From Tetradesmus obliquus (taxonomy: Eukaryota > Chlorophyta > Chlorophyceae > Sphaeropleales > Scenedesmaceae): a stretch of 64,000 bases of DNA. Positions 1-64,000 of the stretch are shown one piece after another. The stretch's first letter is position 1, and each line of letters begins with the position of its first letter. A program made the translations under genes and the position numbers. Location: contig CP126191.1 in NCBI GenBank assembly GCA_030272155.1, positions 3,618,501 to 3,682,500 of the forward strand, given 5' to 3'. The notes beneath the pieces are model-generated. The model worked only from the letters and a program-made list of their open reading frames with translations. It had not been told where the DNA came from and made no database searches.

Positions 1-232
1 GCAGGCCACCTCGCAGCGTCAGGCCTATGCAGGCGCCCCTGATCATGCCATGCCACACCCTGTCCAAGGCACGCTGTAGCTCTGCTGATGACAGCAAGGA
101 GCTAGTCCGTGTTGGGGTACAACTGGAAACATCGCCAGCAGCAGGGCTGGTCTGCTGCACTACAGTAAGCTGCACATGGGTGCTGCTGCTGGTGCTGCTG
201 ACAGTCCTGCTGCTGCTGGCGTTTTCAGCCAT
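1..232 (-). CDS. Partial N-terminus of an unidentified protein, possibly TMEM135-like (runs off left edge)
   Basis: On the minus strand an ATG at 232-230 opens a frame that stays open to the window edge (77 codons). It starts with a Ser/Thr-rich stretch (MAENASSSRT at the start) of about 47 residues. A helix-like segment follows (SSAELQRALDRVW) and then a small, Gly-rich hydrophobic segment (GMIRGACIGLTLRGG). A short polar leader followed by a basic/hydrophobic Gly-rich segment recalls the N-terminal region of TMEM135-like multi-pass proteins. That is a weak resemblance from memory, and Tim17-like or other membrane proteins are also possible. The gene points away from RFC3, so the two would share the intervening promoter. 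Seen: start codon, open frame and orientation. Inferred: that it is a real gene and its family. Confidence 0.4.
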   Translation of the reverse strand, partial: MAENASSSRTVSSTSSSTHVQLTVVQQTSPAAGDVSSCTPTRTSSLLSSAELQRALDRVWHGMIRGACIGLTLRGGL

Positions 233-824
233 GCTGCTCACTCAGCTGCAGCGCTGCTTCAAAACTGAGCTCATAAGCTCAGACTACCAACCGTCAGATT
301 CAACTGTGTGAAAAAACCAAAGCAGCTGTCAGGTCGCGTGTCGACACAGCTGGGCTCTCGAGGGTGCAGCAGCAGGAGCAACACGGTAACGTCACTGCAT
401 ACGACACGTGAGATATGATGATTATTGAGCCGAGCAGCCTGAATGGGCGTGCCAGCCATCATCAGTTACGAGTGCAACAACTGTCACAGCCCTACATCAC
501 ATCCGATGTATGCTTATGCTCCAAGGACCAGACGTAGACACAACAAGATAATCAAACAATTACTATCGAAGCTGTGATCGCTGCTCCCTTGGTTGAAGGA
601 ACCCGCCACGTTCTGATTTAAATTTGCTGGTCCGGCCAAACAGCGTCCGTTTGTGTACAGACCAAGTTATTTGCCTCAGAATATTTGTATCAGCATAGGA
701 TCGCTGACCCTCTTCTGGGCAGCTGCCACTTACTGCACACAGTACAGGCCTGCTGCTCTAGCTCTGCTGCAGCAGCGCGCATCTGTGGCAGCAGCACTAC
801 TAATTAAGCAGCAGCACAGGCACA
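233..824. promoter_or_regulatory. Divergent intergenic region, left-edge gene / RFC3
   Basis: There are 592 bases between two start codons pointing outward (232 minus, 825 plus). No open frame or repeat worth noting lies here. It must hold both promoters and 5' leaders if the left-edge gene is real. I saw no clear TATA box in a convincing place. Confidence 0.4.
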
Positions 825-2847
825 ATGCTGTGGGTTGATAAGGTGTGACCACTGCCCAGCATGGGAATGTACGGCAGCAGGGGTATTGTGGAGCTGCTGA
901 CTGATGCTCGTGCTGTCTGTGCAGTACCGGCCGCACAGCCTGGACAAGTTTGAACTACACAAACAAATCGCTGCAAATCTGAAAAAGCTGGTGAGAATGC
1001 TGATGCAGTCCTGATTGCCTGTGCCTGGCACTGGGGCCTAGAGATCCTGCACCTTTTAAACTTGCCATTGCAAACCATTCGTCGTTGCTGAGTCTGTCCT
1101 GCAAGTGGTAGCCACCACTGCTGCAGGGCCTGCAACAGGGCCTCAACCAAAGTGACTGCAACAAGCTGCAGTAACATTTTGCATGTGTCACTGCTGCCCT
1201 AATGCACTATGGCCCTACGCGCACCTCGCCGTGCACTGTGTCCTTTGGAGCTTTCCTGCTGTTGCACACCACTGCACCATGCACCCTTACTCTGCTGCTG
1301 CACTGTGCCGCACCACAACGCTGCAGGTGGTGTCTGGCGACTTCCCTCACTGCCTATTCTATGGCCCGCCTGGGGCCGGCAAGAAGACGCTGGTGGTGGC
1401 GCTGCTGCGTGAGGTGTATGGCCCAGGAGCAGAAAAGGTAACAGCAGGATGCTGGGCAGCAGCTGACACAGCAGTGCAACCAGCAGCAGACACGGCAGTG
1501 CAACCAGCAGCAGATGCGAGCAGTGCAACCAGCAGCAGACGCGAGCAGTGCGACCAGCAGCACCACCAGCAGCAGCAGCAGGCGTATAACACAATCTCAG
1601 TTTACGTACCAGGCTGCCCTCTACACCTCACAGCTGATCCGTTGGGCAGCTGCACGTTGCTAGCAGCGGCCTATAACGTCAGCTACTCTGCTGCGCCTGC
1701 TTCACCCTACCCTGCAGCTAGCTGTACCAACCTTGCAGCAGGCCCACTACGCATGACTTCAGCACAGCTAAGCTTGCTTGCTATCAACAGCATGTCCGTG
1801 TTTCATACCATTGCCCTGTGTGCTGGTGCGCTGCAGATCAAGGTTGAGACGCGGCCGTGGAGCATTGAGCTGCCCAGCAGGAAGCTGGAGGTGGAGCTCA
1901 CCACCATCAGCAGGTGGGCACGGCTGCGGCATAAGCATTTGTGTTCACAGCAAACATGCATGACTGCAAGATAGTGACATGCAGAAGTCATGTTGTACAG
2001 CTGCAAGCACATATCGACAGGTGCGCGTGCCTGCGGCACAGCTGGTGGTACTTGTGTCAGACATCCTGCAGGGTGCTGTACAGCTGCAAGCCAAGATGCG
2101 CGGCAGACGGAGCATGCGACAGGGGGTCACGCGTCTTGGTGCAGTGTTTGTGTGTCTGCGCCTGTGCAGGTGGTGCTCCGGCACAGGCGCAGCGCACCAC
2201 ACTGGCCGTTATGCATACCGCCATCCGGTGTGGGTGGTGTTGCTCGACTTCTGCACTCCCTCTCCTGTGCGGATAATGCGTTGCTGTAACACTAAATGTT
2301 GGCACCTCTCCTTTCCTGCTGCTGCTGCTGCTGCTGCTGCTGTCACCGCCGCAGCAACTACCACGTGGAGCTCAACCCCAGCGACGTGGGCAACAACGAC
2401 CGCTACGTGGTGCAGGAGGTCATCAAGGAGCTGGCACGCAACAGGCCGCTGGACGTGGCAGGTGAGGCGGCAGCGTGTGCAGCAACTGCAGCAGAGTGTG
2501 CAGCCAGCGGCAGGGTGTGTGGCTGCAGAGTGTGCAGCTGCTCATTGAGCCATGGATTTGGCGGACACATTTCAGCCAGCAGGAGGGGCAGGCCAGCTGG
2601 CAACGCATCAGCAGATGATGCGTGCGGCGTCACAGGGGCAGAGTGCGGCAGACAAACACTAGGCCCATGCATCTCCTCAGCAGGGCTGTGCAGCTGCTGC
2701 TGACTGCGCTACATACACCAAGGGCTCAGCAGCAGCAGCTGTTGATGCTCAGCCGCTGCTGGCCCAGTTACGCGAAGCTCTATGCTGCAGCTGTCCATGC
2801 TTGGATGTCAGCTTACTTGCCTCTGCCACCCGACGCCGTGTTTGTCT

Positions 2848-2883
<36 letters not shown>

Positions 2884-4396
2884 AGGCAACAAGGGCTTCA
2901 AGGTGCTGCTGCTGAGCGAGGTGGACCGGCTGTCGCGCGAGGCTCAGCAGAGCCTGCGCCGCACCATGGAGAAGTACAGCGCGGGCTGCAGGCTCATCAT
3001 GGTGGCCAGCAACATCAGCAAGGTGCGGGTAATGCGCTGCTCTTGTTGGTGTAGTACTAGTAGTAGTTACTACTGCCTGTGTCGCTGGCAACAACCTGCT
3101 TGTTTACAATCATCAACATAACCAAGGTTGGGGGTTACGCTGTGTTTGTGATGGGGAAGCGCTGCTGTGGCTCTCGACCACGGAAGGTGTGCAGCAGCGT
3201 GCACGGCGGCGACCTGCGTGTGCGCTTGGAGCAGGAGCAGCCTTGAAAGCACAGCAGCAAAAGCAGGAGCGCAGTTGCACCATCAAGTCAGGTACATGTC
3301 CTGCGTACAGAAGGCGGGAGTGTGCATGTGTTGAACCAAGGTGACACTGCGTCGTCACATGACCTGCACACATTTGCTGCTGTCCTGCCTGCTCAGGTAA
3401 TGGAGCCAGTCCGCAGCCGCTGCCTGTGCGTGCGCGTCCCCGGCCCCAGCCACGCACAGATCCAGAAGCAGCTATCCCTTGTGGCCCACAAGGAGGGCCT
3501 GTCAGTGCCAGTAGGCCTGGGGGAGCGTGTGGCGCTGCTGAGTCAGCGCAATTTGCGGCGTGCGCTGCTGACGCTGGAGGTGGCGTATGTGCAGCATGGT
3601 GGGCTGGATGAGGCCTCCAAGGTGCAGCCGCCAGATTGGGAGCTGTACTGCATGGTGAGTGGGGGCATGTTAGATGTACTGCATGGTGAGCGGGGATAGC
3701 AGAGATGTGCTGGTGGTGTGTACGGGTTGCTCGGGGCGGGCTGGGAGGTGTGCTGGGAGGTGTGCTGGGAGGTGTGCTGGGAGGTGACTGCATGGTGAGC
3801 TGCAATATGACAGAGTTGGGCATGGTAAGTGCACAACCGTTCACCTGCAAGCTGCGGCTGGGGAGATGTACTGCACGTTGTGAGGCAGCAGCAGTGCCCC
3901 CAACGTACTCCCTGTGTTACCTGGGCCGCTTCTCAATCCCAATCGCGCATCCCCGCAGCTGACGCATACCTTGTCACACCTCACATGTGCTCACCTGCTC
4001 ACCTCGCTCACACACACTGTGTGGCACACCCGATGCAAAATACTGCAAAACCTGCTGCATCTCCCTGCCATCACTCATCACACTGCTGCACTGCGCGCTC
4101 CGCAGGAGATCGCCAACGACATGCTGCAGGAGCAGTCCCCGAAGCGGCTGTACCAGGTGCGCGGCAAGCTCTACGAGCTGCTGGGCAACTGCATCCCGGC
4201 CGAGCTCATGCTGCGCTCGCTGCTGAGCGAGCTGCTGCGCAAGCTGGATGACGAGCTGAAAGTGGAGGTGGTGAAGGTGGCTGCGTTTTATGAGCACAGG
4301 CTGCAGCAGGGCCAGAAGCCCATCTTCCACCTGGAGGCGTTTGTGGCCAAGTTCATGGCGCTGTACAAGCAGTGGATGCAGGCCAACTTTGGGTGA
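825..4396 (+). CDS. RFC3: Replication factor C subunit 3 (clamp loader, small AAA+ subunit)
   Basis: The spliced model has 8 exons: 825-842, 925-990, 1327-1437, 1837-1913, 2355-2461, 2886-3022, 3397-3654, 4106-4396. This gives 354 residues, matching the usual length of about 356. The protein begins MLWVDKYRP, typical of RFC small subunits. Walker A (GPPGAGKKT) is at about residues 41-49 and the Walker B-like SEVD at about 134, with Asp at the usual Glu-containing position as is normal for this subunit. Then come RRTMEKY and the SRC motif (RSRCL). The C-terminal collar ends with [17 protein letters not shown], a hallmark of RFC3 (human 38-kDa subunit). RFC loads PCNA onto primer-template junctions in the nucleus. 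Exon 1 codes only six residues, so the start is easy to miss. Two introns end in long CTG runs. The stop TGA follows NFG directly and could also be read as a donor, but the family length supports a stop here. Confidence 0.96.
3740..3787 (+). repeat. 12-bp minisatellite in RFC3 intron 7
   Basis: Four tandem copies of a 12-base unit (gctgggaggtgt; last copy ends in a) lie in the intron after exon 7. Nearby, the exon-7 end and donor sequence (ctgcatggtgag) recurs at about 3678 and 3788, so this intron grew by local duplication. Confidence 0.85.
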
Positions 4397-4422
4397 GGCG
4401 GGAGGCAAGCAGTGCACGCAGG

Positions 4423-4790
4423 CCGACTGTGTCTGGCGCACGAGGCAAGCAGTGGATGCAGACTAGCTGTGGCTTTGAAGCGGCGCAGTGGCGCTGTACA
4501 AGCAGTGGATGCAGGCCAACTTTGGTTGAGCAGGTGCGGCAGCGGCGCAGTGGATGCAGGCCAGCCGCTGGTGAGGCTGCTGCAGATGGTGGATGCAAGC
4601 CGACTGTGTCTGGCGCATGAGGCAAGCAGTGGATGCAGAATAGCTTTGGCTTTGAAGCAGCGCAGGTGGCGCTGTACAAGCAGTGGGCTGAGGCGGCTGC
4701 AGGCGGCACTGTGCAGGCAATGGATGCAACAAGCAGTGATTGCAACAAGCAGTGGATGCAGGCCAACTTTGGCCGCGGCAACGACAGCAT
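4423..4790 (+). repeat. Degenerate tandem copies of the RFC3 last-exon end
   Basis: Downstream of the RFC3 stop, pieces of its final exon recur. The sequence coding for [10 protein letters not shown] reappears near 4490-4525 and again, in part, near 4670 and 4745-4772. A longer unit with a period of 177 bases is visible: ccgactgtgtctggcgca at 4423 and at 4600, each followed by a shared stretch including ggctttgaag. The copies are out of frame with one another and hold no splice-competent coding unit I can see, so I call them decayed duplications in the 3' flank or UTR. An effect on the real 3' end (alternative terminal exons) is possible but unproven. Confidence 0.8.
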
Positions 4791-6257
4791 GTGCATGCCG
4801 CCGCTGTGCAGTGAAGGCAGGTGCTTGCGGCCTGCCGTGATGCTCAACTGGGGCTGGCAACCTGCTGTCATTTGAAGGCTGAAAGGAGTTGATGCAGAGG
4901 GTGCGTTGTTGTGGCTCCAGAGTGAGCAGTGTGATTATTACAGCCCCAGAAATGTGCCAGCAGTGCTGCTGGTACAAAGGATCGTTGACAAGTGTTTGTT
5001 GGCAGGTGCACGTCGCTGGCAGGGGCTGGCATGTTGTTGCGACTGCTAGGATGCTGCTGCAGCAATGCAGTGGCTGCTATCACGGATTGCTTCCTGCAGC
5101 TGTGCGTGCAGATCTTGGCGTTGATAAGTGCGACGCAGCTGAAGCAACGCCAGCTGGAAAGCATTCCCATTGAACCGCAAAAGATCAAGTCATGGTTACA
5201 TTGTGCGTACTATGCCTAGTAGGCATGGACCACATGCGCTGCACGCATGTGCAAATCAGCAGACGCAGGCACCCTTCAACAGGCTGCTAACACACTGCAG
5301 TGCACAGGTGCCAGCAGCACTTGCTGCAACCTGACAGCTGCTACGTCAACAGCCCGTTGTAGGTGTCCCGCAGTGAGTCACCAAACTGCTGCACAACATG
5401 TTGACGGTGAATGTGAAGCTAGCGCGCTGTAGCTTAGCAGCAACGACCCACATGTGTCGTGCACATAAACAGCCTGCCTGACGCGCCAGCAGTGCCACAA
5501 GCAGCGCTGCCATCAGCTGAAGCACACATGCCCGCCGGATGAACAAACACTCATAGTTAAACAGCTACACATGCGCAGGCTGTGGCAGCAGCAACTACAC
5601 ACAAGCCCCATGTGGGCACACCTAGGTGCGGCTTGGGCCAAACACAGCAACTACTAGCATAGTCGCCTTGGTGATGAACCATTGCTCCATCCTCCAGCAC
5701 ATGACGTAGCACACCAAGCATTGCCACATGCCACTGTGCAGCGCTGCTGCGCTTCACCAGTCAGCATGCTCAGCAATGTCTTGGCGCCATTTGCTGGATA
5801 CAAGGGTACAGCCCAGCCAACATGCTGCACCTAGGTCCTTGCACAGCTGCAGTGCAAGGTCATCTATCGCATGCCACCTAGTAAAACTACTGTAATGTAC
5901 AAGGCAATCAGCAGTGTGCGCACAGGCAGGCAGGCATCGCCTGCTGCTGCACAGAAGGCGCCACAGCAGACCCTGCGCACTTGCTGCTGTTGCCAGCAGC
6001 CACAACTGCGGCAGCACGTCGCCTAACACGGCATCTGCGGCAAGCTACCCAGCAGCCAGGATAGCCAGAGTGTGCTCAGCTGAATCCCTGGCCAAAGTCA
6101 CAGGCCAGCAGCTGCTGTGACTGCGATGCACGCCACACATGCAGCTGCTGACACTGCGCCTGCATAACATCGCCACCTGCCGAACGCTCTGGCCACACTG
6201 CGAGCCGCGCTGCTGCTGCTGCTGCTACTGCTGCTGCAACTGCTGCTGCTGCTGCTG
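4791..6257. other. Convergent intergenic region
   Basis: This lies between the RFC3 3' flank and the end of the ZNF593-like gene. I see no coding signal that survives splicing analysis on either strand. It should hold the two 3' UTRs. Confidence 0.4.
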
Positions 6258-7498
6258 CTACTGCACCATCTCCATTGCGGCTGGGCCGTGGCTGCGCAGC
6301 TTTGGGCCGTTGTCTGGCCGCCCCATGCCTGCCGCCACCTCAGCGTCCACCTGGTTGTGCGGCTTAGCAGTGTTGAGCAGCATCTTCACCCTGCAGCCAT
6401 GAACCCGCAGGCAGCACAGCAGCAGAGGCACAACATGAGAGCGAGCAAAAACCACTCTCCAAGCATGCCATGCAGTGATGTCTGCACTGTCTGCACCGTT
6501 GCATGCGCGTCATCAGTTGGAGGTGCATGACTGGCAAGGGCTTGCTGCTGCTGACAGCTTGCTACATCTGCGTTGCATAGCAGTCGTCAGAACTGCTTGT
6601 GGTCCAAGAGCAACTGCAGCAGCTCCGACTGCAGCAGTTCCCAGCAGCAGCTGAGGTGAGTCGTGTGCGGCTGGCGCTGCACTGTGCTGCGGCTGCCGCT
6701 GTCACATTGCGCTGGCAGCAGGAACAGCAGTTGCTCACGTGCGCTTGTGTGGCCTGGTGCCTTCGTGGTCTGCCAGCGCTGATGCTGTTTGGAAGTACCG
6801 CCTGCAGCACCAAAGTCATGTTGGCTCAGACACGATGTGGCGCACTTTGCGGCACCAGTGCGACACCTTAGGCCCAGCCAGTGGCTGCCATGCAGCTTGG
6901 CAGGCTGCGACTGCATGGGGTAAGCATAACTATGCTACATCGCTAAGACAAGTGCTGGTATAGCTTGCAGCATGCGGGAGCACACTTGATATGATGAGAG
7001 TGGTGATTTTCGCTTGGTTGCAGGAGCCATGCTGCGCTGTTTCTGCAGGCCCAATTGGCAGCAGCGCCTACTCACGCGCATGGTATGCAGTAGTGCTGGC
7101 CAGAGCCTGGGAGCTCGGCATCAAGCTCTTGCCTGCAAGCAGCACATCAACACAAAGTCAAGCCATGGTGGTGGTGATGGTGGTTCTGCTGCTGCTGCTG
7201 CTGCCGCTGCTGCCGTCATGCTGCACTTGCAACACAGGAGGAGCTTCACAGCTGTATGCAAGGTGACGCAGAGGATAGCCACAACAAACCTATAAGTGTA
7301 TCTGTCTGTGTTTGCTTACTTAGCAGTTGTGCCCTGTGGTCCGGTCTAGCCGTCATGCACCAACTTTGGAGGCTTGCGGATGTCTTCCCAACGTTGATCC
7401 ACATGGCGCTCTTCAAACTTCCCACGGAGTTGCTGTTTGTGCCATTTTCGTGTTTTGCTGTTGCCCCCCACTTTCCGCTTGCCAGGAGCATTCCCCAT
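6258..7498 (-). CDS. Bud20/ZNF593-type C2H2 zinc-finger ribosome-biogenesis factor
   Basis: Four minus-strand exons: 7498-7365, 7132-7076, 6801-6739, 6390-6258; 128 residues. The protein begins MGNAPGKRK and has the family's basic stretch RKWHKQQLRGKFEERHVDQ with WEDIRKPPK. Next comes LPGSGQHYCIPCARYF, giving the CxxC half of the finger, then an ADHEGTRPHKR segment supplying two His. It ends with the plant-type tail PHNQVDAEVAAGMG plus RPDNGPKL. Bud20/ZNF593 proteins shuttle with pre-60S particles and act in large-subunit export. The finger is assembled from two tiny exons, so single-frame searches miss this gene. The exon 1 end is the weak point: the only phase-compatible donor is gttggt at 7364. 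The linker between WEDIRKPPK and the finger is then about ten residues shorter than I expect, so a small exon may be missing. Confidence 0.85.
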
Positions 7499-7896
7499 TG
7501 CAACACTTCAATGCTCAGCGGTGTGGTAAGAAGAGAGCCTCCCCAAAAAAAACCAATCAAGAGACATACAGTTGTTGCGCGATAACAATTGCAGTTCTGA
7601 GAAAACAGGCAGGGTTCCCCTGCACTGTCAGTGTGACTTGTATGACATGGTCACACCATGCTGGTCGGAAGGCGGATCGGACAGCGCAGTGAGGAGCGTT
7701 CGTACCCTACAGGCTGCAAGGGCTCCTTGGATCGGACACACCACGGCGAAAGGCTGCTGCGAGACTTGTTTACATGTGCTGGCTAGCCCACGCGCTGATG
7801 AACGCCGCACATGTAGCATCAGTGCGCTGATGAAACCGTGTATCAACTCTACTAGCCAACAGTTTCAATTATAATCGCCCGGCTCTGTGACTTACC
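7499..7896. promoter_or_regulatory. Divergent promoter, ZNF593-like / STIG1-like genes
   Basis: There are 398 bases between two outward-facing start codons. It presumably carries both core promoters and 5' leaders. Apart from an A-run (ccccaaaaaaaacc at about 7540) I saw no specific element. Confidence 0.5.
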
Positions 7897-9357
7897 ATGT
7901 GTGCCTCGCCAGTGCCTGGCACCAGTGCGATGAGGGGCCTGGTGCTCACAGCGTGCTGCTGCTTGGCGTTGTTTGCGGTGTCTGTGAGCGCTCAGCGGGA
8001 TACTTCAGCTTCGTGGTGAGAACCTGGGGCGCGCTGCGCTTCAATGGGCAATAGCAGCACTACAAGGGCGCAGCAGTGCGCAGGCTCTGTGCAGCACTAG
8101 AGCATCACACAGAAGTTCGTAGGTTCTTAACGCCTTGGACAGCTTACGGCACGTTGTATCGTTGCTCATTGACCATGCTGGTGTTTTGTTGCCTGCAGCA
8201 ATCCACCCAGAGTGCTCTGCAATGACACCTGTGCGTTCACAGACCGTGATGCACTCAACTGCGGAGCATGCGGTATGTACAAGCAACGGCCATGGCAGGT
8301 TTCAGCTGATCACAATTAATTCCTGGTAACATTCAGCAAGCCTCAACTGCAGTGTGCGAGCCGTGTCTGCCGGACATGCAGCCATGTTTGCACTGGTGCC
8401 AGTCACCTGAAACAATTGTTCTCCGGCAATCATGCTGGACAGTAGCAGCCCCTTTGTTCACCTGACGCCTGATTTGGTGCACACATACTTGCAATGCAGG
8501 CAACCAGTGTGGGTTCAACGAAGTGTGCGGGCCTACAGAAAATGGTGACATCAGGTACGGCACGGCTAAGCAATGCGCAGAGCCATTTTGCAGTGCAGCA
8601 CAGCGGCGGCAATGCAACCAGCTGTTCTTGACTTGGTATGGCTTTATACTGCCAAGGATTGCGTGCAAACCTGTTCATTGATATCAAAACATGCCTGCTG
8701 CCTGCTCTTGTTGTCGTGTCTGCCCTACTTCCCTGCAGCTGCCAGTGCCGGCAGGGCTTCACGCGCTGCAACGGCGTCTGCCGCAACATAAATGTGCCCA
8801 ACGCTTGTGGCAAGGCTGTTGATGGGCAGTGCAGTGTGCAGAGCTGCCCCAGCTCCCAGACTTGTGAGGGCGGGGAGTGCACCTGCAGGGCCGGCTTCAC
8901 CACCTGCGGCAGCTTCTGTGTCGCCACGCAGACAGATGTGTGAGTGCACAGCTCGCTGCTCACCGCTTGCTGACGTAGGCACTCGTTGAGGTCGCATTGA
9001 TTATGTGCTAAGAGAGAATATCTAAACGCAAGCGCTTTCCTTTGCACTGGCATGTGCATGCTCTGCACATTGCGTGTCAGCATCATAGAGGTGCCAGAAC
9101 TGCATGTCAAGATACCATCCTTCCCAATGCGCGTGTTGACACCTGTCTTGTTGGTCCTTTGTAACTGCGTCTGTGCAGGTTCAACTGTGGCAGATGCGAC
9201 AATGTATGGTGAGCTTCGAACTTGCTGCAACTAGCACAGGCAGCACATCATGCGCTGCGACACACGCATGCTGGTGACGCGTGGCTGACAGTCCCATGTA
9301 TGCTGTAGTGTGCTGAAAGCTGTTGTGACCACTCCTTTAGCTCCACATGCTGATTGC

Positions 9358-9396
<39 letters not shown>

Positions 9397-10855
9397 TTCA
9401 GCCCCGGATCATTCAACTGTGACAATGGGGTCTGCGTGTGCCCTGCTGGCACCCAAGACTGCAACGGACTCTGCGTGGATGTGTCGAGCGACCTGGGAAA
9501 CTGCGGACGCTGCGGCAACGTGAGTGCCAGCCTGAGCACCTGACCGCTGCCTGCAGCTCTGCAGTTTGGTTTGCAGTCGTGCAGGATCTTGGTCTGTCTC
9601 AAACCACGATGTTTGAGAACTACACCAGATGCCTTGACATGGTTGTGATACCGCTGCCGCAGGTGTGCCCCTTCTCTCAACAATGCAGCAGCGGTGCCTG
9701 CCAGTGCCCCAAGCCTGCCAGCCAGACCTTCTGCGCAGGCCGCTGCGTCGACATACTCAGCAACAGCGCCAACTGCGGCAGCTGCAGCAACATCTGCAGG
9801 GCCAAACAAGCCTGCATTGCCGGCACATGCGTCTGCAGCCAGGGCCTCACTGACTGTGGCACATGTGTGGCAGCCAGCAGGGATCCCAACAACTGCGGCA
9901 GGTGCGGCAACCGCTGCAACCGCTCGCAGGTGTGCGAAGGCGGCGCCTGCAAGTGCCCTGACGGCCAGCTACTGTGCAACGGAGCCTGCACAGATGTGGC
10001 GAAGTCCATCCGGCACTGCGGCGCATGCAGCAACACCTGCCCCTTAGGTGAGCGGATGGGGCCTGAATTATGTGCACTACAGGTGATCCAGCAGGGTGGA
10101 GCTTGTGGTGACGTAGCATCCTGCACTGCTGAGAAGGGTAGCACGCCACTGTTAAAGCTGGCACTTCACATTGAGGCTCCAGCCCACCTGTGTGCACGAC
10201 ATGTGGGCATGCTGCGTGCTGGTCGGAACGAGTGGCGTTGGCTAGCCTACTGCAGCACTGATCTAGCTGTAACAGTAGCCTGAGGCACTGGTTCTGCAGT
10301 CCCCGCCCACAGTTCCATGCGCGACAGTGCTTGAACACAACAGTGTTTTCTTGCATGTGCTGCTCGCAGGCAACCAGTGCATTGCTGGCAGGTGCACCTG
10401 CTCCTTCGGCTTGACGCGCTGCAACGGCATCTGCACAGACACAGACGCGGTGAGCAGCATGCTGCACACACAGCAGCAACAGCGGCGCTGTTTCCGTTGC
10501 GCACACCATTCTGACTAGAGCCAATCATTAGCAGTATACTCTGGCCACCTAGCACACGCCAACTACGCAACTTGCCTACACGCAGCTGCTGCTGCTCGAC
10601 CAGTTCCCACCGTCTTCAAATGTTGTTTCCTCAGGCTTGGCTGTTGGCACGCTGGTTGCTGCTGTTTCGATGCTGCTGCCGCATGATGGCACCTGCTCAA
10701 GCTATGCCTGCTTGTTGCACTGTTTGCAACTGCAGGATTACCTCAACTGCGGGCAGTGCGACAACTCCTGCCAAGGCCCTCAGATCTGCTCCAATGGCCG
10801 CTGTGTATGCCCACCTCTGCTCATCCAAAGTGGCAACCAATGTGTGCGCCCGTGA
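7897..10855 (+). CDS. Secreted cysteine-rich protein with tandem STIG1-like repeats
   Basis: Nine exons: 7897-8015, 8199-8272, 8500-8554, 8739-8939, 9179-9208, 9402-9519, 9663-10047, 10370-10449, 10736-10855; 393 residues. A second in-frame ATG at 7930 (MRGLVLTACCC) begins just before the hydrophobic signal peptide and may be the true start. The mature part is a series of Cys modules of the type C-x-G-x-C-x-D...N-C-G-x-C-x-N-x-C...Q-x-C-x-x-G-x-C-x-C. NCG repeats several times, for example NCGRCDN, NCGRCGN, NCGSCSN, NCGQCDN. This spacing resembles stigma-specific STIG1 domains (plant secreted peptides that bind cell-surface lipids or receptors); an EGF-like assignment is less good. No membrane anchor is seen at the C-terminus (ends NQCVRP). 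Intron 5 ends in (CTG)12. The role is unknown; an extracellular or wall location is inferred. Confidence 0.85.
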
Positions 10856-10904
10856 GCGGCTTTGCCCACTGGCAGCGCATGCCAACGGGCCGTCCGCATC
10901 TGTA

Positions 10905-11007
10905 CGATCTGGCCTGATGCTCTGATTGCTACCACATTCTGTAGATCTGGTCTGATGCTCTGATTGCTACCACATTCTGTAGATCTGGCCTGATGCTCTG
11001 ATTGCTT
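10905..11007 (+). repeat. 38-bp tandem repeat, about 2.7 copies
   Basis: Copies start at 10905, 10943 and 10981, sharing gatctggcctgatgctctg and then attgctaccacattctgt. The first two are almost identical and the third is cut short at 11007. It lies just after the STIG1-like stop, in its 3' UTR or flank. Confidence 0.9.
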
Positions 11008-12866
11008 CAGGCAGGCAGGTGAAACAGGTGTCGTGCCCAGTGTATGTTACAGCCAGCCATTTCCCAGAGATAACATAGTTAGCAGTAAGTGCTTCATCGA
11101 AAGCACATGCAGCAGATTGGAACAGTATTTACACAAAGGTGATTGTGTGCCTGTGCTGAGTTAGCAGTTGATGCACAGGTGAACATGCTGTACATGGGCT
11201 GTGTTTACAAAGGAGGCAGGCTTCGCACCTCCAAGGGTTGGGCTGATTTGGGTTGAACCTGGGAATGGCTGTGCTGCTGCTCCAAGCTGGGGGTGTTGTG
11301 CTGCTCCTGCTGGCACCTGCTCAGGCTGTGGTTGAGCTCGTGCCCAGTCGCCAACACAGGCCTACTGCGACGAGGTTGATTGTGTTTATGTCCATCCTCG
11401 TCGCGTATCATGTGTGCTTATGTGCTGATGCTGTTGACAAAGGTAATGCATGGCGATCTGATTTTCTTCCTTGTCAGTGGGCAAGTGGTGCGCCACCCTT
11501 GTGTGCATGCAGTGGTGTGCAGTTGGTGCTTCACAGCACTCGCACAGCACTGTCTGCATGCAAGGGTGGTGCCACAGCCCACCGCTTATGCTGTAGACCA
11601 TCAAGCTCCGCCATCATGCCACACATCCTGTGCTAGCGATTGGCTTCCAGCTGCAGACATTCTTGCAGCAGAATGTGGTTCAGATTGGTGATCATTCTGT
11701 GTTGCTGACGTTGGTGACGGTATCTGTTTGAAAGTAGAGTTGCTGGCCCGCTGATTTCGGGCATCATGTGCATGTAGGCATGGCACACAAAAACACATGC
11801 CCTGTGCAGTGAGTGCATCAAAGGTACGGTTGGCAGATTTTCAGCATCGCACCGCCAGCCACGTGTGCCGTGTTCACCTCATTAGCGCAGTTATATGTGG
11901 CCCTCAGGAATTGCTGCTTTTCATCAAGCACTGTCGTGTAGTGCCCAGTCGCTTTCCCATCGGCGCAATGTGTACAACTTGTTGCAGTGGACAAGCATCT
12001 TTTCTTGGCCAATGTTATTCAAGCATGTATCAAGCATGCTTCCACGCTGCTTACACATCTCCCATGGTCTCACCTGGTCTATGCATATCTTTTGTTGTGC
12101 ACCAACTCTGGCTGCGGCATGAACCAGCCTAGCGGCAACTGGCTTTGCAGCGACATCAGATGCTTGCAGTGCATCAGCTGCATCTGAGACAGTCCAGGAA
12201 GATTGTTGAGATGCGTTTCGTCAGCACGCATTTGGACTTTGCAGGTTGTTGCACCAAAGTCCAGCCTGTGCAGAGCGCGCCACGGCAACGGTGGCAGCAT
12301 GCCATGCATCCACGAGTATGACTTGCTGTAGGCTGGTCTTTCCTGACTTGGTGTTGTCAGATGCACTTATTGATGTGCTTTCAGCATAACTTCGTTCATT
12401 GTGTGCCGTCATATGCAGCTGTTTGGCTGCAAGGCAGTGTTGGACATGCCTCTGTACTACAGAGTCTGTGGTGGTGGCCAGCCTCACCCGCATCACTGAA
12501 TCAAATTTGATCTTGCTGTTTATTTTTAATTTTAACGTTTCACTCAACTCTGCTTGTTGCGCACACCTTGACCCCACCCCTGCCTATGCCACGGGCATTA
12601 CCTGAGCCCCAACAGGACAGAACAGTTTCTTGCTCAGCCTCGCCACTTGGTTATCTGCAATCGCAGCATGTTTTTTGAACGCCGGCACGGAACTGAATAT
12701 CACGTAAGCATTTCTCACGAACGAACAGTACAGCTGTTGCACTGCACCTAGACAGTTTTACGTGCGTACGTGCTGATCCGACCTGTTCGAGAGTGATTTC
12801 TGCACGTGATTGAAACTTGTACATAAATCAGTTGCAGTGGGAGCCCGCCCTCAAAGGCTCCACGCC
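11008..12866. other. Intergenic region upstream of RPN6
   Basis: No convincing exon on either strand. The stretch near 12490-12560 is AT-rich (tttatttttaattttaacg). An in-frame non-ATG extension of RPN6 exists at 12810-12866 but reads as 5' leader. Confidence 0.4.
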
Positions 12867-15800
12867 ATGGCAGCAGCATCAGGCAGCAGTGAGGATTTGA
12901 AGGCAAAGGCCCAACAGCTGCACCAAACAGTGTTTGCTGACACAGCCTCAGACGCTGAGTCCGTAAAGCAGAAGGAGGAGGCCATCGGGCAGCTTTCAGA
13001 CACGTATGTGAAGCTGCAGGATGCCAAGGCGCTCACACAGCTGCTGTCACAGCTGCGGCCGTTCTTTGCTGTCATCCCCAAGGCCAAAACAGCAAAGATC
13101 GTGCGCAACATCATAGATCAGATAGCAAAGATCCCTAACTCGACAGATATACAGGTGCGCATGCAGCAGGTCAAGCTGCAGGGGCAACAGGAGCGTGTGG
13201 TGGTTGAGGCACAGCACAACTGGGGGTTGCGGTGGTGCTGTGAGTGCTATGATTTGCTGTGCCTGCTGATCACCCAATGATCACCCTGCGTGTGAGTTGC
13301 CTACAGCATACGTGCTGCATCAAGCCCCGTCCTTAGCACAGGCACGTGCGCAAGCTGCAACCCATCGTTGGAATGCAGCAGGCCACACCACTCCAGCAGC
13401 AGCACGCATGTACCTGTGTACCCCTGCAATCATTTCCTACGATCCCTGTGCCCACATCTCTCCTGTCTGCTGTGCTTCTACTGTTGAACCCCCCTTCAAC
13501 CCTTATGCAACCCCTTCTGCACATCGTGCTGCAAATCCTGCCCCTGCAGGTGGCTGTGTGCAAGGAGCAGGTGGACTGGGCCATTGCTGAGAAGCGCACC
13601 TTCCTGCGGCAGCGCATCCAGCTGCGCCTGGCCAGCCTGTACCTGGCCACGGCTGAGTACACAGAGTCACTCAATATTGTGGGCGCGTGAGTTTGTGTTT
13701 GAGCGCAGCATGCATAGTGCATTGTGCTTTGTTGCTGCTGGGGTTGCCGCTTGCAGCTGTAGCAGAGCAAGCAGTAGCTGCGCGTGCAGCAGCGCTGGAG
13801 AGCAGGGTTAGGAGAGCTGTGCGGTGCGGCGCTAGTGGTAACCGCCGTGGTTGTTGCAACACAGGGCAAGGAGTGTTTGCAGCTGTTTCTGGTGCCAAGA
13901 TGCAGGGCACAGCAGGCACGGTTTGGTTGTTGGGCGCCTGACCATAATCTCCGCCGCCGCCGCTGCTGCTGCTGCTGGTGCTGCCACCAGGCTGCTGACT
14001 GAGGTGAAGAAGCTGGATGACAAGCTGCTGCTGGTGGACATCCACCTGCTGGAGAGCAGGGGTGAGGCCAGCAGCGGCCAGCACAAGCATGCCAGCAAGA
14101 AGCTGCACAGCCCAGCATGAGCACAGCATGGCATGCAGCAAGCCAGCTAGCAAGCCGCGCAGCAATATGTGCTAAGCTGGGCGCTGGGAGGCAGCAGCAG
14201 CGTCGAGAGCAAGCTAGCGCGGCAGTGGCAGGGTGCTGCAGCTGTGCAAGCAGACGCTTGCTGGTGTTCAGCCAGGTTCCAGGGACCAGGGATAGCAGAG
14301 TGGAGCTGTGCTGCCAACTCTGCACTTAATGCTGTTGCTACTGTGGCTTCTGCTGCTGCTGCAGTGCACCACGCGCTGCGCAACCAGCCCAAGAGCAGGG
14401 CCTCGCTCACAGCAGCACGCACCGCAGCCAACGCCATCTACGTGCCCATCTCACTGCAGGCTGAGGTACGGCCGGCAGCAGCACCTGCGCAGCAGCTGAG
14501 CGCGCCCCTCCGCATGATTCGTTCAACCTATGCAAGTGCTCATCAGCCTGTTCTGTACCTGCTTTCAGCACAACAACAGGTGCAAAAACTGGACACGTGT
14601 CTTCCACCGCAAACCATTGAGATATGCACTGCTGTGACCCCCTTTGTTTGCATTCATTGCATCCCTGCAGATCGACACGCAGAGCGGCATCCTGCATGCG
14701 GACGAACGGGACTTCAAGACAGCCTACAGCTACTTCTTCGAGGCCTTCGAGCAGTTCAGCGCGCTGGACGACCCCCAGGCTGTGGCTGTGCTCAAGTACA
14801 TGCTGCTGTGCAAGGTCATGCTCAGCGAAGCAGGTGGGGCGGGGTGGGTGCAGTGTTCTTGCAGGGTGTGGGCTTTGGTGCTGCAATTGGTGGGGAGCGC
14901 ATGAGCATTGTGTTGGGTTGTGCGGCAGCTGCATCTAGATCTGCATCCGTTGCGCCGCTGGGCGTGCACATCAAAGCCGCTGCAGCATACTGCATGTACG
15001 CTGTGAAGCATGAGCTGACGCCGCTCGCTTCTGTTTTTGCGGCTGCTTGTGCCACGGCTGCGGTTGCACTGTGGCACGTGTGTCTACTGTGCCGCACGCA
15101 CAGGTGACGTGCCTGCCATCATCAGCAGCAAGGCTGGGCTAAAGTATGTGGGGCGGGATGTGGACGCGATGCGCGCGGTGGCCAAGGCCTACCAGGACAG
15201 GAGCCTCAAGGAGTTCCAGGTGCGCAGGGCGCTGCTGCAGCTGCATTCATGTGCCAGTGCCAGTGCAACTGCTGCTGGCAGCAAAACTTTGAACATTGCA
15301 GGAGTTGTGCGATGGCGTTGGTGTTGTTGGATGAGGCTGTAATGAAGCAGAGAACACCCTGTGGCAGTGCGGGATGCAGGCCCACCAACAGGCCTCCCAG
15401 CTGTTGCTCATGCATTGCTGCTTGTTGTTTGACGTGCACTGCTGCTGCTGCTGCTGCTGGTGCTGCTGGTGTTGCTGCTGCAGGGTGTGCTGGACAGCTA
15501 TAAGGAGCAGCTGGTGGGTGACGCCATCATCCACACACACCTCACAGCACTGTACGGTGAGTGAGCGGCTGGGCAAGGAATGCGGGCGGCTGCCTTTGAG
15601 CCTGGCGTACTCGCAGCACTTGGGCACTGGCAGCTGTGCATGCTGTGCTTACTGGATAAACATGCAGCAGGCCTTGCTGCCTGCAGAACAGGCAGCAGGC
15701 CTGCATCTTGCATGGTCCAAAGCAGCAGCCACGGTAGCCAAGCTTCTGACAGCTGCAAGCGCTATCTAACTTGAGCCGCGGCCTGTTCCCCACACACTGC

Positions 15801-16750
15801 ATCACTGTGTGTGCCTTTTGTATGCTGAAACACTTTGGGCAATCTATATCCGCACTGCACCATGTCTTGCGCCGCCCTGCAGGCACGCTGCTGGAGCAGA
15901 ACCTGGTGCGCCTGATCGAGCCCTTCAGCCGTGTGGAGATCGGCCACATCGCCAGCCTCATTGACCTGCCGCTGGCCACTGTGGAGCAGAAGCTGAGCCA
16001 GGTGGGTGATGAAGCACACGGGAGCACTTTGAGAAACATGCATTGGCAGTTATATCTTTCTTGAACCCAGTAAAGCCATAGGAATGACGCCATCGGCCTG
16101 CGCCCCACTGGAGCAGTGCATTGCCGCTGACAGGTGCAGGCGGAGCGTTGGAGCGCCGTTACGGAGGTGTACCAGCATGCATTGCCACGGGCTGGCAGCT
16201 TGCAGCATGTTCACACAGAGTTTGCTTATAGCATGTAAGCATGGAAGTATCCTGAGTACGTGGCAATTTGCACAGCAACTATCAAGAAAGGCCGCATGTT
16301 TTTTTCATATTTGCTGTGCAAATTTGGATGGCATCGGGTGTGTGTACACTGATCGTGTGTGTAGAGGCAGCTTTGTACGCGCCCACCACCCAGCAGCAGG
16401 TGTCGGCGGTGGTAGTCCTGCGCGCTTCTCCTCGGGTGCACTCCACGTCTGAAACTACCGCAGGTACGACTCCTTACTGCTACGCGCTGGCTTTTTGCGC
16501 AACTTTTCTTCCACTGTCCACTCTTGGACCCTCAACGCCGCGTGCCGCTGCTGCTGCTGCTGCTGCCACACAGATGATCCTGGACAAGAAGTTTGCGGGC
16601 ACACTGGACCAGGGCGCGGGCTGCCTGGAGGTGTTCGCGGAGCCGCCTGCAGCAGGCATGTACGGCGACGCACTGGACATCATGGACACACTCGGCAGCG
16701 TCGTTGACACGCTGTGGGCGCGCTCGCAGAACGTGGTGGCGGCGGTGTAG
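12867..16750 (+). CDS. RPN6: 26S proteasome lid subunit RPN6 (PSMD11)
   Basis: Nine exons: 12867-13154, 13550-13686, 13991-14061, 14365-14465, 14671-14833, 15104-15219, 15484-15556, 15883-16001, 16574-16750; 414 residues (family about 420). Characteristic strings are [13 protein letters not shown] [29 protein letters not shown], a TPR-like solenoid core, [12 protein letters not shown] and [11 protein letters not shown]. The C-terminal PCI domain has [20 protein letters not shown], then [15 protein letters not shown]6 clamps the proteasome lid to the 20S/ATPase base and is essential for 26S assembly. The ATG at 12867 fits the family N-terminus, a weakly conserved Ala/Ser start. Several introns end in CTG runs directly before the acceptor. 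Confidence 0.97.
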
Positions 16751-18947
16751 AGCAGCTGCGGTGTGCTTGGCGGCTGTGCGCGTGCGAATCGTGTGTGCTG
16801 GGCTTGGCACGAGTTGCTGGTTGCTGCGTGGCATATGTTGCTGTGTCAGGGGGGCCATTCACATGCAGGGGTTGCGTGGTGATGCGACTGACGGTGTGGA
16901 CGCGCGCTCTGACGAAGCGGCGGACTCCGGAGCTGCTTGTAAGTTGCAGGTGGCAGCAGCAGCAGTTGCGTGAGCAGTTCAGGGCACATTGAATATTGTT
17001 GATGTGGGGTTGGCCATGGCTGGGCCGCAGTGGCGCGGCTGCAGCTGCACCTGACAGCAAACTCGATGTTAACAGCGGAATAGCCAGGGCCTGCACATTG
17101 AGGCATTTGGCGACATGTGGAGTTATCTGCATGGAGCGTCGCTGCGTGCAAGGTGCTGCGTCTGTGGTGCTGTTGTATGATGGCGGATTGCTGCCTGCAA
17201 GTCTTGGGCAAAGACCCTGTGCAGCTCCTGCACAGCTACGTGCTGCTGCACGCCAGTCTGCTCATGCTGCGCTGCGACGTGTTGGTTTGCAGTGGTGCGC
17301 ACAGCTTGCCAAGTGCCAGCCATGCAAGCATCAGCTGTTCCGCCACTCAAGCTGCGGCCACGCTTGCAACTGCATGCTGCATTCTGGTTTACTGCGATGC
17401 TCACAAGCTGTTTGTACTGTCGATGTAACGAGCCGCTCGGTGTTTCAGTGGAGTGCGAATGAACTTCTCCCGAACTCGGCAGCTAGATCCAGATCTGCAT
17501 GCAGACTGATACATTGCACTGCCAGTGCTTGTCACAGTCGCTGTAAGCCGCACTGACAGTGCAGTGGCAACCACAGCAGCGCACTACACCCAGCGCAGCC
17601 TTTATACAGACACCAGGTCACCAGGTCACTGTCCTGCGCTCAGGGACCAGGCTTGGCAATGTCAGGTCTGCAGGACAGCAACAGCTGCCGTTGCTGACGG
17701 CCAGTAACCGCAGCGCTGCGTTGAGCGCAGGAGCATGCAAGCGCACACTGCAACAGACAATGGAGGTGCCCATCGCTGTGTGGGCCTGAATTCGCACTGC
17801 GCATCGCAAGTCTGTTATCTCAGATGGTTACCACGCCATCACAAGGCCAATCAACAGGCCAGGTAGGCAATGCAGCAGTGCAGCACCACATATTGTGTGT
17901 GCAATCAGACACAATATGCCGACAACATTCAACAGCATCTGTCAACTTCAGTGCAGCTGCTGCAACAGCACGGCAGAGCCTGCTGTGTGCACACAGTGCT
18001 GAGCCATGCTGACCCTAGGGACACACCACACAACAAAGCACCCCGTGTTGCATTCAGCCACGCCTGCATAGCACCCCTCACAGTTCAGCCATTACGGTTG
18101 TACGGCTCCATGCATGCACCCAAAAAAGGAGAGCCTCTTGCCAGAGAACAGCCTGGAGCTCTTTACAGCAGTTTCCACAGGTGCCAGGGCAACACACTCC
18201 ATAAGACGCGGAACCTTTGCCGCACACAAAGCACAGGCATCGCTATTGTGGGGCGCGATGCAGTCGATCCAGTAATGCTCGGCGAGTATTGCAGCGCCAT
18301 CGACGCATGATTGAGACACACATTTGTTGTGATCTGGCGGCCCATGCAAATCCTGCCAACCCGCTTCGGCAGTCACCAACTAGACTGACCTCTGCAACAA
18401 AAAAGAAAACCTGTCAAGGGTGTTAAAATCATGTTTCTGCAGTGCTGGCCACTGACGCACCTTGTCCCGTCATATGTGTGTGTCCTTGCGCATGCAAATC
18501 TCAGCGCCCACAACATCATCACATACTGGACTCAAATGTAGGTTTATATCAACAGTATAGCAAAATGTAGAAACAGTAGCATAGTACTAGTGTTGATTGT
18601 AAGCCTGCTGTTGCCGCCGCACGCCATTATGAATGATTTATTACTCAGGAAGCATGCATAACTCATCTCGTCGTACAGCGCATCACAGCCCTGCTTACCC
18701 AGCAGAGGAACATCCATGCACACTCCGTCACTGCCTACTTACTTCATCATCAGCGCGTGCAGCCATGTCTAATGCATCTGCGCAGCACACAGCACCCACG
18801 GACATCGGCCGCATATCAAGCAGCATGCCACCATGACTGACACCACCATGATTCAGCGACACTTCAAGCAGCTCTGCTCGTTGTGCCACAAGGGGCCCGC
18901 CGAAGGCACAGGTGGATCACAAGCAGTTGAAACCAGAAAGGCCTCGC
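16751..18947. other. Convergent intergenic region, RPN6 / lipase
   Basis: About 2.2 kb between two gene 3' ends. A GC3-rich stretch at about 17200-17275 (+) reads like protein (LGKDPVQLLHSYVLLHASLL) but lacks matching flanking exons. A TGTAA polyadenylation-type signal for RPN6 is at 17424-17428. The part near 18400-18650 is AT-richer and has no coding signal. Confidence 0.35.
17424..17428 (+). terminator. Candidate poly(A) signal (TGTAA) for RPN6
   Basis: TGTAA is the usual green-algal polyadenylation signal. This one lies about 675 bases after the RPN6 stop, giving a long but plausible 3' UTR. A five-base motif occurs often by chance. Confidence 0.3.
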
Positions 18948-21900
18948 TCAGAAGGTGCCTGGGCTGAAGCGGTAGAGCAGCTCCACCAGCTCCTTCTTGT
19001 ACTGCGCGTTCCTGTCCCACACAAAGTCCATGTGTGCCAGCTGAAAAGGTGCAGCAGATTGGGAAGCAGGTAGTTGGCAGCAGCGGGATCAGCAGGGGCA
19101 GCAGCAACAGCAGCACACAACAGCAGGTAGGTGCTGGTCAGATAGTCAGCTGGCAGGAAACTCATAGCGCAACAGCAGCATCTAGCAGCCACACTGCGGC
19201 AAATCAAAGCTGAACGCTGCATCAAGCAGCAGGCATCACAACTCTCTGTCAACAGCTGCCACCTTGTGCACTGACACCTCCATGCAAGCTGTGAGTCTCT
19301 GCTGACGTTATTGTCTGCTGTGAGCTGCAGCGCAGGCGTCGTATTAGCTGCATGCCAGCCTTACCTTGTCAAACATGTACTGCGCCACGACCACGTTTGG
19401 CTTCAGCCGCCGCTGCTGCTCTGCCACATCCTCTGGGGTGGACATGATGTCAATGCTGCCTGCAAGCAGCAGAGACAGCAGAGGACGTTGACAGGACGGA
19501 AGGCTACCCGGGCATGCTTGCAATGAGGGAATCTCTCTTTCAGGCGCTGGAGACTGCTGCTCAAACATAGCCTGCAGCCTAGACACACGCATGTGCTGCA
19601 CGATCCTTCTTGATGCTGTTGCTCTTGCCCATGCATGCAGAATGCACACAGTTGTGCGCACTGCACTGTTCCTCAGCATGTCTGCTGATGCGCAACATAT
19701 ATACCTGCCTCTGCTACCAGCAAGAAACTATTAACGTCAATGCTGCCCACAGCCGCACCCACCTAGGAAGAAGGCCTGCGGGGCAGTTATCTTCCCCAGG
19801 TCGTACTCTGGCGGTGTCTCTTTGCCATAGACTGCCATGTTGCAGCTCTCGTGGAAACTGCGCGGGAAGTTTGCGCCCAGCAGCAGATTGGTGCAGTCAT
19901 TGCCGTAGCTGTACTTCTGCAGGCGCAGCTTGCCGTCCGTTGCCATCTGCAGGGCAGGAGCAAGTTCAGGATGGAAGTAGCAGCAGCACATGCGGGTCAG
20001 CCTAGTGTGCAGGCATGATGTGGAATGACATGCTCGGGTGGTGCAGCAGTGCAGCAGGTGGTGCTTGGCCTCAACTACTCATCCTGCACCTGCTGCACAG
20101 CAGGATGGTCTGGACACACGAGTTGTATGGGCGGACCTATCACCAGACATAACTCTTGGAGCTGGCACTCTAAAACCCCTGCTTGCAAAGCTTAAGCAGC
20201 TACAAGAGCAGCATTGACCACCCTGCTCAACAATATACAATTATCACCTGTGCCCAGTGCTCCAGGTTCCTGCTGGCTACTGTGCTTGGCCATGTGCGTG
20301 CAATCAGGATGAAGTCGGCAGTGGGCACATTGACCGAGGGCCCGTAGAACATGCCATTCATCTGCTGCATGCACCACTCATTGAAGGTGTGGTTGTACTC
20401 GCAGAAAGGCACCACAAAGGGCGCAATGTCGCGGTGCGCGATGAACTCCCCTAGCGGAGCATTCTTCAGCCACTGCAGGCGGCAGCAGCAAGCAGAGCGG
20501 TCAAACAGAGGGCTCCTGTCAGCGTTCTGCGCAAAAGGCTGGAGACTCCATACAAGCATGAGAAGCACGATGCAAGCTGTTGATGCATGTTGCACCAGCT
20601 CCCTCGCATAGTCAGCACTGCTGGCTGCATCAACAGCACCGTACAGGCCAAGCGTCTCTGCTGACATCATTCACTGCCCCAGCCGCCAGAACTACAGGCA
20701 CCCACCTGGTCAGACTTGACGATTGGCTGTGCCTTCAAAAAGGGAGCCCTGATGTACTCAATGAAGCCCACAGGGCCCACATGCACCACCACACTGATCT
20801 TGTCATTGTATGCTTCTTTCTCAGACAGCAGCATATAAGCCAGCGTGCAGCCCTGCGAGTGGCCGACATATGCTAGCTTTGAGGCACCAGTGGTCTTCAG
20901 CGCGTAGTCAATTTGCGCAGGCAGGTCAACCAGAGCCAGCTCATCTATGGAGAAGCGCCAGTAGCGCTGGCCCCACTGGTTCAGCAGCACATGGCCCCTG
21001 CTGTAAGTGTTGCCGCGCGTGTTGGACATCCACACGTCAAAGCCTGCGGCGCCGAAGGTGTGAGAGCAGCAGCACAATGTTCTTAGGAGGTGCGTGGTGG
21101 ATGCGTAAGTGACAAGTGTCCTAAAAATGCATGGGCTAGCAGGCAGCTGCTACAGCTGCCGTACCATGCCGCATGGCAGTGCGGCACTGCAGCTGCCATC
21201 CTTCTACATACTTGCATCACCGGCATTGTGTGCACTGCACCACCTGCACTGCGCTGCACCACCTCAGCAATACACGAGCTGCTGTAGCCCACTGAGTGCG
21301 ACATGGCATGTCAGCCGGGCGCTCACCTGCATCTGCTAGGATGTATGCCATGCTCTCGTTTGCGTTCAGCAGCACGAAGCTGTTGCTGGAGAGAGTGACT
21401 CCGTGCTGCAGCAGCACCACCGGTTTGTTGCCTTTGCCAGTGTTCCTGTACTTCCCGTGTGGGATGCGGTACATGTTGAGGATGTAACCATCCCGTGTGA
21501 TGACCTTGTGGTTCTCTAGCGGGTAGCCTGCAGCCTCCACAAAGTCTGCGCAGCAGCAAACACCGCGTTGCGTTGTGAGGATAATCAGCCCCTTGCAGCA
21601 GCGCTCCAACAACAATGAATGACAGCATTTCAGGTAGCAGGCTGCTGCGGCACTACCTCACCCCTTTGTGTAAATCTACGGGTACATGACTGACAGGTGA
21701 GCCCTTTTCCACCTGCTGCTGCAGCACCTCAAGCCTACCTTCCATCTTGGCAGCAATCATCCAACTGAAGACATCAATGGAGGGTTGATCCTTCGATCCC
21801 ATCAAGGGCACGACCGGCACCTCCACGCCCTTTGGTGCTTGGAAACCGGCCACACCAGGTGGCAAGCCAAAGTCCTCTTTGTCCTGAAGCTTCCGCTGAG

Positions 21901-22114
21901 CACCCCTAAGGCCTGACTCAGCCTGCAGCTGCTGCAGCAGCGCCTGCTGCTCTGCTGTCATGTCACCTCCGAGGCCATTTAACCCCGGCATACTGCGTGA
22001 AATACCGCTTATTCTATCACTGTTTTCCGTATACTGAAGCTGCGCTGCATGCATTCCACTGGCAGCCAGCAGCACAGCCACGGCGAGCCAGCACGAGAGG
22101 TGCCTGACGATCAT
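18948..22114 (-). CDS. Secreted acid-lipase-type alpha/beta hydrolase (LIPA/gastric lipase family)
   Basis: Seven minus-strand exons: 22114-21739, 21545-21327, 21043-20706, 20472-20248, 19946-19763, 19459-19365, 19040-18948; 509 residues. A signal peptide (MIVRHLSCWLAVAVLLAASG) is followed by about 100 residues of non-conserved, Gln-rich prodomain-like sequence. The family core then starts: YPLENHKVITRDGYILNMYR, VVLLQHGV (oxyanion region), DVWMSNTRGNTYSRGH, and the nucleophile elbow GHSQG with Ser at about 261. A candidate catalytic Asp is at about 451 (GSIDIMS). The His is at about 482 in HMDFVW. These enzymes hydrolyse triacylglycerols or steryl esters in acidic compartments or outside the cell. 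The substrate here is not known. The usual GGHDxLAD around the Asp has become GSIDIMSTPEDV, an ordinary plant/algal variation. Confidence 0.93.
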
Positions 22115-23085
22115 GGCGCCAAGTTGCGCTGCAGTGTTAACCCAACCAGGTAATGACAGCTAATATTAACGCCTGTTATCTAAGCAAACCTCAGATTTGG
22201 ACAGAGACCGAGACTAGCCGGCAAGCCGAGCTCGGCCAGCGCGGGAAGGGCGCGCTAATACGTATGCTTTTTATGGAGCTTGAGATGAGCCCTTTGCAAA
22301 AGTAAGTGCTTGTAATACGCTTGTAGACGAATTCACTCTGCTGTGGCGACTGCTGGCCAAACGCAGTCAAAATGCCAGTGTTGTGATGCGCGTTAAACAC
22401 TGCTCGCATGGATAGCAAACACGCCCGACACGTTCACAGGATTGAGTAGGCGTAATCGATGGCTCATTGGCTGGTTGTGGGTCCATCATTGCTTTGAAGC
22501 ACCGATGCCGTTGCACGCTATCCGAGAAAGAGTGCAGTGAAGGGAGACCGTCCACATGTTGCACGCAAGTATTGACATGAGTGAATTTGACACCAAAGTG
22601 CTGGTGAATGCAATTCGCCTGCACACCGGGTGTGCAGCTGCGTCCACCGCCGGTACAGGGCTGAGCCATGTGAAGGTTGGGTCGGGTGTGGATTGCAAGG
22701 ACCGCGCTATGTCAAGCATCAGATGCAGCAAAACATGCATGTGGTGAAAGTCTAAAGGAGCACACTCGCTGCGTGTTACAACGACGTCAGAGTGCAAGAA
22801 TTGTGTGGGACCCTGCTGTTCCTCCCAGTGCTGCCAAGCATAGCTGTAAGTCGCGCTCCCAGCAAAAGCACACCATGTCAGGCTTCCAAAAGAGCAGAAG
22901 AGCTTTGGTGCCATCAAGCGTAAGACATTGTGAAAGTAAGAAGTTGATCACACACAAGATAACAGTTGACAGCCACAGCCAACACCTTGCACTCAGAACT
23001 TGACGCTGTGCACTTGACAGAGTTCAACATAAGCATTCAAGGCAGGACAACGCTGCCAGTTTGCAACCCTGCCGTCAGAACGCTG
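22115..23085. other. Lipase promoter and P5B ATPase 3' flank
   Basis: A 970-base spacer between two minus-strand genes. No exon seen. A TTACA (TGTAA on the minus strand) at about 22776 could serve the ATPase transcript. The half nearer the lipase should hold its promoter. Confidence 0.35.
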
Positions 23086-23503
23086 CTATAGCAGAGCAGC
23101 ACCAGATGGTGGCTGCAAACTTGGCACATGCAGCCCGTTAGCAGGCGAGTGCTTCGGCAGCGGCATACCGATGTGCATCGGGTGCAGCAGCCCCTGCCGC
23201 AGCACAGGATCTGTTGTGCTGCGCCGCCGCTGCAGCCAGCCGGAACTCTTCGCCCTGTCTATCAGCCGCAACCCGTATGTGCTGCCCAGCTCAGCCAGCA
23301 ATGCCACTGCCGCATTGACCACCATGATCAGCAGCAGGCCAGCCCTGAATGCAGTGGGCAGGCCGTCAGGTGGGCCGCGCCCCACCATGGTCTGCACCTT
23401 GGTGGTGAATGCGTCCACGCTGAACAAGCTGTAGATCAGGAACATAACCTGCAGGATCATCGCTACCAGCATGCCCACATTGGTCCACAGAGGTTGCCTG
23501 CAA

Positions 23504-23534
<31 letters not shown>

Positions 23535-26500
23535 CACAAGAAAGACATGCGTGACACAGGGTAGTGGAAAAACAACAACGCAAACATAGCGACTTGGATG
23601 GCCAGCAGCTAGCACCGGCAACGGTGGCAGCATCACCAACAGCAAGCAGTGTTACGATCAGCAGGCTGCCAGAAACGAGGATTTCCACACCACCAAGCAG
23701 CACCTTCTCCAAAGGCACGCCTGCTACGCACCTGTGTGGGTACCCCTTGTTGAACACAACCCCCAGGATGATGAACTGCGCCAAGTTGATGAGGTAGATC
23801 ACCGTCGTCTCCGGCGCCTTGTAGGTGCGCAGGTCTGGCGTGCCAATGGTGGACTTGTACCAAGGAATGCGGCGCATGGCGCGCAGTGCAATCAACTGCA
23901 GGTATACAAGCGCAAACACCTTCCGTGAGCAGCCCAGACATGCACGATAACAGGAGCACATAGAAAAGGCAAGCACATTTGTGTCAAACGCAGACTGACT
24001 TGCAGTAAACAAGCAAACCTGCCAAAGCAGCGATGCACATCAACAATGGTGGGCAACGGGGTCCGCATATTGCTGGAACGCCAGCGCCTTTCAGTGGTAC
24101 GGTTCAAGACATTTAAGATTTCGCCTGGTCAACACAGAATACTCCACCCTCGCGTGTCGTAACGCGTTGATTCTACACAGTGCATCATGTTCACGCCAGC
24201 TTAGGTCCTCTGCTTACATGTATAATGCAACCTCATGTAATGTTTATGTCTACAGCCGCCCCACCTGGAACACGATGACCACTGCAATTTGCAGCAGCAG
24301 CGACAGTATCAGCGGCAACGACAGCACCCGGCCAACCGGCTTGGCGCGGGCCAGCTCCTTGCGGGGCTTGGTGTAGCCCATGAGTGCTGCCAGGATGGTG
24401 ATGTAGAACAGGTCCTGCAAGCACCAGCAGCAGCATGCACACGAAACACATTTGGTTTCAGCCTGCTGGCCTGCCACAGCATGCCGCTGCTGCAGCTGCC
24501 AGTAAGCTTCGAAGCAATGCAACCAGAAGCGGATGCTGTGCAGGGTTGCGCCAACTGCAATGCGTGACACTGCACCACGCCTCACACTGCCCCTCCTCTG
24601 CTCCCACACACCTGTATGAGGTACTGGTAGTTGCCCATCTGCAGGCCGTGCGTGTACATGAGGTTGGTGGCGAACGCCTGCGCCATGGCGTAGCCCACAA
24701 TGAACTGGAAGATCTGGTACGTGGCCAGCAGCGCGCAGCGGCCCTCAGCCACCACCGAGATCATGCTGGTGATGCTCTGCTGCCGGCTGGTCATGGGCGC
24801 AGCCACGCTTGCCTCCGCCTCACACAGCGACACGCCTGCAGGGATAGACGCAGCAGCAGAGGTGTTACTTGACCCCACAGCGCTGGAAAGCGCCCAAACA
24901 GCTGCCCGGCATAATGCGCTTTGATGGCAGCAAACCATCCGCACCCACCAATGCGGCAAAGACAAGCAACAATCTCGCCCCTCCATCAACCACACCTTCA
25001 ATCAACAACTCACCGACATGCGCAGCTTTCAGCGCGCCGCAGTCGTTCGCGCCGTCGCCGCAGAAGCCCACGTGCAGGCCCAGCTTGGGGCAGCCTGGCG
25101 CCGCAGCCGTCTGCAGGCCGCTGCCCAGCAGCTCCATGAGGTCGCGCTTGTTGTCGGGGCTCATGCGCGCAAACACGGTGCCGCGGCGCAGCATGGGCTG
25201 CAGCAGCTCCGCGTCGAACGGCGGCGCCAGCAGCGCGTCAAAGCCCTTGCCAGTCACGGCGCACTCCAGCTCGCCCATCATGACCTGGCCAGAGAATGAC
25301 AGCAGCAGGATTCTGTGAGCAGTTGTGTAGACTGGCAGATGTGCCCCAAGGCTAGAGCACCCGCAGCTAGCCTATTTGCAGGAATACCGCATGCTGTAAC
25401 CACAGCCTGTGCTAGCCAGTTGCGTCGCGGGACAACTCGCATTACCCAGCCAGAGCATACTGCAGCACTTTGAGAAGGTCAGTCAGGCACCTGGCCGTAC
25501 CTGTGGCAGCACTGCTGTGCGGGTCACGCTGGCGTTCACGCTGCCGTCCGGGTACAGCACGCTCAGCGACACTGGGCATGCATCCACAGGCTGCCCGGGT
25601 GGTGCCGCATCCATCAGCAGCACTGGCCGGCCCTCAGGCAGGATGTTGCACTGATGCGCTACTGACACTGCAGTGCGCACATGGTCGCCTGTCACCATGG
25701 CGGTGCGGATCTGCAGGGATAGCCAAACAGCAGCAGCAGCAGCGGTGGCAGCACATCAGCTGGAGTCAGCTCATGCTGCCAGGAAATGCGGTGCATGAAT
25801 GCTCCAGCTACACCTGAGCAGCAGCAGATCAGTGCAGCGACTGCTCTGGCCCAAGCAGCTGCAGCTCAAGGACTACGCAGCGTCAACTGCACCATCACAC
25901 CAACTGTCAGCGAACCCACCTGCGCTTTCTGCAGCGCCTGTATCGCGCCAGCAGTGTCCGGCCTTAGCGGGTTAGCCAGCACAGCCAGGCCCGTGAGCTC
26001 CAGCTGCACCGCCGCCTCCAGCTGCTGCTGGCTGTACGAAGACAGCGCGCCGTCTGGCAAGCTGCCAGGCACCACCACACCCCTGGCTAGGGCCAGCACG
26101 CGCAGCCCCTCCCTGGTGTACTCTGCCAGCAGCCGGTCAAAGTCTGGCGGCAGCGATGAGGCTGCAACAAGCGACTTGATCATCTCCGGGCTGCCCTTTG
26201 CATACAGCACATGCGTGGCGCCAGGCACGGCAGCAGCGAGCGACTGCGCTGCAGGCGCAGGCGCAGCCAGCGACACCAGCGGCCCTGACATGTGGCTGTC
26301 CAGCAGGTTGGCAGTTGCTGCTGCTGCTGCTGCTGGGCTGCCGGATCCACCTGTTGGTCCTGCAGCCGCGCCTGTGCCTGCCACTCCAAGCTGCACGACG
26401 ACCAGGTTGCGCTGCAGCTGGCTGCTGAACTCAAAGCGCCGCACCACAGCCACTGCTGCAGCAGGCCGTCCTGGCGGGTGCACAACTGCCAGCTGCTGCG

Positions 26501-29500
26501 GTGCATGGGCTGTCGCAGCAGCTGCAGGTGAGTACTGGCCGTCCTCTTTGTCTACTAGGCTCCAGCCACTAGCAGCAAAGAGCTTCTGGTCCAGTGGATC
26601 TCCAACCAGTGTGTCCCCCAGCAGTGCCAGCCCATGGCAGCTTGCAAGCAGCTGCGGCACGTCTGGCGGCAGCAGCTGCATGTCTGTGCTGGGCGGCTCA
26701 AAGCGGCCGTTGTTGACTGGCACAATGCTCTGCAGCTCCAGGCCCTGCACTGTCAGGGTGCCTGCAGGTGGCACAATCAGGCAGTCGCAAGTGTTAAGAC
26801 ACACCAGCTTAGCAACAAGGTGAACACAAGCAGAAACCAGCAGGCCACAGCGGTCCTGCAACAAGAGAAGGCAACATGTCGCAGTAGCTGCAGCACTCTT
26901 CACCAATCACAGCTAAAGAGCTCAGACTGCCGCAAAGAGCACAAAAGCACGCTACCACTCACCAGTCTTGTCGAAGCAGACCACATCCAGCTGCCCTGCC
27001 AGGGTGATGGTGTGCGGCCCCGTGACATAGATGCCGATCTTCCGCAGGCGGCCGATACTGAACACCGTGGCGATTGTCAGGCACGCTGGCAGCGCTGGCG
27101 GCACTGCAATGGTGATCATGTCGAAGAAGCGCACCACGATGCGTGTGGGCTCCGCGCCAATGCTCGCCAGCACGACAGCAGCCCAGATGAAGATGCCGAT
27201 GCACGCCACCTGCGGCATCACACAGCTCATGTCAGCGCACACCACATGACAGCAAGCACGCAGCGCGAGTCACAGTTGCAGCAGCAACCCACAGCCAAAC
27301 CACAAGTGCGTGCACGATGGTCATCAACTGCGACTGTGCAGCCTGTCCTGCAAGCCGCTGCTGTGGCAGCTGGCGCAGCACTCACCAGCATGACGCCAAT
27401 GAACTTGAGGCTGTCGCTGATGAAGCTCTCGCTGCCGTCCCTTGGGTACAGGATGGACCTGCAAGCCATGCACCAGCAGCACGACTGAGCAACCAGCGCA
27501 ACACCAGAGCTCGGCGTCACAGCCCCAGCACTAAGTGCACCAACGCAGGTGGTACGTGAAACACCATGTGGCATGTCATATTGCGCAGCTTCCTCGCTGC
27601 TGTGACCTGCGTCCTTATCCAAACACCCCCAATGCCAGCCAGCACACCTCAGCAGCTGCCCCTTGGCGCTGTAGAAGCGTGTACGTGCCACCATGGCCAG
27701 AGCACAGCCGCCTGTAGAGGCAGACGGGCTGAGGCCCAAGCCGCTGTAGCTGGTGCCCGGTGCACGTGCCTGCGCCACCTGCGTCCCTCCGTACAGCGTG
27801 CAGCTGGAGTGCTTGTCGGGGCAGTAGCCTGAGCCCTCCACCGAGGGGTTGTAGGGCACCTTGCGCACAGGGACAGACTCGCCTGCAGGCAGTAGAGCAT
27901 AGCTAGTTAGCAAGTGAAAGGCGCGCCACTGCCAGCGGACTGGCTCATCCATGTGACTGCAAGCTGCACACTCAGCGTGTACATGCCGCACCAATGGCAA
28001 GCTGCGCAGAATCCGCTGTGCGCTCACTGCGGCAGCCGTTGCCAGCAACTATTTTGCTACCAAGCACTGCTGTACAGCAAGCACCAGCTGCCACCCACCT
28101 GTGAGCATGTTCTCGTCGACGATGCACTCGCCGTTCAGCAGCACGCAGTCTGCTGGCAGAGTCCCAGGCACCACAGCAATGATGTCGCCAGGCACCAGCG
28201 TCTGCGATGGCATCAGCTTGAAGGAGCCGCCACGCAACACCTCAACCTGCGGCACAAAGAGACATCCACCGTTTGATGAGTCTGCAAAACGGGTGCAGTC
28301 CACAAATTTTGTGCGTATGCAAACCTGCCTGCAGAACATAGAGCCACAGCAGCAGCAACAGCCAACCACGCAAGGGAGATACAGTACCAGCAACAGTGCA
28401 CCAGCGGCACGCCATGCAGCTGCACACCCACCATGCAGGAGAAGTGTGCGATGTCTGCCAGGCGCTTCATGTTCTGGTGCGTCTCCACCGCGCTGGTGAT
28501 GATGGAGAACCAGGTGATGACCAGGATGCACACCGCATATGTGTAGTACTGGTCGCCAGCCACCCAGATGATGATGGAGAAGTACTGAAACACATAGAAG
28601 GGGTGCCACATCTCGTCAGCAATCAGCGCTGCCACGCTCTTGACAGGGATGGCCATCTCGTTGCTGCCGTAGTGCTGCTGCCTGTCGCCCAGCTGCCAAT
28701 CATGCTCCTCCAGTACCCTGCCACAAGCAGCGAGAGCAGCGGCAGAAGCGACAGAAGCAGCAGCATGGGGGCCACTGCAGCTGACAGCATATGCTTGCGC
28801 CCCTTTGAGCAGTGTATCCATGTGCCAGGTCATGCTACTGCGATAGCATGCCATAGTCACATGCTGCAAAAAAAGCATGCTGGAAAAATGCTGCTGCAAG
28901 AGCGTGCCTGACACACAAACCTGGCCTGCTCTATTGGTGCAGCAATTGCTGATGATGTGGGGTTTGACGGGTTTAGCCAGTTCAAGACGTGGTGTTGCCA
29001 ACACCCAGCTGCTGCTTGCGCACCTGGGGTCCTTGGACACTGCCATGCGGGTGGCGCTGGCTTGCAGCTGCGTGTTGAACGCTTTGGGCACATCCGGCAC
29101 AGGCAGGAACTTGTCTGCTGACTCAACATAGAAGTACCTGCCACAGCGGTACTCCAGCAGCCGCTGCTGCAGTGGGAAGCCCTGCAAAGACAAGCAAGCA
29201 AGCAAGCAGCCACCTTAAATGGATGCTGCTGTGCTTATGCGGTGGCTGCTCACACACCAGCCGTACCTATTCGCTGCTAGCAGCACATGCTGGTTGCTGT
29301 CTGCTGTTGCCGGCATGCACCTGTCGCGCTGTCCGCAAGAGGCTAGTTGTGAGTCATCACATTGAACTGCGTGTTGCTTGTTCCCTGCCTGCCCGCCAGC
29401 CAGCTGGTACTGCCCCTGCTGCTGTTTGCAGATGGCTGTTGCCCATCCTCCTGCTGCTGCTTTGCTGCTCCTGCTGCGGCTGCGCATCAGAATACAGTCA

Positions 29501-30497
29501 CACATCCACTGCTTGCAGCTGCTCACCGCCTCAACCAGCAGGTCTGGGTGCTGCTGTGGTGAAAGGTACGGGTGACTGGCCGCAGGTGATGGCTGCAGCA
29601 CCTCCACGTCGTGCAGGCTGACACGCCCATCCAGCAGCTGCAGGCAAAGAGGCAAACACAAGCCGTGGTGGGTGCTGCAAGTATATTTGGGCGCTCCCTG
29701 TAGAGCACCTAAGAGCGGCAGAATATACACGTATCAGCTGCAGATAATGCGAAAGGCACACTGCTACGACTGGTGCAACGGCTCAATCATGCCCGGCACT
29801 TCCTGCCTTAGCGCTGATCAGCACAGTGTCCATGTTCTATTGCTCAGCACGCCAGAGTGCAGGCTGGCCTGTGGTGCCGCAGCACAACTGCACTCACTGC
29901 AGTAGTACAGCAGCTGCTGTGGCCAACTCACCGTAACACGCACGAACTTGGCCTGCTTCAGAGGACACCGGCTGAGCCGCAGTGCTGTTCTGACCCGCAG
30001 TGACCACTTGGCCACTAGGAACAGCACCCCAAAAGTGCAGACCCCAAGCACCAGAAACAGCAGCTGCTTGTACCATGGTGACGTGAAGCCTTCAAAGGAC
30101 AGAATCTCCTGCACGTGCAGGCAGACAACAGCACCACAGCAACTGACAGGGGAAGGCTGATGTGGGAGTTGAACTGACAGCAAGCCAGCACTTCTCCCCC
30201 AGCCGTCTGCTGCTACGTGGGAGACGGCCTGTCTTTGTCCAACAATCTTTTAATGGCATAATATCAACTTCCAGGCGTGGACAGCATCCAGTAAGTCGAT
30301 ATACAAGTGCGTGGAGCCCTGCTGATGTCGCTGACTGCGGGTACCTTGTCCTCCCCGGCGAACACATCAACAGTGGGACGATGCAAGCGCTGGAGTCGCT
30401 GCTTATCTTGCTTAAGGCCTGTTAAAGGCTGCTCTACTTCAAAGTGCTGCACGTTCGGATGCAGTTCTTCATCGTGCAGCACAAAGTTGCTGCCCAT
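23086..30497 (-). CDS. P5B-type P-ATPase (ATP13A2/ATP13A3-like cation or polyamine transporter)
   Basis: Sixteen minus-strand exons: 30497-30345, 30108-29932, 29637-29527, 29181-29024, 28717-28432, 28246-28099, 27882-27648, 27458-27386, 27209-26963, 26761-25920, 25710-25501, 25284-25014, 24835-24612, 24414-24265, 23895-23732, 23497-23086; 1286 residues. An in-frame stop lies just upstream of ATG 30497. Order of signs: N-terminal hydrophobic hairpin ([20 protein letters not shown]), [10 protein letters not shown], actuator-domain VPGD and TGES (about 343), M4 motif PPALP (about 484) diagnostic of P5B, phosphorylation motif DKTGTLT (about 527), KGSPEM in the nucleotide domain, [21 protein letters not shown], then C-terminal membrane helices. 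P5B pumps act in late endosomes or vacuoles; animal members export polyamines to the cytosol. The DKT codons and GTLT are on different exons (phase-1 intron). Confidence 0.96.
23506..23532 (-). repeat. (CTG)9 tract before an acceptor, P5B intron 15
   Basis: Reads CAG on the plus strand, hence CTG in the transcript. It ends eight bases before the acceptor of the last exon. Confidence 0.9.
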
Positions 30498-33400
30498 CGC
30501 GTTCAATTATGTGAAAATACCATTTATCATGTACGTGAGAGCCTCTCAGTTGCACTGCACACACGATTTCATGTTGCGAGCAGGTGCTGCTGCCCCTGTG
30601 CCAATTGTCTGTTTGGCAGCTCCTGCCTCAGCAGCAGGTCAGCACGTCCAACAAACCCAAGCAGACTGAAACAATGACCATCGGCATCTGTGCATTCCAC
30701 TTTAGTCTTGTGAGTTGCTGAGTTGGGCTGAACCCAGCCTGAACCTGGGCTGAACCTGAAGTGACGTGACGCGACAGGACGTGAAGCTGCTTCGCTGTCA
30801 GAAGCAGTTGATCAGCATGCTATACTAGGATGAGCTTCCCACACCAGCACGCAAGGCATGCTAGTGTGGGTATCTGTATCAAGCAGTACAGCTGCAACGC
30901 TTGGCCAGGCTGTGTGGTCCAATAGTGCCCAGCAGTGAGCACTGGTGTCACCTGGCGAAAGTATGTGACACTGCTGCTTCTCCCAAGTGCAGGACGCCAG
31001 CCCACAGACATCACAATAAGCCGCATGTGTTTGGAAGTTGCTCTTCAGTACATGTATGGTAACCCTACTTTGAAGGGCTGCCAGCTTTGCTGCTTGTGCC
31101 TGCTTGCTGTCATTGTCACAATTGCTGCACGGCATGGCGCAGCAGCAGCTCACCTGCACCACTTCCTTACGCTTTTCCTCCACCCAGTGGACTCAGGGCA
31201 GCAGGCGTGCTGTGATACTAGCCGGCATGCTGCACCAGTGCATCTAGGCTACTGCCAGCAGTGCTGCAGCCTCGTGGCAGGCTCACCTGCTTCTTTTCGA
31301 TGTGTGGACCTGCATGGCAGCAGTTGCATGCCTGAGTTAGCTGCAGCACTGAAACCTGACCAGCAGTCATAAGCTGCATATGCGTCCCAACAGGTGCCAG
31401 CCCATGGATGTTGTCAACACCCAGAACCAGCATGCCTCAGCGCTGACTGTGTCAGGAGCCTGAGCCCAGTGAGCCCAGTGGGTCCTGATCCGGGGCATTG
31501 CTGCGGCTGGTATTATAATGCCATTCAGCTGCATGTCGACTTGAATAAAGTTTGCCTGCTGAGCAACAGGAGTATTTACTGGATCACACACGCCTTGCAA
31601 GCTGAGATGTGTGTGTTGACTCTGCCACTCGACACTGCCAGGTGCTAGTCGACAGTCAGCTGCCATGCTGCCCGCTGGCCGTGCACTCCTATGCTGAACT
31701 GGTCTCAGCATGTGCACCCTTACACTATACTCTTATACTAGATTGTTACAAGGCACGGGCTGGCCACATCCTAAGTGCTGACTCACCTGGTTCCAGAAGA
31801 AATGCTGTAGGCGCTCCACTGGGAGCAGTATGCAGTCCAGGACGTGGGGAGCATGGACCAGGGCTCCTGCAGCCGCCTGGACTAAGTGGATCGTGCAGCA
31901 TACTATTACTTCGGCTACATGACCAAGCCATGCCTTGACCGGCTAGCTGCAGGACCACATGGAGCGTTATGCACTGGCTGGGCTGCTGCTGGCATGCAGG
32001 TTCTGTTTTGTCCTTCTGACTATATAGCACTGAAACATTGGTAAATGTCCCATTAAACCGTTTTGGACCAAGTTAGGGGTGTTGGTGTGCTTGCGCGAAC
32101 ATGTGACGGCCGTGTACCACATGTCCGTTTCCAAGAAGTAAACCCTAGTCTACAGCACCGAGCCAAATACAGCCCGCTCTCGCTTTAACACTGTAATAAA
32201 TGTTATGATGGATTTGGGACGGCTGCGCTGCGTTCAGTCTACACGGGTCTCACCTGCAGCGACTACTGCTGCAGGGCTGAAGAACAGCGCGTGCGATGTG
32301 CAGATAGGTAAGGTGCCGGCGCTTGACAGGCAACAAATGTCCAAAACATCTTGCAAATAAGCCTACCTGGATGCTTTGTCTGGTGACTACCCGAGTGGCA
32401 GCCAGGTGTTGCGCATGCTGCAGCATGATGCTGGCAGCAACCATTGGGCACATGGACACGACTGCATTTCCTTTTGCATGCTCCAAACATTACAAAACTT
32501 GAACACAACACATGTCACATCCTGTCAACGCAACGCAGTTACCTGCATCTCGGACAACACCAGACAACCCTGACGTCAGTCACATGTAGAATCGTGGTCA
32601 CTGCAGCACCTGTAGATGTCATCACCAACACGCTGCACAACGTTGCACGACTTGCTGAATGATCGAGGCCAGAAGCTGCAGCCCACAAGTGTGCAGCACA
32701 AAAGAGTCAGCATGGTGCGCTGTATGCAACACAACAGCAGAAGGTTTCCTCAACAAGTACGGGTAAACAAAAGCTTGCTGAAGCAACCAAATCCACAACG
32801 CTGGTGGCTACTCGTCCCAACACACAAAACGTCTCCCCCCAACACGCACAACTCTGCGTGCCATACATCAGCCCAATGCTGACTCTAGCAGCCGTGTGCA
32901 CATCATCAAGCACACAGCTGAACCTGCAGGCCAATGGCAGCCACCTGCCATATGGTGACAACACCTCGAGGGTGATGTCGGCTGAAACAACCAACACGAC
33001 CATGCCTTTCTGGAAGTAATTAGAGGTAAAGAATGTGGGAATTCACACATGTACCTGTTGCCCCTAGTACTGCCCATACATAGAGCTTACACAGCAACAC
33101 AAACAAAAAGGCGGCCGCACGACTCTAACCGCAAATCCCACAGACAAAACGCTGCTGGCCGTGCAAGCTGCTACCCTGCTCGCAGTCCTTCAAAGGACAG
33201 CTGTTAGAAGCTCATACATGACACATGTTGCATTTCCACTCTAAGTTGGAGTCAGAATACAATCACAACTGCAAGTTGCAACGCTGCAGTTGTGTCAACA
33301 AGGGCCAGAAACTGCCAATGCAAAAATGGAAAACAGCCAGCAGCTGCAGCAGCTGCAGCAGCTTTGATTAGCTGTCAGCACCTACGCATGCACCTGTCGA

Positions 33401-33626
33401 CAGAGGTAGAATGGCCGGCTGCCAACAGTGCCTGTTACGCTTATTCTACATCAGCACACGGCACATGTGCAGGTGCATACGCACACATCAGCACACAGGC
33501 ACTGCTGACAGGTGCACAGCCACCACAGCTCAGTCTACAGCCTTTGCTAGTCCACTGGAGCCTGTAGCAGGCCATGTAGTGCAATTTGCCATTCCCCGTC
33601 ACCTGCCCCAGCACTCCTGCTTGCTG
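30498..33626. other. 3.1-kb stretch without an assigned gene
   Basis: It lies between the P5B start and the end of the R3HCC1-like gene, both minus. On the minus strand several short open stretches end at good donors. Examples are VVTRQSIQ before gtaggc near 32367, HVLDCILLPVERL before gtgagt near 31793, and VEEKRKEVVQ before gtgagc near 31153. I could not join them into one phased model or recognise a family. They may be exons of an unknown gene, a decayed gene, or chance. Confidence 0.25.
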
Positions 33627-35928
33627 TCAGTCATCGCCCCATGCTTCACTCAGCTGCCGCTGGCGCTGCTGCTTGTCCATCTTGTTGGCCTTGCGCAGAC
33701 TGGCCAGCTCACGCTCAGCTGCCTTGTCACGCACCTGGACAAGGGAAGGGAGCGCAGACAGGGACAGGATACACTTATGACGACGGTGTTTTGTTGCCGA
33801 CATAGCAACAAGCAGCAACATGTGCGGTTGTGTCATTTCATGAGCTGAAAGCTGACACATGCGCGGCTCAGCAACAATTACACACACACTTGCCTGCACC
33901 TGCAGACACATGTGACACCCAACCGCGCTGCAGCCAAGCCGTTGCATTGCTGTCCACCCACCTCTCTGTTGCCCAAGGCATTGCTGATCAGGCGCCGCGC
34001 CACTGCTGTCGTGGTCTTGGGCCGTGCAGAGCGGGGCGGCGTCAGCTCTGCAGCAGCACCATCACACGCACAGCAGCAGCACAAACATGTGTTGGAACAG
34101 TTGCAACCACACATCTACCAAGTGCAGCACTGCCATTGGCAGCAAGGGGTTCTGGCAGCTCGTCAACAACGACCGGCACCTCGTGCTGCTACAAACTCAG
34201 GCACCAAAGCCATGAGCAGGCGGGAAAACAAGCAAGCAGCTTGCCACAGCTGCCGCCCAACGCACTAGTAGACATACGCAGGCATCCAATGACTGCGCCT
34301 CACCTTCCGCAGCTATCTGCAGCGCTGCGCCGCTGGCCTTGTTGTAGGGCCGGACCTTGAACTCCTTCTGGCTGCTGTCCAGCAGCACCTGCGCTGCCTC
34401 AGCGCACGGAAACACTGCCAGCGCATGCTCGTCATCCACCCACTTCACATTCGCTGTGGTGCCGCCCCACATGAACTCCAGTAGGAACTCTTCGATGTGG
34501 CTGGTCTTCACGCTGCGGGTGAGGCCGAAGATCTCCAGAATGTGCGGCTGGTTGGCGACACCTAAAAATGGACAGCAAGGCAGGCAGCAGGTGGTCAGTG
34601 CAACGTAGCCAGGCATAGCCGAAGCTCCTGGCAGGAGCAAATCAGCAGCTAACACATACTGCGGTGTTTTCTCCTGTGTCCTGCATCACTGCTGGCTTTT
34701 GCAAAACATCCAAAAACACGGCAGATGGCATATCCTGTGCCGCTGCTGTTTACAGGTGGCTGAGCGGTTGGCTGCAATCTCAGATACAGAGTACTTCAAG
34801 ACATACGCTGACATGCGCACCTGCTAGGTCCCATCCCGAGTCAGAGTCAGCATCAGATGCTGCGCCACACTTTGACTCGCCCCTGCCACGCGGCTGTGAG
34901 CTGGCCCTGGCGCTGCCGCCGCTGCTTGACGGCCGCCACCAGTCAGCGCTGTCTGCTTTGCTTGCTGCTGACCGGCTGCCTGCAGTGGCGCTGCTTGTTG
35001 GCTGCTGCTGTTGCTGCTGCTGCTGCTTTTTTCGTTCAAAGCTGTTTGCTGTATGCAGCAAAGATAAGTCAGGCTCCCAGTCATCAGACTTGTCCCAATC
35101 TTCATCCTCCTCTGATTCTTGCGGCTGCTGCTGCTGCTGATGCTGCTCATTAGCCTGCTGCTCCACCGGGTCTCTGCTGCTGCCAGCAGCAGCCTCATCA
35201 TCCTCAGCTGCTACTGACTGCTGCGGGCTGCTGCTTTCTGGGCCTGCTGGTGAGATGTCTTCAGCAGTGTCTGTGCCTTCGCTGCTGCTACCAGGTAGCT
35301 GATGCCGCAGCATCTCCAGCTGATGCTGGTGATGCTGCTGCTGTGGTTGCTGCTCTGACTGCTGCTGCAATGGGTCTTGACAGTCTTGCTGATGGCTGGG
35401 GTGCTGCTGCTGCTGATGATGCTCTGGCTGCTGCTGTGGTGACTGCTGAACTGCATCTGTGCCGCTGGCAGACCCTGCAGCAGAGAGGTTGAGAAGCAGG
35501 CTTCAGCCGTGTTTTCCAACCCATAGTATGCTGTGCTTGAAACGTGGAGTCATCACATCCAAACTATCATTTCAAGCCAACATAGGCTGCACCATGCCGC
35601 ACCTGGGCAGCCTGCTGTCAGCTCCTTCATGCGGATTGCATATGCTTGTTGCAGCAGCCCGCCAGCTTCATCCATGCGCCCCTGGATGCAGGCAGACACG
35701 AAAATTGTCAAGTAATGTTTTGTTTTACATGATTCTGCATCCAAGGTCGTGAGGCGGTCTCAGTTCAAGCTGTGCACCCATTGCAATCACTTGACAGCTG
35801 AGAAAGGAGTGCTGAGAACTCACAGCGGCAATGTGTAAGCCAGCCAGCTCTGTCAGCAGTCCGGCCAGCTCTGGTCCTTCAACACATGTATCTATTTGTG
35901 ACCGCAGCAGCTGCTCCCGTCCATCCAT
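33627..35928 (-). CDS. TPR plus R3HCC1-like RRM-type protein
   Basis: Six minus-strand exons: 35928-35824, 35681-35603, 35474-34821, 34561-34304, 34047-33962, 33734-33627; 429 residues. The first 60 residues form a TPR-like helical pair (LLTELAGLHIAAGRMDEAGG then LLQQAYAIR). A long low-complexity Gln/Ser/acidic region follows (about 62-278; poly-Q runs, EESEEDEDWDK-type patches). Residues about 283-365 match the C-terminal RRM-like part of R3HCC1/R3HCC1L and plant relatives: HILEIFGLTRSVKT, VKWVDDEHALAVF, FKVRPY. The tail has RPKTTTAVARRLISNALG, another family mark, and a basic coiled C-terminus. No R3H domain is seen. Function is likely RNA-related and undefined. The start at 35928 is the first ATG in frame. 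Confidence 0.85.
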
Positions 35929-36396
35929 GGGCGCGAGAGAGACAGGCACGGCAACGCAGCTTGCAGTCACTTCATCGTTCCCTGAGCTGTCGCTGATTCA
36001 ATTAAACGCCTTTCCAATGAAACAACAAACGGATGCTGACAACATGTCATTAATTGCATTTGGCCGAAGAGCAGCAGAACAGTCGTTATTCTTCTCGGAC
36101 CCATGGTACGGTTGTATGAACCACCCCTAGTAGTGCTGGCCATGAAGATCTGGTGTGAAGGGTCCGTATGTAAGCTCGTGTAGGTCCTGAACGAGCCCCC
36201 CCTTACTAACATACTCGGATCGCCTCCAGCGTGGACATGCAGGGTCGCTCAGTCCTTCAGCCTCTCGGTCGCTTAGGTTTCCTACATTGACATTGTTGGT
36301 ACTTTTACTGCTAGCGCGAAACCACCTCCGCTCCCGGGCAGCTAAGCTGCACCAGTAGCAGAAGCAGCAGCAGTAGCAGTAGCAGGACCTGCCACC
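35929..36396. promoter_or_regulatory. Divergent promoter, R3HCC1-like / CHI-like genes
   Basis: There are 468 bases between outward-facing starts. The plus-side gene start sits in a full Kozak context (gccaccatgg, 36391-36400) preceded by CAG repeats in the leader. No TATA box was recognised. Confidence 0.5.
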
Positions 36397-41391
<4,995 letters not shown>

Positions 41392-42422
41392 GGGTGGCGT
41401 GTCAGTCGCTAGGCGGTGGTGCTGTGCATGTGCTGCATGCCTTCCGTTTAGGGCTGTGCCTGATGGATTGTTTGTTTGTACAGATGTTGGGCCCCTGTAG
41501 CACTGGCACTGTCTTGCATGCCTTGTATGCGAGCCACTACAGCTTCGTGGTGTGCCGCACCCTTCAATGGTTCGCAAACTTATCTTACGTACGTTTTTCT
41601 TTATGCTTGTGGTGTCTGTAACAGTGTACGCAGGGGAGATACACCTTTACCTGCAATTCTGTATACTGCGTGCCAGGTGATGAATTTGGTGAACTCTGTC
41701 GTGAACTTTGTGTGGCTGAAAGGCAGTCAGCGTCGAGCACAAAACATCGATTTTATTATATTGCCATATATGCTGTTTTGATCATATTCACCACCGCGCG
41801 CAGTGTTAGGAATCTACCATGAAGCCGTGTTTTCCATGTACAGGCGTTGGCAGCACACCATATGCCACCCATTAATGCATCAATTGTCTTCAAGCAATTT
41901 TCTTAATTAATGCGGCCAAACAGTGCTGTGAACTGAAGTTCAGTTGGCCGAGCCGCGTGACGCTTGGTATTCTCGTCGCCAGGGGCGTCATATACTTTGT
42001 CGCCCACAGTTCCACACACTCGAGCCAGCAGTAACAGCACGATACCTTGAAGCTGATTATTCGAAGCCATAGCAGCGGGCTCCACCTTGCTAGTGAGTGC
42101 ACCCAGCTATTGCGTCCAGCAGGGCTTCATATATCTCAGTACAGCAGCCGGCAGCTATCCTAGCTTCGATCTTATTTCATCAATAATACTTGAAGTCTTG
42201 CGCAGCGATAGCTTACGCAGTGTATGCACAGAAGGACAAGCAGGCATTGAACACCAGGCTCGACCTTGCAGCTGTGCTTTACAGTTGCAGCTCACACAAA
42301 ATAATAATGATTATTTTAGCAGAGTAGTGTGGTGCGAGAAACCAGCCGCGCTCACGATCTACTGACAAACGAACAACGGCATTGCTTTCTGTCCTGACCC
42401 ACTGCAGACGGCAAAAGACAAA
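41392..42422. other. Intergenic region before secreted repeat gene A
   Basis: The 3' flank of the CHI-like gene, then the promoter of the next gene. A minus-strand 56-codon frame beginning MASNNQLQGIVLL at about 42070 is the only suggestive small frame. I could not support it. The sequence near 41750-41910 is AT-rich. Confidence 0.35.
41617..41621 (+). terminator. Candidate poly(A) signal (TGTAA) for the CHI-like gene
   Basis: TGTAA about 226 bases after the stop codon at 41391, in an otherwise uninformative 3' flank. Position and sequence fit algal polyadenylation. Confidence 0.4.
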
Positions 42423-42789
42423 ATGGCTCGCCTCCAGACGGCCGTGATCGCTCTGGCGCTTTTTGGTCTCCTGGCATGTGTCAGCGCAGGTGAGCTAGCA
42501 TGCCTTTGCCTGAGATCGCTTGCGCGCCAGGCCAGCTGCTGCTGCGCTCGCCTTCTGACCCGAGCTCCCCTTATGACGTTCGAGACTGCACCTTACAAGC
42601 TTAGCTTGTCCATTATAAATAGGATTGTTGAAATGCAGGAAGCACCTTTCTCGATCGACCAGCCTTCCAGCCTCCTCTATTGCAGTAGTTGATCACCACA
42701 GACAGATGCACGTGAGACTTTCATTAACAGCATCAACCTCTTTCCATTTCAAGATTCCTTCCATTCAAATTTGTTGCTGCGTCTTGCTG

Positions 42790-42820
<31 letters not shown>

Positions 42821-43183
42821 ATGCTTGCTGCAGAGTCACAAACAGGCAGGAAGATGCTGGGCTGGGACTGGCCCAACGCACGTGTGACCACCCCCCTCGG
42901 CAAGGTCAACGTGAGGCCATACAGCTGGAACGTGCAGAACATTGTTGGTGGCAACCTGCTGTTCCCCAACTGGTGGGTGTCCGGATTCCCTGAGGCCACC
43001 GGTGCCCGCAAGCTGCTGGGCTGGGACTGGCCCAACGCACGCGTGACCACCCCCCTCGGCAAGGTCAACGTGAGGCCATACAGCTGGAACGTGCAGAACA
43101 TTGTTGGCGGTAACCTGCTGTTCCCCAACTGGTGGGTGTCTGGGTTCCCTGAGGCCACCGGTGCGCGCAGGCGCAGCCAGTAA
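42423..43183 (+). CDS. Small secreted protein with two 53-residue tandem repeats (gene A)
   Basis: Two exons: 42423-42489 and 42834-43183; 138 residues. Exon 1 codes only the signal peptide (MARLQTAVIALALFGLLACV). The intron is phase 1 and ends with a (CTG)9 tract shortly before the acceptor. The mature protein is almost nothing but two copies of a 53-residue unit (DNA 42848-43006 and 43007-43165). Each begins RKMLGWDW or RKLLGWDW and ends FPEATGA, with aromatic-rich middles (YSWNVQN, LLFPNWWVSGF). No Cys, no membrane anchor. The repeats differ by only a few bases. RK at each unit start is a possible dibasic processing site. I know no family. The neighbours at 45142 and 49312 share the architecture. 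Confidence 0.85.
42793..42819 (+). repeat. (CTG)9 tract before the acceptor of gene A
   Basis: Nine CTG units near the 3' end of the only intron, 14 bases before the acceptor at 42833. Confidence 0.9.
42848..43165 (+). repeat. 159-bp coding tandem repeat, two copies
   Basis: Copies at 42848-43006 and 43007-43165, in frame, nearly identical at the DNA level including third codon positions (for example cgtgtgacc vs cgcgtgacc). Confidence 0.95.
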
Positions 43184-45141
43184 GCCACTCGCAAGCTTCT
43201 CTTGATGGCCAGTCCTGATGAGTAGCTTTTGAGCTGTGTGTGCATCTTTGTTTGTGTGTGTTTCTTTGTAGCAGTAGGAACGTCAGGTACTGTTGTATAT
43301 AATCTCTGGTCAATCATCATGCACTCGCCCTGGCTAATCAGCAGCTGGTGCCAGCACATCCTGCTTCACCCCTGCCGCTGTTGATGGTCATGAGTCACAC
43401 ATGCTCTGATGCATATCGTGATGGGAGCATGCACGTCAACAAATGTAGTTGACTGATAGTACCATGGCATGCCAAAGTGTATGGTGTTTATCATGGAGCA
43501 TTTGTATGCAGTCCCAAGTGTGTCTGGCCGCTGTCATGTCAGCAACACCAGCTGTGTGCTTGCGGCATACCTACAGGCGGCACACATTTGGTGCCAGCTC
43601 TTTGATTCCCCCTGATTGGAGCAATGCCACAGAAGTTGTGGTGCAGCTGAGTATTCTTTGTTGTGCAGTCAGCATGCATGGTGGTTGTGGATGCAATAAG
43701 TGCATGCTCTGCTACCTGCTGTCATGGTTGCCAACAGAAGGCTTGTACAAACATGTTTGTAACAAGCTATTACACCTTGAAAGGCTGTCTATTGAAAGAT
43801 TTGTGCCTTATAGTACCCATGCAGCAGGCACCTGCAGCATGCTGCCAGCACAATGTACATGCCTTTGCAGGATGCGTGTCTTGAAACAGCTAGCTAGCTG
43901 AAGCACAGCAGCTGCAACACAGAAGGCAGCGCATACGATGCAGCAACTGTATAGCTTGACTTCTGCCTGAGCAGGAAAGCCGAACTGCACACACAGTGTA
44001 CGCTATGCACATAACAACAGCTGCAGGACAGCAAGCTACGGTCAGCACTGCACTGCAGCGGTGCAGCTTGCTTCAACCTTGCTGCTCTGGATGCGCAGGA
44101 GTCCCCCGACATGTCCGGCCTCCGGATTTGCAAATGAAAAGCTGAACACAGCTGCAGGGCTCCGCCTCTCTCAGAGATGTCATGCGGTTGCCAGGCTCTA
44201 GCTAGTGCCATGCTGACAGCAAGGATCCATTCACAGGCAGCCAGGATCCCTGCCACAACAGCCAAAATAAGTTTGAAGGCAGCCAGGATTTATGTAAAGC
44301 CAGCCAGGTCAGATCCTGCAGGATTCATGTCAAACCAGAAGTTCCTCGACCGCACCCAAGTGGCGCCTATAAGGGATGTCTTACAACAGTATGCAGTGCA
44401 GTGTTCGTAGCATGTCGTGCCACGAAGATACATCAGCACCGATAATGCTGTGGACTAGATGCTTCAGGGGGAGGTCGCCGATAGGACTGCTCAGTGCAGC
44501 TGCTCAATGCAGCTGCTCGTGCAGAGCTTGTCTGGTACAGCAGCGGGATGCCGGTAGTTGCACGTGGCACATGGGCCTTTTATAAGGCGTTGTTACTGTA
44601 CCAAACCACAAATCATGTCTTGGAATCAACTACACATGGTTGTGGTGGTATCTGGAAATTTACCGCGAAAAGCCCAATGGCGTGTCAGTGCTCACGTCGA
44701 TAACATTGTAAGCATTAATGTTCCATGCTCCGTATAAAGTATAGTTGGAATCTACATATACAACAATCTCAAACGGTTCTTATGAGAAATCATCACGTTG
44801 GCCAACAGCACAGGTGGTGATCCAGCCAGTGATCTGCGCAGCGGCGTGCAGACACACACGGCAAAAAGGTAATCTATATTTCATCGTAGCTTTCTACACA
44901 GCTGTAGCAGCGCTGCACACTCTTATCGTGCAGGCATCGTACCAACGTGGTGGTTGCCGTGTGCACTGCAACAGCTGTAGAAGCACGTGCTTTGTGAGCG
45001 CAACATAGATTTAAACGCAAGTGATTTGACACTACAATACAGATCACTACGAGTCCCTGAATCAACCTTTGATGTGCTCGTCTGCCTGACATCTGTTGCT
45101 GTACATTGCGCCACTTCACAGAGATCACTGAAGCTTGCAGC
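43184..45141. other. Intergenic region between genes A and B
   Basis: 1.96 kb. No recognisable coding sequence. A short block of imperfect cagccaggat repeats lies at about 44236-44315. A tataaag at about 44733 is too far from gene B to be its TATA box. TGTAA near 43758 may end gene A. Confidence 0.35.
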
Positions 45142-46850
45142 ATGGCAAGGAGGACGCCAGCTCTAGCAGTCTTTTGTTTGGTTGCGGCAGCATCACTGCA
45201 TCATGCAGCCGCAGCTTCGACCCTTGGTGAGTTGCTTGTCAGGCAGCAGGCAGCTCAGCTGAGCAGTCCAGCATTACTGCTGGCCAGCATGCGCTGCCAA
45301 CCACGCCCAGCTTCCACTCAGACGGCGTGCAGTTGTGCAGCAGCTTAGCAACTGGTATTGCATGATATGTGAAGCATTGACACCTTTCCTTCCACTTCAT
45401 ATCTCACAAGCAAGGCAGCAAGCAGTGCTCATGCCCAACATGCACGTAAGACAGCACATAACAGCCTCATTCCATGCCACCTGTCTAGCTCCGCCATGTG
45501 TCCACTTGCTGTTGCTACTGTTGCCTCTCTCCTGCACCTCGCTGCCTGCAGGGCGCCGCGGCCTCCTGCAGGACCGCATTGGCATCAAATCCACAAGGAG
45601 CTTCGAGGCCCCTCAGGCAACACGCTGGTCTGTTGGCAGCCACACATCTGCCAGCGGCCCTGCTGTCTTCCGCACTACTGCTGACTTCACAGGCCCTCAG
45701 CCCCCGAGTTTTGCAGTGGGCGTAAACCCCTCTGCCGGTTATGCAGACGTGCAGACCAAGACACGCATGGATGCCAGCCAGCCCATTCCTCAGCACAGCA
45801 TGCGCGCTGGCGCGTATGCAGGCAACAACTTTGTCGCAGACGTCAGCCTTGGTGGCAGGATCACCCCGATAGCAACAGGCCAGATCAAGATCAGGCCGAC
45901 TGCGCCAGTGACACTGCCCACATTCAACTTTGGTGGCAGTGTGCTGCCTACCTACAGGGAGCAGATGGTGATCAACCCGAGGGCACCACGCCCTGCTGAG
46001 GCAACTGCTCCGAAGAGGTAAGTTGGCAGCAGCCTGCACGCACTGCTTTGTGAGAGGAGTGTGCTGGCGATAGTATGTGACTTTAGCAGCTGAGAGCTGC
46101 TTGCCTAACAAAATTGTAGCAGTTACACTTGTCTGCAGCACTAGACCAGGGACCGCTGCGCGTAGTGTGTGCCGTGGCAGTCAGTACAGAGAGGCTGATA
46201 GGCTTGTGGCAGCAGTACCACAGCATGTGCCTTGACTGGACAACTGCAGCTGCAACGCCAGGCTGCAGGCAGCAGCCTGGTGGCAGGTTTGTTGAGCCCT
46301 CTGTGCACTGTTTGACAAGAGCTGCTGCTGCTGCTGCTGGTGCCGCTGCTGCAGGCACCTGCTCAACTATGGCTACAACTCAGAGCTCACTGCCCAGGCG
46401 CCCTCCACACCCCAAGTCAAGGTCAACTACAAGCCCACACCAGCAGTCGTGTCATCGAGCACAGCCATCAGGTCTGAGCGGCCAAGCGTGGTGGTCGAGC
46501 ACAATGTGCCTGGTGCTGTTGTGACGGCATCAGGCACGACAGACGTGAAGATTGCCCCGCAGCGCACCTTCCCGCGGCCCCCTGGCAAGGGGTCATGGAC
46601 CATGGTCAACCTCAGCCGCCAGCCAAGCACTGTCAGCGTTAGTAACGAGGTCAACATCAATTGGCCGAGCAGCACTGTCACTGTCAGCGGCAACAACCCG
46701 CTGAGTGCCAGGAGTGACTTTGAGGCGACAACCTTCAACCCTTTGAAGGCGCTTGATGTGTCTGTGCGGCCTGAAAACCTCGGCGCCCGCCCTGACGGCT
46801 TTGTGCAGCGCACCAGCAATCTGAATGTGCCAATTCCTAGTGGCAAGTAG
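45142..46850 (+). CDS. Secreted protein of the same architecture, non-identical halves (gene B)
   Basis: Three exons: 45142-45226, 45552-46017, 46355-46850; 348 residues. Exon 1 codes a signal peptide (MARRTPALAVFCLVAAASL) and ends in phase 1, as in genes A and C. The mature chain opens with GRRGLLQDRIG. At the exon 2/3 junction stands KRHLLNYGYN, so both exons start with a dibasic-plus-Leu motif. The rest is rich in Val, Thr, Ser, Pro and Asn with short beta-like strings (TVSVSNEVNINW, TVTVSGNNPL, VKIAPQRTF). No Cys in the mature part and no anchor. An extracellular, beta-rich protein is inferred. No family recognised. Confidence 0.8.
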
Positions 46851-46883
46851 AAAGCAGCTAGCCGTGCACTGGAATGGGCCGGC

Positions 46884-46886
<3 letters not shown>

Positions 46887-46934
<48 letters not shown>
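46887..46934 (+). repeat. (CAG)16 tract in the gene B 3' UTR
   Basis: Sixteen CAG units starting 37 bases after the gene B stop codon, in transcribed sequence and outside any intron. Confidence 0.95.
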
Positions 46935-46936
<2 letters not shown>

Positions 46937-49173
46937 CTGTAGTTTAATCAAAGTAACAAAGCAAGCTGAAGCAAAGTGATGAGTTCAATTGTTCTGCTAG
47001 CCGTCAAGAACCACTGTGTGTGGGCAACTTTGCACGGCAAGCTCTTGGGATGTGGTTTGTGAATTTAGTAGTTTGGGGGCAGCCACAGCACGGTAATCAT
47101 CATTGAATGTAGCATGAATCAACTAGTGCAGGGCAAGGCATGACATTTTTGTGTGGAAGGGGGGCGGCGGAGGGGAGATCAGGACTTGTGTTGGGTGCAG
47201 CTCTTAGTTTGTTGTCAGTAGTGGTAATTGTCAGCACAACAGCTCCACGTGTGTTAGGTTTTGTGTCCTGTGGGCAGTGCAAGCATGCAGTATGATGACA
47301 GGTGCCATGCACTCCTTCCCCAACAGCTTGCTTACTCAATGTACCAGTTTGTTGTTGCTCAAGAGTACACAGAGCAGCCGAATGCACGCATGCACGCATC
47401 CGCTTGTGCAGCCTTCAGCAGTGCTGCGACTGCTGGACAAAACCAGCTGCCAGCACGCAGCCTTCGTGATGCATCAGAACCAAGTTTTCAACATTCAATA
47501 TAGTTCATCATCAGCCTATGTGTATGTGGTACGGCCGCCAGCAGTAGCAGCAGCAGCAGCAGCAGCAGCGCCGGCGGCGGTGGCGGCAGCAGCGGCTGCG
47601 ACAACAAAAAAACAGCAGGCATGGGCGGCGCCGCGGTGTGCCGTTGAAGCACTCGACTGCAGTGAAGGAGCAGTGTTTGACGCCATGGATGCCCACTGCC
47701 TGTTTTGCAGCACCATAGCTCAGCTACGGAAGTTCCGTGCAGTCGCTGTTATGGCTTGATTGGCATTGTAGTGATGATGTGGATGATGGATTTCCTTGCA
47801 TAAGCTTGTAACTGGAAGGTACCATTCAACTGGCTGAGGAAAACTCGAGGTCTGTGTCACATAACAGAGACCACCCAATGGGCCGTCCGACCGGACACTG
47901 TTGTTGGCATGACGGTCAGGCATTGCTTCACTGCCCACCACTTCCTGCCCATACTATCGTCAACCCTAGTGTAGAAGGCTGCTGTTCAAGGTATTTGCGC
48001 ACCAGTAAAAGCAAGCGGTGAATCTACAGTTCGTTGCTGAACATTGATTGACCAGTACTGCAGCGGCACAAGCCCGCCCGGTGCGCAAGAGGTAGCAGAC
48101 ATAGTTGCTGCTGGAGTGTCTGTTGACATCGTTTCAAGGGCGCTAGGCAGAACTGCCTGCAGGAGCAAGTTGCCTGGCTGCTGTTGCAAGTGCTGGCGCA
48201 GCAGGCCTGCAGCAACTTGCTGCCAGGTTGAACCTGGCCGATGCCAATGGCTCCAATCAACTGTGCAATGACTTCCATCAAATTCAGAGCCTGCATCAGT
48301 AAGGAACTTCAGCTGCGAGTGTGACAGTTCAGGTGGCATGCAGTCCATATGTTGTGCCCCAACTGGACTACAGCTGAGGTGCACAGCCTGGGCATGGCAG
48401 CGCCTGGAAATCACATCGCAGGCGCACTGTGCAGCATGGACCTGACAGACAGCTCATTGGTAACGTAAGATCATCGAATTTGTCCTTGTGTCCGTTTGCC
48501 TTAGTCAAGGCGCCGTCTCCAGGCGAGCTACTTGGACATGTCCTAGGGTTGCAGTATCTGGCCACCTGCTGCTGTCGGGTGCGCATCACGTGATGACCAA
48601 TACAAGAGATCCCCACGAGCAGAATAGTAAAATAATTCTTTTTAATTCCGGCGGTCAAAAAAGCAGGCCGTCGCCTGCTGCCAAAGCTCTCGGTGAGTCA
48701 ATGGAAACTACCACGAAAGCGAGCTCGGAGCCCGCTCAGACCCGCGTGTCCCCGAAAACAAAAGTCAATATTCTTTTAAATTTATTTTGTTGCCATACAA
48801 GCAAAATTCGTTGACTGTTGGCGCGGATCAGCCAGGAATCTAAGCAGTCACAGTAACATTCCCTCGCTACGTGTGCGCGATAAAGACCGTGCACCTCTGG
48901 TTGCCCCATAGACCCCTTCTGCTTTGCAGCATACATCGTGAAGTCACGGCGTCAATCTTGTAGCTACGTCGCCACACCTGCGCAGTCGTTGAGTCTTCCT
49001 GGAAGCGCTCCTTACCTTCAGGTACCTCAATAGCACTTTAAGCATTGAATTAAAATAGTTCAGCATTGCTTGCAGTTGCTGCGGTGTTCTGGTCGGTCAG
49101 CTCAAGTTGCATACAGCAGTAGCCAAACCACCCAGGCCACGCAACCACCTGTTCATTGCTGCCATTGTCTCTT

Positions 49174-49179
49174 TATAAA
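49174..49179 (+). promoter_or_regulatory. TATA box candidate of gene C
   Basis: tataaa in the context ctttataaaatg, 138 bases before ATG 49312. Transcription starting about 30 bases downstream would exclude the in-frame ATG at 49180 and leave the signal-peptide ATG as first start. Confidence 0.5.
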
Positions 49180-49311
49180 ATGTCTATAGAGTCTGATCAT
49201 GCTTTGCCTGGCTCACGTCACTCAAACACACCGCTGGCTTTTCTGGCGATGTTCGATGTCACCGCAGGCAAGAGAGCCAAACAGCTCCTCGACAGCAGGT
49301 CGTCAGGCACG

Positions 49312-50284
49312 ATGAAGGCCACAAAGATTACAATTATGCTGGTTTTTGCTGGCATGGTTGTGAGCGCAGCAGCAAACGGTGAGCAATTGCCTCGTCCAGC
49401 GAACTCATCTCACACCGGTCATGCACTATGGTTGCTTGCATAAGACACGCCAAACAGGTTATATCAATACAGCTTATTCGTTGTTCGGCAGTCTGGATCA
49501 TGTGTGTCACCACAGCTAGGCACATGAGGGTCAGCCCTGACATCCCTTCCCTAGACGTGCGTGTGCCGATGCTTCAGCGAGCAGTTCAGCGACGAACACC
49601 AGCCCTCAAAGCACGCTGTATGAATTTAGCATGCACTTTGCTGCGTGACAAGTTCAGCTGACTCTGCTTTCTCCTGCTGTTCCTGCTGCTGCTGCTGCTG
49701 CGCCATCAGGCCGTGAGCTCAACCAATATCCTACAGTCACCATTGACTCCCCCAAGACCATCCCCAGCATTGCTGGACCCACCTTCAAGTTCGGCTACAA
49801 GAACGGTGTGGGTGCGTTCCAGGGCTGGAACGGTGGCCTGGAGCTGCCAAAGACCATCGACCTGGGAGGTGTGCGTGTCACCCGCCCCATCCTGCGCGGC
49901 CGCAAGCTTGCCCAGTACCCCACCGTGACAATCGACTCCCCCAAGACCATCCCCAGCATTGCTGGACCCACCTTCAAGTTCGGCTACAAGAACGGTGTGG
50001 GTGCGTTCCAGGGCTGGAACGGTGGCCTGGAGCTGCCAAAGACCATTGACCTGGGAGGTGTGCGTGTCACTCGCCCCATCCTGCGCGGCCGCAAGCTTGC
50101 CCAGTACCCCACCGTGACAATCGACTCCCCCAAGACCATCCCCAGCATTGCTGGACCCACCTTCAAGTTCGGCTACAAGAACGGTGTGGGTGCATTCCAG
50201 GGCTGGAACGGTGGCCTGGAGCTGCCAAAGACCATCGACCTGGGAGGTGTGCGCGTCACTCGCCCCATCCTGCGCGGCCACTAA
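49312..50284 (+). CDS. Small secreted protein with three 63-residue tandem repeats (gene C)
   Basis: Two exons: 49312-49378 and 49710-50284; 213 residues. Exon 1 is 67 bases, the same length and phase as in gene A, and codes a signal peptide (MKATKITIMLVFAGMVVSAA). The mature part begins GRELNQ and then has three near-identical units, the last slightly shorter: 49727-49915, 49916-50104, 50105-50281. Each unit runs from YPTVTIDSPKTIPSIAG through FQGWNGGLELPKTIDLGG to VRVTRPILRG. Units are joined by RKLAQ, a dibasic site. No Cys and no anchor. The composition suggests repeated beta hairpins. An upstream in-frame ATG at 49180 would hide the signal peptide behind 44 residues and is rejected because of the TATA box. 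No family known. Confidence 0.87.
49727..50281 (+). repeat. 189-bp coding tandem repeat, three copies
   Basis: Period 189 bases, in frame. The copies differ by only scattered silent changes (for example atcgac vs attgac, gtgcgttcc vs gtgcattcc). The last copy stops 12 bases short and ends in His-stop. Confidence 0.96.
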
Positions 50285-51684
50285 GCTATGCAGGTCTGCA
50301 CCTAGCTGCGGTTGCACTGGTGCAAACATAACTCAACATGTTGCAGCGGCACAGCTTGTGTGCTTTCTGGCTGGCTACATAGCAGTGCTTTGTATGATCG
50401 GCACTGCTTGCTAGCCATTGTGTCATGGCAGTGTTGCTTGCTGGTTTTGCAGCTGCAGCTCCTCATGGCATGTGGGGTGATGAGGCGGCTGGTATTGCAC
50501 TGGCTGACACACTTAGCTGGTACAAGGCTCACACTGCCGGTGCAGCTGCATACGTAGTGGCCCCATCAGCAGCACAACGCAGAGGCCGGCGGTGTTGTGT
50601 GTGTGCAAGCGTGTGTGTGCCACAGCCAGTCAACAGGTCATGTGTGTTTGCGAAGCCAGCATGCAGCTGACCAGTGTTGCACCTGGCCTGCAATGCAGCA
50701 GTGTTCTTAGTGCAGAATCAGCGAGCGCGCCTTTTGGGAGATGTCCATACTAGAGCTGCTACGGCATGCCTCGCAGCTTGTCGTGTTTACCAGAGGTGCA
50801 CACAGAGCTTCCAGGGCTGGCTCTTCAGTTGCAGCATGCAAAGTTTGGACTGCTGCTGTTGTACATACTTTCAGCATGTTTGTCCAAGCCAGCTGCATGT
50901 TTGTCCAAGCCAGGCTGCAGTTGTGTCTGCATGCCTGTGTTTGGGCAGAAGCATACTGGTGCCTGAGGACATGTGTGGATGTGTCCTATAGGTAGATTTC
51001 GTGATGCTTCACAATTCTTTTGTTTGGTTTGTTTGGAGGTGATGCACATATATTTGCATGGCCAAACGTTCCAATGTTCATGACTGCCATGGGTGCTGCC
51101 TGACTTGGTGGCCTACCCTGGCAAGCCCTTGTGGTTACCTTCCTGGCCACAGCGACTGTGGCGGCTGCCATTCACAGCCCAAATGGCACATATCAAGGTT
51201 GGAGTACACTTGGGGGTCCGATCTAGACGGTGGCGGTCTGTGGGATTGGCGACAGAGCAGAAAGCAGGGGTCTTTCTGAATCCTCGTGTAACTGATTATT
51301 ACTGAATGGTAATCTGGTCCATGAGCAGTGCTAGCCAGGCTGAGTCACTGCTGCGCCCTTGAGGGGCTCGGGTACCATGTCACTCTGCAGTCAGGTGACA
51401 ATCGCCACGAATCGTTCTGCAACATAACATGAGTTAATATTGCATCTTTTCGTTGCTTGTATGACACCGACAGAGAAGCTACAAGCCAGCGTGAGGAGCC
51501 AAAATTTGAAATGTTGACTTTCCAGCCCTTCGTCATGGCATTGTAAACATTCAGCGATCACTTTATTACGTTGTTGCGAAAACTCTTAATAGCCCTACAG
51601 CGGCCATATGGCCTAGCAACCGGGGCATGCTAGACCTGGGGCCTGTTGTGCACAGCAGCACAGCGTCCAGCCGTGCTCAATGAG
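50285..51684. other. Gene C 3' flank and SCAPER promoter
   Basis: No exon seen. A 21-base direct repeat (gcatgtttgtccaagccag core) lies at 50874 and 50895. TGTAA at 51287-51291 is a possible end of gene C transcripts. Confidence 0.35.
51287..51291 (+). terminator. Candidate poly(A) signal (TGTAA) for gene C
   Basis: TGTAA in cgtgtaactg about 1 kb after the gene C stop. The distance makes it uncertain. Confidence 0.25.
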
Positions 51685-54600
51685 ATGGACGGGAAATCGG
51701 ACATCCCACAGGTGTGCATGCTGATGTTGCATGCTCGCTTAGCCCTCCAACTGCAGCTCAACAGCAGGACACCCCGCTGAAGCCACTGCTACACACACAG
51801 TGGGCTAGAACAAGGACCTGCTGCCTGTGCCTTTGCAGGACACGGGATGGCAGCTGGTTGAGGGCAAACGCCACAGGCAGCAGCATGGCTGGCTGAAACT
51901 GCAGCAGAGCCTGGTGCAGACGCTGGATGAGCTGTATGCCTTGTGCGAGGGCGAGCCCTCCATGGCAGACAGCGCTGTGCACTACCTGGAACAGACAGTG
52001 CATCAAATCAAACAGGTGCAGCAGCACACGATATAGGTTCAGCACCTATGAACAGCACAAACAATGCTGGTACAGGTCGTGTGGAACGGCGCCTGTGCCT
52101 TGGGCATGGCAACCCTGCCATGCGTCTGCATGCCGTTGCACACTCTATGGAACTTGCCTGATACATATGCCTTTATTTAGCATCACCGCAACTCTTAGCA
52201 GCTCCTGGTGTTGCTGCTTCTTGTGTACAGATCAATCACCTGTAGCAGCTTGCACTCATGTATGGCTTTCTAAGCAGCACACATAAGCCCCATATCATCT
52301 GCCGGACCTGAACAAGAAGCAGCAGATGCTATTTGTTGCTGTGGCAAAAGAGGCAAAGGGTTAAGCAGCGGCAAAGTAGACTGACACTGGTTCAAGGTGG
52401 TGCATTCCTCGCATTCATGCTCCGGCTTCCTTGCCTCATATGTGCAGGTTGCTGTCCAAGGAAGCTGCAGCTGCAGCGACCACAGCAGCGCAAACCAACG
52501 ATGTGCTCAGCAAGTGTGCGCAGTGCCACGCCCGCCTGAGCTACCATGCGGGTCGTGTAGAGCAGTGCGCAGCAGGATGCATCACAGTGAGCCAGGCAGC
52601 TGCGCTAGCCATTGCAGCCACTGCAGGACCAGCATAGCTGCTGCTGCAGCACCAGCAGGGACAGCACAACTGCCAGCATCAGCCGCACGTCGCAGCAGCT
52701 GCAGCAGGCTGTCGCGCAGCAGTAGCACACATGCAGCTGTACCACCTGCAGCTGGCAGTGCACATGCTCCGCTGAGCGAGGCTGCCATGACACAGTACCT
52801 TGAGCAGCAGTGCCATGATGCGGACAGCGGCAGCGAAGCTGGCAGTGCAGACCTCTTTAGCAGCTGCAGCACCAGCAGCAGTACTTCAGACTTTTCCAGC
52901 TTTGATGGCAGCAGCGGCAGCAAGGCAAGCACGGGTAGCATTGCCAGCTCTGGTGCAGCATGGCAGGGAATCGTCAACTGGAGCGCTGTGTTCGAGGCAA
53001 GCGGTGTACAGGCCAGCAGCTCTGCGCATACCGCGGGCAATGTGCTAGGCCTGCACCACAAGCTGTCATCGCCGGATAGGCTGCGCAAGCCATCAACACG
53101 TGCTACAACTGAGGAGCGCCAAAGGCGTGCAGAGCAGCTCAGAGCAGCAATGGCAGAGGAGCGGCTGGCACGGCTGAAGCAGGAGCAGGCAGCAAAGGAG
53201 CAGCGGAGAGCTGCGGGCAAGGTGCGGCAGTCTGCCACTGCTGCTGTTGCGCACATGTTAGCTTTGGCACACTGCAATGCACCCCGGCTGCCTTTTAGTC
53301 AACACAAGTAACTTGTCACACTTCCGCCTGCTGTGATGGCTATCCTGCAAGTGTGTAACTCAGGGCTGACTATGTGTGGGCACCCTTCTTCAACCGTGCT
53401 GTTCACTGCACTGCATGCTTAATGTTGCAGGAGGAGGAAGGTGCTGCGAACGCAGCACGCGCCGACAAGCACCAGCGCAGCGAACTGCTGCGCGCAGCAC
53501 ACATCAGACGTATCAGGGCCAAGGCAGGCGACGAAGCTCGCAAGGTGGAGGAGGTCAGCTTCATCAACACCCTCAACAATGAGGGAAAGAAGGCAGACCT
53601 GCAGCAGCGCCTGGAGGAGGGTGAGCAGGGGTTTACTGGCGCCGGCAGAACCCAATTAGTATCGTTGGGTGGCCAGCACCGCAGCCTTTGTGATGTAGTT
53701 GGCTCTGTGCACCTCCAAGCCATCATTGCAGCGTGATGTGGCCATGGCACAGACATGCATCAAGCCAGTCACGTGCTGACTGACACTGCACACCATGCAG
53801 CCAGTGGGCGCACAGCTGCAAGCCTGTCTCCATGGTGTGGTAACCCCCGTACATTAACCCCTCCCTCCACTGCTGCCTGGCTACCACTCGCAGGTGAGGC
53901 GCGGCGTGCGGAGGCCCTGGCAGCTATCCTTGCCAAGCAGGCTGGAGCAGCAGCTAGCATCAAGGAGGCGGCAGAGCGCAGGCGTGCAGCAGAGGCAGAG
54001 CGGCTGGCGCAGCTGGCAGACAAGCAGCGGCGAAAGCAGGAAGCACAGGTGGGTTGCTCCCCTCCTATGGGTGAAGGGAGTACGGTGGATTGGTTGTCTG
54101 AACGCTGGCTGGAGGGAACGGAAGCGCCATGCACAGGCTCAGGTAGTATTCACTATCCTGCTGCTGACGCACTATGTGCTGCTGGTATCTGCTGCCATTA
54201 GCCGCTGATTCTTGTGTACGCGCTGCTCTGATGCTGGTGCACAGGCAAAGCTGGAGCAGGAGCGACTAGCAGCAGCAGCAGCACGAGAGGCAGCCAAAGC
54301 AGCTGCACGTGCTGGTGCACAGCAGCGAGAGGCAGCCAGGCAGCAGCAGGCAGCATGGCTCAGCAGCAGGGTCAATGCACGCCTCAAGGAGGCAGCACAG
54401 CGCAGGTGCGACTGCTGTGCAAGAGCTTGCAATGCAGCAACCTGCACTCGTTTCAACCCATCAGTAGGCATCACAGTGAAGACTGCTGCATTGCCAGTAT
54501 CCGCCTAAGCATGGTTGCTACAGAGATCGTTTCAGCAAACCCAGCACATGTCCCTCCCCTGCCGCGCACGTGTCGGGTGTGAGGGTGGTCACCATCTGAT

Positions 54601-57600
54601 CTGCTGCTGTCTGCCTGGCCGCTTCTACAATTCTGCTATGCCAGGGTCAGACACTTGGAACTGATCCGCGAGAGGGCTGCTTTGGGGAAGGACTTTGAGC
54701 GCAGGGACAGCTTCACAGCAGCTTCGCCGGGCACGCGGTGCCCTTCGCCTGCACTGAGGCAAAACAGCAGCAGCAGTATTGGCAGCGTGGCTGGCAAGGC
54801 TGCAGGCAGCAGCAGCAGCAGCACTCAGCAGCGGACAGTCAGCCCGCGGGTGCAGCTGCTAGATGTGAAGCAGCCAAATGCAGCACCTGTTTTGGAGAAT
54901 CCAGCTGATGGCCGCAGCAACAGCAGCAGCAGTGCAGCTGTCGGGGCATCCAAGCTCAACGCAGCAGCACCTTGCTTCTGTCCAACAGCTGCTGTGTCAG
55001 CTGGTGCTGCAACAGCACCAGGTTCCGCCTGCAGGCATGGTAACTACAAGGGGCTGCAGGTCACTCCAGCGGGGTCAACCGCTGGATGCAGCAGTAGCAG
55101 CAGCATGCGAGCAACTACAGCAGATGCAGCAGCGGCAGCATCACCAGAACAATCAGCAGCACAACAAGCCAGGCCAGTTACTCCTGCGGAGGCCAGCAGC
55201 AGCAGCAGCAGCAGCAAACATGCAGCAGCTGCTGGTGGCCGGACGCAGGCATCACCTACATCTCCTGCAAGCCCAGCTGCCGCAGCAGCACAGGCGCCGC
55301 TGCCTGTTGAGGTGCTTGCAGAGCTGCGGGGCCACAGCCAGAGCATTGAGGAGGCAGGCTTCACGCCAGCCAGCTGCCTGCGCACCAGCATCAAGGGCGC
55401 CAGGCGCAGGATGGCCAAGGCCAGGCGCATGCTGCTACAGCCAGGGTGAGCTGCAGCACACTGCATTGGGCTGGGTCGGAAGGTGCTTGTTTGCTGCTGC
55501 AGCAACAGCCAAGGTGTCAGGTGCCTCCCCACATAGCTTGCTGCAGCAGAGGTGGGGAAGCTGTCCTGCTCACATGTGCTGTTGTTTTTGCCTCCTGCGT
55601 GTGCGAGCATCCATAACCTCGCTTGGTGGTGTTGTTTGCTGCTGTTGCTTGCAGGAGTGGCTTGCAGGGTGAGCCGGCAGACGTAGCAATGCTGAGCTGC
55701 TCGCCAGAAGCACAGCAGCTGCTGGCTTCCTGGGCCCCTTACCTGGCCCTGGTTGACCTGCAGCCGCCACAGCTGCACTACCCACAGCAAGCAGCGGCCG
55801 ATGCCAGCACAGCAGCAGCACCACTGGCTGCACAGGAGCTGGTGCAGCAGCAGTGGTGCACATTGGAGAGCCCGCGCTGCAGCAGCACTGGCAGCAGCCC
55901 GGACAAGCAGCCTGCAGCAGACCTGTGGCGCAGCAGCAGCGGTGGCAGCAGCGGCGCCTGCAGCCCATGTCATCGCAGGTGCAGCAGCAGCGGCAGCGTG
56001 CAGCAGCAGTGGCAGCAGCAGTTTGGCTTTGGCAGCCCCATATCAGTCGCTGCTAGCCCAGGGACCAGCCCTGTTGCTGGCATCATCAGCAAGGGAGCAG
56101 GGCTGGACCGCAAAGATGCGCTGGCAGCCTTGGTCAGCAGTGCGCGTGCACACATTGGGAAGCAACCGCTGCTGGTTAGTCACCTGGCACGGCAGACAGG
56201 CCTGCTGCACCTGCTGTGCAAGGAGGTGCTGTCAGCTGCTGGGGGCTCCCTGCAGACCGAGGGAGATGCAGAGGTGAAGCATGTCAGTGGCGCTGGCAGC
56301 TGCTGCAATCAGGCTGGTGCATTTGCTGCTGCTGGGCAGCCTGCTGGTGGCAGAGCAGCAGCAGCAGCGGAGGCCAGGGCAAGGCAGGACAGGCTGCTCC
56401 AGGTGAGCCACGCAGCTGAACAACACCAGGCACAATACTGCAGCCACACACGTGTTGGCTGCTCAATTGCACTGTAACAAATGCCGGCAAGCTTCAACCT
56501 GCATGCTGCTGTGCACATCTCTGCAATCACTTGCAGCGCAGTGCAACGCCCCAGCTGCTTTTGCAGAACTCACTGGCTGTGAGCCGGCTGCACGCCTAGG
56601 CTGCAGCTGACACCCCGTCAGTCCCTGCTCTCATCGTCATCAGGATCCAATAAAGCCGTAGCAATAACGCAATCTCTCTCCCTGCTCTGTTTCATGTCCT
56701 CCGCCAGGCGCGCATGCTGGCGCTGCTGGGCCGGCTGCTGGAGCTGCCGCTCAACCTGGACTGCCTGCTGACGTCAGGGCCGCTGCTGCCCAGCTTCGCC
56801 AAGGCCACGCTGCATGCCCTGGACCACTGCAACAGCCTGGAGGCAGACGAGCCCAGCATGACCATTGGGGGAGAGGCCTCCTCGCGCCTGAGCATGCTGC
56901 TGCAGGTGTGGGTGTGCAAGGAAGGGACTATTCAAGCAAAGGATGCTCAGGGGGCGGGAGCGCTGAATTATTGCCGCCTGCGAATACCGACGCACTGGCC
57001 ATGCGCTGCTTTGACATGTGTGGTGCGAACCAGGTGCTAGACATACTCACCACCAGCTGCTGTTGCTGCTGCTGCCGCTGCTTGTTGTGGTGCTGCAGGT
57101 GCTGGTGGCAGTCCTGGAGCACACGCCAGACAGCATCGACCTGGTGAAGATGCAGGAGGAGCTGGTGGGTGCTGCACGCAGCTACAGCGCATTGCTGGTT
57201 CACAGCAGCTGCCAAAAAGACGCTCGACTGCAGCTCCTTGTGTAGATCTGTTGACTGTTCCCAGCTCATGCCTCCTTATTGTTACAATGCATGACCTGGC
57301 CTCCATGACTCCCCAGCCCTGCATGCCGCTGCCTGCACACATCGTATCTCAACTCATTGAATACGCATGTCGCCTGTGTTCTGGCCATGCGTGTTCCCAG
57401 GTTGGCTACATGATTGCTGCCGGCACCCTGGGGCGCCTGGCCAGCGTGTTCAGCCTGTTTGACCAGCCCATGAAGGATGCAGCGAGGCCTGTGCCGCCAC
57501 ACGTGCTGCAGGTGGGCCTGGTTTATTGATTTTTGTTGCACTCTTACCACATGCATGCTGCGCGTTTAGTTAGGACGCTTGTTAGTTGCATGGTGCGGCA

Positions 57601-58652
57601 CGTGGCACACCACAGCAGGTGATTGGCCTGTTGCCAGCATTGCAGCTCAGCGAGACACCCGCAGTGCGGCTCACGCGTAGGGTTGTGATACTGATGGTTA
57701 GCCTGTTGCGCAAACCTTTCTCTGCCTTGCAGTGCCTGCGCCTGCTGCGCGGCCTGACGGCTGTGCGCTGCCCTTCCAACGAGCTGCTCGTGGGCAAGCG
57801 CTGGCCCACAGTCAACCCCAACGCAGCAGCCATCATCATGGACCTGCAGGCCACAGCCATGGTGAGTCAGCCTGCGCGCCAGCACAGGCACTGCCAGGTG
57901 GCCCGCGCACAGTAGAGCTAGCCAAGGACTTGCTCGGTGTCGCACAGCGCTGCAAACTGGTGTGCATATATACCAGATGTATTACGTGCTGCTGCTGGTT
58001 TTGTCTACAGAAGAGCTGTACCAAACCTAGTGTTCTGTGTGTTGCTGCCCTGCTGCAGGCTGGCGTGCTGTCGCTGCTGACGGCCGTGCTGCTGAACGCC
58101 GCGCCCGGCGTCACGCCTGCTGAGGCGTCGTGCCGCGCGCTGCCGCCCAACTTTGTGGAGGCGGCCAACCTGGTGATGGCGGTGCTGAACAACGTGTGCT
58201 GCCTGGACCTGCTGGCTGCACAGCACATGCTGTCCAGCACACACAACAGGCTGGAGTTCTTCCACCTCATCAGGTGAGGCTGGGCGGTCATGACGAGCGT
58301 GTTGAGTGCTGGTTGGGCTGCTGCTGCTGCAGCGCTGCAACGTGCATGCTGCATGCGGGTGAAGCCAAAACAGCGTTGTGTCGGGGTGATCCACATGTGG
58401 CTGCGTCTGCTGCGTGCCGGTCGTGGAAGACATGAGTTGAAAGGAACTTTGCAACACGCACTGTGCTGTTGTATGTGTTACTGACCTTGCGGGACTTTTG
58501 CGCTGCTTTCTAATGCTCTGCAGCTTCTTGCTGAGCTACTGCTCAAGCAGGTGGCCAGCAGCAGGGCCCACTGCAGGTGTGCAGATGCAGCCTCCACTGC
58601 CGCTGCACCTGCCAGCTCCGGCAGGACTGCAGGCACAGGTGCAGGTACAACC

Positions 58653-58685
<33 letters not shown>

Positions 58686-59571
58686 AGCCGACGTACTGCC
58701 AAGGCAGCGGCCTGCATGTGTCAACGCAGATGGCGCCAGCAGCAGCAATAGCAGCTCGCAGCAGAAAGGCAGCAGTATACCTGTGGCAGCCCATCAGCAG
58801 GGCCCCAACAGTAGCAGCAGCAGCGGCAGCGGCAGTAGAGGCAGCAGTTGTGCAGGTGCCGAGCCCTCGCGCATGCACACAGCAGTTGCAGCAGTGGTGC
58901 GGCACCCCATTGCAGAGCTACTCAACCAAGTGCTGCTGCTGGTGGGGTACTTTTGTGTGCAAGCACCCAGCAATCAGGCCATGCTGCTATTTGGCAGGAG
59001 CCCCAACATCCTGCAGCGGCTGTGCTCGATGCCGTTCCCCTACTTCAGCATACCAGAGCTGCGTGCTGTGTCTATGCCGACTCTACTGTCAGTGTGCTTT
59101 GGAGCTGACCGGACATGCGAGGTAGTGGCGCAGCATGTCAGCCTTGAGATGCTGCTGCAGTTTGTGCGGCAACAGCTAGCACACCAGCCGTTGGCACAGC
59201 AACAGCAGCAGCCGGCAGGGCAGGAGCAGCAGGTCCAGCAGCAGCAGGTGCAGGCGCAGCAGCAGGGCTGCGCAGGGCTGATACCGCCTGAGGTGCAGCA
59301 GCTGCTGCAGCGGCTCATCAGCCCGCCCTGCAGTACTGAGGGCTCAGCTGGCAGCAGCGGCAGCAGCAGCAGCAGCAGCGGCAGTGGTCCCTTCAGCCTC
59401 GCCAGGCGCTTTCCATTGGCAGCGCTACGCGAGGCTGAGGCGTACCTGCAGAAGCAGCTGCAGGGGCAGCAGGCCTCTGCAGCAGCAGCAGCAGCTGGCG
59501 GTCGGGCAACGGCAGCTGGCAGTCAGGCAGCAGGCATGGCTGTCTCGACGGTAGAAACACCTGCCAGCTGA
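51685..59571 (+). CDS. SCAPER: SCAPER homologue (S-phase cyclin A-associated protein in the ER)
   Basis: Fourteen exons: 51685-51711, 51839-52015, 52448-53221, 53431-53620, 53894-54048, 54245-54405, 54645-55445, 55655-56402, 56708-56905, 57099-57164, 57401-57511, 57733-57861, 58059-58273, 58524-59571; 1599 residues (animal proteins about 1400). The N-terminus has the SCAPER_N segment: GWQLVEGKRHRQQ, LVQTLDELYALCEGEPSMAD. The middle is a long Lys/Arg/Glu/Ala coiled coil containing the family mark EEVSFINTLNNEGKKADLQQ. The C-terminal conserved part has SGPLLPSFAKATLHALDHCN, AVLNNVCCLDLLAAQHML, LLNQVLLLVGYFCVQAPSNQ and FPYFSIPELRAV. Low-complexity Ser/Gln/Ala blocks fill exons 7, 8 and 14. SCAPER is linked to cyclin A/CDK2, translation and cilia in animals. 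The nine-residue first exon (MDGKSDIPQ) is chosen by phase; an ATG at 51680 is out of frame. Confidence 0.92.
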
Positions 59572-61821
59572 GATCTTGTGCTGCGGTGGTGCATCGTTGC
59601 TGCTGGATGGGAGTGCTCCATCTGGTGCTTTACTTGTGGTGTATGCTTAACAGGTCAGTGTCATATCGCATGCCAGTGTGTGCTGCACACTTTGTTGGTC
59701 AAGGAACGTTTGTTTTGCAGGGATGTTGTGCTGGTGTGCACCAGCACTACAGTGGCACTGTATATTGCTCGTGGCGTGGTGTGCGTAACTGAAACTTTAT
59801 TGATTGTAGCCGGATGATTGTGACTGAGCGTGCTTGCCCTTCGGATGGGCATGGCTGCACCGTGCATGTGGTTTTGCAGGTGCCCGGTGCCCGCACACAT
59901 GCTAGTGGAATGGTGTGGTACAGGTGGTGGGCATCTGCGAGATCTACTAGAGTGCTTGACGAGGGACGAGTTATGAGCAACAGGGACCTGGCACCACCAG
60001 CCGTGGCCGACGCTTGTGTACACATTTGGATTTTACACAGGGACCTCGCCCGTTTGAAGCCGATGACAGGCTCATCAGGCAGAGCACAGTGTACGTTTGG
60101 CTGAAGCTATTACTTGAATTTGGCCATGTGGCCCGTGCACTGGCTGCTAATGTTTGCGATGGCATGTCTTGGTAAGTGCTGATGGTTTATGTGAGCAGGT
60201 AACCTGGGGGACAATACCCTGCATGGCGATTGACATGCTGGCTTGCTGTGTTCTTGTCACCTGGTGCTGCATGGTTCAGCCTGCGGCAGGGTTACATGCT
60301 TGCCCTGGGTCTGCTCACAGCCTCGCCCGGAAAGGTGCGTCACACCCACTACTTGCAAGGAACACCTGCCCTGCATCAGGGAACCACGCCCATCAGCAAA
60401 TTTATCAAGCCTTACGAATGAAGCAAACCGTCTGCAAAAGGTATCTTGTAAAACTAAATGCAATACCGTGACACAGGTGGAAACAACCCATTGTCCTCCA
60501 AATGCTTGTAGACTAAACCTTCCAGGAAGTGTGCATGCAGGGCCTATGCAAATGCACTGGTCCACAACACAAGCTTGGACAAGCTTTGGTTACTGCATCC
60601 CAACATGGCTATCAGTGTAAGGGCGACCATGCTGCTAGCAGTCAATCCTTGGTCAAACGCCTGTGCCGCATGAACTCATGCTTCAAAGCTTGGCTGATGT
60701 TGCAACCCAAAGCTGCCGTATCTTCTCAGTTTTCCACTGCAGCCCCAACACGCACACTGACAACGTTTTACAGCAAAAGAACAACACAACCTCAAACAAC
60801 CTGACAAGCTGTTGAATAGTGACGCAGGCAGTCTACTGTTGACCAGCAATGTGCAGAACCAGAGTGAGCGCAGTGGTGCTGCTCACTACCAATCATAGCA
60901 ATAAACATTGTCTCAGCCCCGCGCTCCACTGGAGACGGCAAAAAGATGCAGCATTGTTTCATTCTGTCAAGCAACTATTATGCGCAACCAAAGCCTACCT
61001 TTATACAAGTAGCAGGGGTGCTGCTGAGCACATCAATGCAAACAGCCCTATCTGGGCACCTAGAGTGCGGCGTCGCCTGCGCAGTACACACCAGTTGAGT
61101 ATTATTGTGCAGCAGCGACGGTACGCTGCTGGCATGCGCTGAGCAGGCAGACAAACGCAAGTCTTGTAACGGCGGCAAGAGTGTTGCTTGCTTGGTAGGC
61201 ACATTAAGCATAGTGCATGTACGTCAACACTGACAAGTATGGGCGTCACTGCAGACGTACTAGCGCAGTTTTTGGAGGCAACAACACAACATGTACTTGC
61301 CAAACTTGATAGACAACATCCTAACTAGCCAAACGACCCACTGCTGGTGCTGCAAGCACACTTGGCAACTGTTGCGCTTGCTTAACACTAGTATAGGAAC
61401 AAACAGAGCCGTACAACAGATCAGCACCCATATTCATCCATCTTTACGAATGCCCAACCTGCAGCTGACACACCATCACCTCAACAAGTAGGCAGATGCA
61501 ACAGTGGCCTGCCAACGGGCTGACACACCTGTGGAACATGTAGTGCATGTGAAGCAACAGCAACCAACAACAAAACAACACAGCAACACAGCAAACAACA
61601 AGCACTGGCCTGTGCATTGGAGGCGATCCTACTCCAACGAGGTCAACATGTTATGCAAAGTGCGTGCCACCCGTGCCACAACATACTTCACAACGCTGCA
61701 GCCATGGCCTTTCCTTGTCGTGCAACCCCTGCTTCTCAGACAGAAGTATGATTCTATATTCATGCATACTGCATACAAAGTGGAGCATTCGAAATGTCTG
61801 CTGCTCAATACCTAGCAATCA
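59572..61821. other. Convergent intergenic region, SCAPER / right-edge gene
   Basis: 2.25 kb holding two 3' UTRs. No exon recognised. TGTAA at 60616-60620 is a possible SCAPER poly(A) signal. Confidence 0.35.
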
Positions 61822-63908
61822 CTACTTCAGCTTGCGCCACACTTTTTCTGCAGCACACAGCACACGCAGCCGCGACTTTGCTGCCTTGGCGCTGTGGGTT
61901 GCCTTGCTTGCGCTACTGCCACCGCTGCTGCTGCTCACATGTCCCCTGCCTGTTGACTTCCAAACTGCTAGCAGTGCCGTGGCACTGAGGGTGCTGCTGC
62001 TGCTGCTGCCGCTGCTTGAGCGGTACATGGCGGGATCTGCTGCTGAGCTCTGTGCCAAGCTGGAAGCACAAGAAGAGCTTGAGGTGTTGTGCTGCTGTTC
62101 ACTGTAGCTGGGAGCATCTTGTGTGCTTGCATGCCCATCACTGCAGGGCCATGCTGCGCAGGAGCTGCTGCTGCTGTCGTCCTGCAAATATGAAAACAGC
62201 AGCATATGTAGAGCCCACGCCACAGGTCAGTTCATGTGTGAATATGAACTGGAAGGACCCTTCATGCAACCAAGCTGAGCAGAAGATGAAGCAGACCAGG
62301 CTGGGCGGATGACTTGCGCGGGCAAGGCACTTTGGAGCTGCCTGCGCATTTGCGGCAGGTGCATCGATGCCGGCCCTGCAGGTTCACATTGACGTACATG
62401 TTACACACTGCAGCACGACTGCCGCTGCTGGAAGCGGTGCTGCTGCAAGCCGTCTTGCAGGCATGTAGGCCTGTGGCAGGACATCAGACAGTGCTCGCCA
62501 GGGTGCCTCACTCGCCAGCACAAGACGCGCAAGCCGTGCACTCCCAAGAACAAACACCAGTAAGCCAGCAACTGTTCACAACAGATGTTATCTAGCTGGC
62601 TGTCAAACCTGGGTGCTTTTCCCACTCACCTGTGCTGGATCATCTTCACCCCAGCTGTCACCAGCATCCACCAGCGGCACGCGCAGCAACGGCGCCAGAC
62701 AAGGCTGTCCCTCAAAGTTGCTGCTGCTGTGGCTGCTTTGAGCCTTCACCACCTCAAACAAGAAAGTCTGCAAAGCAGCGCAGCAAGGAGTCGTTGAACT
62801 CCACCATATCTTGGCTACAGTTGAGTAAGAACACTCACAAGCAGCAGCTCACATTGTCGTTTTCTCGTCCTGCATTGCATTTGGCAGCTGCCATGAGGGC
62901 CTGCTTGTGGACAGTATGACTTGATTTTCTGCTCAGGTGCTCATGCCATCTTGCAAGAAAGGTCCTGCACATTCCTACCTCAGCAGCTGTTGCTGTCCTG
63001 CACCCACCTCAAAGTGTGCTGCCATCAGCCCTGCCCCCTCCCGGCTGAACAGGCCCCTGCTGGCCAGCAGGCTGGCCTGCAGCACGTGCCTGCTGCCAGG
63101 CTTGGGCCCAGGCAGCAGCAGCAGCGCCACATCAAGCCCAGCAGCAGCAGCACGCCCGGCAGCAGCGTCAGGCGCAAACACCACTGCAGCGCGGAACAGC
63201 GCCTGCTGCGGGGTGCTGCCTGGTGCGGGGGTGACGCCTGCTGCTGTGCAGATGTCAGGCAGGCTGGTGGAGGCATGGGGTGCCAGGTCAAGCAGCAGGC
63301 TATGAAGCTTGTGGGCGTGGCTTGTGATGGTGTCATCTCTGCCCAGACTAGGGCAGGCGATCGGCACCAGCGGCAGCTGCTTCAGTCCTTTTGGTTTGAC
63401 CACCATGCTGGCAACCGGCAGGAGCAAGTGTGAGGGCTGCGCCCCGAGCACCAGCTGCTGCTGGCTGTACCGTGCGCGGCATAGGAAGGCCTGCAGCAGT
63501 CAGCAGCAACAGCAGTTGTGTAGTGTGGTGAGCAGCAGAGGAAGCGGAGCCACTGTCGCTGCAGTTGACTGCTGCGCTAAGGCAGCAGTAAATCCGATTG
63601 TTGTGCGGTGTGATCTGCATATATCCGCCGAGTTGGGCGTGCCCCTGGCATGCGGCAGCGTGTGCACAGCAACGCATGCTGCTGATTGATGCAGTACAAC
63701 TGGCAGGATAGCGGTACATGCATCCTGCAGGATGCATCTTGCAAGATACTATCTAGTAGAATGAGGCCTGGTTGCCTATGTGGAATGCAGCCAGCAGTAG
63801 TACTGAGCAGGTGGTGCCAGCAGCTGGTGGTGCTTGGTAGCGCATGTGGCCAGGGATGGTGATGGGCAGCTCTTCATGTGTGCAGCTGGAGGAAGCGCCC
63901 TCGCATCC
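61822..63908 (-). CDS. 3' part of an unidentified gene (runs off the right edge)
   Basis: Four minus-strand exons, all phase 0, can be joined: 63908-63804, 63490-63008, 62767-62630, 62181-61822; 361 residues plus stop. The upstream part lies beyond the window. Exon strings: THEELPITIPGHMRYQAPPA; FLCRARYSQQQLVLGAQPS with SHAHKLHSLLLDLAPHA and LDVALLLLPGPKPGSRHV; FLFEVVKAQSS and GEDDPAQ; a last exon of Ser/Ala-rich sequence ending in the basic AEKVWRKLK. A PIG-X-like start (PGHMRY... FLCR) crossed my mind, but the following sequence does not fit. A further small exon near 62358 (GRHRCTCRKCAG) could lie between exons three and four. The family is unknown. Seen: phased open exons with good GT-AG signals. 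Inferred: one gene. Confidence 0.5.
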
Positions 63909-64000
63909 CTGTACAACCAGAAAAGCAGCTGCTGAACTTGGATACAGCGTTTTTGATAATGTTCGCGGGAGTTTAGTGCAGGTTATCTCGCCAGAAGGCT

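Follow-up and report, generated by a model that had tools for sequence, protein, structure and literature searches.

Three neighbouring genes of Tetradesmus obliquus, here called A, B and C, probably encode secreted polyprotein precursors cut at R-x-[LM]-x by a subtilase of the S1P/SBT6.1 type, a reading to which we give a probability of about 0.6. They follow one another within a window of 64,000 nt, the whole stretch of DNA that was analysed (contig CP126191.1, positions 3,618,501 to 3,682,500). Because every unit opens with an Arg-x-Leu signal, such as other organisms employ for cutting secreted precursors, the three proteins resemble precursors from which free peptides would be released.

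Three genes with phase-1 signal exons, two of them built of tandem units

Re-reading of the sequence agreed with the positions, shared strand, exon sizes and phase that an earlier note had given for the three genes. Coordinates are those of the window.

42423-43183, + strand: gene A, signal-peptide exon, then two identical 48-residue units
42423..42489, + strand: A exon 1, predicted signal peptide MARLQTAVIALALFGLLACVSA, 67 bases, phase 1
42834..43183, + strand: A exon 2, ESQTG-RKML, unit 1, RKLL, unit 2, basic tail GARRRSQ, stop
42848..42859, + strand: A putative cleavage site 1, RKML preceding GWDWP
42860..43003, + strand: A unit 1, 48 residues
43007..43018, + strand: A putative cleavage site 2, RKLL preceding GWDWP
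43019..43162, + strand: A unit 2, same protein as unit 1, 5 synonymous differences
45142-46850, + strand: gene B, two unlike exon modules, no repeat
45142..45226, + strand: B exon 1, predicted signal peptide, 85 bases, phase 1
45552..46017, + strand: B exon 2, module B1, opening GRRGLLQ
45557-45568, + strand: B1 putative cleavage site, RGLL
46355..46850, + strand: B exon 3, module B2, opening (K)RHLLN, the intron splitting the Arg codon
49312-50284, + strand: gene C, signal-peptide exon, then three identical 59-residue units
49312..49378, + strand: C exon 1, predicted signal peptide MKATKITIMLVFAGMVVSAAAN, 67 bases, phase 1
49710..50284, + strand: C exon 2, three units and stop
49712..49723, + strand: C putative cleavage site 1, RELN preceding QYP, not dibasic
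49724..49900, + strand: C unit 1, 59 residues
49901..49912, + strand: C putative cleavage site 2, RKLA preceding QYP
49913..50089, + strand: C unit 2
50090..50101, + strand: C putative cleavage site 3, RKLA preceding QYP
50102..50278, + strand: C unit 3, then H and stop

The signal peptides, judged by their hydrophobic cores, are encoded by exons that all end in phase 1 directly before GTGAG and that measure exactly 67 bases in both A (42423-42489) and C (49312-49378), as the earlier note had it. The stop-free frame of exon 2 runs to 43183 in A, 46017 in B and 50284 in C, and the expected products are net basic and free of Cys. The description of all three as repeat-type proteins holds for A (2 units, period 159 bases) and C (3 units, period 189 bases), but not for B, which has no repeat. 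AlphaFold models were uninformative, with a mean pLDDT of 35 for A and 25 for C.

The variable sites between copies were synonymous in 5/5 cases in A and 11/11 in C, against ~23-31% for random changes; at each of codons 1-7, unit 1 of C has a synonymous difference from both other units. Each unit of A and C is therefore under selection. Long antisense ORFs lie over A and C, but the copy differences, every one of them synonymous, are in keeping with the + strand frame.

Relatives were found for A (7 proteins), C (6) and B (3), counts that include P0007 and P0002, which belong to the window itself, as well as P0014 and P0015, which are near-identical. The A relatives share 70-94% identity with the window's A unit and the C relatives 78-94% with its C unit. 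Likeness among the A relatives P0008, P0011 and P0009 sets in at ESQ, within the A exon 2 opening ESQTGRKMLG; in P0008 and P0011 the frame enters from an intron-like Leu-rich stretch, and in P0009 an A-like signal peptide start is fused in frame. The units are alike within a gene and vary in number, C having 3 here versus 4 in Scenedesmus sp. NREL 46B-D3. Units were identical within one protein in 6/11 proteins, and homogenisation is not general: unit-to-unit identity elsewhere was 44/48 in P0009, 47/48 in P0011, 57-58/58 in P0003, 57/58 in P0006 and 54/58 in P0005, one unit of which shares more with P0004 (57/58) than with the other P0005 unit. The genome itself held no further place for C (E 0.001) or A (E 10) beyond themselves, and viral contigs searched with P0004 and P0009 yielded no relative.

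That the three belong to no known family was borne out by Pfam, which gave nothing above cut-off for A, B, C or six relatives tried. NCBIfam gave only matches below cut-off or with E near 1, as did the PDB for B's strain copy P0014, the one query used there. PF16127 was taken as a chance match: C scores 19.5 of 25 bits, below the cut-off, and P0001 bears a precomputed PF16127 tag, yet PF16127 was not listed for it at E 0.1.

R-x-[LM]-x heads every complete unit

The mature openings reported earlier, GRKML(G) in A, GRRGLLQ in B and GRELNQ in C, are all present, and their common basic/Leu motif can be resolved as R-x-[LM]-x. Since the motif also precedes every internal unit, which the earlier note had missed, it is likely a cleavage site. 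Among complete unit starts, R-x-[LM]-x stood at 11/11 in the A family, 16/16 in the C family and 2/2 in B; that is, Arg at P4 and an aliphatic residue at P2 precede the chain expected to be released, as in S1P-type cutting, in 27/27 cases for A and C together. The A starts were located by the core GWDWP (12 in 7 proteins) and the C starts by Q[YF]P[ST] (17 in 6 proteins), one truncated start being left out of each. Leaving aside the window's own P0007 and P0002, Arg at P4 and Leu or Met at P2 were found in 9/9 (A) and 13/13 (C) starts, which are not independent events because the units of one protein are copies. P3 and P1 are free, the heads being RKML, RKLL, RELQ, RRLL, RSLL, RHLL, RRLQ and RQLQ in the A family and RELN, RKLA, RDLK, RKLQ, RELQ and RKLN in the C family. 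The relative of B2 on C17, a single match in the own genome at E up to 10, opens GRVLLN.

All 7 R-x-[LM]-x sites of mature A, B and C sit at unit or exon-module heads. Among the relatives, the motif occurs off the counted heads in P0009 (overlapping a head), P0010 (tail) and P0016 (RILPD), and further in P0002 inside a doubtful upstream extension. The chance of R-x-[LM]-x within the first 10 residues was 2.9-3.9% per module, with a four-module product of 1.4e-6, for a 10-residue window picked after the motif had been seen. The number of RxL sites was not in excess of that in shuffled sequence (p 0.17 for A, 0.40 for B and 0.06 for C); the strength of the motif is its position and conservation, not the number of sites.

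The constancy of R and L, at internal heads included, while their neighbours change argues against uncut structural wall or matrix proteins, in which the units would act as one chain and R-x-L would be left over from a propeptide site that once marked the mature N-terminus and was copied together with the unit. Near-identical units would suit a structural protein, and a head R-x-L could ride along with unit duplication, but B carries the motif at the heads of two exon modules that do not resemble each other, and we consider this explanation improbable.

An S1P-like gene and the choice of protease

A candidate S1P-type enzyme is encoded in the same organism. An S1P-like gene on C1 matched MBTPS1_3rd with E 3e-34 (0/14 control genomes), its locus also holds Peptidase_S8 stretches, and a 65-residue piece of it, compared with the PDB, matched site-1 protease chains at E 2.6e-23, with subtilisins next at ~1e-6.

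Since most internal sites are dibasic as well, a dibasic protease may be at work instead. Kexin- or prohormone-convertase-like cutting at dibasic pairs, with carboxypeptidase trimming and C-terminal amidation at the ILRG-RK of C, as proposed for Chlamydomonas, is unlikely, though of the alternatives it survives best. Every dibasic pair in mature A, B and C lies at a unit head or in the tail of A; G-RK stands at the internal heads of C, and Cu2_monoox_C, a domain match that may or may not stand for PAM, was found at 5 genome places. The genome further holds 80 Peptidase_S8 stretches, tallied per exon piece and not per gene, and C. reinhardtii is described as encoding convertase-like subtilases, one of them in the mating secretome (PMC6313938). 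Against this, the first site of C and its relatives reads R-E or R-D in 5/5 complete cases, a count that includes the window's C, and RELQ, RQLQ, RSLL, RHLL, RGLL and RVLL retain R and L with neither K nor R at P3. Moreover, the kexin P-domain PF01483 had no match in the genome by six-frame search, a search that intron-split domains can escape and that carried no eukaryotic positive control.

Under S1P-type cutting, the signal peptide would be removed first from A, B and C, and an S1P/SBT6.1-type subtilase of the secretory pathway would then cut after the R-x-[LM]-x heading each unit. Predicted products are two identical peptides of ~50 residues from A, three identical ones of ~60 residues from C, and two different chains of ~150-160 residues from B. 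The genome has a glutaminyl-cyclase gene, which fits the invariant Gln expected to head each C peptide. The released peptides would act outside the cell, most likely in the cell wall or matrix, where they would be needed in quantity.

A shared exon design that is no proof of common descent

The earlier note had taken the genes for an old tandem array whose bodies diversified fast, a view that gained no support: the bodies are conserved in relatives, and no convincing kinship was found among them. They are indeed unlike, as that note also held. Shallow module alignments (A, C, B1 and B2) were compared by hhalign against 40 column shuffles per pair, and the real score was matched by 1 of 40 shuffles for A-C (score 16.6 over 11 columns), 2 for C-B2, 12 for C-B1, 20 for both A-B1 and B1-B2, and 34 for A-B2. 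The two nearest pairs, A-C and C-B2, were not accepted as homologous. A TP..G..RP likeness of A and B1, seen by eye, gained no support from the shuffle test.

The exon design is no proof of common descent, since it recurs in L037, a Cys-rich gene on C16 that is unrelated to the three and in which a 73-base phase-1 signal exon is followed by GRSLLQ. Genome-wide, an acceptor followed by GRxLLQ occurred at 9 places and in the backward control at 0, a ratio that was not used because this control does not match the CTG/CAG-rich composition. Among the 9, the script found a convincing signal exon for L037 but nothing better than distant, weak candidates for L032; L036 has, judged by eye, a signal-like start, and for the remaining six the script offered no candidate. 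A crude signal-exon scan of 268,181 bases gave 47 candidates, most of them probably false, which recovered B and C, missed A and had no phase-1 excess (22, 15 and 10 in phases 0, 1 and 2). An early R-x-[LM]-[LQNAKM] was read in 6/72 in-phase versus 0/145 out-of-phase readings; the six comprise B, C, the C17 gene and three that look spurious. Tandem repeats alone mean little, since 18 rows of arrays with a period of at least 90, some overlapping, lie in 204,181 bases outside the window.

Known precursor systems and the role of the peptides

One of the nearest known systems is that of land plants, where AtS1P/SBT6.1 and SBT3.5 are described as cutting RxxL/RxLx, as in TGRRLM↓GSGASG of PROSCOOP12 (PMC13082318). 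proRALF23, PROSCOOP12 and CLEL6/RGF6 are likewise secreted precursors with RxLx/RxxL before the released part, and an S1P-like gene exists in this alga too; however, no sequence relation to A, B or C was seen, and the land-plant substrates are not described there as precursors of identical tandem units that each have a site of their own (PMC13082318). In layout, A and C resemble the diatom proteins Sil1p, silacidins and cingulins, secreted repeat precursors in which R-x-L (RRIL, RRNL) is reported to end the units and to be absent from the mature peptides (PMC4557024, PMC5525289). R-x-L is found at unit ends here as well, in another lineage and likened by motif and layout. We know of no silica wall in Tetradesmus obliquus.

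Fungal KEPs also combine a signal peptide with near-identical units parted by basic sites and are defined by three or more repeats, each 8-100 residues long, separated by KR/KK/RK/RR sites (PMC7329392). Of the three genes, C reaches 3 units, the first of them headed by RE, whereas A stops at 2 units and B has none; the invariant here is R-x-L, not two basic residues, and the six-frame search described above matched no kexin P-domain. Candidate amidated-peptide precursors of Chlamydomonas are, similarly, chlorophycean secreted proteins with convertase-like sites; the word 'repeat' has no use in the main text of that paper (PMC6313938). Pherophorins differ: the Pfam matches listed for A, B and C, at E up to 1, included no pherophorin model.

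A wall or matrix role of the peptides is the most likely first choice, and a signalling role comes second. That the freed peptides serve as signals or mating factors, at which the earlier note hinted, is judged improbable; this reading concerns their role, is compatible with RxLx cutting and overlaps the preferred explanation in its odds. The layout resembles that described for multi-copy pheromone precursors (PMC7329392), and the strong conservation is receptor-ligand-like; the units, however, retain the identity to relatives given above (70-94% for A, 78-94% for C). Mating factors usually diverge fast between species.

More broadly, and tentatively, chlorophytes may possess an S1P/RxLx-dependent secretory peptide system: tandem-copy polyproteins would give rise to several identical conserved peptides, and a phase-1 signal exon with an R-x-L-L head would mark the system genome-wide. 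It would be a green counterpart of the diatom RXL and fungal multi-copy precursors. If S1P-type cutting of A, B and C is true, one rule, R-x-L-x heading each unit, would join unrelated secreted green-algal genes and offer a route to precursor peptides in green-algal genomes. The exact peptides would be predicted and searchable by mass spectrometry, and precursor processing of the S1P type, familiar from the peptide hormones of land plants, would extend to chlorophyte algae.

Gene structure of A, B and C

The window is part of contig 1 (11,144,458 b) in a genome of 17 contigs and 104.66 Mb. The placing of three neighbouring genes on the plus strand, each opening with a short phase-1 signal-peptide exon as the earlier note had proposed, was borne out, with the following structures:

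42423-43183, plus strand: gene A, signal exon of 67 b, 138 residues encoded, two units with a period of 159 b
45142-46850, plus strand: gene B, signal exon of 85 b, 348 residues encoded, no repeat, the two later exons being two unlike modules (B1 and B2)
49312-50284, plus strand: gene C, signal exon of 67 b, 213 residues encoded, three units with a period of 189 b

Comparison with relatives placed the start of A exon 2 at ESQ. The deposited model OEZ86_011171 (protein P0002), which contains all of C, carries an extra N-terminal stretch ahead of the signal peptide, and a model with its start at 49312 appears preferable. Structure models were poor. Two other features were observed in the window:

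9423-10283: open reading frame containing Cys-rich repeats (CGSCSNICRAKQACIAGTCVC...), which may encode a further secreted protein
40612-40744: some 44 perfect GAT triplets in a row, which read as poly-Asp in one frame, then TGG triplets

Unit bodies are conserved

The bodies of these genes, which had been supposed to diversify fast, proved to be conserved. The two units of A differ at five sites, all synonymous (5/5), and the three units of C at 11, all synonymous and third-position (11/11), against a synonymous share of ~23-31% expected for random change; purifying selection on the A and C proteins is indicated. Seven of the 11 sites in C occupy the third position in each of the seven codons that open unit 1 (window 49724-49744), each synonymously changed relative to units 2 and 3, with the rest nearly identical, and this is read as the putative edge of a gene-conversion tract at the start of unit 1.

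For each gene, relatives were collected in a single protein search, and some are metagenome fragments; the C relative P0004 is called 'aconitase B' in its JGI record, a name evidently wrong. Among the 11 proteins that have two or more complete units, the window's own included, units were identical within the protein in six (P0001, P0002, P0004, P0007, P0008 and P0010), and matched at 44/48 positions in P0009, 47/48 in P0011, 57-58/58 in P0003, 54/58 in P0005 and 57/58 in P0006. Between proteins, matches were 35-45 of 48 for A and 44-57 of 58 for C, and the C homologue P0001 from Scenedesmus sp. NREL 46B-D3 has four units. These comparisons indicate that copies are mostly kept alike within one gene and that copy number changes. 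One P0005 unit is closer to P0004 (57/58) than to its own partner (54/58), which argues against homogenisation in that gene.

An R-x-L motif heads each unit

R-x-[LM]-x stands directly ahead of the conserved core in all complete unit heads of the A family (11/11, plus one truncated head) and the C family (16/16, plus one truncated head), and in 9/9 and 13/13, respectively, when the window's own proteins are left out. The modules of B begin likewise (B1 RGLL, B2 RHLL), as do their relatives in P0016 (B1 relative, RKLL) and in a gene on contig C17 (RVLL). Within mature A, B and C, the motif is absent outside the heads, and dibasic pairs are confined to the heads and the tail of A. Among relatives, R-x-[LM]-x occurs outside heads in P0009, P0010, P0016 and the P0002 extension, and dibasic pairs elsewhere in P0012 and P0013 (KK) and the P0002 extension (KR). 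P3 across heads is K, E, D, R, H, S, Q, G or V. Since the first head in C and in its relatives has an acidic P3 (5/5 complete), the conserved feature is R-x-L, not a basic pair.

One family or a wider secretory layout

Descent of the cluster as one family was not upheld, the bodies of A, B and C showing no convincing relation in what were shallow alignments. The same layout was found elsewhere in the genome. An unrelated Cys-rich gene (L037, C16:4355209 region, minus strand) has a phase-1 signal exon of 73 b and then GRSLLQTGLTCEVATGC, with the head GRSLLQ, a design as in A and C. At L036 (C16:4118491 region, minus strand), a signal-like start, an acidic stretch and then GRKLLQ were seen by eye, an arrangement suggestive of a propeptide ahead of an RxLL site. 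At C17:3039445-3040257 (L006, L007 and L008), a B2 relative with the head GRVLLN and 43% identity to B2 over 81 residues immediately follows its own phase-1 signal exon of 76 b; stretches like the rest of B2, some in repeated copies, were seen by eye at about C17:3040788-3041218. In eukaryotes, introns in phase 1 are common close to signal cleavage sites. A phase-1 signal exon joined to GRxLL may represent a wider secretory arrangement in T. obliquus; a crude signal-exon scan did not show this.

Proposed processing and role

The land-plant subtilases S1P/SBT6.1 and SBT3.5 read R-x-L-x, for example at TGRRLM/GSGASG in PROSCOOP12 (PMC13082318), and this site is close to TGRKML/GWDWPN of A. An S1P-like gene is present in the genome: MBTPS1_3rd stretches lie at C1:5265086-5265668 (minus strand), with Peptidase_S8 stretches upstream carrying DTG, GHG and SGTSVASP in order, and the best PDB match of this locus is site-1 protease. 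No proprotein-convertase P-domain was found in a six-frame search, which an intron-split domain can escape. A glutaminyl-cyclase gene is present and would suit the invariant Gln heading each C unit. The expected products of A, B and C are Cys-free and net basic. Diatom wall precursors follow a similar logic: RRIL and RRNL, which stand at the ends of silaffin units, are missing from the mature peptides (PMC4557024).

Among papers listed for green-algal R-x-L, Chlamydomonas RRLLQ, peptide precursors of chlorophytes, secreted repeat proteins of Scenedesmus and secreted pheromones of T. obliquus, no title or abstract beginning pointed to the A, B or C proteins or to RxLx repeat precursors in green algae; three of these listings covered the best 12 of 304, 10 of 53 and 12 of 39 papers. 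A wall proteome of Scenedesmus obliquus (PMC11839794) assigned ~0.1% of spectra and lists 12 wall proteins with their accessions, descriptions and lengths. One listed protein, from Scenedesmus sp. NREL 46B-D3, has 252 residues and no Prosite hit; P0001 has 262 residues.

Taken together, the reading of R-x-L-x by plant S1P, the S1P-like gene, the Cys-free basic products and the diatom likeness make RxLx-cut polyproteins the best account: A, B and C would be secreted, cut at their RxLx heads by an S1P-type protease, and the freed peptides would pass to the wall or matrix. Because the products are identical, conserved and present in several copies, a role in the wall or matrix is more likely than one in signalling.
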